Source: Marinihelvus fidelis (GTDB taxonomy: Bacteria; Pseudomonadota; Gammaproteobacteria; Xanthomonadales; SZUA-36). Taken from it: 64,000 nucleotides of DNA. The position numbers were made by a program, and so were the translations under genes. The stretch's first letter is position 1. The number at the start of each line of letters is the position of its first letter. The DNA lies in assembly GCF_008725655.1 (NCBI RefSeq), contig NZ_VYXP01000002.1, forward strand, positions 186,001-250,000, written 5' to 3'. This document shows positions 1 through 64,000 of the stretch, piece by piece. The notes under the pieces were generated by a model. The model saw only the letters and a list, made by a program, of their open reading frames with translations. It was not told the DNA's origin and searched no databases.

Positions 1-69
1 GAAGTTGAAGTGCGCCGCCGGCGCAGCGACGACGGTCTCGAGACCACCCTGCATCGTGATGATGAGTGA
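1..69 (+). CDS. C-terminal end of an unidentified protein (partial)
   Basis: The first frame is open from base 1 and reads 22 codons ending in a charged tail (...TLHRDDE) before a TGA at 67-69. The gene would start outside the window and converge on recJ. The piece is too short to identify. The only support is the open frame and a tail that looks like coding sequence, so it could be chance. Confidence 0.35.
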   Translation, partial: EVEVRRRRSDDGLETTLHRDDE

Positions 70-70
70 G

Positions 71-98
71 GAGGTAGGAGGTAGGAGGTAGGAGGTAG
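71..98. repeat. Tandem heptamer repeat, GAGGTAG x4
   Basis: Four perfect copies of the 7-bp unit GAGGTAG lie between the preceding stop codon and the recJ 3' end. The array belongs with the other 7-bp arrays in this window, although its unit differs. Confidence 0.85.
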
Positions 99-130
99 GA
101 GACAGGCACCGCCTGCCGACAAAGCTTCCT

Positions 131-170
131 GTCACGCGTCACGCGTCACGCGTCACGCGTCACGCGTCAC
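131..170. repeat. Tandem heptamer repeat, GTCACGC x5.7
   Basis: Five perfect copies of GTCACGC plus a partial GTCAC run into the recJ stop codon (167-169 on the plus strand). The same unit follows dnaK at 14198, and a one-base variant lies upstream of the metB promoter at 11871. Confidence 0.9.
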
Positions 171-1885
171 CGGACGATGTGCTCGATCACGAGTTGCGCG
201 CTGGCCTGGCCGCGGAAATGATTCACATCAAGTCGGTACAGGAATCGCGCGCGGCGTGCGTCATCCAGGTCTTCGGGCAGCGTGCCAAAGGCAATCGCAT
301 CGATGACCTCGTGCCCATCCAGCGGCCGTAACACCATTTTCAGGTGGGCACCGCCGACCACGCGCTGGTCCAGGACCTCGAACGCGCCTTCGAACAGTGG
401 CTCGGGAAATCGCTGGCCCCAGGGGCCCATGGCGTGCAATTCGCGGGCGAAGTCCAGGTTCAGGTCGGCGGCAGCGAGCTCACCGTCGGTGACACGTTCA
501 GCCCGTGGGGGTTCATCAGCCAGGAAAAGCCGGGTGGAGGCCTCGAAGGCCGCGCGAAAGTCGTCGAGGCGGTTGGCGGCGATGGACAGGCCCGCGGCCA
601 TGGCATGGCCGCCGAATGCGTCGATCAGGCCCGGCTGGCGCGCGTCGACGTGGGCCAGCACATCGCGTACGTGCAGGCCCTTGATGGAGCGCGCCGAGCC
701 TTTCAGGCGAGCACTGCCCTCTTCTTCCGGCGCGAACGCGACCACCGGCCGGTGCGTGGCTTCCTTGACCCTGGAGGCGACCAGGCCAACGATGCCCTGG
801 TGCCATTCGGGGTCGTGAAGGCACAGGCTGAAGGGAACTTCGTCGCCCAGTTGCTCGATGATGGCGCTGACCTGGGCGCTGGCCGAATCCTGCATGGTGG
901 CCTGCATGGCGCGGCGCTGTTCGTTCAGGCCATCGAGCGTGGCCGCCAGTTCGCGGGCCTCTTCCACGTCATCGGCCAGCAGGCAGCGAATGCCCACGGC
1001 CATGTCTTCGAGCCGCCCGGCGGCGTTCAGGCGGGGCCCGACGGCAAAACCCAGGTCGCTGGCGCTCACATTTCGGTAATCCCGCTTGCCGGCCCGCAGC
1101 AGCGCCATGACGCCCGGGCTGGCCTGGCCGGCACGGATACGCCGCAGCCCCTGCTCGACCAGCACACGGTTGTTACGGTCCAGCGGCACCACGTCGGCGA
1201 CCGTGCCCAGCGCCACCAGGTCCAGCAGCATCCCCAGGTTGGGTTCCGGCCGCCGAGCGCCGAACCAGCCGCTGTCGCGTAAGCGCGCGCGCAGCGCTCC
1301 GGCCAGGTAAAACACCACGCCGACACCGGCCAGCGCCTTGCTGGGGAAATCATCGCCAGACAGGTTGGGGTTCACGATAGCGAAGGCCGGCGGCAACGAC
1401 TCACCCGGCAGGTGATGATCGGTAACGATGACATCGATGCCCAACTCCGCGGCACGAGTGATGCCATCATGGCAGCAGATGCCCGAGTCGACCGTCAGCA
1501 GTACATCCGGAGGTGATTCGGCCAGCGTGTCAACCAGGCCGGTGCTGAGTCCGTAGCCGAACTCAAAGCGATTAGGAACACGGAACTCGACGCCGGCCGC
1601 GCCCATGGCGCGCAGCGCGCGCACGGCCACCGCGGTGCCGGTCGCGCCGTCGGCGTCGAAATCACCGACCACCATGATGCGCTGGCCGGACTGGATGGCG
1701 TCCGCGAGCCGGTTGGCGGCGGCATCAAGGCCGGACAGGCCCTTCATTGGCGCCATGCGCGCCAGCGACAAGTCCAGCGCTTCGGCCTCGCGTACGCCGC
1801 GGGCCAGCAGGATGTCGCGCAGTACGGGGTGCAGCGTGGCAGGTAAGGCGTGTTCGCCACCGGGCACGGCCCGGCGGCGGATCAT
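167..1885 (-). CDS. recJ: Single-stranded-DNA-specific 5'-3' exonuclease RecJ
   Basis: RecJ degrades single-stranded DNA 5' to 3' in RecF-pathway recombination, mismatch repair and base excision repair. The 572-residue product carries the DHH phosphoesterase signatures: GDFDADGATG near residues 74-83, with its metal-binding aspartates, and VTDHH near 154-158. Length matches the E. coli enzyme (577). I chose the ATG at 1885 because the N-terminus (MIRRR) then aligns with known RecJ. A TTG at 1903, overlapping the greA stop as TTGA, is an alternative and adds six residues. It is the last gene of the run carA-carB-greA-recJ and is probably translationally coupled to greA. A heptamer repeat touches its stop codon. 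Confidence 0.96.
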   Translation of the reverse strand: MIRRRAVPGGEHALPATLHPVLRDILLARGVREAEALDLSLARMAPMKGLSGLDAAANRLADAIQSGQRIMVVGDFDADGATGTAVAVRALRAMGAAGVEFRVPNRFEFGYGLSTGLVDTLAESPPDVLLTVDSGICCHDGITRAAELGIDVIVTDHHLPGESLPPAFAIVNPNLSGDDFPSKALAGVGVVFYLAGALRARLRDSGWFGARRPEPNLGMLLDLVALGTVADVVPLDRNNRVLVEQGLRRIRAGQASPGVMALLRAGKRDYRNVSASDLGFAVGPRLNAAGRLEDMAVGIRCLLADDVEEARELAATLDGLNEQRRAMQATMQDSASAQVSAIIEQLGDEVPFSLCLHDPEWHQGIVGLVASRVKEATHRPVVAFAPEEEGSARLKGSARSIKGLHVRDVLAHVDARQPGLIDAFGGHAMAAGLSIAANRLDDFRAAFEASTRLFLADEPPRAERVTDGELAAADLNLDFARELHAMGPWGQRFPEPLFEGAFEVLDQRVVGGAHLKMVLRPLDGHEVIDAIAFGTLPEDLDDARRARFLYRLDVNHFRGQASAQLVIEHIVR

Positions 1886-1899
1886 TGGCGGCGAGCGCC

Positions 1900-2372
1900 T
1901 CAAACGTATTCGACGGAGACGATTTCCAGGTCGCGGGCGCCTGACGGGGCCTGCACCGTGGTCTCGTCGCCCTCCACCTTGCCGATCAGGGCGCGGGCGA
2001 TGGGCGATGAGATGGCGATGCGGTTTTCGTTGATGTCCGCTTCCAGGTCACCGACGATCTGGTAGGTGGTTTCATCACCACTTTCGACATCGGCCACCGT
2101 GACGGTGGCGCCGAAGACGACCTTGCCACCCGGGTTCAGCGACGCGACGTCGATGACCTGCGCGGAGGACAGCACCGATTCCAGGTGCTGGATACGGCCC
2201 TCGATAAAGCCCTGCTGCTCGCGCGCGGCATGGTACTCGGCGTTTTCCTTCAGGTCGCCGTGCGCGCGCGCCTCGGCGATCGCGGCAATCACGGCTGGCC
2301 GGTCGGTTTTCTTCAGCCGGGCCAGTTCGGCGCGCAGGCGCTCGGAGCCCGCAAGGGTCAATGGATCACGGT

Positions 2373-2376
<4 letters not shown>
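1900..2376 (-). CDS. greA: Transcription elongation factor GreA
   Basis: GreA binds backtracked RNA polymerase and stimulates cleavage of the 3' RNA end so that elongation resumes. The 158-residue product has the usual length. It has an N-terminal coiled-coil part ([18 protein letters not shown]) with the acidic tip region around residues 35-50 ([18 protein letters not shown]), and a C-terminal FKBP-like part ending in ...[10 protein letters not shown]. The start codon overlaps the carB stop by four bases (ATGA), so it is likely translated from the same message as carB. Confidence 0.97.
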
Positions 2377-5597
<3,221 letters not shown>

Positions 5598-5660
5598 CGT
5601 TTGTTTGGTTGCTTGGTTGCTTTACTGGGTTGCTTGGTTTGGTGGCTTGGTTGCGTTTTG
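5598..5660 (-). promoter_or_regulatory. A/C-rich leader without Shine-Dalgarno before carB
   Basis: On the carB sense strand the ~60 nt before the ATG are built from variants of GCAACCAA and contain very few G. No purine-rich ribosome binding site is present. Such unstructured CA-rich stretches can support initiation without a Shine-Dalgarno sequence; that role here is an inference. Confidence 0.45.
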
Positions 5661-5680
5661 GGTGGTGGGGTCCGGTTGGG

Positions 5681-5845
5681 TTTTTTACCGCAGATTTCGC
5701 GAATTTCGCAAATTACGCGAAAACATTTATATGTGTTGCCAATAGGTTAGGTGACATTATTGCTGTAACTCCTCATGTTATTGAGGGGGCAACTGCCCCT
5801 AAACCTTTCGCGCCCTTCGCGTCATTTGCGCAATTTGCGGTAAAA
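5681..5845. repeat. Inverted repeat (REP/MITE-like) in the carA-carB spacer
   Basis: The left arm (about 5681-5724) begins TTTTTTACCGCAGATTTCGC. The right arm (about 5805-5845) is its imperfect inverse, ending GCAATTTGCGGTAAAA. Between them lies a shorter palindrome, GGGGCAACTGCCCC, at 5786-5799. ACCGCA-anchored inverted repeats of this sort resemble dispersed non-coding elements. I see no coding capacity, and no second copy elsewhere in the window. Confidence 0.6.
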
Positions 5846-5889
5846 CCCTCAGCGCGACCCACCTGGCCCGCCAAAGCGCAGTCCTTTCA

Positions 5890-7041
5890 TCAGGCGCCCG
5901 CACTCTCGATCCGCGCCGTCGCCGCTTCCATCGCGGTGATGAAACGGTCGAACAGCGGCTGGATATCGTGCGGGCCGGGGCTGGCTTCCGGGTGACCCTG
6001 GAAGCTGTAGGCCGGGCGGCCGATCAGTTCGATACCCTGCAGGCTGCCGTCGAACAGCGAACGGTGGGTGGCGCGTACGCCGTCCGGCAGGCTGTCTTCG
6101 TCCACCGCAAAACCATGGTTCTGGCTGGTGATGTATACGCGGCCGTCGTCCAGGTCCTGCACCGGGTGGTTGGCACCGTGGTGGCCAAACTTCATCTTCA
6201 CCGTCTTCGCGCCCACGGCCAGGCCCAGCAGCTGGTGGCCCAGGCAGATACCGAACAGCGGCACGCCGCGGTCCAGCAGGTCACGAATGGCGGTGATGGC
6301 GTAGTCGCAGGGCTCAGGGTCACCGGGGCCATTGGACAGGAACACGCCGTCCGGCTCCAGCGCCATCACCTGCGAGGCAGGCGTCTGCGCCGGCACCACG
6401 GTGACGCGGCAGCCACGGTCGGCCAGCATGCGCAGGATGTTGCGCTTGATGCCGAAATCGTAGGCGACCACGTGGAAGTCGCCGCTGGTGGTGGCGAATG
6501 CGCAGTCGTCCAGGTCCCAGCTGCCCTCTTCCCAGGTGTACGCGGCGTTGGTGGTGACCTCGCGCGCCAGGTCCTGGCCGGCCATGCCGCCGAACGCCTT
6601 CGCCTTGGCCAGCGCATCGGCCTCGTCGATGGTCTCGGCGCAGACCAGGCAGCCACCCTGGGCGCCCTTCTCGCGCAGGATGCGCGTCAGGCGGCGTGTA
6701 TCGATGCCGGCGATGCCGACAACGTTGTTCTGTTCCAGGTACTCGGACAGCGACAGTTCGCTGCGCCAGTTGCTCAGGCGCCGCGGCACGTCGCGGACGA
6801 TCAGCGCAGCGGCCTTGATGCCGTCGGCCTCTTCGTCGGTGGCGTTGCAGCCGGTGTTGCCGATGTGCGGGAAGGTCAGGGTCACTAACTGGCCGGCGTA
6901 GGACGGGTCGGTGAGAATTTCCTGGTAACCGGTCATCGCGGTGTTGAACACCACCTCGCCGACGGTTTCACCCGCCGCACCGATTGCCACACCGTGAAAA
7001 ACACTGCCATCCGCCAATGCCAAAACTGCTTTAAGACCCAC
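5890..7041 (-). CDS. carA: Carbamoyl-phosphate synthase small (glutaminase) subunit
   Basis: CarA hydrolyses glutamine and passes ammonia to CarB. I place the start at the GTG at 7041, which gives 383 residues (E. coli 382). It begins [12 protein letters not shown], aligns with known CarA, and has GGAGG four bases upstream; a further upstream ATG at 7074 has no ribosome binding site. The N-terminal domain has the conserved [20 protein letters not shown]. The class I amidotransferase domain has the nucleophile in [10 protein letters not shown] and the histidine/glutamate in [13 protein letters not shown]. It follows a radical SAM gene after a 139-bp gap, so it probably has its own promoter. 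Confidence 0.97.
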
Positions 7042-7062
7042 GCGACCTCCAGACAAACAAAA

Positions 7063-7088
7063 CGGGAATACCATGACTGGGATTCCCG
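7063..7088 (-). promoter_or_regulatory. Palindrome in the carA leader
   Basis: CGGGAAT (7063-7069) and ATTCCCG (7082-7088) form perfect 7-bp arms around a 12-base centre, about 20 bases upstream of the carA GTG. A possible -10 element (TACAAT on the minus strand, 7167-7172) lies further upstream, so the palindrome would be in the leader or act as an operator. The regulator is unknown. Confidence 0.4.
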
Positions 7089-7180
7089 CTTAGATTAATT
7101 CGTAAATTGTTTACTCAGCTCCGCCAGAATTCGCACCCTGCGGAACCGTTTCCTCTAAGCGTACAGATTGTACCGAAGCC

Positions 7181-8401
7181 CTACCCCTCAAGTCCATTTT
7201 GTAGACGATTTTGCAGGGCTTTTTCGCGCCATTGCGTCATATTGCCCAGGTCCACGAACGGATCGTCCAGCGCCGGGTCGGCCATGACCGCCAGGAAGGC
7301 CTCGTGCTCCGGGTGCTCGGGGCGCCACGGACACTGCGCTTCAAACTCGCGTTTTGGCCACGTGCCCCAGTCCACCAGGCGGGAAAAATAGGCCCGGTCG
7401 GCGCCCAGCCGGCGTGCCAGTTCGACAAATGCCGGCATCTCGCGGTAGTTCGCGGCCTGTACGACGAAATCGTAGCGCAGGTTGCGGATTTCGCCGTGGC
7501 GACGCAACTGGCCCAGGCGCTCACAGTTCGCCATCAGCGTGGCCCAGTGGCCTCCGCGGCGGGTGATGGCGTAGGTGTCTGCGGTCGCGGCATCGAACGA
7601 CACCAGGATGCTGGAGATGTTGCCGTGCACCCCTTCCATTCGCTTCCAGTTGCGCGGTGTCAGCAACACGCCGTTGGTCTGCAGCGCGATCTTCATGTTC
7701 GGGTAGCGGTTGCCGTCCAGCGTGTACAGAAGCTCGCGGTAGGCGCGGCTGGCGAACGGGTCGCCGGAGCCGGTGATCGACAGCGTGAAGTCGGCCTCGT
7801 TAGGCTCTGCCAGCCAGTCGGCCAGGAATCGCTCCTGGATCTCGGCGATGCGATCGAAGGCCTTGCCCTCGTTGATCACCACACGCTCGGTCCGGCAACT
7901 GGGGCAATACAGGTTGCAGGACGCGTCGTTAACCATGTTGATAAAGGTCGGCAGCGTGTCCATGGTGGTCGCGCGCGCTTTGACAACATCACCGTAGACC
8001 GGGTCCTTTTCGGCCTCCTCGATACTGGGCAGTTCGCCGTTCTGGATGACCGGGCAGCGCTCATGGTTGCAATAACGGAAGCTGCCGTCGTAGATGCTTT
8101 CGCGGATCTTCTGCATCACCGGCCCGTTCCAAAGCTGGCGCATGGACTGGTGCTTGACGTTGCCCATCGGGGTCGGCAGCCAGGCCGAGCAGCAGGTGTA
8201 GCAGGCGCCGGAGTGCATCAGGTCAACCTGCTTGAACGGATTCGGGCAGAAGCGCCCGGCCAGCGGCGCCGCGTCGCCCTGCGAGCCCAGCGAAGGTGCA
8301 CCAAACAGCCGTGTTTTCAGCCGCGACAGGCGCACGCGCTGGCCCCAGCTGAGCCTGGCCAGGCGGGCTTTGACCTTGTTGAACAGTGTGCGTGTCGACA
8401 T
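7181..8401 (-). CDS. Radical SAM protein with N-terminal SPASM-like cysteines
   Basis: The 406-residue product has the radical SAM cluster motif CNLYCPSC (Cys162, Cys166, Cys169), which binds the iron-sulfur cluster that cleaves S-adenosylmethionine. Ahead of it lies a cysteine-rich segment (Cys52, Cys67, Cys70, Cys71, Cys111, Cys116) like the auxiliary-cluster (SPASM) domains of peptide-modifying or sugar-modifying members, but placed N-terminally. The frame stays open further upstream into dapB, but the product similarity begins at MSTRTLF (ATG at 8399-8401), 38 bases after dapB ends. Substrate unknown; no precursor peptide gene is visible nearby. It sits where dapB normally meets carA. Confidence 0.85.
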   Translation of the reverse strand: MSTRTLFNKVKARLARLSWGQRVRLSRLKTRLFGAPSLGSQGDAAPLAGRFCPNPFKQVDLMHSGACYTCCSAWLPTPMGNVKHQSMRQLWNGPVMQKIRESIYDGSFRYCNHERCPVIQNGELPSIEEAEKDPVYGDVVKARATTMDTLPTFINMVNDASCNLYCPSCRTERVVINEGKAFDRIAEIQERFLADWLAEPNEADFTLSITGSGDPFASRAYRELLYTLDGNRYPNMKIALQTNGVLLTPRNWKRMEGVHGNISSILVSFDAATADTYAITRRGGHWATLMANCERLGQLRRHGEIRNLRYDFVVQAANYREMPAFVELARRLGADRAYFSRLVDWGTWPKREFEAQCPWRPEHPEHEAFLAVMADPALDDPFVDLGNMTQWREKALQNRLQNGLEG

Positions 8402-8439
8402 CGATGGTTTCGCCCCGAGGGCGATTCGGCCTGCTGCGA

Positions 8440-9168
8440 TTATGGCGTGGCCGCGTCGATGCAGTCGAGCATGGTGTAGCGCCCGGGCGACCGTGAACAT
8501 AACCAGCGGGCCGCGTGCAGGGCCCCAAGCGCGAACAGCCGCCGGTCGTTGGCCACGTGACGAATTTCGATTTGTTCGTCGGCCAGTTCCAGCACCAGGT
8601 GGTGCTCGCCGATGGCGTCGCCCTCGCGCACGCTGTCGTATTCGACGTCGCCACCAATGGCTTCGCCCAACACTAACGCCGTGCCTGACGGCGCGTCCAG
8701 CTTGCCGGCGTGATGGATATCCAGTATCCGCGCCGGCGCGTCCGTGCCGACGAGTTCTCGCAGGCGCTTCGCCAGCACGAGGCAGGCGTTCAGGCCGATA
8801 CTGAAGTTGGCCGCCCATAACAACGGAATCTTCGCGGATGCCGTATCCAACTCGGCGCGCGCGGTCTCGTCCAGGCCAGTCGTGCCACTAACCAGGGGGA
8901 CGCCGTTGCCCGCGCACCACTGCGCCACGCTCGCGGCCCCTCCGGGCAGGCTGAAGTCGATGATGACGTCTGGCCTGACGACCAGCTGCTCCGGCGATGC
9001 CGCGTAGAGGTCTTCGGTAAGCCAGTCCGGCTGGTGACGGGCGATGACGCCGACCAGGCTGAAGCCAGCCGATTCCGAGGCCTCGGCCAGCTGTCGACCC
9101 ATGCGACCGGCACCGTGCAGGGCCAGCCTGGGGCGGTGCCCGCCTGTCGATGGGCGTGTTTCGCTCAA
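8440..9168 (-). CDS. dapB: 4-hydroxy-tetrahydrodipicolinate reductase DapB
   Basis: DapB reduces the dipicolinate precursor with NAD(P)H in the lysine/diaminopimelate pathway. The 242-residue product is somewhat shorter than the usual ~270. It has the dinucleotide-binding [10 protein letters not shown] (about 18-27) and the catalytic [14 protein letters not shown] motif with its active-site histidine and lysine. The start is a TTG that overlaps the dnaJ stop as TTGA; no ATG lies before the nucleotide-binding loop, so the TTG is well supported. It is probably co-translated with dnaJ, as in related genomes. Confidence 0.95.
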
Positions 9169-10298
9169 GGCGTCATCCGGTCGAAGAACTCCTTCACACC
9201 ATCCAGCCAGCCCCGCGAGCGCGGGTGGTGGGTGGCGCTGTCACCAGAGGCCGTATCAAACTGACGCAACAGGTCTTTCTGCTCGCGGCTCAGCTTCACC
9301 GGCGTTTCCACCACCACGCGGCACATCAGGTCGCCACGGGCGCGGCTGCGGACGGACTTCACGCCCTTGCCGCGCAGTCGGAACATCTTGCCGGTCTGTG
9401 TCTCGGCCGGAACCTTCAATTTAACCTGGCCGTCCAGGGTCGGCAGTTCCAGCTCGCCACCCAGTGCGGCCGTCGTGAACGGCACCGGGACTTCGCAGTA
9501 CAGGTTGTCACCGTCGCGCTCAAACAGCGGGTGCTGGCGCACGCGCACTTCAACGTAGAGGTCACCGGGTGACGCGCCGTTGGGGCCCGCTTCGCCCTCG
9601 CCCGCCAGGCGAATGCGATCGCCGTTGTCGACGCCCGCGGGAATCTTCACCGACAGCGTACGGGTTTCCCGCACGCGGCCCTGACCGTGGCAGTCGCCAC
9701 AAGGATTGGCGATGGTCTGCCCGGCGCCATGACAGGCCGGACAGGTCTGCTGAACGGAGAAAATGCCCTGCTGCATACGGACCTGGCCGGCGCCGCCGCA
9801 GGTACCACAGGTTTCCTTCTTGCCGTCCTTGGCGCCGGAGCCCTTGCAGGTCTTGCAGCTGCCCAGGGTCGGCACGCGGATCTCGCGTTCCACACCGCTG
9901 ACGGCTTCTTCCAGGTCCAGTTCCATGGCAAAACGCAGGTCGGAGCCGCGCGCCTGCGCACGGCCGCCACCACGGCGTCCCTGGCCGAAAATATCCCCGA
10001 AAATGTCGCCGAAGATGTCGCCGACGTCACCCTGAAAGCCGCCCGGCCCGCCCGGGCCGCCACCCATGGACGGGTCGACACCGGCGTGACCAAACTGGTC
10101 ATAGGCCTGGCGCTTACGGTCGTCCTTCAGGACCTCGTAAGCCTCCTTGGCCTCGGTGAATTTTTCCTGCACCGTGGCGTCATCGGGGTTGCGGTCGGGG
10201 TGGTACTTCTGCGCCAGGCGGCGGTACGCCTTTTTCAGCTCGTCCGCACTCGCGCCCCGCTCCACACCGAGCACCTCGTAGTAATCGCGTTTTGCCAT
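9165..10298 (-). CDS. dnaJ: Chaperone DnaJ (Hsp40)
   Basis: DnaJ delivers unfolded substrates to DnaK and stimulates its ATPase. The 377 residues show the full type I layout: a J domain with the HPD motif (KYHPDRNP, about 32-39), a Gly-rich linker ([10 protein letters not shown]), and four CxxCxGxG zinc-finger repeats beginning [24 protein letters not shown] and CGDCHGQG. The substrate-binding C-terminal domains follow. It is separated from dnaK by about 3.9 kb of other genes, unusual for this family. A possible heat-shock promoter lies in the 95 bp upstream. Confidence 0.98.
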
Positions 10299-10346
10299 TG
10301 CTCGCTCTGAAACCGTTGATTGTCATTGTGTTTTTGACTCCCCCAG

Positions 10347-10375
10347 ATGTGAGGTCCGGGGGCACGGAATTCAAG
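10347..10375 (-). promoter_or_regulatory. Possible weak sigma-32 promoter before dnaJ
   Basis: On the minus strand CTTGAAT (10369-10375) lies 14 bases before CCTCACAT (10347-10354). The -35 is good but the -10 is a poor match to CCCCATNT. It would give dnaJ a heat-shock promoter now that it is separated from dnaK. The match is suggestive only. Confidence 0.3.
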
Positions 10376-10393
10376 CGGCAATTTGGGCTGGAA

Positions 10394-11587
10394 TCAGCCC
10401 AGTCGTGCCACGCCCTCGGGCAGCTGCAGCGACTGCTGCGCGCGCTCCAGGCCGGCGGCAAGATCCGCCACCAGGTCCGCGGCGCGCTCGATGCCCACCG
10501 AAAGGCGCAGCAGGGTCGGCGCGATGCCGGCCTCGGCCTGCGCCTCTTCGCTCATGGCGGCGTGGGTCATGCTGCCCGGATGGCAGACCAGGCTCTCGAC
10601 ACCACCCAGCGACTCGGCCAGCGTGAAAAACTTCAGCCCATCGAGGAACGCCCGCACCTGCGCCTCGCCACCCGCCAGCTCAAAGCTGACGATGGAGCCG
10701 AACAGGTCCTGCTGGCTGGTGGCCAGGGCATGATCCGGATGCGACTTCAGTCCCGGCCAGTTCACCTGCTTCACGGCCGGGTGGCCGTCCAGCGCGGTGG
10801 CCACTTCGGCCACGTTTTCCTCGTGACAGCGCAGCCGCGCGTGCAGCGTGCGCAGGCCGCGCATGACCTGCGAGCAGTCCCACGGCGACGCGGTCGAGCC
10901 GACGCAGTTCGCCCACCAGGCCAGCTGCTCCAGCAGTTCGGACTCGCGCGCCACCACGGCACCGCCGACCACGTCACTGTGGCCATTGATGTACTTGGTG
11001 GTGGAATGCACGACGATGTCGGCGCCCAGATCCAGCGGCTGCTGGCCCAGCGGCGTCAGGAAGGTGTTATCGACCACCAGCAGCGCGCCGCACTCGCGGG
11101 CGATGGTCGCCACGCGGCGAATGTCGGTGACACGCAGCAGCGGGTTGCTCGGCGTTTCCACCCAGATGATGCGCGGGCGAATCTCGCGGCACTGGCGGCG
11201 CAGCGCGTCCAGGTCGCAGAAATCCAGGAACCGGGTCTTGAAACGGCCGATGTTCGCCAGCGAGTCGAACGCCCGGTAGCAACCGCCGTAGCAGTTGTGC
11301 GGTGCGACGATGGTGTCGTTGGGGCCAAGCAGGAACGTCGGCAGCACCACCGCGGACATGCCGGTGTTGGTGATGACGGCGCCGGTGCCGTTCTCGAGCT
11401 GCGCGATGGCGTCACCCAGCTGGTCGCGGGTGGGGTTGCCGCTGCGGGAATAGTCGTACTCGCGCTTGCCGCCCAGGCCCTCGAAGCTGTAGTTCGTGGA
11501 CAGGTACAACGGCGGCATCACCGAACCGTGCTGTGTGTCGGAGTCAATTCCGGCGCGGACGGTCTGGGTGATTCGATTGCGTTTCAT
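10394..11587 (-). CDS. metB: Cystathionine gamma-synthase family PLP enzyme (MetB-like)
   Basis: This enzyme family joins cysteine (or sulfide) to an activated homoserine in methionine synthesis. The 397-residue product has the Cys/Met-metabolism PLP fold: the YSRSGNPTRDQL substrate-loop motif (about 46-57), NTGMSAV, VVDNTF (171-176) and the PLP lysine in STTKYINGHSD (Lys198). It could be cystathionine gamma-synthase or a close O-acyl-homoserine sulfhydrylase; sequence alone favours the former. A SAM-I riboswitch lies in its 5' leader, which independently supports a methionine role. A small hairpin (GGGCTG-ATTC-CAGCCC) overlaps its stop codon. It lies between dnaK and dnaJ, which are usually adjacent. 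Confidence 0.93.
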   Translation of the reverse strand: MKRNRITQTVRAGIDSDTQHGSVMPPLYLSTNYSFEGLGGKREYDYSRSGNPTRDQLGDAIAQLENGTGAVITNTGMSAVVLPTFLLGPNDTIVAPHNCYGGCYRAFDSLANIGRFKTRFLDFCDLDALRRQCREIRPRIIWVETPSNPLLRVTDIRRVATIARECGALLVVDNTFLTPLGQQPLDLGADIVVHSTTKYINGHSDVVGGAVVARESELLEQLAWWANCVGSTASPWDCSQVMRGLRTLHARLRCHEENVAEVATALDGHPAVKQVNWPGLKSHPDHALATSQQDLFGSIVSFELAGGEAQVRAFLDGLKFFTLAESLGGVESLVCHPGSMTHAAMSEEAQAEAGIAPTLLRLSVGIERAADLVADLAAGLERAQQSLQLPEGVARLG

Positions 11588-11590
11588 GGC

Positions 11591-11640
11591 TAGGCCTCAT
11601 TTCCAGTATTAATATCGATAAATACTCACTGGAAACTCCG
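11591..11640 (-). promoter_or_regulatory. Hairpin next to the metB ribosome binding site
   Basis: On the minus strand TTTCCAGT and ACTGGAAA form a stem that continues with TATT/AATA and ends just before GAGG, seven bases from the metB ATG. The 3' arm GGAAATGAG repeats the P1 3' strand of the riboswitch (GGAAATGAG), so alternative pairing is possible. A translational switch is inferred. Confidence 0.45.
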
Positions 11641-11710
11641 GCCTTTGGCGGAGGGGCCCGATCCCATCACCCTGCTGGTTAAACTGTGGTCGCGGGGTGC
11701 TGACCGAACA

Positions 11711-11826
11711 CTCATTTCCCGGAAACCTCGATGGGCTTCCGCAGGAGTTGGCACCTTTTCGGAGTGGTTAACCCCCGAAGGTTGCCCCGGCGTCTAAGGG
11801 CCTGTCCCTCTGCCGGTCTCAATGAG
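11711..11826 (-). promoter_or_regulatory. SAM-I (S-box) riboswitch in the metB leader
   Basis: Read on the minus strand, this 116-nt stretch has the S-box core: P1 closed by CTCATT (11821-11826) and AATGAG (11711-11716), then AGAGGGACAGGCCCTTAGA, CCGGGGCAACC, and AAAAGGTGCCAACTCCTGC. These are the conserved SAM-I landmarks in the right order and spacing. It follows a good promoter directly and precedes metB by about 120 nt. S-adenosylmethionine would repress the gene. The expression platform appears to be the hairpin just before the ribosome binding site rather than a clear poly-U terminator. Confidence 0.93.
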
Positions 11827-11838
11827 TTGTAGCGAACT

Positions 11839-11866
11839 AGTTTACCGGCAACTGGCGGACTGTCAA
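11839..11866 (-). promoter_or_regulatory. Sigma-70 type promoter for the SAM riboswitch and metB
   Basis: On the minus strand TTGACA (11861-11866, perfect -35), a 16-base spacer and TAAACT (11839-11844) precede the riboswitch by about 12 bases. Transcription would start almost exactly at the aptamer. Confidence 0.75.
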
Positions 11867-11870
11867 GGTG

Positions 11871-11905
11871 GTGACGGGTGACGGGTGACGGGTGACGGGT
11901 GACGA
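11871..11905. repeat. Tandem heptamer repeat, GTGACGG x4 plus GTGACGA
   Basis: Five 7-bp units directly abut the upstream side of the metB -35 element. On the opposite strand the unit is CCGTCAC, one base from the GTCACGC family at 131 and 14198. A looser GGCGCGCT repeat follows at 11947-11972. The rest of 11906-12029 shows nothing recognisable apart from a GGAGGG ribosome binding site at 12018-12023. Confidence 0.85.
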
Positions 11906-12029
11906 TCAGGGTGCGCTGTGGGTTGGGAAGGCAAGTCTGTCGGTTTGGCGCGCTGGCGCGCTGGCGCGATGGGGTGGACTGGACTACGGTTGAGCGGGTT
12001 GCGGGGGCTTTCTTGATGGAGGGTACGTG

Positions 12030-12692
12030 ATGATGAATCGAGCAGTTGCTGCTTGGGTGGTGATGGGGTTGATGGCGGGCACGGGTTCTGCGTTGGCGGA
12101 CTGGACGGATGCGGCCTGTGAGGTCTATCCGAAGGGTGAGGACCACGCCAGTGCCTTCGTGCCGTGCGTGTTCAGCCAGCGCCAGGGCGCCGTGACCATC
12201 ACGCTGGAGGACGGCACTGTCTACGACCTGCGGCCCGTGGGCGATGACCCCGGCAACTACGAAGACCAGGACGGCAACGCCGCCTACCGCAACAGCGGAC
12301 TGGGCGACCAGGGACTGATTTTCCGCTTGGCGGAGGAGTCGGTATATGTGTACTGGAACACCGATGCCCTGAATCCGCCGGCCGATGAAGATAACTGGAC
12401 CGCGCCGTTCACCACCGCCGACTACGACGCCACCACACGCCTTCGCTGCAAGGCGGCCGGCGATGACGAATTTGGCAGCTGCCCCGCCGGCATCGCGCGT
12501 ATGGAAGACCAGCAGGCTTCCATTACCGTGCAGAACCAGCTGGGCGAACAGTTCACGATCAACTTCATGACCGACTACGTGAATGCCACCAACCGCGAAC
12601 TGGAGGCCATCCTGGATGGCGACACCTGGATCCTTAACTTTGCCAATGGCGAAGTGTGGGAGGTGCCGATGGCCGCGATTGAGGGCGACTGA
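12030..12692 (+). CDS. Secreted protein of unknown function
   Basis: The 220-residue product starts with a Sec signal peptide (MMNRAVAAWVVMG... cleaved near ALA-DWTDA), so the mature protein is periplasmic or exported. The start was chosen by GGAGGG six bases upstream of the ATG at 12030. The mature part has about four cysteines and several acidic, beta-rich stretches (VTITLEDGTVYDL, AEESVYVYWNTD). I recognise no family. It is the only plus-strand gene between metB and recN and faces the 454-residue gene convergently with a 4-base gap. Confidence 0.8.
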   Translation: MMNRAVAAWVVMGLMAGTGSALADWTDAACEVYPKGEDHASAFVPCVFSQRQGAVTITLEDGTVYDLRPVGDDPGNYEDQDGNAAYRNSGLGDQGLIFRLAEESVYVYWNTDALNPPADEDNWTAPFTTADYDATTRLRCKAAGDDEFGSCPAGIARMEDQQASITVQNQLGEQFTINFMTDYVNATNRELEAILDGDTWILNFANGEVWEVPMAAIEGD

Positions 12693-12696
12693 AACG

Positions 12697-14061
12697 TCAG
12701 GGTGCCTGGGCGTGCAGCGATGCAGGCAACGGGATCATCCAATGCTCACCGCGCCCCGTCCAGCGCAGCGTCAATTGCAGGGTCTCACCGTCGGGGCCGA
12801 TGGCCAGGTCGTCGCCCGGGTCAACGAGCTCGGCCGGGCGATCTTCCAGCAGGGACTGCGCTGAACGCCCCTGACCTGCGTTCTGGCGCAGCCACGCCAG
12901 TGTGCCCAGTGCGCGCAGCCGGGCACCATGGTCCTGCACCCGCAGGTCGTAGTCACCGTAGGCTGGCAGTGCAATCTGATCCAGGACGCAGCCGGCCAGG
13001 TTGCTGATGCATTCGAACCGCCAGAGAGTCGCCTGTCGTTGTGGGTGGGTGACGAATGTAGAACGCTCATCCCCGGAGGCGCCCTCCCCCCTGCAAGCCG
13101 GAACAAACCCCTCCGCCCTCAGGCCAAGAGACGCTTCCGGATCAAGGGTGAGCTTCGTTAGCATTCGATCGAGAGTACTTTCTTCCTGCTCAACCAGGTC
13201 GTGCAGGTACTGATTATCGACAAAGGCGAACTCCCCGCGCATGGCGTTGCACAACGACAGTTCGCTGCTCGTGGGTGGCGCCAATGCTTCGTCGCACGCG
13301 CTCGGCAACGATTCGTCGGCGGGCAGCTCGGCCAGCATTTCGGCGAACAGGCGGCCATTTTCGCGGCTGCTGTACGCGATGCCGATCATAAGGGTAATCA
13401 GGCTGTCCGACTGCACGCCCAGGCGACGCCACGTGGTGATGTCGCGGCAGATTGACGACAGTGCCTGCTGATGCGCTCCGTTTGCAAACTGGACGGCGTG
13501 GCGGGTACGCAGGTAACCCGCGCTATTGGAGTTTGGCCAGGGTGAGTGAATGGTGTAAGGAAATGCCGAGCGTACGTGACCGTAATGTTGCAGCCGTTCG
13601 ACACGATCCAGCAACGGTGCATACCGTTCCACGAGGGCGTTGTACCTGTCGGGGTCGGCCATTACCCGTTGCAGGCAACCGGGCTCGAGCCCTTTGCAAA
13701 AGAGTTGCCGGTCCTCGTCACTGACGCCGAGATCGGGATAGGCGTTCGCTGCCGAAGACGACCGCTCGGGCACACCGCCCTCAATACTGGGTGGTGCGTA
13801 AGGCTCCAGATCAAAATTGCGGACATCCTCATCCAGCACCGCCTGCATATCCCCGTCTGGCACATCACGCTCGAGCGTCCAGAGCAACGCATAAGCATTC
13901 TCCCCTTCGAATTCCGGCCAGGCGCGCAGTACCTCGATGGCCTGTCGCTGCGCTTTGGTGGGGTACATCATCCGGGACACGCCCCACAGCGCGACCAGCA
14001 TGAACAGCAATAGCAGGGCCAAAATAATGAGCCACTTTAGAGCAGCCTGGACGTTTTGCAT
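12697..14061 (-). CDS. Membrane-anchored protein of unknown function
   Basis: The 454-residue product has one N-terminal transmembrane segment (about residues 9-30, WLIILALLLLFMLVALWG) and a large domain presumably in the periplasm. That domain is mostly helical, with scattered cysteines (for example FCKGLEPGC) but no motif I know. A GGTGA-like ribosome binding site precedes the ATG. It lies just downstream of dnaK and its terminator, so it is probably transcribed separately. Together with metB it separates dnaK from dnaJ. Confidence 0.75.
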   Translation of the reverse strand: MQNVQAALKWLIILALLLLFMLVALWGVSRMMYPTKAQRQAIEVLRAWPEFEGENAYALLWTLERDVPDGDMQAVLDEDVRNFDLEPYAPPSIEGGVPERSSSAANAYPDLGVSDEDRQLFCKGLEPGCLQRVMADPDRYNALVERYAPLLDRVERLQHYGHVRSAFPYTIHSPWPNSNSAGYLRTRHAVQFANGAHQQALSSICRDITTWRRLGVQSDSLITLMIGIAYSSRENGRLFAEMLAELPADESLPSACDEALAPPTSSELSLCNAMRGEFAFVDNQYLHDLVEQEESTLDRMLTKLTLDPEASLGLRAEGFVPACRGEGASGDERSTFVTHPQRQATLWRFECISNLAGCVLDQIALPAYGDYDLRVQDHGARLRALGTLAWLRQNAGQGRSAQSLLEDRPAELVDPGDDLAIGPDGETLQLTLRWTGRGEHWMIPLPASLHAQAP

Positions 14062-14127
14062 TGATCACCCATTTCCGTGTGATTATGAACGAGTGTACTA
14101 CATCACTAAAACAGCTATCAACGCACA

Positions 14128-14158
14128 AAAAAAGCCCCGCCAACCGGCGGGGCTTTTT
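14128..14158 (-). terminator. Rho-independent terminator after dnaK (bidirectional)
   Basis: A GC-rich stem AAGCCCCGCC / GGCGGGGCTT with a 5-base loop is flanked by A-run and T-run on both sides. On the minus strand it ends in a run of T about 70 bases after the dnaK stop. Confidence 0.9.
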
Positions 14159-14197
14159 CCAACCTCACACCCGGGCATCAATCCGCCCGGCTGACGT

Positions 14198-14223
14198 GTC
14201 ACGCGTCACGCGTAACGCGTCAC
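14198..14223. repeat. Tandem heptamer repeat, GTCACGC-type, next to the dnaK stop
   Basis: GTCACGC, GTCACGC, GTAACGC and a partial GTCAC end four bases before the dnaK stop codon. Unit and position match the array at the recJ 3' end (131-170). Confidence 0.85.
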
Positions 14224-14227
14224 TCAC

Positions 14228-16147
14228 TCACTTCTTGTCGTCGTCGACCTCTTCGAACTCGGCGTCGACCACGTCGTCACCGCTGTCCGCTGAAGCGTCC
14301 GCGTCGGCACCCTCGCCCTGCTGGGCCTGGGCCTCGGCGGCGGCCTGCTGGTAGATCACCTGGCCGGCTTCGGTCAGTTTCTCTACTGCGGACTCGATGG
14401 CGGCCTTGTCGTCGCCCTTCATGGCTTCCTCGACGCCTTCGATGGCGGACTCGACCTTGGCCTTGTCGTCGTCACCGATCTTGTCGCCCAGTTCCTTCAG
14501 GCTGGAACGGGTGGCGTGGACCATGGCGTCGGCGTTGTTGCGGGCGGAGACCAGTTCCTGGAATTGTTTATCTTCTTCCGCGTGCGCCTCGGCGTCCTGC
14601 ACCATTTTCTCAATCTCGTCATCGGACAGGCCGGAACCCGCCTTGATCTCGATGCGCTGTTCCTTGCCGGTGGCGTTGTCCTTGGCGCTGACGTGCATGA
14701 TGCCGTTGGCGTCGATGTCGAAGGTCACCTCGATCTGCGGCATGCCGCGCGGGGCGGGCTGGATGCCGGCCAGGTCGAAGCGTGCCAGTGACTTGTTGGC
14801 GCTGGCGATTTCACGCTCGCCCTGCAGTACGTGCACGGTCACCGCGGACTGGTTGTCCTCGGCGGTCGAGAATGTCTGCGACTGCTTGGTCGGGATCGTG
14901 GTGTTCTTCTCGATCAGCTTGGTGAACACGCCACCCAGCGTCTCGATACCCAGTGACAGCGGGGTCACGTCCAGCAGCAGCACGTCTTTCACGTCGCCGG
15001 CCAGCACACCACCCTGGATGGCGGCGCCCACGGCGACGGCCTCGTCCGGGTTGACGTCCTTGCGCGGCTCCTTGCCGAAGAATTCCGTCACCGCTTTTTG
15101 CACCATCGGCATACGGGTCTGGCCACCGACCAGGATCACGTCGTTGACGTCGCTGACCTTCAGGCCGGCGTCATCCAGCGCCGTGCGGCACGGGGCAATG
15201 GTGTTCTTCACCAGGTCTTCCACCAGGGCTTCCAGCTTGGCGCGGGTCAGCTTGATGTTCAGGTGCTTGGGACCGGAGGCATCGGCTGTGATGTACGGCA
15301 GGTTGACTTCGGTCTGCTGGCCTGAGGACAGCTCGATCTTGGCGCGCTCGGCCGCCTCTTTCAGGCGCTGCAGCGCCAGCGGGTCGTTGCGCAGGTTCAC
15401 GCCCTGGTCCTTGTTGAACTGGTCCACGAGGTAGTCGATGACGCGGTTGTCGAAGTCCTCACCACCCAGGAAGGTGTCGCCTGAGGTCGACAGCACCTCG
15501 ATCTGGTGCTCGCCGTCCACTTCGGCGATCTCGATGATGGACACGTCGAACGTACCGCCACCCAGGTCGTAGACCGCGACCTTGCGATCACCGCCCTTCT
15601 TGTCCATGCCGTAGGCCAGCGCGGCCGCAGTCGGCTCGGAGATCACCCGGCGCACGTTCAGGCCGGCGATCTTGCCGGCGTCCTTGGTGGCCTGGCGCTG
15701 GTGGTTGTTGAAGTAGGCCGGGACGGTGATGACCGCTTCTTCCACGGTCTCGCCCAGGTAATCCTCGGCAGTTTTCTTCATCTTCATCAGCACGCGTGCG
15801 GACACTTCCGGCGGCGCCATCTTCTTGCCGTCAACTTCCACCCAGGCGTCGCCGTTGTCGGCCTTGACGATGGTGTAAGGCACGATGTCCTGGTCCTTCT
15901 GGACCACCTTTTCGTCGAACTTGCGGCCGATCAGTCGCTTGACGGCAAACAGCGTGTTCTTGGGGTTGGTGACGGCCTGGCGCTTGGCGGACTGGCCGAC
16001 CAGCACCTCGTCGTCTTTCGTGAATGCCACGATGGAAGGCGTCGTGCGATCGCCCTCCGAGTTTTCGATGACCTTGGGCTGGCCACCTTCCATCACAGCC
16101 ACGCAGCTGTTGGTGGTGCCGAGGTCAATACCAATGATCTTGGCCAT
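14228..16147 (-). CDS. dnaK: Chaperone DnaK (Hsp70)
   Basis: DnaK is the ATP-driven Hsp70 that binds and releases unfolded polypeptides with DnaJ and GrpE. The 639 residues match the family. The ATPase domain opens with [14 protein letters not shown] (4-17) and contains [13 protein letters not shown] and LVGGQTRMP. The linker [16 protein letters not shown] precedes the peptide-binding domain, and the C-terminus is an acidic tail ending EEVDDDKK. It follows grpE by 124 bp, in which a second sigma-32 type promoter lies. A Shine-Dalgarno (GGAG) is nine bases upstream of the ATG. Confidence 0.99.
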
Positions 16148-16189
16148 GATTCTGTACTCCAGAAATAAGTGTATAAACGATGTCTATTG

Positions 16190-16217
16190 AAATAGGGTCT
16201 GGCGGCGGTTTTTCAAA
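16190..16217 (-). promoter_or_regulatory. Sigma-32 type promoter before dnaK
   Basis: On the minus strand TTTGAAA (16211-16217), a 13-base spacer and CCCTATTT (16190-16197) closely match the heat-shock consensus CTTGAAA / CCCCATNT. It lies between grpE and dnaK and would allow dnaK-specific heat induction. Confidence 0.7.
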
Positions 16218-16271
16218 CGAGGGTCATGACAATTAATGACATTCGCTTGACCCGCTCGGCCAAACGCCCGC

Positions 16272-16871
16272 TCAGGCGTCCGGCGCGCCGCTGGAGACCA
16301 CCACCCGCGCCGGGCGGATCAGCCGCTCGTTCAGGCGGAAGCCCTTCTGCACCACGTCGATGACCGTATTGGTCTCGTGCTCCGGCGACGGGATCATGCT
16401 GATCGCCTCGTGCTCCTCGGGGTTGAAGGTCTCGCCCACCGGGTTGATCTCCACCAGCCCGTGATCGGCCATGGCCTTGTCCAGCATGCGCTTGATCAGC
16501 GCCTTGCCTTCCTTCAGCGATTCCACTGACGCCGATTCCTCGGCCGCTTCCAGGCCCTTTTCCAGGCTGTCGCGCACCGGCACCAGGTCGCTCATGAAAC
16601 CTTCCAGCGCGCGCTTCTTGGAACGCTCCAGGTCGTTCACCAGGCGCTTGCGCAGATTGTCCATCTCGGCCTGCATGCGCAGCATGGCGTCGCGGGCGTC
16701 GGCCACTTTCTGCTCGGCGTCGGCGAGCTGGTCCTGCAACTGCGTGGTTTCGTCGCCTGCTTCGGCAGCTTCCGAGGCTTCCTCGCCGGCCTTCACGGCT
16801 TCACAGGCCGCCTCGATGGCGTCGTCGACGGCTTCTTCGCCGGCGCTCTTGGGGTCGTGTTCTGGGGTCAA
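16272..16871 (-). CDS. grpE: Nucleotide exchange factor GrpE
   Basis: GrpE releases ADP from DnaK. The 199-residue product has the family layout: an acidic N-terminus, a long coiled-coil helix (roughly 40-85, LADAEQKVADARDAMLRMQ), the conserved MDNLRKRL, and a C-terminal beta part with GETFNPEEHEAI and VVQKGFRLNERLIRPARVVVS. It heads the grpE-dnaK unit behind a near-consensus heat-shock promoter and is divergent from recN. Confidence 0.98.
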   Translation of the reverse strand: MTPEHDPKSAGEEAVDDAIEAACEAVKAGEEASEAAEAGDETTQLQDQLADAEQKVADARDAMLRMQAEMDNLRKRLVNDLERSKKRALEGFMSDLVPVRDSLEKGLEAAEESASVESLKEGKALIKRMLDKAMADHGLVEINPVGETFNPEEHEAISMIPSPEHETNTVIDVVQKGFRLNERLIRPARVVVSSGAPDA

Positions 16872-16920
16872 TGTTCACTCCTGCCCGGGCGCGTCGCCCG
16901 TTTCGATGTTCTGTGCGGGG

Positions 16921-16948
16921 ATATGGGGTTTTCCGACATGGATTCAAG
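16921..16948 (-). promoter_or_regulatory. Sigma-32 heat-shock promoter for grpE
   Basis: On the minus strand CTTGAAT (16942-16948), a 13-base spacer and CCCCATAT (16921-16928) match the sigma-32 consensus almost perfectly, about 50 bases upstream of the grpE start. Confidence 0.87.
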
Positions 16949-16996
16949 CAATCTGACGCTGGTCGCGCACCATGGCCATCCACTAGAATCGCTCCC

Positions 16997-18658
16997 ATGC
17001 TGACGCAGCTGCAGATTCGCAATTTCGCCATCGTGCCGTCGCTGGACCAGGGCTTTAAGCCCGGCTTCACGGTGATCACCGGCGAGACCGGTGCGGGCAA
17101 GTCGATCCTGGTCGACGCCCTGGGCCTGCTGCTGGGCGCGCGCTCGGACGCCAGCTGGGTGCGTGCCGGCGAAGACCGCGCCGAGCTGAACGCGCAGTTT
17201 GACCTGGCCCGCAACCCCGAGGCCGCCACCTGGCTGCGCAACAACGAGCTCGACAACGGCAACGAATGCCTGCTGCGCCGCATCATCCGCGCCAATGGCC
17301 GCTCCGCCGCGTGGATCAACGGCACGCCGGTGACCGTGCAGCAACTGGCCGACCTGGGCCACCGCCTGGTGGAGGTCCACGGCCAGAACGAGCACATCCG
17401 CCTGACCGGCCGCCGCCGCCAGCTGGAGCTGCTGGACGAGACCGGCGACTACGACAAGGCACTTGAAGCCACGCGAGCGGCGTACGGCAAGTGGCGCGAG
17501 CTCACCGAGGAGCTCAAAGCGCTGGAGGCCAGCGCTGCCCTGCCCCCCGCCGAGGCCGAATTCCTGCGCTTCCAGTTACAGGAACTCGACGACACCGCCC
17601 TGTCCGCCGAGGAGGTCACGGCGCTGGAACACGAGCATAAGCTGCTCTCAAACGCCGAAGAACTGCAGCGCGTGCTGGGCAACGCGGTGGCCGCGCTGGA
17701 CGATGACGACGGCGTCACCGAACGCCTGGGCGCGACCGCCCGACACCTGAAGGATTTTGCCGAACTGGACGACGACATCGCCGCCGCCCGCGGCATGCTG
17801 GACGAGGCACTGATCAACTGCCAGGAAGCCGTGGCCAGCCTGCGTGACGCCAGCGAGCGCAGCGAGCTGGACCCCGAGCGCCTGTCGCAGGTGGACAGCA
17901 CACTCTCGGACCTGGGCCGGCTGGCGCGCAAACACGGCGTGGAAATCGACGCACTGGCGCCGTTGCGCGACAAGCTTCACGAGCGCCTGGACACCGCCGA
18001 GGCCAGCGAAGAGCGGCGCGAGGCCCTGGTCGAAGAAATCGAAGCGGCCCTCGCCGGCTATCGAAAAGCCTCCGGCGCGCTGTCGAACGCCCGTATTAGA
18101 CACGCCACCGCCCTGGCCAAAAACGTTGTATCCCTGATGGCCGAACTCGGCATGGCCGGCGGCCAGTTCATTATCGACGTACGACCCGACCCCGACGCCG
18201 CCCCACGCGCCACCGGCGACGACGACATCGACATCCGCGTCAGCGCCAATGCCGGCATGCCGCCGGGTCCGTTGGCAAAGGTGGCTTCAGGCGGTGAGCT
18301 GTCACGTATCTCGCTGGCCATCCGGGTCGCCACCGCCAGCGGCGCCGGCCGCACCCAGGTTTTCGACGAAGTCGACACCGGCGTCGGCGGCGACACCGCC
18401 AACGCGGTCGGCCGCCTGCTCGCCACCGCCGCCGAAAGCGGCCAGTCGCTCTGCGTCACTCACCTCGCCCAGGTCGCCGTCCGCGCCGACCACCAGCTTC
18501 GCGTCAGCAAGGCCGCCAGCGACCAGGCCACCCACGTCGAGGCCAGCCTGCTCGATCCCGATCACCGGATAGAAGAAATCGCCCGAATGCTGGGTGGCAA
18601 AGTCTCTGACCAGAGTCGCGCGCACGCGCAGGAACTGCTGCAAGCGGCCGCAGGCTAG
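16997..18658 (+). CDS. recN: DNA repair protein RecN
   Basis: RecN is an SMC-like ATPase that gathers DNA ends during double-strand-break repair. The frame is open from 16871, but the ATG at 16997 gives MLTQLQIRNFAIV and exactly 553 residues, the E. coli length. Walker A is GETGAGKS (about 31-38). The middle is coiled coil. The C-terminal ABC signature is KVASGGELSRISLAI, followed by Walker B TQVFDEVDTGVGG. A possible -10 (TAGAAT, 16984-16989) lies close to the start. I looked for a LexA operator and did not find one. Confidence 0.97.
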   Translation: MLTQLQIRNFAIVPSLDQGFKPGFTVITGETGAGKSILVDALGLLLGARSDASWVRAGEDRAELNAQFDLARNPEAATWLRNNELDNGNECLLRRIIRANGRSAAWINGTPVTVQQLADLGHRLVEVHGQNEHIRLTGRRRQLELLDETGDYDKALEATRAAYGKWRELTEELKALEASAALPPAEAEFLRFQLQELDDTALSAEEVTALEHEHKLLSNAEELQRVLGNAVAALDDDDGVTERLGATARHLKDFAELDDDIAAARGMLDEALINCQEAVASLRDASERSELDPERLSQVDSTLSDLGRLARKHGVEIDALAPLRDKLHERLDTAEASEERREALVEEIEAALAGYRKASGALSNARIRHATALAKNVVSLMAELGMAGGQFIIDVRPDPDAAPRATGDDDIDIRVSANAGMPPGPLAKVASGGELSRISLAIRVATASGAGRTQVFDEVDTGVGGDTANAVGRLLATAAESGQSLCVTHLAQVAVRADHQLRVSKAASDQATHVEASLLDPDHRIEEIARMLGGKVSDQSRAHAQELLQAAAG

Positions 18659-18692
18659 GCCACATGTGAAACACAGGTTCCGCTTTCCCGCA

Positions 18693-18721
18693 TTGCCCAT
18701 ATCATAAAAAATATATATAGT
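18693..18721 (+). promoter_or_regulatory. Promoter of the HigBA-type toxin-antitoxin operon
   Basis: TTGCCC (18693-18698), a 17-base spacer and TATAGT (18716-18721) lie in a conspicuously AT-rich patch after recN. Transcription would start about 18728, only a few bases before the toxin ATG at 18731, so the message may be leaderless. Confidence 0.6.
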
Positions 18722-18730
18722 CTTTTTGGT

Positions 18731-19012
18731 ATGTGGCATATACTTGAACACAAACGTCTCGACAAACGTTTTAAAGTTTTGCCACCCGATATTCTCAAAC
18801 GCTATGAGAAGTGGAAGGATATCGTGATGATCAGTGGCCCCAACGGTTTGAAAGCCATTCGCGGGTTCAACGATGAATCGCTTAAAGGGAATTGGAAAGG
18901 GTTTCGTTCATCGCGCCTTGGACAGAAATACCGGGTCATCTACCAGGTGAAAGTGACCGAGATTTTAGTCACCGTCATTGATGTCACGCCGCATGATTAC
19001 CGGAAGAAATGA
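18731..19012 (+). CDS. RelE/HigB-type toxin (mRNA interferase)
   Basis: The 93-residue product resembles RelE-superfamily toxins that cut mRNA on the ribosome. It is basic, has the plasmid-maintenance-killer pattern (KRLDKRFKVLPPDILKRYEKW, then LKGNWKGFRSSRLGQKYRVIYQV) and ends in a strand with IDVTPHDYRKK. The conserved RVIY segment and C-terminal tyrosine are present. The antitoxin gene follows after one base, the toxin-first order typical of HigBA. No Shine-Dalgarno precedes the ATG. Confidence 0.88.
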   Translation: MWHILEHKRLDKRFKVLPPDILKRYEKWKDIVMISGPNGLKAIRGFNDESLKGNWKGFRSSRLGQKYRVIYQVKVTEILVTVIDVTPHDYRKK

Positions 19013-19013
19013 T

Positions 19014-19274
19014 ATGAGTGATTTCAGGCCTGCAAAAAAACGGATCGACGTAACGGTTGGAGAGTCTGTCCGAATCATTCGCGAACTCCAGGAAATGAGC
19101 CAAAATGACCTGGCTAGGGCATCGGGGATTGCCCAGTCCACGATATCCGCTATCGAAAATGACCGGATCAACCTGGGTGTCGAACGAGCAAAAACCATTG
19201 CCCGGGTACTCAAGTGTCACCCCGCCGTGCTGGTGTTCCCCGGGTGGGAAGTGACAACCGAACACGCCGCCTGA
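19014..19274 (+). CDS. XRE-family antitoxin (HigA-like)
   Basis: The 86-residue product has a helix-turn-helix of the XRE type (about 20-62: IRELQEMSQNDLARASGIAQ, then STISAIENDRINLGVERA). It should neutralise the upstream RelE/HigB-type toxin and repress the operon. I chose the ATG at 19014, one base after the toxin stop; an upstream in-frame start inside the toxin gene is less likely. The pair has lower GC than the flanking recN and glsA, consistent with acquisition. Confidence 0.88.
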   Translation: MSDFRPAKKRIDVTVGESVRIIRELQEMSQNDLARASGIAQSTISAIENDRINLGVERAKTIARVLKCHPAVLVFPGWEVTTEHAA

Positions 19275-19294
19275 TTTGGTCCCCACCCCCACTT

Positions 19295-21148
19295 CTACTT
19301 CGTCAATACCCGGATCTCGTGATTCGCGCGCACCAGCCGATCCAGGCTCAGCTCCGCCAGGTTGGCAAATAGCTTCGCTTTCAGCGCGGCGATGCGCGCA
19401 TCCTTCGGCTGCTCCAGCCGGGCCGGGTCCAGCCGGTACAGGCTCACGTTGGTGTCGGCGATGATGTCGGCAGAACGGTTGTGATCGCTGAACAGCGCGG
19501 ACTCTCCGAACACCCAACCGGCGGTGTAGGCGCCCAGTCGGTGGTTATGCTTGTTGTCCAGTGTCAGTGACACCCGGACCCGGCCGTGGCGCAGCAGGTA
19601 GACGAAATCGGCGGCTTCGCCCTCGGCGCAGATGACCTGGCCGGGCCGGAACGACTGTTCGTCCAGCAGGCTACGGAACAGGTCCAGTTCATCAGCCGCA
19701 AGGCCCTTGCACAGGGGTTGCTCATCAAGATGCACCTGCCGCTGTTCGTGTGACGGCAGGCCGATGGATTCCAGGATTCGGTCCTCAACGTATTCCAGCG
19801 CGCGGTCAACATCAGCGTAGTCGAACACGGGCGCCGCGTCGCGGCCGTTGAAGTGGACGCGAACCGCCTGGCGGAAGGCGAAATGGCCATCGGAACCGGC
19901 GATCACGACGATTTTCCCCGCATCAATCAGCTCGTCCATCAATGCCGTCAACAACGCGCCGCCTGGGTTGTCCACCGCCATGACCCGGGCCAGGTCCAGA
20001 ATCAGCCAGTCGCGCCCGGACATGGCGTCGGCAACCGTGCTGGAGATCACTTCGGCGGCGACGAACATCAGTTCGCCGGTCAGCTCCAGCACCAGTGCCC
20101 GGTGCCCATGTTCGCGCAGGGCCAGGGCGCTGTCGCGGTCGCGCTGCAGGTTGGAGTGCACATCGGCCAGGGTGTAGGTGTTGCGCACCACGCTGTGGGT
20201 GGTGGTCCGCGTGACCCGCAGCATGTGCATGCCGAAATCGCGCGACACGGACTCACAGACCGCGATGCCGCGGACGCTGTTGCCCTTGGCATCCAGCCGG
20301 GGCGAATAGACGGCCAGCCCGAACTGGCCCGGCAGCACCGCGACCACGCCGCCGCCGACGCCGCTCTTGGCCGGCATCCCCACCTGGAAGATCCAGTTGC
20401 CGGAATAGTCGTACATGCCGCAGGTGGCCATCACCGCCAGCACATTCGGCACCAGCGGCGACGGCAGCGCCCGCACCGCCGTGATCGGGTTGACGCCATC
20501 ATTCGCCAGCGTTGCGCCCATCAGTGCCAGGTCACGCGCCGTTACCTCGATCGCGCACTGGCGGAAATAGGCATCCAGCGGCTCCTCGGGGTCGCCTTCC
20601 AGGATTTCGTAATTGCGCAGCAGGTGGGCGATCGCGCGGTTGCGGTGCCCGGTCGAGCGTTCCGACTCGTAAATGGCCGGGTTGATCCCCAACGGACGGC
20701 CGGCGTAATGCTCGAACTTCGCCAGGATACGTTCCAATCTCGCCGCCGCATCCTCGCCGTTGACCAGGCTGGTGGCGACAATCGCGCCGGCGTTGATCAT
20801 CGGGTTGCGCGGACGCCCGGTCTTCGGTTCCAGGCTGATGGAATTGAAAGCCTCGCCCGACGGCTCGACGTCGATCTTCTCGGCCACCCGCGCCGGCCCC
20901 TGGTCCTCGAGCGCGATGCCGTAGGTAAAGGCCTTGGAGATCGACTGGATACTGAACGGCGTGCGGCTGTCGCCGGCCTGGTAGACATGCCCGTCGACCG
21001 TCACCAGCGCCATGCCAAACGCGTCCGCGTCCACATGCGCCAGCTCGGGAATGTAATTGGCGACATCGCCATCGCGCACATCCAGGAACCGCGCGTACAG
21101 CTGGTCAAGGTAATGCTGAAAAGACGTGGTGCGCACAACCGCCTCCAT
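19295..21148 (-). CDS. glsA: Glutaminase A fused to STAS and cyclic-nucleotide-binding domains
   Basis: The enzyme hydrolyses L-glutamine to glutamate and ammonia. The 617-residue product is twice the size of a simple glutaminase. Residues ~1-310 are the beta-lactamase-fold glutaminase with catalytic Ser69 and Lys72 in SISK, NPMINAGAI and KSGVGGGVVAV. Residues ~350-460 look like a STAS domain (VLELTGELMFVAAEVI, LDLARVMAVDNPG). Residues ~480-600 are a cNMP-binding fold (FRPGQVICAEGEAADFVYLL, GWVFGESALF). The extra domains suggest control by a small ligand or a partner. It lies 224 bp downstream of a predicted glutamine-consuming phosphoramidate operon on the same strand. Confidence 0.94.
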   Translation of the reverse strand: MEAVVRTTSFQHYLDQLYARFLDVRDGDVANYIPELAHVDADAFGMALVTVDGHVYQAGDSRTPFSIQSISKAFTYGIALEDQGPARVAEKIDVEPSGEAFNSISLEPKTGRPRNPMINAGAIVATSLVNGEDAAARLERILAKFEHYAGRPLGINPAIYESERSTGHRNRAIAHLLRNYEILEGDPEEPLDAYFRQCAIEVTARDLALMGATLANDGVNPITAVRALPSPLVPNVLAVMATCGMYDYSGNWIFQVGMPAKSGVGGGVVAVLPGQFGLAVYSPRLDAKGNSVRGIAVCESVSRDFGMHMLRVTRTTTHSVVRNTYTLADVHSNLQRDRDSALALREHGHRALVLELTGELMFVAAEVISSTVADAMSGRDWLILDLARVMAVDNPGGALLTALMDELIDAGKIVVIAGSDGHFAFRQAVRVHFNGRDAAPVFDYADVDRALEYVEDRILESIGLPSHEQRQVHLDEQPLCKGLAADELDLFRSLLDEQSFRPGQVICAEGEAADFVYLLRHGRVRVSLTLDNKHNHRLGAYTAGWVFGESALFSDHNRSADIIADTNVSLYRLDPARLEQPKDARIAALKAKLFANLAELSLDRLVRANHEIRVLTK

Positions 21149-21372
21149 CCCGCCCGGGCGTGAACACGCCCCGCACCGGCAAGGCCCACCCGTTCATTGG
21201 TGTTATGCGGTAATGAAAGCAATTTACGCGCCAGCGACTGAAAGGCGCAGTGCGGCGGGTTTGCGCCTGTCCGGATCGCTTGCGCCCCGACAGGACGTGC
21301 AACCACGGTGCCAGGAAACACGAAAGTGCCTCAGCTTGGTGCGGCAGCGACCCGCAAGAGGGTTGTGTTCAG

Positions 21373-22155
21373 TTAACCGCCCTGGTCGTAGCCAAGCCGC
21401 TCAAGGAGCGAGAAAAACTCATCGTTCAAGACCCGCGTGGTTTCCGAATCCCAGCTTTCTCGCCACTCCTCCGGTTGGCCTGCCCTGTTGACAGTGAACG
21501 GCGCGCGAAGTCTTTCCGGCAGCCTGGATTCCGCTTTCCTGGCCCTGTTCCAGTCAACCAGCTTCCTGGGGTGGGTGGACGACGCCAGAACATCACCAAG
21601 GCCCAGATACTCTGAAACCCTCAACAGCGATTTCCCAGGCGATCGTTTGAGATCTTCAAAGCGCACAAGGAGCCCGTCAAGCGCAGGAAGCGCAGACAAC
21701 CAGGCGGTGCAGAACCTGGTGATGTAGGTCAACGCCGATTCGCCCGGATAGCGCCATTCTGCCGACAGGAACCGGGCAAACGATGCGGTTTTTTCCCGCC
21801 TCCAGGCCGAATACAGGCAATCCCTGGGGTCACGAACAATCCAGATTGTCCTGGGCCGTGGCGGCGATTGCGCCGGCGAGCAATGATGGAACCTGGGTAT
21901 GACGTCGGTTCGCCAGGCCAGGATTTGCCCCCGCCGCAACTCCGGCATCAGGGTCTCGAATCCACTGGGGTCGGGACTGACACGTATACGACCGCCTGGC
22001 CCTTGCTCATAGAGCCCCGACGTCGACAGGTTCCATGGGTCAATGACCGGCACATTCCAGGCCACCATCACGTTGGCCAGTATCGCGGCACCTGACGGCA
22101 TCTCTGCCGAAACAACCTGGCAGTTGTAGCCATGTTGCTGCAGAAAGGATTTCAC
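21373..22155 (-). CDS. Sulfotransferase-fold protein, predicted phosphoramidate transferase
   Basis: The 260-residue product has the two nucleotide-binding signatures of PAPS-dependent sulfotransferases: a degenerate 5' loop (EMPSGAAILANVMV, Pro20-Ser21-Gly22) and a clear 3'-phosphate-binding motif VRDPRDCLYS with Arg108 and Ser116 eight residues apart, the classical spacing. The start is a GTG overlapping the methyltransferase stop as GTGA. It is the last gene of a three-gene operon with an APS-kinase-like enzyme that, by analogy with C. jejuni Cj1415, would make 3'-phospho-CDP-amidate. I infer that this protein transfers the phosphoramidate group from that PAPS-like donor to an unknown hydroxyl. 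An ordinary sulfotransferase is the alternative. Confidence 0.8.
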   Translation of the reverse strand: MKSFLQQHGYNCQVVSAEMPSGAAILANVMVAWNVPVIDPWNLSTSGLYEQGPGGRIRVSPDPSGFETLMPELRRGQILAWRTDVIPRFHHCSPAQSPPRPRTIWIVRDPRDCLYSAWRREKTASFARFLSAEWRYPGESALTYITRFCTAWLSALPALDGLLVRFEDLKRSPGKSLLRVSEYLGLGDVLASSTHPRKLVDWNRARKAESRLPERLRAPFTVNRAGQPEEWRESWDSETTRVLNDEFFSLLERLGYDQGG

Positions 22156-22916
22156 GCGCGCAGCCGGGCGTAGAACCCCCTGGTCTCATAGGGCACTTCG
22201 ATATATTCCCCCTGCTCCGATCCGACAACATCCCCGATGGCTGCCAGGACGTCGTCAAAACGATCACCCGATTGGCGCTTCAACGTGGCATGCGACGCCC
22301 AGGCCCGCAGGAATCTTGACGCTTCCAACTTATGGACCACCCGAAAAGAAAATCCGGTCGGACGGTCAAAGCAACCCGCTTCCTGCACGACACCGTCCTG
22401 GGACTCCCGGCGACTGCCGTAGCCATAGTCCGGAAGAATCGACCGGATAGCGGCCTCAATGCGCTGTTGTAGCGGATCGTCAAAACAGCGGTGGTTCCAG
22501 AACGCCAGCAGCCAGGCGCCGGGTTCAAGAATCCTCGCGCTTTCTGCGAGTGCTTTCGCGCGACATGTGACGTTGAACGAACTCGCAAAGCTGACCATTC
22601 GAAAGCTGGAGTCCGCCTGCCCACTGGCTTCGGCCGTTCCATTACTCCAGGTCACATGATGGCCGTGTGCGCGGACAACCCCTTTGCTTTTCATCGCGGC
22701 GTTGGGCTCGACCGCGACGACGTCAAGGCGCATGGACGCCAACAGTTCGGTAAAAATACCGGTGCCCGCCCCTATGTCACATACCCTGTCGCCTGGCTTG
22801 AGGCTGAGCTCATTCGCCAGTAGCGAACTCAGCGCGTCATCGGCATACGGCGCCCGGTCGTCATAGCGTTCAGCGAGCTCGGTGTAGTCCCACTGCACAT
22901 GGCTATTGACCGTCAT
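22152..22916 (-). CDS. Class I SAM-dependent methyltransferase
   Basis: The 254-residue product has the Rossmann methyltransferase motif I VCDIGAGTGIFTELLAS (about 45-61), an acidic motif II (VVAVEPNAAM), and LEPGAWLLAFWNHR further on. It overlaps the kinase gene upstream and the sulfotransferase-like gene downstream by four bases each, so the three are surely co-translated. In the C. jejuni O-methyl phosphoramidate locus methyltransferases (Cj1419/Cj1420) are proposed to add the O-methyl group. This gene is the obvious counterpart by context, but I cannot show orthology. Confidence 0.88.
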   Translation of the reverse strand: MTVNSHVQWDYTELAERYDDRAPYADDALSSLLANELSLKPGDRVCDIGAGTGIFTELLASMRLDVVAVEPNAAMKSKGVVRAHGHHVTWSNGTAEASGQADSSFRMVSFASSFNVTCRAKALAESARILEPGAWLLAFWNHRCFDDPLQQRIEAAIRSILPDYGYGSRRESQDGVVQEAGCFDRPTGFSFRVVHKLEASRFLRAWASHATLKRQSGDRFDDVLAAIGDVVGSEQGEYIEVPYETRGFYARLRA

Positions 22917-23461
22917 ACCAGGTGTTTCGCAAGGTGGGCACGCATGGCCTGGATGTTCAGTGGCAGGTCGTCTTCAACTTCATTTCTCAGCCGGAGATGT
23001 GGCCTACGGGGCCACTCCGCGGCCTGCCCTGCACCGACCCAGCTTGGAGCTTCAGCCTCTGGCAATGGTCGACGCCGACGCAATGTCGTTTCACCGACGT
23101 CCAGCAGTACTTCAAGATAACGCGGGTGTAGTTGTCGATTCATGTCGTGAATGTCATGGAAAAGGGAGATCGTGGCCACGATCGTGACAGCATGGGCCCG
23201 CGATACGTGCGAGCAATGCTGCGTAAGGCGGGTCGCGCACTCGCGCCGATCCGTCAGCGAATACCCAAGGTGCGGCACGTGAAATTTCCGAAAGTCATCA
23301 CCATCGACCCGGGCAACCGTGACCCCTTCATTGACCAGCGTCGCTTCCAGCAACGCGGCGAGTCGTGTCTTGCCACTCCCGGCCAGCCCGGTGATCCAGA
23401 CCATCACCCCGGAATCACCTTCGTTGACTGCATTCTGCGCATTCGCAACCATACTCGACAT
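22913..23461 (-). CDS. APS-kinase-like enzyme, predicted CDP-amidate 3'-kinase
   Basis: The 182-residue product is a CysC-type P-loop kinase: Walker A GLAGSGKT (25-32), then VARVDGDDFRK and a lid region. APS kinases phosphorylate the 3'-OH of adenylylsulfate. The C. jejuni homologue Cj1415 instead phosphorylates the 3'-OH of cytidine diphosphoramidate. No ATP sulfurylase or other sulfate assimilation gene is near, whereas all other enzymes of the phosphoramidate route are, so I favour the CDP-amidate role. I start it at the ATG at 23461 (MSSMVANAQ); 23452 is equally possible, and the frame is open further upstream into the divergent gene. No good ribosome binding site is visible. Confidence 0.85.
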   Translation of the reverse strand: MSSMVANAQNAVNEGDSGVMVWITGLAGSGKTRLAALLEATLVNEGVTVARVDGDDFRKFHVPHLGYSLTDRRECATRLTQHCSHVSRAHAVTIVATISLFHDIHDMNRQLHPRYLEVLLDVGETTLRRRRPLPEAEAPSWVGAGQAAEWPRRPHLRLRNEVEDDLPLNIQAMRAHLAKHLV

Positions 23462-24098
23462 GAAACGAATGTTAGCAAGCCAACGCCTGCTGCGCTTACC
23501 GGGAACGAGCGAAGTACACCAGGCACTCGACACCCGCTGGGCGGCCTTTTTTCATGCCCTGGGGTGGTGTCTTGTGCCGGCCCAGATGGACGCCTCGGCC
23601 AGCGCCCAGTTCGAGGGGCTTGAAGCCCGCGCCTTGCTGCTCAGCGGCGGGAATGACCTTGCGAGTGTGTCGGATTCTGCATTGTCCCGGCAGCGCGACC
23701 ATGCTGACCGGCAGTTATTGGCCCAGGCCGAGGCCCGGCAGCGGCCCGTGATTGGCATCTGTCGAGGTATGCAATTCCACGTGGTCGAGTCCGGAGGGCA
23801 GTTGGTGCGTACGACACGGCATGGTGGAACGCGTCATGAGCTGGCACCTGGAGACGCCACAGACCCCTTCAATCCGGGAGATTTTGTTCGACAGGACCTG
23901 GCCTCCTACCATCACTGGCAGGTCACCCACCTGGCGGATCACTACGATATCCTCGCCCGCGCGGACGATGGGAGCCCGGAAGCGGTTATCGACAAACAGA
24001 GCCGGTTTCTGGGCATCATGTGGCATCCGGAACGGGCTGACCCATTCGACGCCCGTGACCTGTCACTCGTAAGAACGTTTCTGGAGCATTATTCGTGA
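23460..24098 (+). CDS. Class I glutamine amidotransferase, predicted gamma-glutamyl-CDP-amidate hydrolase
   Basis: The 212-residue product belongs to the peptidase C26 / gamma-glutamyl-GABA hydrolase group. The nucleophile is Cys101 in GICRGMQ, and His189 and Glu191 lie in MWHPERAD; LLLSGGNDL (about 60-68) forms the oxyanion region. In C. jejuni the related Cj1417 removes glutamate from gamma-glutamyl-CDP-amidate to give CDP-amidate. The next gene is the cytidylyltransferase that would supply that substrate. The stop overlaps the next start as GTGA. The start (23460, or ATG at 23469) overlaps the start codon of the divergent kinase gene. Confidence 0.87.
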   Translation: MKRMLASQRLLRLPGTSEVHQALDTRWAAFFHALGWCLVPAQMDASASAQFEGLEARALLLSGGNDLASVSDSALSRQRDHADRQLLAQAEARQRPVIGICRGMQFHVVESGGQLVRTTRHGGTRHELAPGDATDPFNPGDFVRQDLASYHHWQVTHLADHYDILARADDGSPEAVIDKQSRFLGIMWHPERADPFDARDLSLVRTFLEHYS

Positions 24099-24910
24099 CA
24101 CGTGCGGTCATACTTGCGGCCGGCACGGGAACCCGTATGGGTGCATTGACCGCCGACCGGCCAAAAGGACTTCTGCCCATCAACGGCCGACCACTCGTTG
24201 CTCACCAGATTACCAACCTTCGCCAGGCAGGCATTCAGGACATCACCCTCGTTGCCGGTTATCGCGCCGAGCAATATGCCGGGCTTGGCATCGAGGTCGT
24301 CGTCAACCCGGAATATGCAACGACCAACATGGTCGCCTCGCTGTTCTGCGCAACAACGGTATTTGATGACCCCAAAGGCAACACGCTCGTTCACTACGGT
24401 GACGTCATCGTTGAACCGCGGCACCTGGAGCGCCTGAACGCCGAACCCAGGGACATCGCCTGCCTCGTCGACATGGACTGGATCGACTATTTTCGGGCGC
24501 GCGGCGAACACTGGCGGGATGATGTTGAAGCCCTGAACATGGGGGAGGATGGGCGACTCTTGACGATCGGCGGTGCCGCAGAAAACCTGCAGCACGTCCA
24601 TGGACGCTTTGTCGGAGCGCTGAAACTGTCCAGCCTGGGTGCGATCGAATGTCATGCTCATTACCGGCAAATGCTGGAAAGTGCGGCCGATTCACCTGGC
24701 GCGTTACAGGCCATCCGCCAACAGTACACGACAGATTTCCTGCAGTCGCTGATCGACAATTACATCGCGGTTCAGGCGACCCTGATCAAACGCGGATGGC
24801 TGGAATTTGACTGTACTGCCGACTATGAAGCGGCCGTGTCCTGGTTCCGTACCAAAGACAGCCGGTTCTTCGATGTCTCTTCGATTCCCGCAATGGAGCC
24901 AGGACTTTGA
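24095..24910 (+). CDS. Nucleotidyltransferase, predicted CTP:phosphoglutamine cytidylyltransferase
   Basis: The 271-residue product has the sugar-nucleotidyltransferase signature AAGTGTRMGALTADRPK (8-24) with the phosphate-binding Arg14 and Lys24, followed by a Rossmann-like core with the metal-binding aspartate in LVHYGDVIVE. Its closest logical partner is C. jejuni Cj1416, which joins CMP from CTP to N-phospho-L-glutamine. It is sandwiched between the amidotransferase and the glutamine kinase-like gene with four-base overlaps on both sides (GTGA and TTGA). A sugar-phosphate substrate cannot be excluded from sequence alone, but there are no sugar genes around it. Confidence 0.88.
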   Translation: MTRAVILAAGTGTRMGALTADRPKGLLPINGRPLVAHQITNLRQAGIQDITLVAGYRAEQYAGLGIEVVVNPEYATTNMVASLFCATTVFDDPKGNTLVHYGDVIVEPRHLERLNAEPRDIACLVDMDWIDYFRARGEHWRDDVEALNMGEDGRLLTIGGAAENLQHVHGRFVGALKLSSLGAIECHAHYRQMLESAADSPGALQAIRQQYTTDFLQSLIDNYIAVQATLIKRGWLEFDCTADYEAAVSWFRTKDSRFFDVSSIPAMEPGL

Positions 24911-27261
24911 GCCACTGGGGTAAGGCGCAATTGCTGAAGCGCCTGAAAGGGAAGATCAACACCGCCACGGTTCTCGAATCTCATGACCTTGACCAGGCCA
25001 CCTTTCAAAACGGGTTTGGTGACTGGTGGTTGCAATCACCCGAATGGCTGAAGCAACACCCCCTTGCGGTCCGAAGTGACCATGATGACGAGGGAGCGCA
25101 GGCGGCACAGAACGCAGGAAGGTTCCTGTCGGTCTTAAGCGTGCCCCCTTGCCCGGATTCGGTAAGAGAAGCCGCGGCAAACGTGTTTGCAAGCTACGAC
25201 AGACCCCGGCTCGAACAGCGGCTTTTCGTGCAACCCATGGCCAGCGACGTTCGTTGGTCGGGCGTGATAACGTCCCGCAGCCGCAGTTCCGGCGCGCCCT
25301 ACTTTGTCGTTCATGAGTCACCCGGGTCCGATACTGGCCAGGTGACGCGCGGAAGCGCTGGCGAAAGCCAGGTGACATACATAGCCCGCCAGGCAACGGG
25401 ACGACGTCCGCTTACCACCCGGCATGCGAGCCTCGTCAGGATGATCGAAGAAATGGAAGATTTTCTCGGTCACGACCGCCTGGAACTGGAGTTCGTTACG
25501 CGTCGAAAAGGTCTGCCAACGCTATTGCAGGCCCGGAAGCTGGATTGCCCTTCATTCGAAGCTGATGAGCCTTTTGTGACCGGCCTCCATGCCCTGGCAC
25601 GCGAGGCCAGGGCCTGGTGGACAAATCGCGAAGATGACGCGCCCGGCCCGGTTTTCAGTGTCATGGCGGACTGGAACCCAGCCGAGATTATCGGCCGTAA
25701 TCCCAAGCCACTGGCCACCTCGCTGTACCGCAAGCTGATTACCGACTTCGAGTGGGCGCAATCGCGCGCCGACCTGGGTTACCACATGCCCGCAAGGCAC
25801 GACCTGTTGCGAACGCTGGGTAACACCCCGTACATCGATGTCGACCTCTCGTTTCAATCACTGACACCCGCAGGCATTCGGGCAGAAACGCGCCACAAGC
25901 TCACCCGCAGCTGGATTGAACAACTGAAGCAGCAGCCATCGCTGCATGACGCGGTTGAACTCCAGATCGCAGAAACCTGTTTTACGGTAGGCACACCCGC
26001 CCGCAAGTCCACGTTCCGGCAAGCTGGCCTGAACGCAGAAGAGACTGAAGCCTTCTGCCGCGAGCTAAAACTGCTGACGCAGCGGATCATGAATCCGGAA
26101 GGCACGTTCTGGCATGACCTGGAAGCACTGTCGCGGCGCCTGGGCGCTGTAACTGAGGCGCCGATCAAGTCGGGGGACGCAGTGATCCCTGCGCTGGTGA
26201 AGGAATGCAAGCAGGTCGCGAGACTGTTTGGCCGGCTCGCCCGCTCGGCCTTCATCGGTGTGGCTCAGCTCGATGCCCTCGTGGCATGCGGGGCGGTGCG
26301 CGAGAACAATCGCCCGATGTTCTTCCGTGCCGGGCACACAACGACAGGGCCCCAGTCCCACCGGGAGACGGCTACTCCAGGCGAAGAACAGCTACATCGA
26401 ACTAACGGGCATTCCCTCGACCATTTGCGCCCCGGGACCTACGACATCGAGCGCCACTGTTACCGGGACAGGAAAGAACGCGTGTTCTCTGCGCCTGCAC
26501 CGACTCCGAAGGCCGAAGACGCTTTGGCGTGCGTGAATACGCCTGCTATCCAACAGGCCCTGGATGATGCGGGTATGGGCATCGCCGCAGCTGACATGGT
26601 CGCATTTATCGTTAAGTCCATAGCCGCAAGGGAAGACGGAAAGTTTCTCTACAGCTATTACCTTTCCCAGCTGATCGAAGCCATCGCCGGGGCCGGGGAA
26701 CACGCGGGAGTCAGCCGGGAACAGCTGTCCATGCTGGAGCTAAGCCAGCTCATGCCACTGACCGATGCGCCGGTCGGGACCCTGCACGCACTTGGCCAGG
26801 TTGCTGATCAGCGGCGAAAGGCGTTTGACCAGTCAGGCGCCTACGTTCTGCCGGACTTGCTGGTCAGCCCGGACGAGGTCTTTGCCCACACGCAAGTGCA
26901 ACCCGAAGGCCACTATTTCGGCCAGGGTGTCATCAGCGGTGAAACCCTCGTCATCAACGACGCCAGGCCGGGCCGTCTTCGAGGCCGTATCGTTGTGCTG
27001 GAAGCCGCGGACCCGGGCTATGAATTTCTGTTTGGCAGTGAAATCGCCGCACTGGTGACCTGCTATGGCGGCGTGAACTCCCACATGGCCGTCAGGTGCC
27101 AGGAGTCAGGTACACCTGGCGTCCTTGGTATAGGGTCAGACCGGTTTCGCCGGCTTCTGACGGCTCAACAGGTAACGATCGATTTCGACTCCCGGCGGCT
27201 TGAAATCTGTAGTCGCCAGGCCGGCTCATCGGCGGTCAGAAGCCAAAACCTCTCGACCTAG
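24907..27261 (+). CDS. PEP-synthase-like phosphotransferase, predicted L-glutamine kinase
   Basis: The 784-residue product has the layout of the PEP-utilising family: an N-terminal ATP-grasp part, a long middle region, and a C-terminal swivelling phosphohistidine domain with CYGGVNSHMAV, whose His726 is the expected phosphate carrier. It lacks the C-terminal PEP/pyruvate barrel that true PEP synthases have after the swivel domain, so it does not make or use PEP. The same truncated architecture occurs in C. jejuni Cj1418, which phosphorylates the amide nitrogen of L-glutamine. The start is a TTG overlapping the upstream stop. Its own stop overlaps the fur stop on the other strand (CTAG). Confidence 0.87.
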   Translation: MSHWGKAQLLKRLKGKINTATVLESHDLDQATFQNGFGDWWLQSPEWLKQHPLAVRSDHDDEGAQAAQNAGRFLSVLSVPPCPDSVREAAANVFASYDRPRLEQRLFVQPMASDVRWSGVITSRSRSSGAPYFVVHESPGSDTGQVTRGSAGESQVTYIARQATGRRPLTTRHASLVRMIEEMEDFLGHDRLELEFVTRRKGLPTLLQARKLDCPSFEADEPFVTGLHALAREARAWWTNREDDAPGPVFSVMADWNPAEIIGRNPKPLATSLYRKLITDFEWAQSRADLGYHMPARHDLLRTLGNTPYIDVDLSFQSLTPAGIRAETRHKLTRSWIEQLKQQPSLHDAVELQIAETCFTVGTPARKSTFRQAGLNAEETEAFCRELKLLTQRIMNPEGTFWHDLEALSRRLGAVTEAPIKSGDAVIPALVKECKQVARLFGRLARSAFIGVAQLDALVACGAVRENNRPMFFRAGHTTTGPQSHRETATPGEEQLHRTNGHSLDHLRPGTYDIERHCYRDRKERVFSAPAPTPKAEDALACVNTPAIQQALDDAGMGIAAADMVAFIVKSIAAREDGKFLYSYYLSQLIEAIAGAGEHAGVSREQLSMLELSQLMPLTDAPVGTLHALGQVADQRRKAFDQSGAYVLPDLLVSPDEVFAHTQVQPEGHYFGQGVISGETLVINDARPGRLRGRIVVLEAADPGYEFLFGSEIAALVTCYGGVNSHMAVRCQESGTPGVLGIGSDRFRRLLTAQQVTIDFDSRRLEICSRQAGSSAVRSQNLST

Positions 27262-27662
27262 TTTTCCTTCGGCCGCACGTAAAGCACGAGCGAGTGATCC
27301 TCGATCTCGTAGCCGTGCTCTTCGGCGATCTGGTGCTGGAGTTTCTCGATTTCCTCGTTCATGAACTCGATGACCTTGCCGGTCTGCACGCAGACCATGT
27401 GGTCGTGATGTTCGCCGGAGTCGAGTTCGTAGTAGGCCTGGCCGCCTTCGAAGTTGTGCTTGACGACGAGGCCGGCGGCTTCGAACTGGTTGAGGACGCG
27501 ATAGACGGTAGCCAGGCCGATGTCTTCGCCGCGGTCGGTAAGGGCGCGGTAGATGTCGTCGGCGGTCATGTGCTTGAAGCGGCGGCGCTCGAGCAGTTCG
27601 AGGATGAGGCGGCGGGGCTGGGTCACTTTCAGCCCGGCTTTGCGAAGGTTTCCGGTTTCCAC
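27258..27662 (-). CDS. fur: Ferric uptake regulator Fur
   Basis: Fur represses iron-uptake genes when bound to Fe2+. The 134 residues fit the family: a winged helix with VTQPRRLILELLE and GLATVYRVLNQFEAAG (about 49-64), and the metal site HHDHMVC (85-91). The usual CxxC here is CVQT, one cysteine missing, as in some other proteobacterial Fur proteins. It is divergent from bamE, as in many gammaproteobacteria, with a 127-bp spacer. Its 3' end converges on the predicted glutamine kinase gene, the stops sharing four bases. Confidence 0.97.
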   Translation of the reverse strand: METGNLRKAGLKVTQPRRLILELLERRRFKHMTADDIYRALTDRGEDIGLATVYRVLNQFEAAGLVVKHNFEGGQAYYELDSGEHHDHMVCVQTGKVIEFMNEEIEKLQHQIAEEHGYEIEDHSLVLYVRPKEN

Positions 27663-27789
27663 CTGGGTGCGTCTCCTGGTTCGTGCGCGGGCCGTGCCTG
27701 CGTGCAGTGATCATTCGCCCCTGTGCGGCAGGGGTCATGGCATTGTATCATTCACCGTTCGTGTACCACTCGCCAATTCCTGGACAATA

Positions 27790-28458
27790 ATGACAAAGCG
27801 CCTGCTGATCCTGTCCTGCGCGGTTCTCTTTCTTTGCGCCGGCTGCAACCTCATCTACAAGCAGAATATCCAGCAGGGCAACGCGCTCGAGCAGGACGAC
27901 CTGGACCAGCTGGAGCTGGGCATGACCAAGAACCAGGTGTCGTTCCTGCTGGGTACGCCGGCCATCCAGGACCCGTTCCACCAGGATCGCTGGGACTATC
28001 TCTCGTCATTCAGCCGCCGTGGTGGCGACCCGGTGCGCCGCCTGGTGACACTGGAGTTCGACAACGGCTCGCTGGTGTCGATGACCGGTGTGCGCGAGGG
28101 TGAAGGCACCGAGGAACTGACCGCCGACGGCGCCAGGCCCCTGCCCTCGGCGAACGAGGACGGCATCCCGACCGACCTGGTCGAGACCGGTGTGCCGACG
28201 ACGCGGGCACCGGAATATCGTGACGGCTGGTCCGTCCAGGCGGGTTCGTTCGACAGCCGTACGGCCGCCGATGAGCGTGCGGCGGCGCTGGAAGCGGCCG
28301 GTTACGAGGCCAATGTCTACACCCAGGTCAATGGCCGGCGCGAGCATTACATCGTCCGCAGCGGCAACTACAGCGACCGTGCGGAGGCACTGGCGGCGAT
28401 GGCGGCCATCGAGGCCGCGACCGGCGCGCGCACCTACCTGGTGTCACCCGGTACCTGA
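27790..28458 (+). CDS. bamE: Outer-membrane assembly lipoprotein BamE with C-terminal SPOR domain
   Basis: BamE is a small lipoprotein of the beta-barrel assembly machine. The ATG at 27790 gives a lipoprotein signal with the lipobox LCAGC (lipidated Cys near residue 18), then the BamE core (LELGMTKNQVSFLLGTPAI, DRWDYLSSF) to about residue 110. BamE usually ends there. This one continues through an acidic, proline-rich linker into a SPOR-like domain (about 145-222: GWSVQAGSFDSRTAADERAA, then YIVRSGNYSDRAEALA), a fold that binds denuded septal peptidoglycan. It overlaps the end of rnfH on the other strand. Confidence 0.93.
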   Translation: MTKRLLILSCAVLFLCAGCNLIYKQNIQQGNALEQDDLDQLELGMTKNQVSFLLGTPAIQDPFHQDRWDYLSSFSRRGGDPVRRLVTLEFDNGSLVSMTGVREGEGTEELTADGARPLPSANEDGIPTDLVETGVPTTRAPEYRDGWSVQAGSFDSRTAADERAAALEAAGYEANVYTQVNGRREHYIVRSGNYSDRAEALAAMAAIEAATGARTYLVSPGT

Positions 28459-28746
28459 TTCTTTCTCCTGCTGCGCCCGGGCCCGGGCGCGGCGGACTTC
28501 CTTGGGGTCGACCTGCAACGGCCGGTAGATTTCCACGCGGTCGCCCGCGTTCAGCACCTGGTCCAGGGCGGCCTTCTTGCCGAAGATGCCAACGCGCGCG
28601 GCGTCGATTTCCAGGCCGGGCACGCGCTCATGAATCCCTGACAGCACGATGGCCTGCTCCAGCGTCGTGCCCTCCGGCACGTCCACGGCCAGCAGCCACT
28701 GCTGCCCCGGCAGCGCGTAGGTCACTTCAACGCGCAGGGTCTGCAT
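28444..28746 (-). CDS. rnfH: RnfH family protein (RatB)
   Basis: The 100-residue ubiquitin-like-fold protein matches the RnfH/UPF0125 family: RVEVTYALPGQQWLL, VPEGTTLEQAIVLSGI, GIFGKKAALDQVLNAGDRVEIYRPL, and an Arg/Lys-rich tail. Its exact function is not settled. It follows ratA with the stop and start sharing one base, the standard ratA-rnfH arrangement next to smpB. Confidence 0.95.
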   Translation of the reverse strand: MQTLRVEVTYALPGQQWLLAVDVPEGTTLEQAIVLSGIHERVPGLEIDAARVGIFGKKAALDQVLNAGDRVEIYRPLQVDPKEVRRARARAQQEKESGTG

Positions 28747-29171
28747 CAGCGATAGACCGCTTCCGCGCGCCTGGTGAAATCGGCGACCAGGCGGTCGGCG
28801 ACGTGCGCGAAGCCGCGGCCGAAGGCGCCGCCGAACAGCCCCATGGTTTCGAACGACATGGTCAGCGTCACCTTGCAGCCGGCATCGCCCAGCGCCTCGA
28901 ACAGCCAGGCGCCGTTGAGCTTGCGGAACGGGCCGTCAACCAGGTGCATGTCCAGGCGCCGGCCCGGCGTCAGCGTGTTGCGGGTGGTGAACTGCTTGCG
29001 GATGCCGGCGGCGGCGATGTCCAGCGACGCCAGCTGGGTGGTTTCGCCCTGCTCCAGCACCGTGGCGCCGGTGCACCAGCTGAGGAATTCGGGGTAGGCA
29101 TTCACGTCTTCGACCAGGCGGTACATCTGGTCGGGGCTGAACGGAACGAGTGCGGTGCGGCTGATGTCCAT
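28746..29171 (-). CDS. ratA: RatA family START-domain protein (CoQ-binding / ribosome association toxin)
   Basis: The 141-residue product is a START/SRPBCC domain protein: ISRTALVPFSPDQMYRLVED, YPEFLSWCTGATV, LVDGPFRKLNGAWLFEAL and a C-terminal helix. Homologues are described as the RatA inhibitor of ribosome subunit association and as CoQ-binding Coq10-like proteins; the sequence does not decide between them. I start it at the ATG at 29171 (MDISRTALV). It is divergent from smpB, as in many gammaproteobacteria. Confidence 0.94.
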   Translation of the reverse strand: MDISRTALVPFSPDQMYRLVEDVNAYPEFLSWCTGATVLEQGETTQLASLDIAAAGIRKQFTTRNTLTPGRRLDMHLVDGPFRKLNGAWLFEALGDAGCKVTLTMSFETMGLFGGAFGRGFAHVADRLVADFTRRAEAVYR

Positions 29172-29267
29172 ATCGCGGTCTGTCGTTTTGGAGCGGCGCA
29201 AATATACCACGCGGGCCGGCATGGCCATCCTTTACAATACCCAGTCGGCACGAAACAGAATCACGAG

Positions 29268-29747
29268 ATGAACGCTAAAACCAAGGGCACGGGCAACGCC
29301 CAGAAGACCATCGCCCTGAATAAGCGCGCGCGCTACGAATACCACATCGATGAACGCTTCGAGGCCGGCCTGTCGCTGGAGGGCTGGGAAGTGAAATCCC
29401 TGCGTGAGGGCCGTGTGCAGTTCGCCGACAGCTACATCCTGTTCAAGGACAACCAGGCCTGGCTGTTCGGCTGCCGTATCGACCCGCTGCCGACGGTCTC
29501 AACCCATTTCACGCCCGACCCGCTGCGCACCCGGCGCCTGCTGCTGCACCGCCGCGAGATCGACCGCCTGGGCGGCCTGGTCGAGCGCAAGGGCAAGACC
29601 GTGGTGCCCACGGCCATGTACTGGTCGAAGGGCCGCGCCAAGGTGGAAGTGGGTGTGGCGACCGGCAAGCAGATGCACGACAAGCGCAAGACTGAGCGCG
29701 ATCGCGACTGGGCGCGGCAGAAGAGCCGGATCCTGAAACACGCCTGA
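29268..29747 (+). CDS. smpB: SsrA-binding protein SmpB
   Basis: SmpB carries tmRNA to stalled ribosomes. The 159 residues are typical: ALNKRARYEYHIDERFEAGL, LEGWEVKSLREGRVQ, LLHRREIDRLGG and the basic C-terminal tail KRKTERDRDWARQKSRILK that reads the empty mRNA channel. The ATG at 29268 was chosen by alignment; the frame is open further upstream. A TACAAT element at 29233-29238 is a likely -10. Its RNA partner, ssrA, lies in this window at 41.0 kb. Confidence 0.98.
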   Translation: MNAKTKGTGNAQKTIALNKRARYEYHIDERFEAGLSLEGWEVKSLREGRVQFADSYILFKDNQAWLFGCRIDPLPTVSTHFTPDPLRTRRLLLHRREIDRLGGLVERKGKTVVPTAMYWSKGRAKVEVGVATGKQMHDKRKTERDRDWARQKSRILKHA

Positions 29748-29751
29748 GCGC

Positions 29752-31581
29752 ATGGCCGAGGCGCTGATCTTCCTGGACCCGGACAGCCCGCTGAACCTGC
29801 AGGGGCAGATCCGCCAGAAACTCGTTGAAGGCATCCTGGGTGGCTCGTTCCCGCCCGGTTCCCGGCTGCCGTCCTCGCGCGGACTGGCCGACCAGCTGGG
29901 GGTATCGCGCAACACCGTGGCGCTGGCCTACGACCGCCTGGCCGCCGACGGCCTGATCGAATCGCGGGCCCGCAGCGGCGTGTTCGTCAGCACCCACGCG
30001 CTCGACGGCCGGGTGGGCTATTCCGGCGGCCAGGGCGAGGCGCCGGTGGCAGACGAGCGTTGGGCCGGTCGCATCCGCCGGCAAGCGCCCAGCGATAAGA
30101 GCTTCCGTATCCCGGCCGAATGGCAGCGCCACCCCTACCCGTTCATCGACGGCCATTTCGATGCCTCCCTGTATCCCACCGCGCAATGGCGCGAGGCCAG
30201 CCGCCTGGCCCAGGGCAGTCGTATCGTCGAGATTGAGGGTGCCGGCGGCGGCGATGGTGATGACCCGGAACTGGTCGAACAGATTCGAACCAAGATGCTG
30301 CCCCGGCGTGGCATTACCGCCGCTGCCGACGAGGTACTGATTACCGGCGGCGAGCAGAACGCGCTGTACCTGTTGACCCGGCTGCTGGTGGACCAATCCA
30401 CGACGGTGGCCGTTGAAGAGCCCGGCGACCCGCGACTGCGCCTGCTGCTGGCCCATGCCGGCGCCAGGCTGCTTCACCAGCCGCTTGACAGCAACGGCCT
30501 GCGCCTTGATGGCGACCTGGCCGCGGCCGACGTGATCTGCGTGACACCCAGTCACCAGGTGCCCACAGCGGTGACCATGGACCAGGCCCGGCGCACCGCC
30601 CTGCTGGGCCTGGCGCGACGCAACGGCGCGCTGGTGATTGAGAACGACTTTGAGACCGAGCATAACTTCCTGGGGCAGCCGCACCCCGCCCTGCGCGGCA
30701 TGGACCGCGAGGGCCGCGTGATGTACGTGTCCGGGCTGCCGCGGATGCTGTCTCCGGGCCTGCGACTGGGTTTTATCGTCGCCCCGGCGCCTGTCATTCG
30801 CGAGGCGCGGCGGTTGCGACGCCTGGTGGTCGGCCGCCCCAGCCTGATGACCCAGCGCACCGCCGCACTGTTCCTGTCACTGGGCCACTACGACGCCGCC
30901 AGCGCGCGCCTGCACCGCATCCTGGGCAGTCGTTGGGACGCCCTGCGCCAGGCGCTGAACCACTACTACCGCGACTCCGAGATCAGCCTGCCGACGCGCG
31001 GCGGCACGTCACTGTGGGTGCGTGCGCCCGACGACCTGCCGGTGAGCCGGCTGGTTGATGCCGCCGCCCGGCGGGGCATCCTGGTCGAGCCGGATACCCC
31101 GTATTACGGCGCCGCGTCCGGGGCACGGAACTTCTTCCGCATGGGCGTGACCTCGATCCCGGAAGAGCGTATCCGTGACGGCGTGCGCCAACTCGATGAA
31201 CTGGTGCGCGAGCTGCGCGGCGACCGGGTGCAGACTTTGCGCGGCGACCACCCGAATCGCGTCAGCGGAGAACAACTGGCGCGCTGGCTGCCCGGCGCCG
31301 TCATCCATTACCGGACGTTTTACGGCGACCCCTGCACCATCGACCTGCATGCCAACGGACGCATGAGCGGACGCGCCGGCCACGCCGACGAGGACCTGGA
31401 CGAGGGCCAGTGGTGGCTTGAGGGCGACCTCTACTGCCGGCGCTGGTCGCGCTGGGGTTACGGCGAAACCAGCCGCCTGGAAGTCACCCTGGAAGGACGC
31501 CAGATTCGCTGGTGGCGGCCTGGCGGCCACCTGGTCGACGCGGCGGAAATCGATATCCCACCCGAAAATCTGGCCCCATAA
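29752..31581 (+). CDS. MocR/GntR-family regulator lacking the PLP lysine
   Basis: The 609-residue product has an N-terminal GntR winged helix (about 15-80: LPSSRGLADQLGVSRNTVAL), then an aminotransferase-like fold I domain (about 110-485), the MocR layout. In MocR proteins PLP is bound by a lysine in an SK motif before xPGLRLG; here the site reads GLPRMLSPGLRLG, with Arg331 in the lysine position, so PLP binding as a Schiff base looks lost. About 115 extra C-terminal residues (YRTFYGDPCTIDLH, GRMSGRAGHADED) form another domain of unknown role. It lies four bases after smpB and upstream of the nitrilase/TonB-receptor locus, which it probably controls. Confidence 0.88.
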   Translation: MAEALIFLDPDSPLNLQGQIRQKLVEGILGGSFPPGSRLPSSRGLADQLGVSRNTVALAYDRLAADGLIESRARSGVFVSTHALDGRVGYSGGQGEAPVADERWAGRIRRQAPSDKSFRIPAEWQRHPYPFIDGHFDASLYPTAQWREASRLAQGSRIVEIEGAGGGDGDDPELVEQIRTKMLPRRGITAAADEVLITGGEQNALYLLTRLLVDQSTTVAVEEPGDPRLRLLLAHAGARLLHQPLDSNGLRLDGDLAAADVICVTPSHQVPTAVTMDQARRTALLGLARRNGALVIENDFETEHNFLGQPHPALRGMDREGRVMYVSGLPRMLSPGLRLGFIVAPAPVIREARRLRRLVVGRPSLMTQRTAALFLSLGHYDAASARLHRILGSRWDALRQALNHYYRDSEISLPTRGGTSLWVRAPDDLPVSRLVDAAARRGILVEPDTPYYGAASGARNFFRMGVTSIPEERIRDGVRQLDELVRELRGDRVQTLRGDHPNRVSGEQLARWLPGAVIHYRTFYGDPCTIDLHANGRMSGRAGHADEDLDEGQWWLEGDLYCRRWSRWGYGETSRLEVTLEGRQIRWWRPGGHLVDAAEIDIPPENLAP

Positions 31582-31609
31582 CGATAGAAGATCTGGCCCT
31601 ATCTGGCCC
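31568..31609 (+). promoter_or_regulatory. Three ATCTGGCCC direct repeats, probable MocR operator
   Basis: Perfect 9-bp copies of ATCTGGCCC begin at 31568, 31591 and 31601, spaced 23 and 10 bp apart. They span the end of the MocR gene and the 94-bp gap before the nitrilase gene. MocR regulators are known to bind spaced direct repeats, which makes this the natural operator. Confidence 0.6.
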
Positions 31610-31675
31610 GCGCGCCCGTTGCTAGCCTGAAAAGCGTTCAAGCCACCCGCCCCCGGGTGGCGACAAGGAGAACGC

Positions 31676-32550
31676 ATGAGCCACCTTCCCATCGCCGGCC
31701 TGCAACTGGAATTGGGCGCCGACGACAACCTGGAGACCATCGAACGCGAGATCGCCCAGGTGGCGAAGCGCTTCCCCTGGGTTCGAATGGTCATCCTGCC
31801 GGAGCTGTGCACGCGCGGCGCCTCCACCGACCACGCCGCCGAGCCCGGCTCGGAGGCCGAGACCCGGTTCCGCGCCGCCGCCCGTGAACACGGCCTGTGG
31901 CTGGTGCCCGGCTCGCTGTTCGAGCGCCGCGGCAACGCCGTGTTCAACACCGCGCCGGTGATCGACCCGACCGGTGAAGTGGTCGCGCGGTACGACAAGC
32001 GCCACCCGTTCCTGCCCTACGAGAAGGGCGTGCGCCGAGGCCAGGACTTCTGCGTCTTCGACGTCCCCGGCGCCGGCCGCATCGGCCTGATGATCTGTTT
32101 CGACATGTGGTTCCCGGAGATGGTCCGCCAGCTGGTCTGGATGGGCGCCGAGGCCATCATCGTACCGACGCTGACCAACACCATCGACCGCAAACTGGAA
32201 CTGGCCATCGCCCAGGCGAACGCGGCCTGCAACCAGGTCTACATGGTCAACATCAACGTCGCCGGTGACCTGGGCTACGGCCGCTCGATCGTGGTCGGCC
32301 CGGACGGCAACGTCATCCACCAGGCCTCGACCACGCGCGAGATCATCGCGCTGGAACTGGACTTCGAGCATGTCCGCCGCAGCCGCGAGCGCGGCATTTT
32401 CAGCACCGTCCAGACCCTGAAGAATTTTCGTGACGCCGATGTGCGTTACCCGGTCTACCAGCCCGGCGCCGGCCCCGGCGCGCTGGCTGAGCTTGGCCCC
32501 CTTGCACTGCCCGACGAAACCGACAATAACGGTCCCCATGGAGCACACAC

Positions 32551-32554
<4 letters not shown>
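31676..32554 (+). CDS. Carbon-nitrogen hydrolase (nitrilase superfamily)
   Basis: The 292-residue product has the Glu-Lys-Cys triad of the superfamily: VILPELCTRG (Glu about 43), YDKRHPFLPYEKG (Lys about 112) and GLMICFDMWFPE (Cys about 142). Members hydrolyse amides, carbamoyl compounds or nitriles; the substrate here is unknown. A strong AAGGAG ribosome binding site precedes the ATG. Its stop overlaps the start of the TonB-dependent receptor gene (ATGA), which suggests that the receptor imports the substrate or a precursor. Confidence 0.92.
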
Positions 32555-34935
<2,381 letters not shown>

Positions 34936-34957
34936 AGCCCGTAACCCGGCTTCATCC

Positions 34958-34995
34958 GCGGGCACCGGCACGACTCCCCCCCGGCCGGTGCCCGC
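34958..34995 (+). terminator. Strong hairpin after the TonB-dependent receptor gene
   Basis: Perfect 12-bp arms GCGGGCACCGGC (34958-34969) and GCCGGTGCCCGC (34984-34995) enclose a 14-base loop, 22 bases after the stop codon. No T-run follows, so it may act as a terminator-like or mRNA-protecting hairpin. Confidence 0.55.
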
Positions 34996-35067
34996 ACCCT
35001 GTTCCCGATCAACCCGGCGGCGACAATGCTAAAGTCGCCGCCATCTTCCCCTGAACGGCGCCGCGCC

Positions 35068-36501
35068 ATGCCCGTAGAACCCGTCACCCCGGCCATCGAT
35101 TTCGAGCGCGACCTTGCCGACGCCGAACGCGCGGCCGTGGCGCGGCCGGATGACCCCGGCGCGGCCTTGCGGCTGGCCGAGTGCCGGCTGTATTGCGGCC
35201 AGGTGGCACAAGCGCTGGAAGGCGTGCGGGCGCTGGAATCGCTGACCTGGTCGCAGCCGGAATGGCTGTTGCGGGTGGCCGAGTTCCACGTCCACGGCGG
35301 CCAGCACGAGGCTGCCTGGCGCTGCCACGAGCGCGTGCTGGCACTGTGCCCCGACGACCCGGACGCCCACTACGCGGCGGCGTCCAGCTGCGTGGCGCTG
35401 GGCCGCATGGACCAGGCCGACCAGTTGTACCAGCGCGTAATCGCGCTGCGCCCGGATGACTACGATGCCTGGCAGAACCGCTCGACGCTGCGGCGACAGA
35501 CGCCGGAAGCCAACCATGTTGAGCAAATGCGCTACGTGCTGGGGCACCTGGACGCCGACGACGACGGCCAGGTGCCAGTGAACTACGCTCTGGGCAAGGA
35601 GCTGGAAGACCTGGGCGAGTACGACGCCGCCTTCGGCCACTACCAGGCCGGCGCCGAGGCGCGCCGCCGACGCCTGTCCTACGACGTGGCCACCGATGAA
35701 TCGGTCATGCACCGGATCACCACGACCTTCGACGCCGACTGGGTCAAACAGGCCAGCGAGGGCAGCGACGTCCCGGGCCCCGTGTTCGTCATGGGCCTGC
35801 CGCGCACCGGCACCACGCTGGTCGAGCGCATGCTGTCGGCGCACCCGGACGTGGCCAGCCTGGGCGAGACCAACACCCTGCTCTACGCCCTGGTCCACGC
35901 GGCGGGACCACACGACAACCGCGAGCAGCTGTTCTCGCGCATCCCCGGCATCGACCTGCCCGCGCTGGGCGAGCGCTACCGCACGGCCACGCGCGGCTAC
36001 GGCCACGACGCGCCGCTGCTGGTCGACAAGGCCCCGCTGAATATCCTCTACCTGGGGCTGATCCTGAAGGCCATGCCCGGCGCCAGGGTGATCCACCTGC
36101 GGCGGCACCCGCTGGATGCCTGCTTCGCCATGTACAAAACGCTGTTCCGCATGGGCTATCCCTTCAGCTACCGCTTCCAGGATGTCGGCCGCTATTACCT
36201 GGCCTATCACCGGCTGATGGCGCACTGGCGCGCCGTGTTGCCCGGACGGTTCCTGGACGTCGATTACGAGGCCCTGGTCACCGATACCGAGCCGCAGCTG
36301 CGCCGCCTGCTGGACGGCGCCGGCCTCGACTGGGACCCGGGCTGCATGGACTTCCACCGCCAGGCCACACCCACCGCCACCGCCAGCGCGGCCCAGGTCC
36401 GTCGCCCGGTGTACTCCGATTCCGTGGGTCGCTGGCGCCGTTACGAGCGCCAGCTCGCACCGCTGGCGGCCAAGCTGCGCCAGGAAGGCGTCGACTGTTG
36501 A
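35068..36501 (+). CDS. TPR-repeat sulfotransferase
   Basis: The 477-residue product has an N-terminal array of tetratricopeptide repeats (about 1-200; for example DDPDAHYAAASSCVALGRMD) and a C-terminal sulfotransferase domain. Its 5'-phosphosulfate loop is VMGLPRTGTTLVERML and its 3'-phosphate motif is VIHLRRHPLDACFAMY. It should transfer sulfate from PAPS to an unknown acceptor, possibly a protein bound by the TPRs. I take the ATG at 35068; a GACAAT -10-like element at 35020-35025 argues against the upstream ATG at 35026. A paralogue lies at 39409. Confidence 0.9.
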   Translation: MPVEPVTPAIDFERDLADAERAAVARPDDPGAALRLAECRLYCGQVAQALEGVRALESLTWSQPEWLLRVAEFHVHGGQHEAAWRCHERVLALCPDDPDAHYAAASSCVALGRMDQADQLYQRVIALRPDDYDAWQNRSTLRRQTPEANHVEQMRYVLGHLDADDDGQVPVNYALGKELEDLGEYDAAFGHYQAGAEARRRRLSYDVATDESVMHRITTTFDADWVKQASEGSDVPGPVFVMGLPRTGTTLVERMLSAHPDVASLGETNTLLYALVHAAGPHDNREQLFSRIPGIDLPALGERYRTATRGYGHDAPLLVDKAPLNILYLGLILKAMPGARVIHLRRHPLDACFAMYKTLFRMGYPFSYRFQDVGRYYLAYHRLMAHWRAVLPGRFLDVDYEALVTDTEPQLRRLLDGAGLDWDPGCMDFHRQATPTATASAAQVRRPVYSDSVGRWRRYERQLAPLAAKLRQEGVDC

Positions 36502-38153
36502 CCGGTCGACTGTTAAGCCGGCCGCCATCCGGGGTGCTGCTCGCCGTTGGACTGATCCTGGCCACAGGCTGTGCCATCGCCGCCCAGGACCTGGATGCCG
36601 GCACCTTGCCCTTGCAGGGCCAGCTGGAGATCAACGGCGGGTCCTTCACCGATTTCAGGCCCAGCGTCGACACCTTCGACCTGGCAAGCGACGCCGGGCT
36701 GCGAGTCACCGAGTTCCCTGCCATCGACATCGACTGGGTCACCGACGGCGAACGGTTGGTTCCGACGATTCGCACGCCGGTCGGTACCGGCCACCCGTTG
36801 TGGATGTTTATCGCTGAGCCCGGGCGACTGGGCCCGGAAGCCGACGACGGTTCGCGGCCCGTGGCGTTCCCGTTCGCGCTCCGGCATGCCAATCACGGCT
36901 GCGTTCATTACGGCATCATCGAGGGCGCGTTACCTGGCCGCCACGCGGAACCGGCAGCGTTGGACCTGCATTGGCGGATCAACGCCGAGACCTGCGCCTA
37001 CCTGAAGTTCGATGCCAACGGCACGTTAAAGGCCAGCTGGACGGCCGGGCCGGTCGACGCTGCCGACGACGTGCTCGCGCGCGATCAGGCCTTGCGGCAG
37101 CGGGCCATGCCAACCCGCCCCTTGGGCGCGCTCACCGAGCGCTTTCCGGCCTTCGACGCCGGCGCATTCGCGCCGCCCGCCGATGCCGATGTGACCGCCT
37201 ATGGCCTGGTCGTGGACGGCGTTCACTACCTGGGCGACTGCCTGGCCCATGACGGCGAGAAACTGGCCTGCGAGCACCTGCCGCTACCGTCCTACTCCAC
37301 CGCCAAGAGCCTGTTCGCCGGGCTGGTCTACCTGCGCATGCTGAAACTGTGGCCCGAATTGGCGACCACCGCGGTCACCGACCTGGTACCGGAGTGCCGG
37401 CTGGCCGACAGGCGCTGGCGCGATGTGCGGCTCGAGCACCTGATGAACATGAGTACCGGCCTGTTCACTGACCCGGCCCACCAGGCCGACGAGGCATCGG
37501 CGACCATGGTGACCTTCTTTGACGCCATCAGTAACGCCGAGCGCATCGAGGTGGCCTGCACGGCCTGGCCACGGGCCGAGGCACCGGGCGTCACGCCGGT
37601 TTACCACACCTCGGACCATTACCTGCTGGGCGTGGCCCTGCAGCGCTTCCTTCGCCAACAACGCGGTGACGGCGCCGACATTCACCGCGACATCCTGCTG
37701 GGCGAGATCCTGGCCGGCGTCGATGCCGGGCCGCTGACCGGTTTCACCGAGCGCACCAAAGACACCGACGCGCAGCCGTTGACCGGCTACGGCCTGGCCT
37801 TTCACGTTGATGACGTGGCCCGTATCGGCGCCGCCCTGCCCGACCTGGCCAGGAACGGAACACTGTTTCCGGAAGACACCTATAACGAACTATTTTTCCG
37901 GAATATAGAACCATCATTTGTCTGGCCCCATGGTGGCGGTGAACGCTACCGTCATGGCTGGTGGGCCTATGACTTTGGCCCCGCGCTGGGTTGCTCGACG
38001 CCCAGCTGGGTGCCGTTCATGGCCGGTTATGGCGGCATCACCTGGGCCTTCCTGCCCAACCAGATGGTCTACTACCACTTTACAGACAATGGCTTCACGC
38101 CCTGGAAACAGGCCGTCCTGCAAGCTCACAAAGCACGTAAACTCTGCGATTAA
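36498..38153 (+). CDS. Exported serine hydrolase (beta-lactamase/penicillin-binding-like)
   Basis: The 551-residue product has a signal peptide (LLAVGLILATGCAIAAQ) and a C-terminal half that resembles class C beta-lactamase-type serine hydrolases: SxxK as YSTAKSLFAGLVYLRML (Ser about 261), and LEHLMNMSTGLF, the usual segment that follows. No canonical KTG box is seen; GGGERYRHGWWAYDF may stand in for it. The N-terminal ~200 residues are of unknown type. The start is a TTG overlapping the sulfotransferase stop as TTGA. Likely an esterase, amidase or transpeptidase-like enzyme in the periplasm; substrate unknown. Confidence 0.85.
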   Translation: MTGRLLSRPPSGVLLAVGLILATGCAIAAQDLDAGTLPLQGQLEINGGSFTDFRPSVDTFDLASDAGLRVTEFPAIDIDWVTDGERLVPTIRTPVGTGHPLWMFIAEPGRLGPEADDGSRPVAFPFALRHANHGCVHYGIIEGALPGRHAEPAALDLHWRINAETCAYLKFDANGTLKASWTAGPVDAADDVLARDQALRQRAMPTRPLGALTERFPAFDAGAFAPPADADVTAYGLVVDGVHYLGDCLAHDGEKLACEHLPLPSYSTAKSLFAGLVYLRMLKLWPELATTAVTDLVPECRLADRRWRDVRLEHLMNMSTGLFTDPAHQADEASATMVTFFDAISNAERIEVACTAWPRAEAPGVTPVYHTSDHYLLGVALQRFLRQQRGDGADIHRDILLGEILAGVDAGPLTGFTERTKDTDAQPLTGYGLAFHVDDVARIGAALPDLARNGTLFPEDTYNELFFRNIEPSFVWPHGGGERYRHGWWAYDFGPALGCSTPSWVPFMAGYGGITWAFLPNQMVYYHFTDNGFTPWKQAVLQAHKARKLCD

Positions 38154-38170
38154 TATAACGATATTTCATA

Positions 38171-39322
38171 ATGATAAATAAACTTTCAAGAAATAGCTTT
38201 ACATCTAGGATCGGCCTTGCCTTCCTCGCCACCGCCGGTCTTTTCTACGTCAACATCATGCCGGCGATCATCGATGGGCTGATCGAGGCCCTGGACTTCA
38301 GCAACCGCCAGGCCGGCGCGGTGGGCTCCGCCAACATGTACGGCGCCGCCTTCGGCGCGCTGTTGATCGTGTTCCTGGTGCGGCGGCTGAACTGGCGGGT
38401 GGCCTCGCTGGCCTTCCTGTTGACGCTGATCGTCATCGACCTGCTGTCCATCGGTATCAGCCAGCCCACCGCGCTGGTCGCGATGCGGTTCGTCCACGGG
38501 CTGGTGGGCGGCATGCTGGTGGGCACGGGTTTCGCGGTCATCGCGCGCACCGAGCAGCCGGACCGGACGTTTGGCGTGCTGCTGTTCGTGCAGTTCGGCC
38601 TGGGCGGGCTGGGCGTGATGCTGATACCCGGCCTTGTGCCGCAGTTCGGCACCGCGGTGCTGTTCCTGTCACTGGTGGCCTTCAGCGTGGTGACGCTGGC
38701 CATGCTGCCCTGGCTGCCCGACTACGCGGTTTCCGACCGCCCACCACCGCCCATCACCCGACGCGCGGCCTGGTCGCTGCCGCTGGTGCTGACGCTGCTG
38801 GCGATTTTCCTGTTCCAGGGCGCCAACATGGGGCTGTACGCCTTCATCATCGGCCTGGGCGCGCACTACGGCCTTGAGCAGGGCTTCATCACCCAGACGC
38901 TGGGAGCATCAGCGTGGATCGGCCTGGCAGGCGCCGGGCTGGTCATCGCCGTCAGCGACCGCATGGGCTACCTGCGACCGCTGACGCTGGGCATCGGCAT
39001 CACCGCCATCGCCACCTGGGCCCTGCTCTACAGCGATGTGCCGGCCATCTGGATCGCCTCGAACATGGCCATCGGCGTGACCTGGGCCTTCACGATCTCG
39101 TACCTGCTGGGGCTGGCATCGCGTTTCGACAGTCACGGCCAGATGGCCGCGCTGGCCGGATTCGCCTCGAAGATGGGGCTGGCCTCCGGCCCCATGCTGA
39201 TCGCCTTCCTGCTGGGTGAAGACCGCTACGCCCTGGTGATCGGGGTCTCCGCGCTGGCGCTGGTGGCGGCGATGGCCACCACCTGGATCCCGGCCCGGGC
39301 CAGGGACCGCGCCGCGGACTGA
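38171..39322 (+). CDS. Major facilitator superfamily transporter
   Basis: The 383-residue product has about 12 hydrophobic segments and MFS-like motifs (SANMYGAAFGALLIVFLVRRLNW between helices 2 and 3, and MRFVHGLVGGMLVGTGFAVIA). It is an inner-membrane carrier of unknown substrate. It starts 17 bp after the serine hydrolase gene and would be the inner-membrane step for a compound taken up by the TonB-dependent receptor. Confidence 0.92.
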   Translation: MINKLSRNSFTSRIGLAFLATAGLFYVNIMPAIIDGLIEALDFSNRQAGAVGSANMYGAAFGALLIVFLVRRLNWRVASLAFLLTLIVIDLLSIGISQPTALVAMRFVHGLVGGMLVGTGFAVIARTEQPDRTFGVLLFVQFGLGGLGVMLIPGLVPQFGTAVLFLSLVAFSVVTLAMLPWLPDYAVSDRPPPPITRRAAWSLPLVLTLLAIFLFQGANMGLYAFIIGLGAHYGLEQGFITQTLGASAWIGLAGAGLVIAVSDRMGYLRPLTLGIGITAIATWALLYSDVPAIWIASNMAIGVTWAFTISYLLGLASRFDSHGQMAALAGFASKMGLASGPMLIAFLLGEDRYALVIGVSALALVAAMATTWIPARARDRAAD

Positions 39323-39408
39323 CCACGCCACGGCACGAGCGCGGGGCGGCTTCGCCCTCCCCGCGCATTCCCTTACAATACGCCCCTCTTTCCAGACACC
39401 TGCCCGAC

Positions 39409-40965
39409 ATGGCCGCACAACCCAGACCCTCCGCGACGCTGCCGCGCAAGATCGGCCGCATCCAGCGCCTGATGCAGGCCGGCGAGTACCGCCAGGCCAA
39501 TGAACTCTGTGACCACCTGCTGCGCACCTGGCCCGGCGAGTTCGAACTGCTGATGCTGAGCAGCCATATCCTGCAGGCCATGGGCGATTTCGACCGCATG
39601 ATGGTCACCGCCCAGCAGGCCTTCGGCGCGCGACCGGAAAGCCTGGAAGCCCGCGCGCGGCTGGCCGAGTGCCTGCTGTACACCAACCAGTTGGGCCTGG
39701 CCATCGACTGCATCCGCGCGCTCGAGGAACAGGTGGGCGGCGTGGTGCCGGCTTTGACGCGGGTGGGCGAGTTCTACCAGAACTGCGGCCGCTTCGAGGA
39801 CGCCCTGCGGGTACAACTGCGCTGCGTCGAACTGGAGCCGAAGAACTCACGCCTGGCCGCCGACGCCGCCACGTCCTGCGTGGTACTGGGCCGCGCCGCC
39901 GACGCGGAAAAGCTGTTCGACCGCGCCATCTACCTGGACCCGAAGAATTACGACGCCTGGGAATCACGCTCGGCGCTGCGCAAACAGACCGCCGACAACC
40001 ACCACGCCCAGCAGCTGGGCTTCGTGCTGGAAAACCTGCCCGAGGGCGACTCGGCCCGCATCCCGGTTTACTACGCCCTGTCCAAGGAACTGGAAGACCT
40101 GGGCGAGTACGACACCGCCTTTGACTGCCTGCGCTCCGGCGCGCGGCTGATGGCGGAGCGCGTCAACTACGACGTGTCCACCGACGAGCGCGCCCTGGAC
40201 CACATCGCGCGCATCTTCGACGGCAAGCGCCTGGCCACCGGGCAACCCGGCTTCGAAGACGCCAACCCGATCCTGCTGGTGGGCCTGCCGCGCATCGGCA
40301 TCGCGCTGGCCAACCGCCTGCTGGCCTCGCTGGACGGCGTCGCCAGCCTGGGCCCGGTCAACACGCTGATCTTCGCGCTGATCCATGGCGTCGGCCCGCA
40401 CCAGAAGCCCGAAGACGTGATCGACCGCGCCGGTGATATCGACTTCCAGCGCATGGGCCAGCGCTACTGGACCGGCCTGCGCGGCCTGGCGCCGGAAGCC
40501 CCCAACCTGGTCGACTGCACACCGCTGAATTTCCAGCACCTGGGCCTGGTGAGCAAGGCCATGCCCAACGCCCGCGTCATCCACCTGCGCCGGCACCCGC
40601 TGGACAGCTGCTACACGCTCTACCGCACCCTGTTCCGCGGCGGCCACGGCTTCGCCAACCGCATGGACGACATCGCCCGCTATTTCGTCGCCTACCAGCA
40701 GCTGATGGGCCACTGGCGCCGCCACCTGCCCGGCTGGATCCTGGATGTCGACTACGAAAAACTGATCGCCGACCCCATGGCGCAGATGGCGTGCATCCAG
40801 GACTTCCTGGGCACCGATGCCGAGATCGTGGAGGGCCAGTTACAGGCCATCATGCAGCGCTCCCAGGGCACCGAGGCGCCGGTGGGCGTGTGGCGCGAAT
40901 ACCGCGAACAGCTCAAGCCACTGGCCACCCTGCTGCGCACCCACGGCGTCCCCGTCGACGGCTGA
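39409..40965 (+). CDS. TPR-repeat sulfotransferase paralogue with degenerate P-loop
   Basis: The 518-residue product resembles the TPR-sulfotransferase at 35068 throughout (shared SCVVLGRA, NYDAW, KELEDLGEYD, RRHPLDSCY). Its 5'-phosphosulfate loop, however, reads GLPRIGIALANRLL (294-300) instead of GLPRTGTTLVERML, losing both threonines that hold the phosphosulfate. The 3'-phosphate motif VIHLRRHPLDSCYTLY remains. It may be inactive, or use another donor. A TTACAAT element at 39374-39380 is a likely -10. The gene precedes ssrA. Confidence 0.88.
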   Translation: MAAQPRPSATLPRKIGRIQRLMQAGEYRQANELCDHLLRTWPGEFELLMLSSHILQAMGDFDRMMVTAQQAFGARPESLEARARLAECLLYTNQLGLAIDCIRALEEQVGGVVPALTRVGEFYQNCGRFEDALRVQLRCVELEPKNSRLAADAATSCVVLGRAADAEKLFDRAIYLDPKNYDAWESRSALRKQTADNHHAQQLGFVLENLPEGDSARIPVYYALSKELEDLGEYDTAFDCLRSGARLMAERVNYDVSTDERALDHIARIFDGKRLATGQPGFEDANPILLVGLPRIGIALANRLLASLDGVASLGPVNTLIFALIHGVGPHQKPEDVIDRAGDIDFQRMGQRYWTGLRGLAPEAPNLVDCTPLNFQHLGLVSKAMPNARVIHLRRHPLDSCYTLYRTLFRGGHGFANRMDDIARYFVAYQQLMGHWRRHLPGWILDVDYEKLIADPMAQMACIQDFLGTDAEIVEGQLQAIMQRSQGTEAPVGVWREYREQLKPLATLLRTHGVPVDG

Positions 40966-40980
40966 CCCGAGCGCAAACCC

Positions 40981-41008
40981 TTGCGCGGCCGGAACTTTCC
41001 GTTACACT
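40981..41008 (+). promoter_or_regulatory. Probable ssrA promoter
   Basis: TTGCGC (40981-40986), a 16-base spacer and TACACT (41003-41008) lie upstream of ssrA. Transcription would start about 41015 and the mature 5' end at 41029 would be produced by RNase P. Confidence 0.55.
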
Positions 41009-41028
41009 ACGCGTCCAAAGCAAGACTT

Positions 41029-41393
41029 GGGGGCGACCTGGCTTCGACGTGGGTCGTGAAACCCGAGGTGCATGCCGAGCTGCAAGCAACTCGTTAAAAG
41101 GTTTGCAAACAAGTTAGTTGCCAACGACGACAACTACGCACTCGCAGCTTAAACACCTGCCGTAGTGCCCTCCGCCCGGAGCTTGCCCGTGAGCACCGGA
41201 GCCCGGGGGTCGACCCACACGGGATCGCGATGAAGCACGCCTGGTGTGGATTCGTTAAAACCTCATCCAGGCTCGCTGGTGGTTTTCCCTCGCCGATCGG
41301 GTAGCCCACAGCTAAATTAATAGATCGACTAAGCATGTAGAGCCAAAGGCGAATCACTTGCGGACGCGGGTTCGATTCCCGCCGCCTCCACCA
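41029..41393 (+). ncRNA. ssrA: Transfer-messenger RNA (tmRNA)
   Basis: The 365-nt gene rescues stalled ribosomes with SmpB. The 5' end GGGGGCGACCTGGCTTCGAC and 3' end CGCCTCCACCA pair in an acceptor stem (GGGGGCG with CGCCTCC, one G-U), and a T-arm GGGTTCGATTCCC lies at 41368-41380. The CCA end is encoded. The tag frame starts at 41120 (GCC resume codon) and reads ANDDNYALAA then TAA at 41150-41152, differing from the E. coli tag by one residue (Asp for Glu). Pseudoknot-forming sequences follow. The 3' end serves as an integration site; see the repeats at 47951 and 52837. Confidence 0.98.
41380..41393 (+). repeat. Attachment-site repeat at the ssrA 3' end (attL of island 1)
   Basis: CGCCGCCTCCACCA, the last 14 bases of ssrA, recurs exactly at 47951-47964. 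Tyrosine-recombinase islands commonly insert in the 3' end of ssrA and regenerate it, so these two copies are the expected ends of an island of about 6.6 kb. Confidence 0.75.
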
Positions 41394-41562
41394 ATATTTT
41401 TTATCTAACGCATTGTTTTAACGAGAATATTTTGAGTTCGATTTCCAGTCCGGCACAGATCGGTCTGGACGGCACGGGATTTACTGTGCTTCCCCCGTCC
41501 GGATCGAGGAAAATCCCATCCCCGTGCTCACCTGGCCCTAACTTTCCCTACCAACCCAATGT

Positions 41563-41607
41563 GGGGGTATTTCTCGGGGTACTTTTGGGCCTCCGATCGA
41601 AATACCC
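41563..41607. repeat. GGGGTATTT-type repeats at the left end of island 1
   Basis: GGGGGTATTT (41563-41572), CGGGGTACTT (41575-41584) and an inverted AATACCCC (41601-41608) lie 170-215 bases inside the island. A matching pair is found at the right end (47881-47902). Paired motifs at both ends resemble integrase arm-binding sites; no integrase gene is present. Apart from these and an inverted repeat (CGGTAGT/ACTACCG, 41680-41701) I see nothing in 41394-41724. Confidence 0.45.
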
Positions 41608-41724
41608 CATCCGACACCGCAGGGCGGCTGACGATTGCCCGCGGGCCAAAGGACAGCGGCGGGTCGCGTTGCTTTATGTCGGTAGTTGCTGACTACTACC
41701 GGCCTTTCGCAACACCATGGCGGC

Positions 41725-41860
41725 ATGGCTCGTTCGCATCGGAAGATCCTGGATCTCGCCGCAGAACACCGCCTTATTCGATCGCGCGATCTGACTGAGC
41801 GCGGGCTGCCCGCTGTTGCCCTGACGCGGCTGGTGCGGCAAGGACGGCTGCAGCTCGAGC
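41725..41860 (+). pseudogene. Truncated AbiEi-type antitoxin (N-terminal helix-turn-helix only)
   Basis: The ATG at 41725 opens a product MARSHRKILDLAAEHRLI, then RSRDLTERGLPAVALTRLVR, the pattern of the N-terminal winged helix of type IV AbiEi antitoxins. After about 45 residues the similarity ends and the frame runs antisense through the META lipoprotein gene, so only the DNA-binding head remains. A 7-bp inverted repeat lies just upstream, where an AbiEi operator would be. No AbiEii toxin is present. Confidence 0.5.
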
Positions 41861-41865
41861 CGCCA

Positions 41866-42675
41866 TCAGAAGTAGACTGCCTCGAACCCGAGCACATCCT
41901 CGTCGTCGCGCAACAGGCGCAGGGTGTCTCCCCGGATGGCGTAGCGATTCGCCTCTCGCAGCGCCGCCAGAAAACGGGATTCGATCTCCATACCTTCCAG
42001 GCAGGCGCGCTGCGTGACCGCAAGGTCGCTGAATCGCAGCATGCCATCGGCCAGTTCGATGCGGCCCGAGTAGCCGTTGCAGCCACCAAATCCCGTGACG
42101 GCGTTGTCACGCTCCAGTAGCTTCAAGTGCGGCTCGCGGTTGGCGCCCACGTGCCGATACATCTCACCGCCGACCGAAACCAGCTTCCAGTAGGTGTTGG
42201 TCAGAGAGGCGTCGGGCTTCGTCTCCGGCCCGCCGACCCGTTTCAACAGCAGGTCGACGGTGTTGCCGGCTCCGCGCGTGATCACCGGATACATCGTATC
42301 GGTGGTGAACAACAATCGGTCCTCTTGCCGAATGACGGCGCGCACGGCGTAACTCATGCGCTGGTCGATCTCTGCGGGGTCATATTTCAGCACGAAGGGG
42401 ATAGGGGGCGCGGACGGGTCATCGATAAGCTGCCGCGCGATCGTGCGGGCGGGCGCGTCGGCGCGCGAGACGTCGAGCAGGGACACCTCGGCCACGGCGC
42501 CCGGGCGGAGCAGCAGCCGCTCACGATAGGAAAGGGTACCTGTCACCTGCTGCATGCCAGCCTCGCTGCGTTTACTGGCGGTAGCGCCCACGCTGGGAGC
42601 CTGCGTGCAGGCCGCGACGAGAATTAGGCCGGCCGCCAGCAACGCTGTCCCGATTGTCTTGAAAACTGGCCGCAT
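41866..42675 (-). CDS. Lipoprotein with YbaY-like and META (HslJ-like) domains
   Basis: The 269-residue product has a lipoprotein signal with lipobox VAAC (Cys about 23). Residues ~43-145 resemble the YbaY-type lipoprotein domain (GTLSYRERLLLRPGAVAEVS, then SYAVRAVIRQEDRLLFTTDT). Residues ~160-269 are a META domain (YWKLVSVGG, GFGGCNGYSGRIEL, LAVTQRACLEGMEIE, FLAAL). Both domain types occur in envelope-stress and adhesion-linked lipoproteins without known catalytic function. It is the first gene inside island 1. A second META domain occurs two genes away as an enzyme fusion. Confidence 0.88.
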   Translation of the reverse strand: MRPVFKTIGTALLAAGLILVAACTQAPSVGATASKRSEAGMQQVTGTLSYRERLLLRPGAVAEVSLLDVSRADAPARTIARQLIDDPSAPPIPFVLKYDPAEIDQRMSYAVRAVIRQEDRLLFTTDTMYPVITRGAGNTVDLLLKRVGGPETKPDASLTNTYWKLVSVGGEMYRHVGANREPHLKLLERDNAVTGFGGCNGYSGRIELADGMLRFSDLAVTQRACLEGMEIESRFLAALREANRYAIRGDTLRLLRDDEDVLGFEAVYF

Positions 42676-42845
42676 CGCCGAATCAGTGCAAATGAGCCAT
42701 AGAAATCAGCCTCGCGAGCTGCCCCATGGCCGCGTCAACCAACTCGCTATCCGGCACGCTCGCATAGCCTTCCATGGCTACGCCCGCAGCCTCGTTTGTC
42801 GATTCCGGTCGCCGTGTACCACGTCAAGTCTGCGCGCGCGAACGA

Positions 42846-44753
42846 TCAGTGGTCGTGCTTGTGGCGCAGGAGCGATGCCAGCCTCCCGGCCACCGCGCGG
42901 TCGAGGTCCGCAGCGTCGCGCGGCGCCTCTTTCAACGGCGCCTCACCTTGCACCGCCGACGTCGTCCGCGGCAGCTTGCCGCCGACCGGCTGCACACGGC
43001 CCTCGAGCATGGTGCCCCACACGTCGATGTCCTTCAGCTTCTCGGGCGCGACCTCGTAGGGGCTCTGTTCGAGAACCGTCAGGTTCGCGTCCTTGCCGAC
43101 CTCGATCGAGCCGACCCGCTGTTCCATCTGGATCGAGTAGGCAGCGTCGATCGTCACAGCCTTGAGGGCGACGTCAAGCGACACCTTGTGCTGCGGGCCG
43201 GCGACCGGCCCTTCGGCGGTGAAGCGGTTGACTGCCGCCCACACGAGCTGCATCGGCTTGGCGGGCGCCATCGGCATGTCGGAATGGAAGGACAGCGAGC
43301 CGCCGTTCTTTACGACGTCGCCATTGGGCACCATGTTGGCCGACCGCTCCGGCCCGATGCCGAGCTTGGCGTAGCGCCCTGCGAGGGCGGTCACGTAGTA
43401 GGGGTTCGAACTCACGATGCCGCCGAGCTCGATCCACTTCGCCACCTGTTCGGGCTGGGCGAAGCCGAAGTGCACGAGCACGGTCCGATGGTCGGTGCGC
43501 GGCTTGCGCGCCATCGCCTTCTCGAACGAGGCGAGCAGCACGTCCAGGCCGGCGTCGCCGTTGTTGTGGATATGGATCTGGTAGCCCGCGTCCCAGTAGG
43601 TCTGGAACATGAAGTCGAAGGCCGGCGGGTCGACGATCCAGGCGCCGTGGTGGCCGTCGGTGTAGCCGTCCTTCATCTGCATCAGCTGGCTATAGATCGC
43701 GCCGTCGGTGAAGAGCTTTACCTGGTTAGGGATATACCAGGTGCGCCCTTTGCCCCAGCTCTCGACCTTGCGGGTCTCGGCGAGCAGGCTCACCGCATCG
43801 TTGGGCTTCATCGCGAAGAAGCTCTTGCCGTCGCCGATGAAACAGTGGTTGAACGGCGTGGCGTCGTCCGAGTACACGGCGTTGACCGCATCCTGCATCG
43901 GCTTGCTCACGAACCCGCCCGGCTCGCAGGCGAGCGTAATGCCGTTGCGGTGGTAGTAGGTCTCGGTGAACTCGAGGCCCTTGCGGAACTGCTCGGCGGA
44001 GGCGATGTAGGGGGCGACTTTGGGCAGGATCGCGAGCATCCCCTGCTCGAAGAAGTGGCCCTTGGGGAGGCTTAGTTGCGCCTGCGCCGACTCGGGCAGG
44101 CCCTTTACCAAAGCCTCGTCGATGCGGGTGAGCTCAAGCGCCGCGTCGTTGAGGAAGATCTCGTGTGCCGAGCGGTGCCAGACGATCACGGGGAAGTTGG
44201 GCGCGAGCTCGTTGAGCATGTCGCGCGACATCTCGCCGTGGAAATAGTGGTGGTAGCCCCAGGTCACGAACGGCGCCTGCTTGTCCTCGTGGGCGGCGAG
44301 CGCCTGTTTCAGGCGCTCCTGGTAGCCCTTCTCGTCGCGCACCGCGGGCGAGAAGCCGTCGATCGCGTCCCAGTCCTCGATCGAGATGACCTTGGTGTTC
44401 ATGGTCAGCGCCGCAAGCACCGGGTGCACGTGTTGCTCGACGAAGCCGGCTATCACGACCTTGTCGTTGAACGTCTTGTCGAGCCGCGCATCCTCGCCGG
44501 CCGCGGCACCAACCTCGGCGCGCGTGCCGACCGCGACGAACCTGCCATCGCGCACCGCGATCGCCTCGGCACGCGGCCTGGCAGGATCCATCGTGATGAA
44601 CTCGCGCGCGGTGTAGATCACCGTCGGGCTGGGTGGCTCGGCGAAATGGCTACCGATATCCTGCAAGGTAGTGGTCTGCGCCGAAGCGCCCCCCATCACA
44701 GTTGCAGCGACCCCGAGCAGCACGGGGAACGCGTGACGAATGCCGAAATTCAT
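42846..44753 (-). CDS. Exported amidohydrolase (YtcJ-like)
   Basis: The 635-residue product has a signal peptide (cleaved near ASA-QTT) and the amidohydrolase-3 layout: DKVVIAGFVEQHVHP with the metal-binding HxH motif (about 118-120), EPGGFVSKPMQDAV, HIHNNGDAGLDVLLA with further histidines, and the C-terminal IEVGKDANLTVLEQSPYEV typical of the composite-domain end. It hydrolyses an unknown C-N (or ester) bond in the periplasm. It is transcribed downstream of a second amidohydrolase with only a 25-bp gap, so they probably form one operon. Confidence 0.93.
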   Translation of the reverse strand: MNFGIRHAFPVLLGVAATVMGGASAQTTTLQDIGSHFAEPPSPTVIYTAREFITMDPARPRAEAIAVRDGRFVAVGTRAEVGAAAGEDARLDKTFNDKVVIAGFVEQHVHPVLAALTMNTKVISIEDWDAIDGFSPAVRDEKGYQERLKQALAAHEDKQAPFVTWGYHHYFHGEMSRDMLNELAPNFPVIVWHRSAHEIFLNDAALELTRIDEALVKGLPESAQAQLSLPKGHFFEQGMLAILPKVAPYIASAEQFRKGLEFTETYYHRNGITLACEPGGFVSKPMQDAVNAVYSDDATPFNHCFIGDGKSFFAMKPNDAVSLLAETRKVESWGKGRTWYIPNQVKLFTDGAIYSQLMQMKDGYTDGHHGAWIVDPPAFDFMFQTYWDAGYQIHIHNNGDAGLDVLLASFEKAMARKPRTDHRTVLVHFGFAQPEQVAKWIELGGIVSSNPYYVTALAGRYAKLGIGPERSANMVPNGDVVKNGGSLSFHSDMPMAPAKPMQLVWAAVNRFTAEGPVAGPQHKVSLDVALKAVTIDAAYSIQMEQRVGSIEVGKDANLTVLEQSPYEVAPEKLKDIDVWGTMLEGRVQPVGGKLPRTTSAVQGEAPLKEAPRDAADLDRAVAGRLASLLRHKHDH

Positions 44754-44778
44754 TTGCCTCTCCTCGGGGCGAAAGCCC

Positions 44779-46908
44779 TCATTCCGCGGCCTGGAAAACC
44801 GCGACGACCTTCCCGTCGCTCAAGAGGGTCAGTTCATCGCCGTGGACATGAAACGCGTCAACGGCCTTGAGCGTCCTCGCGAAGCTGCCTTCGAGTTCCA
44901 TGAGATCCGGTGGACCGGCCATCCGTGTGCTGGCAAGATCGCCCATGGTCACGCTGTCGCGCACCAGGGCGTAAGACCCGGTCAGCCGGTTGACGCCACC
45001 AAAGATGGCGAGCCTGCCGCTTTCGAACAGCATCGTGGGCGGTTTCGCCACGTCGATCTGCGCGCCATTGAGCGCCGTCAGCGTCCAGGTACGGCCACCG
45101 GCGGTGTTCACACCGGCCATGTCGCAGACGTGGGTTGTCCACGAATAGGTCTTATCCGGGTCGGTCACGGTGACATTGAGCGGCGGCAGCTCGCCGGCGG
45201 ACGCCGGGTAGATGGTGCGGCCCTCCTTGATCGTCTCCACGACCCGGATGTCCCTGATCGCCATCGGCTCCACCTGGAGCGGATCCCTGTCGAGGATCAC
45301 GAGATCGGCGAGCTTGCCGACTTCGAGGGTGCCTTTGCTATCCTGTTCACCGTATTGCTCGGCCGCCCATTCGGTCATGGATTTCAAACCCTCATAGGCC
45401 GTTACCCGCTGGCTTGGGCCGATTTCCGCGCCAGCGCGCGACACCCGGTTTACCGCCGACCAGAGCATCATCATCTGGTCGAGGGGCGCGACGACGAAGT
45501 CCGTGTGGTTGGTCGGGCGCAGGCCGGCGTCGATCGCATCGCGCATCGGGCTGATGTAGCTGCCCTGTTCCTTGCCCCGATTCGCGATGTGCGTTTCGGC
45601 GAAGTAGAAGGTGTGCAGGGTGTAGAAAGACGGGCGGACCTTGTATTCGACGAACTTCGGGATCTGGTCCTTGCGCATGAACTGGGTGTGGATGGTGGTG
45701 ACGTTCCACGGCCGGTCGTGGTTGCCGTCGCGGGCATACCCGTAGGCGTCGAGGAACATATCGATTGCGGCATCGCCATTGGTGTGAACGATGACCGGCA
45801 CATTGAGGTCGTAGACCTTTTTCATCGCCTTGTTGACGAGGTCCTGCGGGAAGGTGGGCTCCCCGGTCCAGTCCTTCTCGCCGGCCGGCCCGCCCTGCAA
45901 GTAGGGCGTGGTGAAGAATGCCGTACGGCCCTGCGGCGAGCCGTCCAGAGTGATCTTCACGCCGCCGATCTTGAAGCGCTTGTCGTACCTGCCCCAGTCA
46001 CTGACCGGAAACTCGGCGAGCACCTTGTCGAGATCGGTGATGAACGGGTAGGCGACTACGTCGATGATGTTCGCGCCTGCATCGGTGGCGCGCTTGATCG
46101 TCTGTAGCTGACCGAGATGTGTGGCTCCCTCATGGGCGGTCGTCATTCCAGCTTCGGCATAGAGCATCTGGCCCGCTCGGGTCCATTCAATCTCCTGCTG
46201 CGCGGTCAGCGGCTCGGATTGCTCGAAGACCGGCAGGAAGGCCGTCTCCATGATCAGGCCCCAGGGCTCCTCGGTGCCCGGCTTGCGCACGATCACGCCA
46301 CCCGGCGGTGTCTCGGTTTCAGCGGAGATCCCGTACTTCTTCAGGGCAAGGCTGTTCATCACCGCGCCGTGCATCGAAACGTGGTCCACCCGCACCGGGT
46401 TGTCGGGAAACGCGGCGTCCAGGTCGTCGCGGTTTAGAAGCCGACCGTCCGGCATGACGGAATCGTCATACCCGTAACCGATGATCAGTTCGCCCTTCGG
46501 AATCTTCCGTTCGGCGGCATAGCGCTTCAGCTCGGCGATGATGCTCGATACGTCCTTCCCCGGTCCGGACGGCGGCGGATAGAGCTTGGCCTGGTTGGCG
46601 ACCAGCAGCGAGTTTATGTAATGGCCGTGGCCATCGATGAAGCCGGGAAGCAAGGCCTTTCCCTCGAGGTCGACGACCCTCGTCGCCTCTCCTCGCATCG
46701 CCAGTGCCTGGTCCTTCGCCCCGGCGAAGGCGATCCTACCGTCCTTGACCGCGAGAGCCTCCACATAGGCCGGCTCGTCACCGACCATCGTCAGGATGCG
46801 TCCTCCGTGGTAAAGGAAATCCGCCGCTTGCTGTGCGTTTACCACGACGGGCGCGGCACCCGCGAGCACGAGCATCGACAGCGCCAGCCGTCGCATCAAC
46901 CTTTTCAT
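44779..46908 (-). CDS. Exported amidohydrolase fused to a C-terminal META domain
   Basis: The ATG at 46908 gives 709 residues with a signal peptide (cleaved near VNA-QQAAD). The amidohydrolase-3 core has LPGFIDGHGHYIN (HxH), VHTNGDAAIDMFLDA, and LEVGKLADLVILDRDP near residue 570. The last ~105 residues are a META/HslJ-like domain (WTLTALNGAQIDV, GVNRLTGSYAL, DLASTRMAGPPDLMELE, FARTL). I know of no common enzyme with this fusion. Together with the adjacent exported amidohydrolase and META lipoprotein it suggests a shared envelope function. The open frame extends further upstream, but the signal peptide marks the start. Confidence 0.92.
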   Translation of the reverse strand: MKRLMRRLALSMLVLAGAAPVVVNAQQAADFLYHGGRILTMVGDEPAYVEALAVKDGRIAFAGAKDQALAMRGEATRVVDLEGKALLPGFIDGHGHYINSLLVANQAKLYPPPSGPGKDVSSIIAELKRYAAERKIPKGELIIGYGYDDSVMPDGRLLNRDDLDAAFPDNPVRVDHVSMHGAVMNSLALKKYGISAETETPPGGVIVRKPGTEEPWGLIMETAFLPVFEQSEPLTAQQEIEWTRAGQMLYAEAGMTTAHEGATHLGQLQTIKRATDAGANIIDVVAYPFITDLDKVLAEFPVSDWGRYDKRFKIGGVKITLDGSPQGRTAFFTTPYLQGGPAGEKDWTGEPTFPQDLVNKAMKKVYDLNVPVIVHTNGDAAIDMFLDAYGYARDGNHDRPWNVTTIHTQFMRKDQIPKFVEYKVRPSFYTLHTFYFAETHIANRGKEQGSYISPMRDAIDAGLRPTNHTDFVVAPLDQMMMLWSAVNRVSRAGAEIGPSQRVTAYEGLKSMTEWAAEQYGEQDSKGTLEVGKLADLVILDRDPLQVEPMAIRDIRVVETIKEGRTIYPASAGELPPLNVTVTDPDKTYSWTTHVCDMAGVNTAGGRTWTLTALNGAQIDVAKPPTMLFESGRLAIFGGVNRLTGSYALVRDSVTMGDLASTRMAGPPDLMELEGSFARTLKAVDAFHVHGDELTLLSDGKVVAVFQAAE

Positions 46909-47065
46909 CCTCTTTCCCCCTTGGACCACCAGCCCCCCATACCGCCCTATGCGGGAGCGAGGCTCTGGCTCATTGATTGAAAGCCGCTTGACAACCTCCG
47001 AGCGCGAAAAATCGCGATACGCACCGATCGGCCAGGTCGCAGCAACCACACGGTCGATTCCTGCA

Positions 47066-47490
47066 TCAAGGCGTGAACTCAAACGGATTGATGACTTCGA
47101 TGCCGCAGTGCTCGAAGTCGAGGACATTCCGGGTCGCTATCGCCAGATGGTCGCGACGAGCGATGGCGGCAATCTGGCCATCAGGCACGCTCATCGGGAG
47201 CCCGAGTTCCCTGCGATCACCCATCAGCTCGCCATAGAGGCGCGCCGCGGGTTCGTCGTAGCTGAGCACCCGCTGATCAAAAGCCAGGGCAACAAATCGT
47301 TCGAATCGCTCGCGCAGGCCGGATCGGCGTTTGCCATCCGGCAGGATACGAAGTCCGTAGGCGATCTCACCGATGGTAACGGCTGAGAGTAAAGTTTCTC
47401 GGAGGGCTGACCGTTCAGCCAGGCCAGGACGGCTTCCGCCGGCCGGCTCTTCATCAGCTCTGAAACGATATTGGTGTCCAGCAGGATCAT
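47066..47490 (-). pseudogene. VapC/FitB-type PIN-domain toxin, frameshifted
   Basis: The N-terminal part (from the ATG at 47490) reads MILLDTNIVSELMKSRP, then LAWLNGQPSEKLY, the usual PIN start with the first catalytic aspartate (Asp5). Near 47398-47402 the frame must change by one base to continue as LLSAVTIGEIAYGLRILPDG and on to SVPDGQIAAIARRDHLAIAT and INPFEFTP. Homologues read ...LYLSAVT... there, so one base appears to have been lost. The complete protein would be about 140 residues. Unless this is a sequencing error, the toxin is dead. Its start overlaps the antitoxin stop. Confidence 0.8.
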
Positions 47491-47720
47491 TCGGCCAGGT
47501 CCAGGGGCTCGTGCGCTGTCCTTTCAGGGAGCTGCAGATCGACACCGTGCTTCAGGCCAAAGATCCGAAGCGCGAGATCGCCGAGGTTTTCTGGAGCGCA
47601 GACGGCCTCCTTCAGGATCCGACGCGCCTCCTCCTCCATCGACACCCCATGCCGTGCGGCGCGGATCCGCAACCGCGACAGCGTCTCGTCGTCGAGTTTT
47701 CGGACACTCAAGCTCGCCAT
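47487..47720 (-). CDS. FitA/VapB-type ribbon-helix-helix antitoxin
   Basis: The 77-residue product starts MASLSVRKLDDETLSRLRIR, then AARHGVSMEEEARRILKEAV, the FitA/StbC-like ribbon-helix-helix pattern, with a C-terminal toxin-binding tail. The ATG at 47720 was chosen by alignment. It overlaps the toxin gene by four bases. A palindrome 46 bases upstream is the likely operator. With the toxin broken, the antitoxin survives as an orphan regulator. Confidence 0.85.
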   Translation of the reverse strand: MASLSVRKLDDETLSRLRIRAARHGVSMEEEARRILKEAVCAPENLGDLALRIFGLKHGVDLQLPERTAHEPLDLAE

Positions 47721-47765
47721 GATCGACTCCATAGATTTCCACAACACCAACGGCACAGATGCTAG

Positions 47766-47790
47766 CATATGCAGGCATTGCTTGCATATG
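47766..47790 (-). promoter_or_regulatory. Palindromic operator of the VapBC/FitAB-type operon
   Basis: CATATGCA (47766-47773) and TGCATATG (47783-47790) are perfect inverted 8-mers separated by 9 bases, upstream of the antitoxin gene. Ribbon-helix-helix antitoxins of this type bind such spaced palindromes. Confidence 0.65.
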
Positions 47791-47880
47791 GCAACAACAA
47801 CGGCGTTTTCAGGTATCGCGAGTGTCGGAGGAGCGCTAAGATCGAGACGAATTAGGCGTTAGGACCAGTCGATGCGTTCT

Positions 47881-47902
47881 GGGGGTATTTATGGGGGCAT
47901 TT
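47881..47902. repeat. GGGGGTATTT-type repeats at the right end of island 1
   Basis: GGGGGTATTT (47881-47890) and GGGGGCATTT (47893-47902) repeat the motif found at the left end (41563). They sit about 50 bases before the right attachment repeat. Confidence 0.45.
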
Positions 47903-47950
47903 CTGGCGTTTAGCACCGCAACCAATTGATTAATAAGGCGATGTGATTGT

Positions 47951-47964
47951 CGCCGCCTCCACCA
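47951..47964 (+). repeat. Right attachment-site repeat of island 1
   Basis: CGCCGCCTCCACCA is identical to the last 14 bases of ssrA. It is followed by CTCAAG, the same six bases that follow the more decayed copy at 52873, so this site is both the right end of island 1 and the left end of island 2. Confidence 0.75.
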
Positions 47965-47978
47965 CTCAAGCACCAGTG

Positions 47979-48009
47979 GCCGCCGTTGCGAAATCAACGG
48001 CGGCTTTCT
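47979..48009 (+). terminator. Terminator following the island 1 attachment site
   Basis: GCCGCCGTT (47979-47987) and AACGGCGGC (47996-48004) form a perfect 9-bp stem followed by TTTCT on the plus strand. It lies 15 bases after the ssrA-end repeat, where an ssrA terminator would be expected. Confidence 0.65.
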
Positions 48010-48031
48010 AGTTCAGTATTTTTCGAACGAA

Positions 48032-50053
48032 TCAAGGCACCGTGGAGGTCAGGATGACCCTTCCCCTCAACACCTTGGCTATCTGATTCATGTCTCGGCG
48101 GCGCGCCGCTTGCGATTGATCACCAAAATCGCCCGAGTGGCCTTCGACTTTGATCGTCCAGCGCGCCCCACTCTCCGGCGAAGACACCGAGGCTTCGACC
48201 CAGTCGGCGCTGATATCTTCGAAACGGGGCCAGGACTCTACTTGCCATCCCTCAGGCACATTCAATTCGACTTCGCCCAGTAGCCGGGTCTGTTTAGCTG
48301 AACAGCAACGAGCCGAGCGAAAATCCGGCCCAGCCTCTTCATCTGACCACCGCGAGAAATCGTCATAACCTTCGAGTGGAATGTCGAGTGAAACCGCCAA
48401 GGCCTTCAGCAAGCCACCAACCGCATAGCGATCTCCCGATAATCGAGCCGCCGGAAGGTCAATGTAACCGGACATAACCAGGCTGGCCGGAGATGCTAAA
48501 AACTGATCCGCCGCCATGTACATAATTTCGTCAGGCACCAGGCCCGAAACGGTCATCGAGAACCGTTGCTGGATGATTCGCCGTGACCGATTTGTCAGTC
48601 GCCCTGAGGCCGCATCGACATGTTGGCCCACTAGTCGGACGAGCTCTGCTCCTCCGGTAATTTCCAGTCTGAATCGTGCTTTTTCAAACCCGTCCATGTC
48701 GACCGTCAGACGGGCATGTTGTTGGCTCGGCGGCGTACTGACTTCGATCTTGAACAGTCCGCCGCCCTCGCCCAGCCAGAGCCCCTCACTTCCGAGTAAA
48801 CCATAGGGAGTTGCACCCAGTAGCGCGATCGGGTCCGTTGCATCGATCAACACGCTGCCCCGACCTGGCCCCTGTTTCAGCCGGGTTGACTCTTCAGGCA
48901 TAACGCCATCATGGATCGCAAGAACGACGTGATTAAAAATCGAAACGGTCGGCGGTCCTGAGTAAGCCAGATATTGCTGATCCAGGCGCACAAGGACAGG
49001 TGTCGATGCAACGCCGATCTGTTCCAGCAAGCCGTGCAGGAGCAGGGTTTTTGCCTTGCAGTCCGCGCTCATGGTTCGAAGCACTTCCGTGGGATGATCA
49101 GGTGTATACGCTCCGGCACCCCAGGCAATGTTCCGATAGGTCAGCGACTGCACAAATGCCGTCAAAGCCGCGATCTTTTCGTCGCGACTTTCCAAATGCC
49201 CGCTAAGCTCATGCGCCAGGTTCGGATAGTCCGGACCGCCGTGATCTGCCTCCTCAAGTAACGCCTGATCAAACAGCGCCCGCACCCGCAAGGCCAGGTC
49301 CGGCCACGATTGCTTCGCGACATCACCGCGCATAACCGTCACGATCGGGAAGGCATCGAGTGGAGAACGCCGCCACGCATCAGCGCGGGCATCCGCTGGA
49401 GAGGCAGACGGCAACCCCCATAACTCCAGGCCACCGGTCGTGACATCTCGCACAGCCCCATCGACAGGATTGTAGAAGAGACGAACATTTGAATCGGCGG
49501 TGACCTTGAAGCGCTCAACAGAAAGTGTCTCCAGGGGAGAAAACACTCGAGTCGACGGAAATTCCAGGCGGTCTGTCAATGTCCAGCTTGCGGCCACGAC
49601 CCGTCCCGGCGCGACTGCGTCAGTGGAAATGACAAGACGCCGCCCGCCGGTGACTAACGGTCCCGAGAGATCCGGAACGTCGACACTCTGGCCCTTCAGT
49701 TTCTGATTCTTCCAGGACCGCCGTTTCTGCACCCAAACCATCGGCCCGCTCAGCGCTTGCTGAGTGTCGTCATAGGGCAACAAGATGCTCAGCGACTGCT
49801 CTTTGAGGTCGTTCAGTCGCCATATTTTTCGGTATGTGAACGACAGTCGACCCTGCTCGTTCAGGGCAACGTGAATTTCACTACTCAGGATCGTCCACCC
49901 GACTTGGTCAGAACTGGGGACAGGCGCGTGGGACGAAACGTAGTTGATTTGTTCCTTCACCCAAGTCGGTGGACGGGCCGAGTGGGCCTTTACCGGCAAC
50001 CCCAACAACACCAGGATCAAAACCCAGGCGATCCGGCATGGATACTGGGTCAA
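48032..50053 (-). CDS. Secreted transglutaminase-like protein (DUF3857 type)
   Basis: The product is exported: a TTG at 50053, overlapping the upstream stop as TTGA, gives 673 residues with a signal peptide (WVLILVLLGLPVKAHSA). An N-terminal DUF3857-like beta domain (about 45-250) is followed by a transglutaminase-like domain with a plausible Cys332 (SADCKAKTLLLHGLL), His375 (FNHVVLAI) and Asp404 (LIDATDP) triad, and a beta-rich C-terminus. The frame is open further upstream, but that would put 49 residues before the signal. Such proteins are common in Bacteroidetes and some proteobacteria; substrates are not known. Confidence 0.85.
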   Translation of the reverse strand: MTQYPCRIAWVLILVLLGLPVKAHSARPPTWVKEQINYVSSHAPVPSSDQVGWTILSSEIHVALNEQGRLSFTYRKIWRLNDLKEQSLSILLPYDDTQQALSGPMVWVQKRRSWKNQKLKGQSVDVPDLSGPLVTGGRRLVISTDAVAPGRVVAASWTLTDRLEFPSTRVFSPLETLSVERFKVTADSNVRLFYNPVDGAVRDVTTGGLELWGLPSASPADARADAWRRSPLDAFPIVTVMRGDVAKQSWPDLALRVRALFDQALLEEADHGGPDYPNLAHELSGHLESRDEKIAALTAFVQSLTYRNIAWGAGAYTPDHPTEVLRTMSADCKAKTLLLHGLLEQIGVASTPVLVRLDQQYLAYSGPPTVSIFNHVVLAIHDGVMPEESTRLKQGPGRGSVLIDATDPIALLGATPYGLLGSEGLWLGEGGGLFKIEVSTPPSQQHARLTVDMDGFEKARFRLEITGGAELVRLVGQHVDAASGRLTNRSRRIIQQRFSMTVSGLVPDEIMYMAADQFLASPASLVMSGYIDLPAARLSGDRYAVGGLLKALAVSLDIPLEGYDDFSRWSDEEAGPDFRSARCCSAKQTRLLGEVELNVPEGWQVESWPRFEDISADWVEASVSSPESGARWTIKVEGHSGDFGDQSQAARRRDMNQIAKVLRGRVILTSTVP

Positions 50054-52245
50054 TTCACAGACCTCACAAGCACAGGAGCGTTGGTCAATGCCTCTAGCTC
50101 CCGGAAAAACGCCGCTACCTCGAAATAATCCTGGACAGGCAGCACATAGGGCTGTGTCATGGACAGCATCAATACCAGGTTTCTCGCGGTGCCATCCCAT
50201 TCGCGCCGGAGTTCAAATTGCAACCCGGTTGGCCCCGAACGCTTCACCGGCGGCATCGACTCCGGCACCCATCCTTCGGGCAATGTCCATTCCATGGTCA
50301 CGTTGACTTCGCCACCCGGCAACCAGACAGGATGACGCCGGGTTTGTGCGACCAGGAGGTTTTCGAACAAGCTGACTCGCGGAAACGAAGGTAGTAATCG
50401 CTCGCCGTCCATTTCGAAAATGTCTGGCCGCCACTCAACATCACCAGCAATCCTGTAAGGCTCTGCCAAGTTGTCCCTCGGATCCGAGAGCTCGACTTCA
50501 GTTACGGCGCCTTGCTCCAACCCCATCCATGCTTTAACCCAAAGGTCGACTGCCAAATCCCGCCGCTCTTGCAACTCATCTGCAGTGAAGTTTTCATTCG
50601 GGTAACCCATCAGCCATCGCATCTTGTTATCGGCGCTACCGAGAAAACGTCCACTGAACTCAAGCGTCTGTTCCTCGTTGTCGATAAATTCAGGCATCTG
50701 TGTGCGAAAGGTGACATCGGTTCGGTCGAGCACACCAACATCCATAGGCATCCGCTCCAGTTCCCAGTTCGCTTCTTGCTCCGAAGGCTCCCGAAAGAAC
50801 ACGCCACCCAGGTAGCGCTCGTCCATGGACCGGGGCGTGGCCATCAGGTCATGTGGCTGAATATAGCGCCGCTGACCACCCGGGCCGGTCAACTCGAGAT
50901 GGAGTTCGGAAGAATATGCGTCCCAAGTGTCAAATACGGGAACAAGAGGAACGGAATCTCGCGACATGAGCATGGCCATGCGACTGTCCATTCCGGCGCG
51001 GTCGAACACCCACTTTGCGTACCAGAACAACGGCAAGCCAGCGCCCCGACCTTGTTTCTTCAACCGGTCCAGCTTGGTTCGGTGCTTGGCTTCAGAATCC
51101 GGAACGACCTGTTCGCGAACATAATTAAAAATCCAGTCGACCTTCTCGTCCCAGGAAATGTCTTCGGGAACCAGGGCGTCCATATCGTCTGACCGTTCTC
51201 CGCGACGGTTATTCATTACGAAGGAACGGTAATTGGCGTCCAGGCTGCGCATCGACAGTTGCAAGGCTTCCATATCTCCCGCCAACGAAGGTGATACCGC
51301 CTGGAGCCCCAGGGAATCAATGCTGGCCAGAGGCTTGGTTGAAACGGGTGCAGATGCCCAGATCACATCATCACCTTCTTCCGACTCTGGAAATGGGGTT
51401 TCCGATGGCATCAGGTAAAGGTGATCTCTCCAGTCACCGCTGGTCATTTGCTGAGGCAGGATCCCAAGAAGCGCGCTCGTCCGGGATTCAGGTGGCGCGA
51501 ACAACTCCGGCTCATCTACGGGAAGGTTTTCAGCCGTCAGGTGCATGTCGAGCTGGTTCGACATCCTGACAGTCATGCCCTCCGGCACCCTCGCAAGCAG
51601 AAACGGCACCCAGGCGAACTGGCCCGTACCGAGTAGAATCGACTTACCCAGGCCAATCAGGCGTCCCTGGGAGCGGACCTCCAGCTTTCGGACCGGAAAC
51701 ACCCCCTCCAGCCGGATGGTTTCGAAACCCGGAAGGTTTTTGGACGTTGATTCCCAGGCGAGATCAAGAACGGCTCCTGGTTCCACTCGGGGAAAATTGA
51801 CAGTACGGAGTAAATCGTCGGCCTTGCCTTGAGCTCGAATATCAAGATTACGGATATCCTTTTCCGGGTCGACCAGATGAATCGTTCCGTCCGCGCTAAT
51901 CGTCCTGCCCCGAATCTCACCAATGACCACATTCGATTCGTCACCAAAAAATGTGTGCTGTTTGAGCACTTCAACACCACCCTTAGCGCGAACCCAGAAA
52001 CGCGCAACATGTCGAGTCGTGACTTCGCCCTGGACGCTCCAGTTTGAAATTTGAGATTCAAATTCGATTTCATGCAGCAGGACCACCACCCCGGCTTGCC
52101 GCTCTTCGGGTGTGTTGGCGACCAATTCTCCAGTATCAGGAGGGGGCGGAAATGGGGAGTTCTCGTTTGAGGCAAACAGATTGGTTGCAAGACTCGTGAG
52201 AGCAATCACCAAGGCCGCTGTGCCGACATGAATACGTTTAATCAT
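50050..52245 (-). CDS. Secreted DUF3857-type paralogue without the transglutaminase cysteine
   Basis: The ATG at 52245 gives 731 residues with a signal peptide (cleaved near LFA-SNENS) and an AGGA-type ribosome binding site. The layout matches the downstream gene: N-terminal beta domain (TTRHVARFWVRAKGGVEV, GIEIRGR-like strands), a middle helical domain and a C-terminal beta region (WTLPEGWVPESMPP). At the place of the catalytic DCK the sequence reads KQGRGAGLPLFWYAKWVF, so the nucleophile is gone. It is probably a non-enzymatic partner of the coupled downstream protein. GC content looks lower here than in the core genes. Confidence 0.83.
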   Translation of the reverse strand: MIKRIHVGTAALVIALTSLATNLFASNENSPFPPPPDTGELVANTPEERQAGVVVLLHEIEFESQISNWSVQGEVTTRHVARFWVRAKGGVEVLKQHTFFGDESNVVIGEIRGRTISADGTIHLVDPEKDIRNLDIRAQGKADDLLRTVNFPRVEPGAVLDLAWESTSKNLPGFETIRLEGVFPVRKLEVRSQGRLIGLGKSILLGTGQFAWVPFLLARVPEGMTVRMSNQLDMHLTAENLPVDEPELFAPPESRTSALLGILPQQMTSGDWRDHLYLMPSETPFPESEEGDDVIWASAPVSTKPLASIDSLGLQAVSPSLAGDMEALQLSMRSLDANYRSFVMNNRRGERSDDMDALVPEDISWDEKVDWIFNYVREQVVPDSEAKHRTKLDRLKKQGRGAGLPLFWYAKWVFDRAGMDSRMAMLMSRDSVPLVPVFDTWDAYSSELHLELTGPGGQRRYIQPHDLMATPRSMDERYLGGVFFREPSEQEANWELERMPMDVGVLDRTDVTFRTQMPEFIDNEEQTLEFSGRFLGSADNKMRWLMGYPNENFTADELQERRDLAVDLWVKAWMGLEQGAVTEVELSDPRDNLAEPYRIAGDVEWRPDIFEMDGERLLPSFPRVSLFENLLVAQTRRHPVWLPGGEVNVTMEWTLPEGWVPESMPPVKRSGPTGLQFELRREWDGTARNLVLMLSMTQPYVLPVQDYFEVAAFFRELEALTNAPVLVRSVN

Positions 52246-52836
52246 TGTTATTTTCCTACGTGGTGCCACCCCCCCAAAATACACGCGCCACAATTCGTGC
52301 GGGACGAAATCATGACCATGTTCAGAACGAGTCAGGCGGGGTCGTGACGGACGTTCTGCAAAGTGTGGAACGATCGATACCCAACCCTTTGTGTTGAGGT
52401 CAAAAATCGCGACAAGTATGACGCGCTCGTGCCTGTCTCTCAAAACCATATTCTGACAAGCGGTACCGGTATCGTCGAAGTTCACATCGGGAATCATGTC
52501 AGTTATAACCAAATCAACACCAACGTTGCCTCAATGCCACTACGGCCGCTGGATAAGACAGACCCGCACACCACACGATGCGATACAAAATCAGCCCACC
52601 CCAATTGACGCAGCAATGGCGCGGTTCAGGGTTGGTCAGCCACCGCCAGTTGCCTTCCCTGCTCTTCTGAGAACCCCGCCCTTAAGCCGATGAACTAACT
52701 GGTTTCCAGTTACACGTCGGCCTCGATGGCCACACACCGATTCTCCCTTCAGCCAACCATGGACAACAACTTGGCAGTGCGGCGCCGGGCGCCGCGCAGT
52801 CATTCAACGTGGGGTTCCGCAAATACGCTATCCACG
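52246..52836. other. Non-coding right part of island 2
   Basis: About 590 bases between the DUF3857 genes and the decayed ssrA end. I see no convincing gene, RNA or strong repeat in it. Short open frames exist on both strands but none has a ribosome binding site or recognisable product. Confidence 0.5.
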
Positions 52837-52873
52837 CTTGCGGATGCAGGTTCAATTCTCATCGCCACCACCA
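52837..52873 (+). repeat. Decayed copy of the ssrA 3' end (right end of island 2)
   Basis: These 37 bases match the last 37 bases of ssrA (41357-41393) at 30 positions without gaps, including TGCGGA, GGTTC and the final CCACCA. Six of the seven differences are transitions. It encodes only a T-arm and part of the acceptor stem, so it is not a functional tRNA or tmRNA. It is best read as the original, older attachment site. Confidence 0.75.
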
Positions 52874-52880
52874 CTCAAGA

Positions 52881-52906
52881 AAAAGGCCCCGTTTCCGGGG
52901 CCTTTT
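52881..52906. terminator. Bidirectional terminator, possibly the ancestral ssrA terminator
   Basis: AAAAGGCCCCG and CGGGGCCTTTT form a strong stem with A-run and T-run flanks. It lies eight bases after the decayed ssrA end on the plus strand, and 29 bases after the nuclease stop on the minus strand, so it can serve both. Confidence 0.85.
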
Positions 52907-52934
52907 GTCGTTATGGGCGAGTGCCGAGTGACCG

Positions 52935-55900
52935 CTACTGCGCGGACACCCAGTCGCGGATCTCGCCAATGCTGCAGCCGAACTTCGCGTGGCCGGCGCC
53001 CAGGTCCGCGGCGGCGATGATCTGCTCGCAGGAGCAGCCGGCGGTGTCGTGGATCGTGAACGAGACGCCCGGGCCGCCACCTTCGGTGGTGTCGAAGACG
53101 CCGTCGTCGTCGAGCAGCGCGAAGCGGTTGTTGCCCAGGCCCCTGGTCGGCGGGGTTTCGGGGATGACCGTCGCCGGGCAGGCGTCGATCGTGTCCCAGA
53201 CGCCGTCGTCGTCCTCGTCGTTGAACAGGCCGACGACCACGGCATCGTGGTCCGAGGCGCGGTACGGGTCGGGGCTGAACAGCACGTCCTGGTTGTGGTC
53301 GTTGTAGTCCAGCGCCGCGGGTTCGTCGGCGTTGATGTGCCAGGCGGTGGCGCCGGAGGCGTCGGCGGCGAAGGCCGCGCTGGCCAGGGCGTGGTCCAGG
53401 TAGCCCATCTGGCCGCCAAAGCCGTAGCTGTAGGCGCCATCGGCGTAGCCCACGCCGTTGTAGACCTCGACCAGGTCGACGAAGCCGGCGTCCTTCAGCA
53501 CCACGATGGGATCTTCCTTGGCGTAGGCGTTCAGGTCGCCGATGATCAGCGAGCGCTCGCTACCGCTGCCGGTGGGGTCGGCGGCCAGCCAGGTGGCCAG
53601 GGCCGAGGCGGCGGCGGCGCGGATAAGGTTGCAATTACCCTGGCCGTCACCGGTGTCCGGGTCGCCCAGGCCGTCACAATCCGAGCCTTTCGACTTCAGG
53701 TGATTGACGGCCACGGTGAAGACCTCGCCGGTCGAGCCATCGGTGAACGACTGCGCCAGCGCCGGGCGGTTGGCGGTGTCGATAAACGCCGGGTCGTCAC
53801 TGCTGTCGAGCGTCTCGAAACCACCCACGGGGGTGACCGCATCGGGCTTGTAGATCAGCGCCTGGCGGATCGCGTCAGTGCCGATGGCGCCGGTGGCGAT
53901 GTAGGCGTAGGTGTCCGCGCCCAGGATGTCGTTGATACCGTCGACCAGGTCGGCCACCGGGCCGTCACCGGCGGCGTTCTCGACTTCCACCAGGCCGACC
54001 ACGTCGGCGCCCAGCAGGCTGAGCGCGGCGACGATCTTTGACCGTTGGCGTTCAAACTCGAACGCGTTTTCGGCGCCACGGCAGTCCATGCTGGCCGAGG
54101 GCCCACACACGGGCGTGTTGTCATCCAGCGTGGTGAAGTAGTTCAGCACGTTGAAGCCGGCCACCGTGACCAGCGGGTTGCCCACGTCAGGCGCATCGTC
54201 CGGGCGCTCGTTCTCGCGGCTGAAGGCCACCACGTCGGTGGGGTGAATCTCGTATTCGCCAAAACCAAAGCCCAGCACACCGGTCACGGCGCTGGTCGCG
54301 TCACCCACGCGCAGTGTGCCGTCCGGCGCGAAGTACGGCGGCACCGGTACCGGGTTCTGCAGGCCGCTGCCGTCATCCAGCTGGATGCGGGACAGGTCGT
54401 TCTGGGCCTGCAGGGCCTGGGCCGCCGCACCGGGCGCGACCACGTTGGTGGGAATATCCAGCGGGCCACCCACGGCCAGCCCGACTTCGCCGTAGCGCCC
54501 CAGCGTGAAGTTGTCGGTCACGAACAGCGTCTGCGGCAGGTGCACGCTCATGCCCTCAAGGGCCTCGAGCGCGTCCGGGCCGGCCAGCGGCAGCAGGATG
54601 TCCTGCGTGTCCGCGGTGCCGGTGCCACAGGTGACCAGGTTGATCACCGGGCTGATCTCGGTCAGGTCGAAGAACTCGATGACCGTGCCCTGCACGCGCA
54701 CCACGTCGCCGACATTCACGTCGACGCCGAAGTTCTCGTCGTAGACGAAGATGCCCTCGGAGGTGGCCGGGTCACCATCTACATCCGCTGACTCTTCCTG
54801 CACGAAGAAGCCGTTCAGGCGGTCGCCGCCCTGGAAATCACCGACAACCACGCCCTCGATGATCACGCCCGCCGAACCCGCGATCGGGCTGGCCAGGCCG
54901 TTGCCCTGCACGGCATGAATCTTCGTGGCCGCGTCACCGCAGGCGCCGAACTCGGGGATCAGCACCTCGCAGGAGTTCGCCACGCCCGGTGTGCCGCGGT
55001 CGCCGTCGCCATAGGGGTTCTGCGACTCGCACCAGTTGTTGCCGTCGTTGTTGTCCAGCGCCAGGTCGATGAGCGCCATGGACGCGCCGGTCGGGTCAGG
55101 CCACACCGGCCCGCCGTCCCAGGCGACGCCGTCGACTTCGAAGCCGGCCGCGTCGAACAGCACCAGTTCATCGTCGCCGTTGGCCAGGAACACGCCGCTG
55201 TAGGCGTAGTCCACGACCAGGCCGCCATTGCTGCCGCTGTCGGCGTTGTTGCCCAGCACCATGTAGCCACCCGCTGGCACCACCAGTGGGCCGCCGGCGT
55301 TGATGACGTGGCTGTCAGAGCCCAGGTCGGCGATGGTCCAGCCGTTGATGTCGACGTCGACATCGCCGGCGTTGTGAATCTCGAACCATTCACCGGACGA
55401 ATCACCCACGGCCGCCGGGTTCTGCATGACCTCGGTGATGACCAGGTCCGGCGTCGGCGGCACGTAATCGCTGTTGGGTGACGGCGTCCGCGACGCCCAG
55501 GTCACGGACAGGTTCTCCGAGGTCTCGTCGGCGCCATTGACACCGTTGCCGCCCGACTGGGTCTCGCTGCCCTCGGTGAAATCAATGCGGGTGAACGACT
55601 CGCCAAACGCGTGCGCGCCGCCACTGATGACATCCTGGGACGCAATCGGCGTGTCCGCCGCGTACTCGGACACCAGGGTGTCGCCATCCGGGCCATCCAG
55701 CGCCACGCCGGTCTTGTCCACGGCCTCGTCCTTGTCACCCCAGACCGCGTAGTCCAGGTCCGCGACCAGGTCGCTGGACTCATCCCAGTGGTACAGCACC
55801 ACGACCTCGCCGCTGTTGGTCAGGCCACCCTGGGCATTGATGCTGCCGGGCAGCGCTTCCCGCATGTCGGGGATGGCATCGGCCGCGCCGTCCTCGAACA

Positions 55901-56798
55901 GTTCGTAGGTGGGCTGCACGCCATACTCGGCGAAGAAGGCTTCCGACCCCGCCAGTGCGACGGTCTGGAAGCCGCCGGCCGGAATGCTCGCGCCGGCCGG
56001 GAAGCGGGCGTGAAAATCGCTGAAACCACCACCGCCGGCGTTCGCGCCCAGGACGATGTTGTAGTAATACGTGTTACCCCCGGCGAACGTGGCGTCGGTC
56101 AGGTAGACATCGGACAGGTCGACCGCCGAGCCGCCCGGGTTGTGAATCTCGATGAACTCACCTCCGGTGGGCGTGACCACCAGCTCGCTGAGCAGCAGCT
56201 CCGGCACTGACGGCTCGCCACCAAAGTCCTGGCCGGTGTTCGGCTGGCCCGGGGTGGCCGCCATGGCCTCGGCCCAGGTGAAGTCGTCGTAGGCCAAGCC
56301 CGCGCCTACCAGCTGCAGGGAATGGCCCACGGGGGTGCCGCTGCCCTCTTCCACGCCGATGTCGGTGCTGGTCATGCCGGCCGCCGGCCCGGAGGCCGCG
56401 GTGAATACGCCCTCATAGCTGAGGAACTGCACGACGTTGTTCGAGCCGTCCACCAGCGCCAGCCCATCCGGCGAACCGTTCTGGATGCCGGCCCGGTTAA
56501 ATGCCAGCGTGCCCATGCCACCCGCCTGGTCGGCAAAGGTCCCGGACAGGTTGATGGTGTCGTACACATTCAGTTGCGAAGCGGAACCGTTGTACAGCGC
56601 CACCGTCCAGCCCGCCAGGCTGGTACCGGCCGGGCCCGCCAGCTCGACCATCTCACCGCTGTCACCGCTGACGTTGTCGTAATGCAGTTCGTTGATGAAC
56701 ACCTGCGCCTCAATTGGCCCGGCAAGCAAGAGCAGCGTCGATGTCAGTGCCAGGGAAAAGCGATGTCGGGAAGCAGTCGCAACAACGGTGGGTGTCAT
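52935..56798 (-). CDS. Large secreted ExeM/NucH-type nuclease with lamin-tail domains
   Basis: The 1287-residue product has a signal peptide (cleaved near IEA-QVF). Three lamin-tail-like domains follow, starting near residues 32 (INELHYDNVSGDSGEMVEL), 205 (LLLSELVVTPTGGEFIEIHN) and 455 (LVITEVMQNPAA). An OB-type segment (VIIEGVVVGDFQGGDRLNGF, near 645) precedes an endonuclease/exonuclease/phosphatase domain (about 890-1215) with VEVENA, IIGDLNAYAKE and YRASDHDAVVVG as the metal and catalytic residues. It probably degrades extracellular DNA for nutrients or biofilm turnover. The C-terminal ~75 residues contain a cysteine pair (CSCEQ) of unknown role. It stands alone, with its own terminator. 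Confidence 0.92.
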   Translation of the reverse strand: MTPTVVATASRHRFSLALTSTLLLLAGPIEAQVFINELHYDNVSGDSGEMVELAGPAGTSLAGWTVALYNGSASQLNVYDTINLSGTFADQAGGMGTLAFNRAGIQNGSPDGLALVDGSNNVVQFLSYEGVFTAASGPAAGMTSTDIGVEEGSGTPVGHSLQLVGAGLAYDDFTWAEAMAATPGQPNTGQDFGGEPSVPELLLSELVVTPTGGEFIEIHNPGGSAVDLSDVYLTDATFAGGNTYYYNIVLGANAGGGGFSDFHARFPAGASIPAGGFQTVALAGSEAFFAEYGVQPTYELFEDGAADAIPDMREALPGSINAQGGLTNSGEVVVLYHWDESSDLVADLDYAVWGDKDEAVDKTGVALDGPDGDTLVSEYAADTPIASQDVISGGAHAFGESFTRIDFTEGSETQSGGNGVNGADETSENLSVTWASRTPSPNSDYVPPTPDLVITEVMQNPAAVGDSSGEWFEIHNAGDVDVDINGWTIADLGSDSHVINAGGPLVVPAGGYMVLGNNADSGSNGGLVVDYAYSGVFLANGDDELVLFDAAGFEVDGVAWDGGPVWPDPTGASMALIDLALDNNDGNNWCESQNPYGDGDRGTPGVANSCEVLIPEFGACGDAATKIHAVQGNGLASPIAGSAGVIIEGVVVGDFQGGDRLNGFFVQEESADVDGDPATSEGIFVYDENFGVDVNVGDVVRVQGTVIEFFDLTEISPVINLVTCGTGTADTQDILLPLAGPDALEALEGMSVHLPQTLFVTDNFTLGRYGEVGLAVGGPLDIPTNVVAPGAAAQALQAQNDLSRIQLDDGSGLQNPVPVPPYFAPDGTLRVGDATSAVTGVLGFGFGEYEIHPTDVVAFSRENERPDDAPDVGNPLVTVAGFNVLNYFTTLDDNTPVCGPSASMDCRGAENAFEFERQRSKIVAALSLLGADVVGLVEVENAAGDGPVADLVDGINDILGADTYAYIATGAIGTDAIRQALIYKPDAVTPVGGFETLDSSDDPAFIDTANRPALAQSFTDGSTGEVFTVAVNHLKSKGSDCDGLGDPDTGDGQGNCNLIRAAAASALATWLAADPTGSGSERSLIIGDLNAYAKEDPIVVLKDAGFVDLVEVYNGVGYADGAYSYGFGGQMGYLDHALASAAFAADASGATAWHINADEPAALDYNDHNQDVLFSPDPYRASDHDAVVVGLFNDEDDDGVWDTIDACPATVIPETPPTRGLGNNRFALLDDDGVFDTTEGGGPGVSFTIHDTAGCSCEQIIAAADLGAGHAKFGCSIGEIRDWVSAQ

Positions 56799-56899
56799 GT
56801 ATCAGGCCTCGATAAGTGTGAATGTGAACGATGAAAATAGTTTCATCCAGCATGCCACATTCATGCTATCGGAGGAATATGACAGGATCAGGAAACTGG

Positions 56900-58924
56900 T
56901 TACTCCCTGGGGACCAGGGTCATGATTCCCGATCGTTCAGGCGGCGAATCCTGGCTGCCCGCCTGGTACAGGTTGATGAGCACACGGGCTCCGTCAGCAG
57001 ACACATCCACCGAGCGAGAGTCGTAGCTGAACCCGTCCCATAATTCTGCATTCCCGCTTACCTCGTCATTCTTGAAGGCGAGCAGTTCAATCCCGGTTCG
57101 CTGTGTCCAGAGAAACGCCTGCACGCTCGCCGGCGCGGGCGTGGCCGGAATGAACAGCTCGGTAACGGTACCGACGATCTGGGTGCCGTCGCCGCTGATC
57201 GCCACCGGTTCCTGCTCAACGTTATCAATGCCAAGCGCGGGTTCAAGCACGCCGAACCGGCCGTCCGGTGTCCAGAACCAGGCCATCGGCGAGATCAGCC
57301 GCGGGTCATCGTTCTCGAGCCGGCTGAAGCCCTCACCAATAACGACGCTGCAGTCGGTGCTACAGCCGCGGGCGATTGACAGCGGAGTGTTATCCGGCGC
57401 ACGCATGCGCCTGGCACCGGCATCCGACCAATGGACCGCATTAAACCCCGAGTACAGGGCGATCGGGGGTGGTGGCGTGCCTATGGTTGGAAAGGACCGA
57501 TAGCCCACCGCGACGGCGGCGTCTGTTGCAGCGGCAACGGGTGTGTAACCCAGCGGGTCCGTTACATCGGTGAGCAGCGGTAATGCGCGCTGCCCGTCGA
57601 CCGGGTCCCATATCCAGGGGTACTCATCCTGCGTGATGCCGCCGGCCCAGGCGTAACCGACCAGGACATTGCCTTCGCGGTCGCCGCCGGAAAGGACGGA
57701 GTGGTCGTCGTCGATGCCGTCCAGGTTTTCCCAACCGGAGTCCGCCCACCAGGCAATGGGTTCAAATGGATTCAGCTGATCCGGGTCAGGAACCTCGCTG
57801 GCGACCACGCGATCCGCGGATTCATTGCTCAACAACGGGCCGTCATTCCACACGACCTGGCTGTCCAGCGTCACCCATTCCGTGGCACCGGGCGAAAGCA
57901 TGACCACTTCACCCTGGCCTTCGCCGGTTAAAGCACGCATGCCGATGACTGCGCCGGCATTGGTCAGCCGGCGAACGGAGATGCTCCCGTCTTCCGGCAG
58001 TGGAATCTCGGTCCACTGGAAAGTGTACAGGTCATCCAGGCCCGGCCTGTCATAAGGGCACGCCAGGCCGGCCAGGTTGCTCAGGCGTTGCAGGTCCTGG
58101 CTGCCGCTGCCAAAGTCAGCCAGGGCCGATTGGTAGTTCATGCCCCCATCGTTGCAGGCCAGGGACATGTCCATCTGGCCCCAGGCGATACGTTCAACTC
58201 CAGCCGGGTCAAAGGCCGATCCGAAAAGGCCACCCGTAGTGGTTGTCAGTTCGGGAACGACAATCACGCCGTCCTGCTCGTGGCCCAGTCCCGTCATCCA
58301 GACCTGGTTGCCCTGGCCGTCATAACTGAACCAAAACACCAGGGCCTGGTCACGGCTCAGCCACTGCACGGTGAAGCCCTCGCCGTCATGGGCCAGGTCA
58401 AACCAGTCGCCGCTCTGGCCAGCGTATACCTGGACCGGCTCGCCGGGAACGCCATTGATGGTTTCGCAATCAACGCCCATTGTGCGAGTCAGGCGGGTCA
58501 GGTTGGTGACAGCACTCTCATTAAACGCTGACCAGGCCACGGTACCGGACTGGCAATCGGGGAATCGGAAGGTGGCGCTACCGGCGACTTCCCGCACCAC
58601 GTCATCGGGGTCGAAATCTTCCCCAAACACGGCACCGCGAGTAACCAGCAACTCCGGCACATCAATGTAATCACCATCGGCGTCGGACAGAACCTGCCCT
58701 GTACCGGTGAGCCAGCGCTGACCACCTGATTCGTCGTAGGTATACCAATACACTGAGGCGCGATCATCCTCGAGAATCTCGAGAACCCAGCCCTCACCAT
58801 CGCGCGCCGGGTCGTACCAGGCAGCGGTATGGCCGGGGGTAATCCCGTTTGATTCAGCCTGCGCTCCCATCGCCGCGCAGACGGCGCAAAGCGCGAAGCC
58901 GGACATCCATTTTCCATTCGTCAT
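56900..58924 (-). CDS. Secreted protein of unknown function with repeats
   Basis: The 674-residue product has a signal peptide (cleaved near AQA-ESN). Two related units begin near residues 35 and 172: AWYDPARDGEGWVLEIL with YWYTYDESGGQRWLTGTG, and DWFDLAHDGEGFTVQWL with FWFSYDGQGNQVWMTGLG. The second half resembles a beta-propeller of HAF type (VISGDGTQIVGTVTEL, SARGCSTDCSVVIGEG-like units). I recognise no enzyme motif. It may bind a surface or extracellular polymer. It follows the large nuclease's start by 101 bp on the same strand, so the two may be expressed together. Confidence 0.78.
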   Translation of the reverse strand: MTNGKWMSGFALCAVCAAMGAQAESNGITPGHTAAWYDPARDGEGWVLEILEDDRASVYWYTYDESGGQRWLTGTGQVLSDADGDYIDVPELLVTRGAVFGEDFDPDDVVREVAGSATFRFPDCQSGTVAWSAFNESAVTNLTRLTRTMGVDCETINGVPGEPVQVYAGQSGDWFDLAHDGEGFTVQWLSRDQALVFWFSYDGQGNQVWMTGLGHEQDGVIVVPELTTTTGGLFGSAFDPAGVERIAWGQMDMSLACNDGGMNYQSALADFGSGSQDLQRLSNLAGLACPYDRPGLDDLYTFQWTEIPLPEDGSISVRRLTNAGAVIGMRALTGEGQGEVVMLSPGATEWVTLDSQVVWNDGPLLSNESADRVVASEVPDPDQLNPFEPIAWWADSGWENLDGIDDDHSVLSGGDREGNVLVGYAWAGGITQDEYPWIWDPVDGQRALPLLTDVTDPLGYTPVAAATDAAVAVGYRSFPTIGTPPPPIALYSGFNAVHWSDAGARRMRAPDNTPLSIARGCSTDCSVVIGEGFSRLENDDPRLISPMAWFWTPDGRFGVLEPALGIDNVEQEPVAISGDGTQIVGTVTELFIPATPAPASVQAFLWTQRTGIELLAFKNDEVSGNAELWDGFSYDSRSVDVSADGARVLINLYQAGSQDSPPERSGIMTLVPRE

Positions 58925-59040
58925 GGGTCACCACCCTGTTGCATTCCAGTTCAAAATATCAGCTGCGCATGACATTTCAAGCATATTGGACATGCAACAA
59001 AGCCTGTTCAAACGGTCGCATCAATGGCCGACGACGGCGC

Positions 59041-60102
59041 CTAAAGCGTGTCGGTGATACCGGCACGGGCGTCAAATCGGGCCCGTGTCCGGTTGGCCAG
59101 CGCCACCAGCGACAGCATCACCGGCACTTCCACCAGCACGCCGACCACCGTGGCCAGCGCCGCGCCGGAGTTCAGCCCAAACAGGCTGATGGCCACGGCC
59201 ACGGCCAACTCGAAGAAGTTGGACGTGCCGATCAACGCCGCGGGTGCCGCGGTGTTGAACGGCACCCGCCAGGCCCAGGCCCAGCCGTAGGCGATGGCGA
59301 AAATGCCGTAGGACTGGATCAGTAGCGGGATGGCGATCAGCACGATCACGCCCGGCTTCGACAGCAGGGTTTCGGCCTGCAGCGCGAACAGCAGCACCAC
59401 GGTCGCGACCAGCCCCATCACCGACAGCGGCTTGACCTTCGCCGTAAAGGCGGCAACGGCATCGGCCGTGTCCTTACCCGCTCGGCCGGCGTGCTTTTCA
59501 AGCCAGGTGCGCGTCGCCCAACCAGCCGCCAGCGGCGTGACCACGTACAGCAGCACCGACAGCAGCAGCGTGTTCCATGGCACCACGACGTCGGCTACGC
59601 CCAGCAGCCAGGCGGCAATGGGCGCGAAGGCGAACACCATGATGATGTCATTCACCGACACCTGTACCAGCGTGTAGTTGGCGTCACCCTTCACCAGCTG
59701 GCTCCAGACGAACACCATGGCCGTGCACGGCGCCACACCCAGCAGGATCATGCCGGCGATGTACTCGCGCGCCATCGTCGGGTCGACCCAGTCGCGGAAC
59801 AGCACCTCGAAAAACAATACGCCCAGCGCGGCCATCGTGAACGGCTTGATCAGCCAGTTGACGACCAGTGTGATGCACAGGCCCTTCGGCCGCCGGCCCA
59901 CCTGCGCCAGCGAGCCGAAATCGACGTTGACCATCATCGGGTAGATCATCAGCCAGATCAGCACGGCGATGACCAGGTTGACGCTGGCGTACTCGAATCC
60001 GGCGATCAGCTGGAACACGCCGGGCATGACACTGCCCAGCACCACGCCCAGGATCATCGCCAGGCCCACCCAGACGGTCAGGTAACGCTCAAAAATGCCC
60101 AT
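59041..60102 (-). CDS. acr3: Arsenite efflux transporter, Acr3 family
   Basis: Acr3 exports arsenite. The 353-residue product has about ten transmembrane segments, the family-conserved cysteine in [13 protein letters not shown] (about 120-132), [13 protein letters not shown] and [21 protein letters not shown]. It is the last gene of the arsR-arsC-acr3 operon, 12 bases after arsC. Confidence 0.96.
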
Positions 60103-60114
60103 GGTGGTCTCGCC

Positions 60115-60537
60115 TCAGAGCAGCTCGGTTTCGACGCGCTCGCGCAGCATGCCAAAAGCCTGGTCGAAAGCGGCCTCGATCTCGGCCTCCGTGCCTTCCA
60201 CGTGCGACGGATCCGGGGTGCTCCAGTGCTTGCGCTCGAACTGGCCCGGGAACAGCGGGCAGGTCTCGGCCGCGGCCGAATCACAGACCGTGATCACGTA
60301 GTCGAACGGCTGGTCGGCGTACTCGTTCCACGACTGGCTGACCGGCTCGCCCGGGTCGAAGCCATGGCGGCGGATGGTCTCGATGGCGCCCGGGTTGGTG
60401 CGGCCCAACGGGCGGCTGCCGGCACTGAAGGCCTGGTAGCGACCCTTGCCCAGGTTGTTGATCAGCGCTTCGGCCATCACGGAACGGCAGGAATTGCCGG
60501 TGCACACCACCAGCACGCGGCGCGGTGAATCAGTCAT
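60115..60537 (-). CDS. arsC: Arsenate reductase, thioredoxin-coupled (LMW-PTPase type)
   Basis: The enzyme reduces arsenate to arsenite for export. The 140-residue product has the low-molecular-weight phosphatase P-loop CTGNSCRS (Cys12 to Arg18) and two more cysteines, Cys85 and Cys93 in VCDSAAAETCPLF, for the disulfide cascade with thioredoxin. It lies between arsR and acr3, with gaps of 23 and 12 bases. Confidence 0.96.
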   Translation of the reverse strand: MTDSPRRVLVVCTGNSCRSVMAEALINNLGKGRYQAFSAGSRPLGRTNPGAIETIRRHGFDPGEPVSQSWNEYADQPFDYVITVCDSAAAETCPLFPGQFERKHWSTPDPSHVEGTEAEIEAAFDQAFGMLRERVETELL

Positions 60538-60560
60538 GTCATGTCTCTCCGGTTATCGAA

Positions 60561-60893
60561 TCATGAAGGGGATTGCAGTCGGTCAAGCAGTGGCCCGCAC
60601 ACTTCCGGCGCGCCCTGGCAACAGTCTTCGAGCAGGTAGTCCAGCATCCGCCGGACACCCTGGAAATCGGCCTGGTAGAACACGTTGCGCCCTTCCCTGC
60701 GTGAACTCACCAGCCCCGCGTTGGCGAGGATCGACAGGTGGGTGGACAGGGTGTTGGCGGGCACGCCCAGCTCGCGAGCCAGGTCGCCCGAAGGCAGGCC
60801 CTCGGGGCCGGCCTGGACCAGTCGCCGAAAGGCCGCCAGCCGGCTGTCCTGGGCCAGCGCCGAGAATGCGCGTGTGGCTTCATTTATTTCCAT
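60561..60893 (-). CDS. arsR: ArsR-family arsenite-responsive repressor
   Basis: The 110-residue winged-helix repressor (helix-turn-helix about 38-57, LARELGVPANTLSTHLSILA) has Cys91, Cys92 and Cys99 at its C-terminal end. That resembles the C-terminal arsenite site of the Acidithiobacillus-type ArsR rather than the E. coli type, where the cysteines lie in the DNA-recognition helix. It heads the ars operon. A palindrome overlaps its start codon and is the probable operator. Confidence 0.95.
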   Translation of the reverse strand: MEINEATRAFSALAQDSRLAAFRRLVQAGPEGLPSGDLARELGVPANTLSTHLSILANAGLVSSRREGRNVFYQADFQGVRRMLDYLLEDCCQGAPEVCGPLLDRLQSPS

Positions 60894-60915
60894 ATTTCCA
60901 GAATAATGGAAATAT
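60892..60915 (-). promoter_or_regulatory. Palindrome at the arsR start, probable ArsR operator
   Basis: ATATTTCC (60892-60899) and GGAAATAT (60908-60915) are perfect inverted 8-mers with an 8-base AT-rich centre. The palindrome covers part of the arsR start codon (60891-60893), so repressor binding would also block the start of the message. Confidence 0.65.
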
Positions 60916-60969
60916 TAACGCCAGGCAACAGGTACGGGCCGCCTCGCCCGCTTCAGTCAGTGAGTCTGT

Positions 60970-61491
60970 TCAGGATCCGGCGGTGGACGGGTACTGGTCC
61001 GCCGCGGTTTCGACGCGGGCGAACACCGTGGTCGTGCCGTCGGCCATCAGCAGTTGCACATCGTAGGGCATGAACCGGTCGCCCACCTCCATGCCAGGGC
61101 TGCCGACGGGCATGGCCGGCACGGCCAGGCCGATCGCATTGGCCGGCGGGTCGGCGAGGAACTGCAGGATAAAGCGCGCGGGCACGTGACCCTCGAACAC
61201 GTAGCCCGACGGTGTAACGCCGGTGTGGCAGGAACGGCTGCGGGCCGGGATACCCTTGTCGTCCTTCAGCGCCAGCAGGTCCGCCGGGTGCTCCGTGGTG
61301 GCCGTGAACCCGGCGGCCTCCACGTGATCCACCCACTTGACGCAGCAGCCACAGGTGGGGCTCTTGTACACCACCATGGTGTTAGCGGCTTCGGTGCTGG
61401 CTTCACTGGCCAGGCCGGTTGATGCCACAAGGACGGACGCGGCGACCAGGGCCAGTGAGCAGGCAAACAACCGGCGTTTCAGTACGTTCAT
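60970..61491 (-). CDS. Exported DUF411 protein
   Basis: The 173-residue product has a signal peptide (ending near GLA-SEAS) and the DUF411 core: VYKSPTCGCCVKWVDHV with a CGCC metal-binding-type motif, CHTGVTPSGYVFEGHVPA, and LAVPAMPVGSPGM. Family members are often found with copper or other metal resistance genes; the exact function is not established. I chose the ATG at 61491 because GAGG lies six bases upstream. It overlaps nothing but follows the next gene directly. Confidence 0.9.
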   Translation of the reverse strand: MNVLKRRLFACSLALVAASVLVASTGLASEASTEAANTMVVYKSPTCGCCVKWVDHVEAAGFTATTEHPADLLALKDDKGIPARSRSCHTGVTPSGYVFEGHVPARFILQFLADPPANAIGLAVPAMPVGSPGMEVGDRFMPYDVQLLMADGTTTVFARVETAADQYPSTAGS

Positions 61492-61492
61492 A

Positions 61493-62095
61493 TCAAGCCT
61501 CTTCAACAATCACGGATTCAACGTAAACGATCTCGCAGGCGCCGTCGCCCAGGTCATCCCGGCTCAGTGATGTGCGCCAGCGAAAGCCATTCTCATGGTC
61601 GACATCGACGAGGTAACCCTTCAGCGTGACCACCTGGCCGGGCCGGACACCCTTCAGCGCCTTTGCCTCGTAGCTTGTGGCAGGCACCATGTGCATATTG
61701 CCGCTATGCCCCATCAAGACATCTGCCGCCAGCGGGGGTTCCCGCTCCCAGCGCAGGTAGTACCAGCGACCGGACTGCGAGACCTTGATCCCGTCCAGCA
61801 CCGCACTGTCGGACATCGGCCCCCAGCCCAGCGCCAGGTCGACCGGTGACAGGTCGGCGCCCTGCCCCAGGCGGTAGCGCTCCTTGCCCAGCACCCGCGC
61901 GCGGATTTCGAAGCGGGCGCGGCGCGTGAGGATATAGTCGTCCACGGCGAACACGCTGCCACCGGCCGCCTGCTGCACGGGAATGGCCGGCGCCAGTACG
62001 CCGGGGGGATGTTCGATGGGCCGGTGGTCCCAGCGCCAGGCCAGCATCAGCGCCAGCGCGGCCAGCGCCACCCAGAACAGCCGCTGGTGGCTCAC
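61493..62095 (-). CDS. Membrane-anchored protein of unknown function
   Basis: The 200-residue product starts with one transmembrane helix (about 5-20, LFWVALAALALMLAW), followed by a periplasmic domain with RARFEIRARVLGKERYRLGQ, WYYLRWEREPP and VVTLKGYLVDVDHENGFRWR. I do not recognise the family. The start is a GTG overlapping the HMG-CoA lyase stop as GTGA, and the DUF411 gene begins within two bases of its end, so the three appear to be co-transcribed. Confidence 0.78.
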   Translation of the reverse strand: MSHQRLFWVALAALALMLAWRWDHRPIEHPPGVLAPAIPVQQAAGGSVFAVDDYILTRRARFEIRARVLGKERYRLGQGADLSPVDLALGWGPMSDSAVLDGIKVSQSGRWYYLRWEREPPLAADVLMGHSGNMHMVPATSYEAKALKGVRPGQVVTLKGYLVDVDHENGFRWRTSLSRDDLGDGACEIVYVESVIVEEA

Positions 62096-63000
62096 CCTGC
62101 CCCGTCCGCGTACGCCTGCGTCAGCCAGGCTCGCGCGCGTCCGCCGGGCGCCGTCCCGGTCAGCTCATCGGCAAGGCGCGATGCCGCCAGCAACCCGGCC
62201 ATGTCGATGCCGGTATCCAGGCCCAGGCGCTGCAGCAGCATGACCACGTCCTCGGTGGCCACGTTGCCAGTCGCACCGGGGGCAAAGGGACAGCCCCCCA
62301 GGCCGGCGATCGAGGCGTCGAAGTAGCGCACACCGGCCTGGGCCGCGGCGTAGACATTGGCCAGGCCCAGCGCCCGGGTGTCGTGGAAGTGGCACCCCAG
62401 GCGATCCGCGCCGTGTCGCCCGACCATGTCGCCCATCATCGCGCTGACCGCGTCCGGCGCGGCAGCGCCGATGGTATCGGCGACGACGAACCGCTCGGCA
62501 CCCAGTGCCAGCATTCGATCGGCGGCATCATGAACCACGGCGGCCGGCACCGCGCCTTCGAATGGACACTCGAACGACACCGAGATCGTCGTCAGCACTC
62601 GGACGCCATCCTCGCGCGCCCTTGCCAGGATATCCGCCGTCGCCGCGTCGACCTCGGCACGATCACGCCCGACATTGGCCCGCGCCATGCCGTCGGTGGC
62701 GTAGACCACCATGACCATGACCCGCGCGCCGGCCGCCAGCGCCAGCTCGTAGCCCTTCATGTTGGGAACCAGCACTGACAGGGTCGCGTCGGTGCCGGCG
62801 AGTTCGGCAACGATCTCGGCCGCACCGGCCATGGCTGGCACTGCCTTTGGCGAGACGAAGGCCGCGGTCTCGACATGGTCCATGCCCGCGTGCAGAAGCG
62901 CCCGGACCAGCCGGACCCGGTCCGCCGGCGCCAGGTGGCGAGCCTGGTTCTGCAGGCCGTCCCTGGGGCCGACATCGTTAACGATGACCCGGTCATTCAT
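62092..63000 (-). CDS. Hydroxymethylglutaryl-CoA lyase
   Basis: The enzyme splits HMG-CoA to acetyl-CoA and acetoacetate in leucine degradation. The 302-residue product shows the family landmarks: VNDVGPRDGLQNQ (with the catalytic Arg-Asp), the glycine-rich C-terminal signature GLGGCPFAPGATGNVATED with the active-site cysteine, and CHFHDTRALGLAN with metal-binding histidines. The ATG at 63000 was chosen by alignment. No other leucine-degradation gene is in the window. Confidence 0.95.
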   Translation of the reverse strand: MNDRVIVNDVGPRDGLQNQARHLAPADRVRLVRALLHAGMDHVETAAFVSPKAVPAMAGAAEIVAELAGTDATLSVLVPNMKGYELALAAGARVMVMVVYATDGMARANVGRDRAEVDAATADILARAREDGVRVLTTISVSFECPFEGAVPAAVVHDAADRMLALGAERFVVADTIGAAAPDAVSAMMGDMVGRHGADRLGCHFHDTRALGLANVYAAAQAGVRYFDASIAGLGGCPFAPGATGNVATEDVVMLLQRLGLDTGIDMAGLLAASRLADELTGTAPGGRARAWLTQAYADGAG

Positions 63001-63067
63001 GGCGTGTACTCCGGAATTTTTGCGATGCGACACTGCGGCCTATTTTAGGGCAGCCGGTCACCGTGGG

Positions 63068-64000
63068 TCAGCCACGCCGCCGCGCCGCCAGCGCGATGGC
63101 CAGGGCAATAAAGAATGGCGCCAGCCGCTCCAGCGCGTCACCCGGCGCATTGGGCAGCAGGTAAAACGCCACCGAGAAGCCGAAGCCGGCCAGCATGGAC
63201 GCCAGCACACCACCCGGGCGCAAGGGCCAGCCCGCCAGGCGCAGGAACACCACGGGCCCGAAGGCCGCGCCCAGGGCATTCCATGCGAACAGCACGCGGC
63301 TGAAAATCTTCTCTGGGAGGTATAACGCCACCAGCACGGCGGCAACGACAATGACAACAATCGCCAGGCGTGACCGCATCAACGCGCGCCCGGCCTTACC
63401 CCGTGACGGATCCAGGTCGTGAGCGACCGCGGATGCCGCCACTAGCAACTGGCTGTCGGCCGTCGACATGATGGCCGACAGCACGGCCGCCAGCAGCACG
63501 GCCGCGACCACCGGCGGAAACAACTCCGCGGTCAGGGTAAAGAATACGGTCTCCGGGTTGGTCGCGTCCGCCACCAGCACCCGCCCGGCCAGGCCCAGCA
63601 CACACATGCCGGTGAACACGATGGCATACCAGGCGATGGTGATGGCGCGCGCCTGGCGCAACGCCCGCGCGTCTCGCAGCGCCATGAAGCGAACCAGCAA
63701 GTGTGGCTGGCCATAGGTCCCGAAACCGATGCCGAGGGCGCCACCGATCACCAGCAGGGCCGTGATCCCACGCGCGCCGCCCGTCCATGACAGGTACTCC
63801 GGCGGCTGCTGTTGCAACGCCTGGACCAGTCCCGCCGGCCCGCCCACGGCCACCAGGGCCGCAACCGGCAGGACGATGGCCGTCACCGCCATCAGCAGTC
63901 CCTGGACCGTATCGGTCACGCTGACCGCCCAGAACCCGCCCAGCAGCGTGTACACCATGATGATCACCGCGCCCAGCAACACCGCGGTCTGCGGGCGCAT
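63068..64000 (-). CDS. Sodium:solute symporter (SSS family), truncated by the window edge
   Basis: The C-terminal 310 residues of an SSS-family carrier, with about eight hydrophobic segments and the conserved AAVLSAIMSTADSQLLVAAS region. The pattern is close to the proline permease (PutP) group, but the substrate is not certain. The 5' part of the gene lies beyond base 64000. Confidence 0.9.
   Translation of the reverse strand: MRPQTAVLLGAVIIMVYTLLGGFWAVSVTDTVQGLLMAVTAIVLPVAALVAVGGPAGLVQALQQQPPEYLSWTGGARGITALLVIGGALGIGFGTYGQPHLLVRFMALRDARALRQARAITIAWYAIVFTGMCVLGLAGRVLVADATNPETVFFTLTAELFPPVVAAVLLAAVLSAIMSTADSQLLVAASAVAHDLDPSRGKAGRALMRSRLAIVVIVVAAVLVALYLPEKIFSRVLFAWNALGAAFGPVVFLRLAGWPLRPGGVLASMLAGFGFSVAFYLLPNAPGDALERLAPFFIALAIALAARRRG

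Follow-up and report, generated by a model that had tools for sequence, protein, structure and literature searches.

A SAM-I riboswitch lies ahead of the methionine gene metB on the minus strand of the stretch of Marinihelvus fidelis DNA analysed here (64,000 nucleotides, hereafter the window). It would repress metB translation at high levels of SAM, through an exchange of the 5' strand of helix P1 between P1 itself and a downstream copy of the P1 3' strand, a reading that sequence comparison leads us to hold with a probability of about two in three. Comparison of related leaders shows that the helix formed by the P1 5' strand and the first J1/2 base with this copy is conserved and covaries in the window's family. 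The SAM-I element is ordinary for its order; what is noteworthy is not the element itself but which strand it appears to use and how that strand co-evolves with the platform.

Aptamer, leader and gene

The leader consists of the following parts, given in window coordinates and all on the minus strand.

11839..11866 (-): promoter-like site TTGACA-16-TAAACT, with the -35 box at 11866-11861 and the -10 box at 11844-11839
11709..11828 (-): SAM-I (S-box) aptamer, P1-P4, RF00162
11820..11827 (-): putative switching strand, the P1 5' strand ACTCATT plus the first J1/2 base, G
11710..11716 (-): P1 3' strand AATGAGT, from the RF00162 alignment
11656..11709 (-): hairpin P5, between the aptamer and the sequestor, from RNAalifold on 23 leaders; arms GTTCGGTC (11709-11702) and GATCGGGC (11663-11656)
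11624..11631 (-): downstream copy CAGTGAGT of the P1 3' strand, putative second partner of the P1 5' strand, in an 8-pair helix
11592..11644 (-): sequestor hairpin, AGGCC..TTTCCAGT with ACTGGAAA..GGCCT, in the predicted fold with P1 formed
11595..11600 (-): Shine-Dalgarno sequence ATGAGG, 7 nt 5' of the ATG
10394..11587 (-): metB, cystathionine gamma-synthase, 397 aa, TIGR02080 and PF01053

An earlier note on this DNA, made from the letters alone, had described a complete aptamer ahead of metB and named a covariance-model search as the check. The search bears the description out: RF00162 matches significantly at 11709-11828 (-), with 83.9 bits (family gathering score 44.4; E 2.3e-18), over model positions 1-108, and this is the single match in the whole 3.43 Mb genome. 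The match thus spans the full length of the model above the family threshold, and it leads a methionine gene on the same strand, with 121 nt separating the aptamer from metB. By sequence and structure, the element is a SAM-I (S-box) riboswitch. The metB product scores 539.5 bits against TIGR02080, for which the curated cut-off is 504.55.

The promoter-like site is the only one in 10200-12000, where shuffled sequences lead one to expect 0.3. Its -10 box ends 10 nt ahead of the aptamer, in agreement with the earlier proposal that the promoter is set to start transcription at the aptamer, and the start would lie near 11832. Across the order, sufficient upstream sequence was available for 140 of 141 leaders, and a site scoring at least 8/12 was found in 128 of these 140, with a median gap of 6 nt between the -10 box and the aptamer. 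The best -35 box contains TTGAC in 121/140 leaders, compared with 4/85 in a control region 140-200 nt upstream. Just upstream of the promoter in the window, 11868-11903 consists of a 7-base unit in head-to-tail copies (GTCACCC on the minus strand), and a similar run of 7-base repeats occupies the equivalent place in the near relative L039.

Downstream of the aptamer, hairpin P5 is conserved in the 23 leaders, several of its pairs being altered on both sides (RNAalifold). The sequestor that follows is predicted to combine a 5' arm containing the beginning of the copy with a 3' arm containing the GG of the Shine-Dalgarno sequence, so that the latter sequence lies in a hairpin when P1 is formed; a hairpin adjoining the ribosome binding site had been proposed before, and in the predicted fold it also takes in part of that site. 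No terminator-like site was found on the minus strand in 10200-12000, hence none between the aptamer and the gene, and an intrinsic terminator was rejected as the output. The lack of a T-run, the Shine-Dalgarno sequence in a predicted hairpin and a published homologue (PMC7270179) lend indirect support to the earlier suggestion that control may be translational.

A probable alternative partner for the P1 5' strand

In the conserved copy, TTTCC or a similar word leads into TGAG; the window has CAGTGAGT (11631-11624), which can pair with ACTCATTG of the P1 5' strand and J1/2. In the 23 leaders of the window's family (f1), which are all that the genome searches yielded, 89.7% of the 184 cells of this alternative helix are paired, a level reached in 0/500 shuffles, which average 83.1 +/- 1.2%; with slid versions of the helix the figure falls to 20-52%. 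Where the first J1/2 base meets the copy, 13 leaders have GC, 8 have CG and 2 have UA, and the pair is unbroken in all 23. The two columns change jointly three times on a tree that was built without them and in which most forks are weakly supported. Because the aptamer model has no partner for the covarying J1/2 base, plain duplication of P1 fails to explain it, and P1 in the same 23 leaders displayed no covariation. When RNAalifold was run on these leaders with no structure supplied, it predicted the alternative helix and not P1. Three leaders of one genus (g7; L011, L013 and L016) speak against it, as they contain a U-U mismatch within the helix. In the window alone, the alternative helix is unremarkable, being matched in 73/3000 shuffles.

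The earlier note had placed the competitor at the ribosome binding site, where the P1 3' strand is repeated. The repeat is real: the 9-mer GGAAATGAG occurs both in the P1 3' strand and at 11604-11596, and a second occurrence is rare by chance (3/3000 platform shuffles). The pairing of the P1 5' strand with this exact 9-mer also has a predicted energy of -96.7, close to the -96.9 of the other alternative. However, the word is not conserved, reading GGAAACGAGG in L009 and L003 and GGAAACCGAGG in L004, even though the MetB protein of L009 is 96% identical to that of the window, and only 62.8% of its cells with the P1 5' strand are paired over the 23 leaders, with no covariation. Moreover, such pairing would bury the GAG of the Shine-Dalgarno sequence when SAM is absent, the opposite of what one expects of a biosynthetic gene. 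The likeness to the P1 3' strand would need no role in switching, since GGAAA forms the pairing arm for TTTCC and GAGG is the Shine-Dalgarno sequence. We therefore rejected the copy at the ribosome binding site as competitor, for want of conservation and covariation, and regard it as very unlikely to be the switch partner; the notion of a second copy in competition for the P1 5' strand was right in kind, with the imperfect but conserved CAGTGAGT in the place of the exact repeat.

To compare the two strands of P1 across the order, P1 5' strands were swapped among loci and matched against the loci's own downstream regions in 2000 permutations, with a probe and region defined after the pattern had been noticed by eye. 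The P1 5' strand matched its own downstream region over 79 genera (z 7.2, 0/2000), over 141 loci permuted within families (z 4.6, 0/2000) and, weakly, over 79 genera within families with one locus per genus (z 2.5, 21/2000). By family, the values were z 4.1 (0/2000) in the window's own (23 loci), z 1.9 (72/2000) in f2 (40 loci) and z 2.4 (8/2000) in f9 (12 loci), and no signal was seen in f12 (48 loci; z 0.5, 652/2000). For the P1 3' strand, z was 1.9 over the 79 genera, and there was no signal in the window's family (z -1.2, with 1791/2000 permutations as high).

These results bear on the possibility of a translational SAM-I that switches by its P1 3' strand, with the downstream P1-like copy incidental. 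Such an arrangement is described, in the available text of PMC3656099, for yitJ of Bacillus subtilis, where the P1 3' strand switches. As far as that text goes, the window resembles yitJ in its RF00162 aptamer and in the opposition of P1 to a competing helix; it differs in output and strand: yitJ has a transcription terminator at its end and switches with the P1 3' strand, whereas the window is without a terminator and its 5' strand is the one supported. In f12, the P1 3' strand did match its own downstream region above the permutations (z 3.2, 6/2000). Against this, the canonical S-box exchange of the P1 3' strand with the platform is not seen in the window's family, where the z of -1.2 led us to reject that strand as competitor, the signal over the 79 genera is low, and the aptamer model leaves unpaired the J1/2 base at which the 5' helix covaries. 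We consider a switch through the P1 3' strand unlikely. The Shine-Dalgarno hairpin of f12 often reads CTCTCCGG..CCGGAGAG, with CGATG in the loop.

Extension of the helix into J1/2 was scored across the order in the 75 of 141 loci that have at least 5 pairs adjoining J1/2. Position 9 is paired in 57/75 (expected 0.46), position 10 in 39/75 (0.19) and position 11 in 60/75 (0.53); in the f12 and f9 loci among these 75, position 9 is unpaired. For 31 f2 leaders (one per genus), RNAalifold chose P1 and not the alternative, which speaks against the exchange, although at each of 8 positions 26-31 of the 31 leaders can form the pair with the aligned copy. The f2 leaders are too invariant at the helix, with one CG at position 9 (L208), for covariation to show there.

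Taken over the order Lysobacterales/Xanthomonadales, we give even odds to a general form of this arrangement, in which SAM-I riboswitches would switch by the P1 5' strand and the first J1/2 bases, opposite to the textbook S-box, and a co-evolving copy would adjoin the translation start or, in a few lineages, an intrinsic terminator. One strand would then serve several outputs (Shine-Dalgarno hairpin, anti-AUG and terminator). If this is true, either P1 strand can link a SAM-I aptamer to its output, a point of relevance to the rebuilding of riboswitch outputs, both by evolution and by designers. Comparison alone yields a specific alternative helix that is testable by two mutations.

In three loci (L007, L182 and L207), a hairpin and T-run follow the P1 copy by eye, so that the output of the P1 5' strand exchange may be a terminator in these leaders. 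Outside the order, L226 has a 12-pair match (G-U included) to the P1 5' strand and J1/2, located 69 nt past the aptamer, and L224 has a 7-pair match. From these two matches, the exchange may extend beyond the order.

Predicted states and competing mechanisms

With SAM bound, P1 would be locked, the copy would be kept in the sequestor hairpin and the Shine-Dalgarno sequence would be closed (OFF). Without SAM, the P1 5' strand would shift to the copy CAGTGAGT, which would block the sequestor and give the ribosome access (ON). Consistent with this scheme, 17 of the 18 leaders folded (of 23) have a more open region from -12 to +3 in the alternative state, while the Shine-Dalgarno sequence itself is more open in just 12/18; in the window, the latter is unpaired at 0.35 in the P1 state and 0.51 in the alternative state.

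Folding of both states, as the earlier note had advised, produced a Shine-Dalgarno hairpin with P1, but the energies favour P1 even when free of ligand. In the window, the minimum free energy of the P1 state is -104.6 kcal/mol vs -96.9 kcal/mol for the alternative, placing P1 ahead by 7.7; the advantage is 6.3 by ensemble and 6.9 kcal/mol for the stretch folded in the multi-locus comparison. The ensemble difference averages +5.0 over 18 leaders, in favour of P1. The alternative is energetically favoured in 2/20 leaders of the window's family and, among the 141 loci, in 25 of the 95 that have a helix of at least 6 pairs. No switch is visible in the minimum free energy fold of the window alone, and comparison is needed to find it. 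Co-transcriptional folding could account for energies that favour P1.

Two other mechanisms draw on these energies. The aptamer might be decayed or might not switch, a view whose one support is the ligand-free preference for P1. Its full length, a score similar to those of relatives and the conservation of the promoter-like site, hairpin P5 and gene order all argue against decay, which we find most improbable. Alternatively, two signals might act, SAM on the aptamer and uncharged initiator tRNA on the anti-Shine-Dalgarno strand, the latter freeing the Shine-Dalgarno sequence. A scheme of this kind comes from the homologous riboswitch of Xanthomonas campestris, in which translational control has been measured; according to the available text of that work (PMC7270179), the Shine-Dalgarno sequence stays paired without SAM, and uncharged tRNA-fMet was proposed to free it. 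The energies obtained here likewise favour the Shine-Dalgarno hairpin without SAM. By analogy, a two-signal switch may be considered for the window, and we judge it rather unlikely.

Occurrence, published relatives and gene neighbourhood

The earlier note had called SAM-I riboswitches patchy in gammaproteobacteria, and they are described as sporadic there in the available part of Barrick and Breaker (2007; PMC2258182). This holds for a class-wide sample, in which RF00162 was found in 9/276 genomes, 4 of the 9 carriers belonging to this order with the window's own genome included, but not for the order itself, where it was found in 320/397 genomes and 80/98 genera. RF00162 is present in 36/61 genomes when the window's own and its relatives are taken together, and it stands ahead of metB in 14/14 named relatives scanned (80 retrieved); a named carrier is Pseudofulvimonas gallinarii (L107). 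Three genomes of family f5 (G040, G051 and G067) have two SAM-I aptamers each, and nearly all other SAM-I-bearing genomes of the order have one copy.

A translational SAM-I of this order, SAM-I_Xcc, has been described in the metA-metB-hom leader of X. campestris (Tang et al. 2018, PMC6230763; 2020, PMC7270179). Judged by the available text of these papers, the window's riboswitch is like SAM-I_Xcc in combining a SAM-I aptamer with the methionine gene metB, no intrinsic terminator and a Shine-Dalgarno sequence in a predicted hairpin, and probably also in acting mainly on translation. It is unlike SAM-I_Xcc in that metB comes first in the window, between dnaK and dnaJ, and in that the window's copy lies in the 5' arm of the Shine-Dalgarno hairpin, whereas X. 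campestris has an anti-AUG element, AUGGC (Tang et al.), and no anti-AUG pairing with the start codon was seen in the window's predicted fold. In f2, CGATGGC occurs in the platform of 26/40 loci and is followed 25-37 nt on by GCCATG in 22 of the 26, so that the P1 copy could act there as an anti-AUG with SAM and could pair with the P1 5' strand without it.

The window's SAM-I is thus most likely of the published Xanthomonas kind, with switching by the 5' strand being the less well documented part. No description of P1 5' strand exchange in SAM-I was found in the text of one open literature collection; the exchange may already be contained in the published X. campestris model. The comparison suggests that knowledge from one Xanthomonas applies across most of a Gram-negative order. 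The SamR regulon of Xanthomonadales, which controls metB and other methionine genes (Leyn et al. 2014, PMC4239095), resembles the present case in the control of a methionine gene in the same order and differs in that SamR is a DNA-binding protein.

The earlier note had placed metB between dnaK and dnaJ. This is broadly true, with dnaK (14228-16147) upstream and dnaJ (9165-10298) downstream of metB and all three on one strand, but two more open reading frames intervene, and the arrangement is not an insertion peculiar to the window. The order dnaK-metB-dnaJ is found in 4/4 relatives whose contig carries both neighbours (L039, L040, L041 and L044); in L042 and L051, dnaJ alone is visible and the contigs stop upstream, and at the remaining 74/80 metB loci neither gene lies within the retrieved DNA. 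On this sequence comparison, the arrangement is inherited. The intervening frames, both between dnaK and metB, are 12697-14061 (-), of 454 aa, and 12027-12692 (+), of 221 aa. Neither has a match in Pfam or NCBIfam; in L039, the 454-aa frame has no match and the 221-aa frame has one of 58%.

After dnaK, 14125-14158 (-) forms by eye a strong intrinsic-terminator-like hairpin with a T-run, by which dnaK would be split from the metB unit. In the gap between metB and dnaJ, 10341-10376 (-), CTTGAATT followed by CCTCACAT resembles a heat-shock (sigma-32) promoter, and CTTGAATT is kept at the equivalent place in 6/6 relatives displayed. Because no terminator was found on the minus strand of the metB-dnaJ interval, dnaJ may be read from both promoters. 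Elsewhere in the window, a tmRNA gene is located at 41029-41393 (+) (RF00023, 218.4 bits).

Follow-up and report, generated by a model that had tools for sequence, protein, structure and literature searches.

Tandem islands and hitchhiker elements at ssrA

Genomic islands located in tandem at ssrA have been described in Dehalococcoides, 15 of them without an integration module, and the authors suggested that the module-less islands are cis-mobilizable elements (PMC3146451). Hitcher elements, such as CALINs and MITEs, have been reviewed separately (PMC11389934). The locus described here lies in a window of 64,000 nucleotides (contig C2:186001-250000) from the 3.43-Mb genome of Marinihelvus fidelis (G000). 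Like the Dehalococcoides islands, its two units are found in tandem after ssrA, each bordered by a repeat of the ssrA end. Whereas Dehalococcoides uses the serine recombinases DsiA/DsiB, the window element has arms similar to those of P4-type tyrosine integrases, and another species carries one integrase-less unit at precise secondary sites. Islands of the P4 type (PF13356) at ssrA in other genomes (L115, L119 and contig C22 of G302) share the same target end and, in the case of L115 and L119, have G-rich arm repeats, but their integrase gene is beside ssrA, a position taken in the window element by an AbiEi remnant. As in CALINs and MITEs, recognition sites are present without an enzyme, making the element helper-dependent; however, these sites are of the ssrA-type att kind, whereas CALINs combine attC sites with integron integrases and MITEs depend on transposases. 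This kind of element is already known; what sets the present case apart is that it recently moved between species and into secondary sites. Our main reading, to which we assign a probability of roughly 0.78, is that the region consists of two nested ssrA insertions, the inner one being a non-autonomous, cis-mobilizable (hitchhiker) element moved by a P4-type integrase in trans and the outer one being older.

Repeats of the ssrA end and the order of the two units

The integration target, ssrA, is located at 41029–41393 on the forward strand (ARAGORN; Rfam RF00023, 218 bits). A sequence-only reading of the window had proposed that the final 14 bases of this gene recur exactly at 47951–47964 and that a decayed 37-base copy with 30 matches is present at 52837–52873. 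Both repeats were confirmed. The 14-mer CGCCGCCTCCACCA occurs without mismatches only at 41380–41393 and 47951–47964, with no third exact site in the window, and the distal copy (52837–52879, forward strand) matches 30 of the 37 ssrA-end bases, or 36/43 when the following CTCAAG is included, compared to 26/43 for the highest-scoring unrelated 43-mer on both strands of the window. The ssrA-end repeats are thus far above chance expectation. Six of the seven differences in the distal 43-base copy are GC-to-AT transitions, a bias that fits decay.

The same reading had placed CTCAAG and then a strong terminator after both distal copies. The hexamer indeed follows both of them, within CCACCACTCAAG at 47959–47970 and 52868–52879, and does not follow the intact ssrA. 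The terminator part stood for the nearer copy, where the hairpin scan recovered a terminator-like hairpin at 47978–48005 (forward strand), which in the absence of the inner element would come next after ssrA; the second hairpin, GGCCCCG-TTTC-CGGGGCC followed by TTTT at 52885–52902, is visible, with its T-run below the threshold of the scan. Since the latter lies between the end of the ssrA relic and a convergent nuclease gene, it is not island-specific.

The CTCAAG at 47965–47970 (forward strand) is a piece of the left 43-base repeat of the outer unit, separated from ssrA by the inner element. Excision of 41381–47951 in silico fuses the ssrA end to CTCAAG and yields CTTGCGGACGCGGGTTCGATTCCCGCCGCCTCCACCACTCAAG, the 43-base repeat (37 ssrA-end bases plus CTCAAG) from which the above identity to 52837–52879 was calculated. 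Because this repeat is continuous only once the inner unit is removed, the outer unit appears to be the older one, its left repeat having received the inner unit. The nested order, with the outer unit arriving first and the inner unit second, is supported by this arrangement.

The region is specific to the genome of the window

Comparison with G001, a genome of the same genus with an ssrA that is 92% identical, shows that both window flanks are syntenic, covering the genes on the left side of ssrA as well as the genes from position 52930 onward, with the nuclease gene being 94% identical. Between ssrA and the nuclease gene, G001 has 1.33 kb, in which a 386-aa Fic-family ORF is flanked by two terminators, and this interval contains none of the island genes of the window and no ssrA-end repeat. 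Because G001 is syntenic on both flanks with only 1.33 kb between them, 11.5 kb at ssrA is specific to the genome of the window. In a DNA search of 38 other genomes of the family, no copy of the 11.5-kb region was found, with weak similarity to the amidohydrolase alone detected in four of them. The DNA after ssrA varies across the family. A relative in which ssrA directly joins CTCAAG and the terminator at 52881 had been predicted; this empty junction was not seen, because G001 carries other cargo there, with a different junction. The proposal of two stacked islands, in which the outer one was inserted first, its outer end decayed and the second island settled next to ssrA, is supported by the 43-base repeat together with the G001 synteny. 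In having an intact ssrA end, a displaced fragment at the far end and no counterpart in a close relative (G001), the locus corresponds to a genomic island of the Islander type, at a tDNA.

Ends and gene content of the inner element

The inner element (41381–47951, forward strand) is 6.57 kb long and lacks an integrase: none was detected in 41394–47951 by Pfam analysis of the genes or in the ORF list, the nearest PF00589 genes being elsewhere in the genome. Its ends are fixed to the base by two insertions in Lysobacter penaei, described below. The left copy of the core corresponds to the final 13 bases of ssrA (41381–41393, forward strand), and the right copy of the 14-base ssrA end (47951–47964, forward strand) represents attR. 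A 27-bp direct repeat following the pattern TGGGGGTATTTNTNGGGGNANTTNTGG occurs near each end, 169 bp inward from the left one and 45 bp inward from the right one. The left arm-type repeat, TGGGGGTATTTCTCGGGGTACTTTTGG (41562–41588, forward strand), is conserved in the left ends of the related elements of G301 and G302, and the right one, TGGGGGTATTTATGGGGGCATTTCTGG (47880–47906, forward strand), 81% identical to the left one, is conserved in the right end of G302. The pattern TGGGGGTATTTN{0,4}GGGG has only two sites in the 3.43-Mb genome, which are the two arm-like repeats. We refer to them as putative integrase sites by resemblance only.

The first ORF (41686–42117, forward strand) has at its N-terminus a remnant of an AbiEi-type antitoxin (PF13338, 30.7 bits; AbiEi by PADLOC), whereas G301 and G302 carry the whole AbiEi gene at the same place. 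All other genes are on the reverse strand. They encode an exported lipoprotein with YscW and META domains (42675–41866), an exported amidohydrolase (Amidohydro_3; 44753–42846), an amidohydrolase (Amidohydro_3) with a C-terminal META domain (47127–44779), all three assigned by Pfam, a PIN-domain (FitB/VapC-like) toxin (47545–47066; PF01850, 24.7 bits), whose gene is frameshifted in the window according to the ORFs, and a FitA-like ribbon-helix-helix antitoxin (47768–47490; Pfam PF22513, 65.7 bits). In L. penaei, the PIN toxin is intact (141 aa; PF01850, 51.2 bits). The earlier description of the islands as carrying toxin-antitoxin remnants and exported proteins, with no housekeeping genes, is borne out by the ORF list and Pfam, which revealed neither an integrase nor a housekeeping gene among the island contents.

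With attL and attR sharing a common core (the 14-base copies, the core being confirmed at the L. penaei junctions) and with integrase and transfer genes absent according to Pfam and the ORF list, the inner element corresponds in these respects to a cis-mobilizable integrative element (CIME). It does not correspond to a P4-type integrase island, there being no PF13356/PF00589 integrase beside attL. The two precise L. penaei insertions imply past function of the putative att sites. The inner element was not found on plasmids or phages, where only weak matches to the amidohydrolase, VapC and AbiEi genes were obtained.

Two copies in Lysobacter penaei

The entire inner unit is present in the draft assembly of Lysobacter penaei SG-8 (G300), in which a 6572-bp contig (L118) aligns over its whole length to 41382–47951 with 99.92% identity, the two sequences differing by three substitutions and two one-base indels. 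As judged by DNA search, L. penaei lacks the outer unit. Two contig ends in this assembly carry the left end of the element and two carry its right end, each with an overlap of 127 bases. Because two left and two right flanks overlap by 127 bases, the element is present as two integrated copies, and in terms of assembly the overlaps are the pattern of a two-copy repeat at k=127. The same overlaps with four flank contigs led us to reject the contig as an excised circle. Joining flanks C8+C2 and C12+C10 restores an open frame in each case, whereas the cross-joins break the frames. The former encodes a predicted 420-aa FAD-dependent oxidoreductase and the latter a predicted QEGLA-motif/DUF1704-type protein, both named from sequence.

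There is no tRNA or tmRNA at either L. penaei insertion place. The empty sites read CCGCGAGTTCGAGGCCC|GTCGCCGGCATGG and ACGCGAGTTCGGCCTCC|ACCGCCTCCACCA, versus ACGCGGGTTCGATTCCC|GCCGCCTCCACCA in ssrA, and match the final 30 ssrA bases at 20/30 and 24/30 positions; of the background 30-mers, which included the junctions themselves, 11/119,237 reach 20 matches. Both insertion points resemble the T-arm/acceptor of ssrA. The ssrA of L. penaei itself ends with GGTTCGATTCCGCCCACCTCCACCA, changed at the crossover. Its presence at 99.9% identity within two different genes of L. penaei shows that the inner element has moved recently.

Related elements in other genomes

A search for an ssrA end followed by an arm-like site in 84,980 species yielded seven loci, one of which is the L. 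penaei contig and another (L116) a chance match. Loci L115 (Candidatus Nitrotoga) and L119 (Burkholderiales) have GGGGGTAT sites between ssrA and the gene for a PF13356-domain integrase, and L120 has the same appearance but is interrupted by a contig end. In L121 and L117, intact AbiEi genes come after a homologous left end. The left end of the inner element is also shared by G301 and G302 at 78–80% identity. In G302, this left end is continued by AbiEi, AbiEii and additional putative toxin-antitoxin pairs, and the right end, including GTGTGATTGTCGCCGCC, is found on a separate contig. As far as these sequences go, the element ends are conserved while the cargo differs, two relatives having the same ends and different cargo. 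Contig C22 of G302 carries a P4-type integrase gene directly at ssrA with arms GGGGGCAAC, not GGGGGTATTT; the GGGGGTATTT sites by other integrases of G000 or in G302 form no arm pair. Among viral contigs, there was no relevant match to the arm pattern, the sole match (L114) being in a phage coding sequence.

Two further loci have repeated ssrA ends. On contig C17 of G302 (L166), ssrA-end copies 176 bp apart are followed by AbiE, ParDE-like, VapBC-like and HigBA-like genes and a 1031-aa ORF, probably representing an ssrA array rich in toxin-antitoxin pairs (AbiE by Pfam). In G023 (L174, 4549–7016), a 2.45-kb unit whose only gene encodes a lipoprotein amidohydrolase separates ssrA from a second 24-base ssrA end, after which comes a start homologous to that of the first unit; these are tandem single-gene cassettes at ssrA, with cargo of the same type as in the inner element of the window.

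The outer unit and short ssrA-end units

The outer unit (47965–52879) would be an older ssrA-end insertion with a decayed distal copy. It encodes two large exported proteins, both weakly DUF3857-like, on the reverse strand at 50200–48032 (Pfam 14.9 bits, below the cut-off) and 52512–50050. No homologue of the second one was found at E≤1e-20 in 41 genomes, in a search that lacked a positive control and is therefore weak. No integrase is present in the outer unit, which may be an island remnant. Its status as an insertion is supported by one decayed repeat and by its absence from G001; because many members of the family carry short ssrA-end units, the distal repeat alone is not proof of an island.

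Such short units were found just after ssrA at L045, L044, L049, L050, L054, L102 and L105 (genomes G024, G009, G002, G011, G047 and G041). They are 145–189 bp long, and each comprises a terminator, an ssrA 3' end and two hairpins that carry GGA in the loop and show compensatory changes in their stem bases. G024 has tandem units, and G047 has the start of a second one. The units could bind CsrA/RsmA. They recall the rtT repeats of Escherichia coli tyrT; searches of Rfam and E. coli with the short unit returned nothing credible. Three different tmRNA genes (L045, L044, L058) are present in the G024 assembly, which has 6% contamination and possibly represents mixed bins.

The tmRNA gene is also interrupted in three genomes of our set. 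In L005 (G005), L019 (G012) and L022 (G022), ssrA is split in the T-loop after GGTTCGAT by an insert of roughly 280 bp, which against the Rfam group I intron scores 29.9 bits in G022 and 23 bits in G012, below the gathering score. By analogy, the G005 insert may be group I intron-like, and group I introns are already known from tmRNA genes (PMC11915505).

Mechanism and alternative explanations

Insertion was conservative and targeted T-arm-like sites, and arm-like sites occur at either end of the element; these features point to a tyrosine integrase that acted in trans and came from an element now gone. The data show the ends, the nesting, the two precise insertions, the near-identity between species, the lack of an integrase in the element and the arm-like sites; excision as a circle, an integrase acting in trans, its assignment to the P4 type and transport between cells are our inference. 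In the proposed mechanism, a P4-type tyrosine integrase supplied by another element would excise the inner element as a circle and insert it through conservative recombination of GATTGTC|GCCGCCTCCACCA with a target similar in shape to the ssrA T-arm/acceptor. Where ssrA fits, the element would insert there and rebuild the gene end; in L. penaei, where the ssrA end is different, it entered two look-alike sites in protein genes. An integrase with matching arms was not found in G000 or G300, and a circular form was not observed. L. penaei has no PF13356 integrase; the PF00589 genes it does have are XerC, XerD and three more that show no relationship to the G000 ones. XerC/XerD were set aside as the mover: both hosts have them, and the core presumably does not resemble dif. 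With so little shared sequence, insertion into unrelated genes cannot be ascribed to homologous recombination.

Could the inner unit be the dead remnant of an ordinary island that no longer moves, its integrase having been deleted? The lack of an integrase, the truncated AbiEi and the frameshifted PIN toxin gene in the window all agree with such a history. However, a 99.92% identical copy occupies two precise non-ssrA sites in another species, where the toxin gene is intact. Since a near-identical copy is found at these sites, the integrase-less form itself has moved recently, and the dead-remnant explanation is strongly disfavoured and very unlikely. The helper might instead have been lost later, with a larger autonomous element carrying an integrase entering both genomes and leaving the same 6.57-kb remainder. 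Although the helper is now missing from both genomes, identical ends and content at three sites would require three identical deletions, and the arm and core sequences are intact at both ends of a unit that is colinear throughout; we give this scenario very little credence.

A different challenge concerns the repeats, which might be short tandem ssrA-end units (about 147–189 bp: terminator, hairpins, ssrA end) rather than island borders. At least six genomes of the family have such units, so an island is not proven by ssrA-end copies alone. Yet, the window copies are devoid of the conserved hairpin sequence of the unit, and the borders of the inner unit are fixed independently by L. penaei, rendering this explanation highly improbable for the locus as a whole, while a short-unit origin could still hold for the outer distal copy.

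Implications

Many islands without an integrase have been dismissed as dead. The hitchhiker element that, in our preferred reading, is nested within an older ssrA insertion is found with exact borders at one ssrA and two secondary sites, in two species and with 99.9% identity. This integrase-less unit has therefore moved recently. With the ends, targets and candidate helper type defined, mobilization in trans becomes directly testable. L. penaei also illustrates how such an element behaves where its preferred ssrA end is altered: protein genes with an ssrA T-arm-like sequence are broken. Tentatively, and with odds somewhat short of even, we suggest that integrase-less elements sharing conserved ssrA-specific ends, exchangeable cargo and toxin-antitoxin genes form a family, which would spread between bacterial species entirely on borrowed tyrosine integrases and tolerate secondary sites in protein genes. 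If true, such a family would be the tyrosine-integrase counterpart of MITEs or CALINs.
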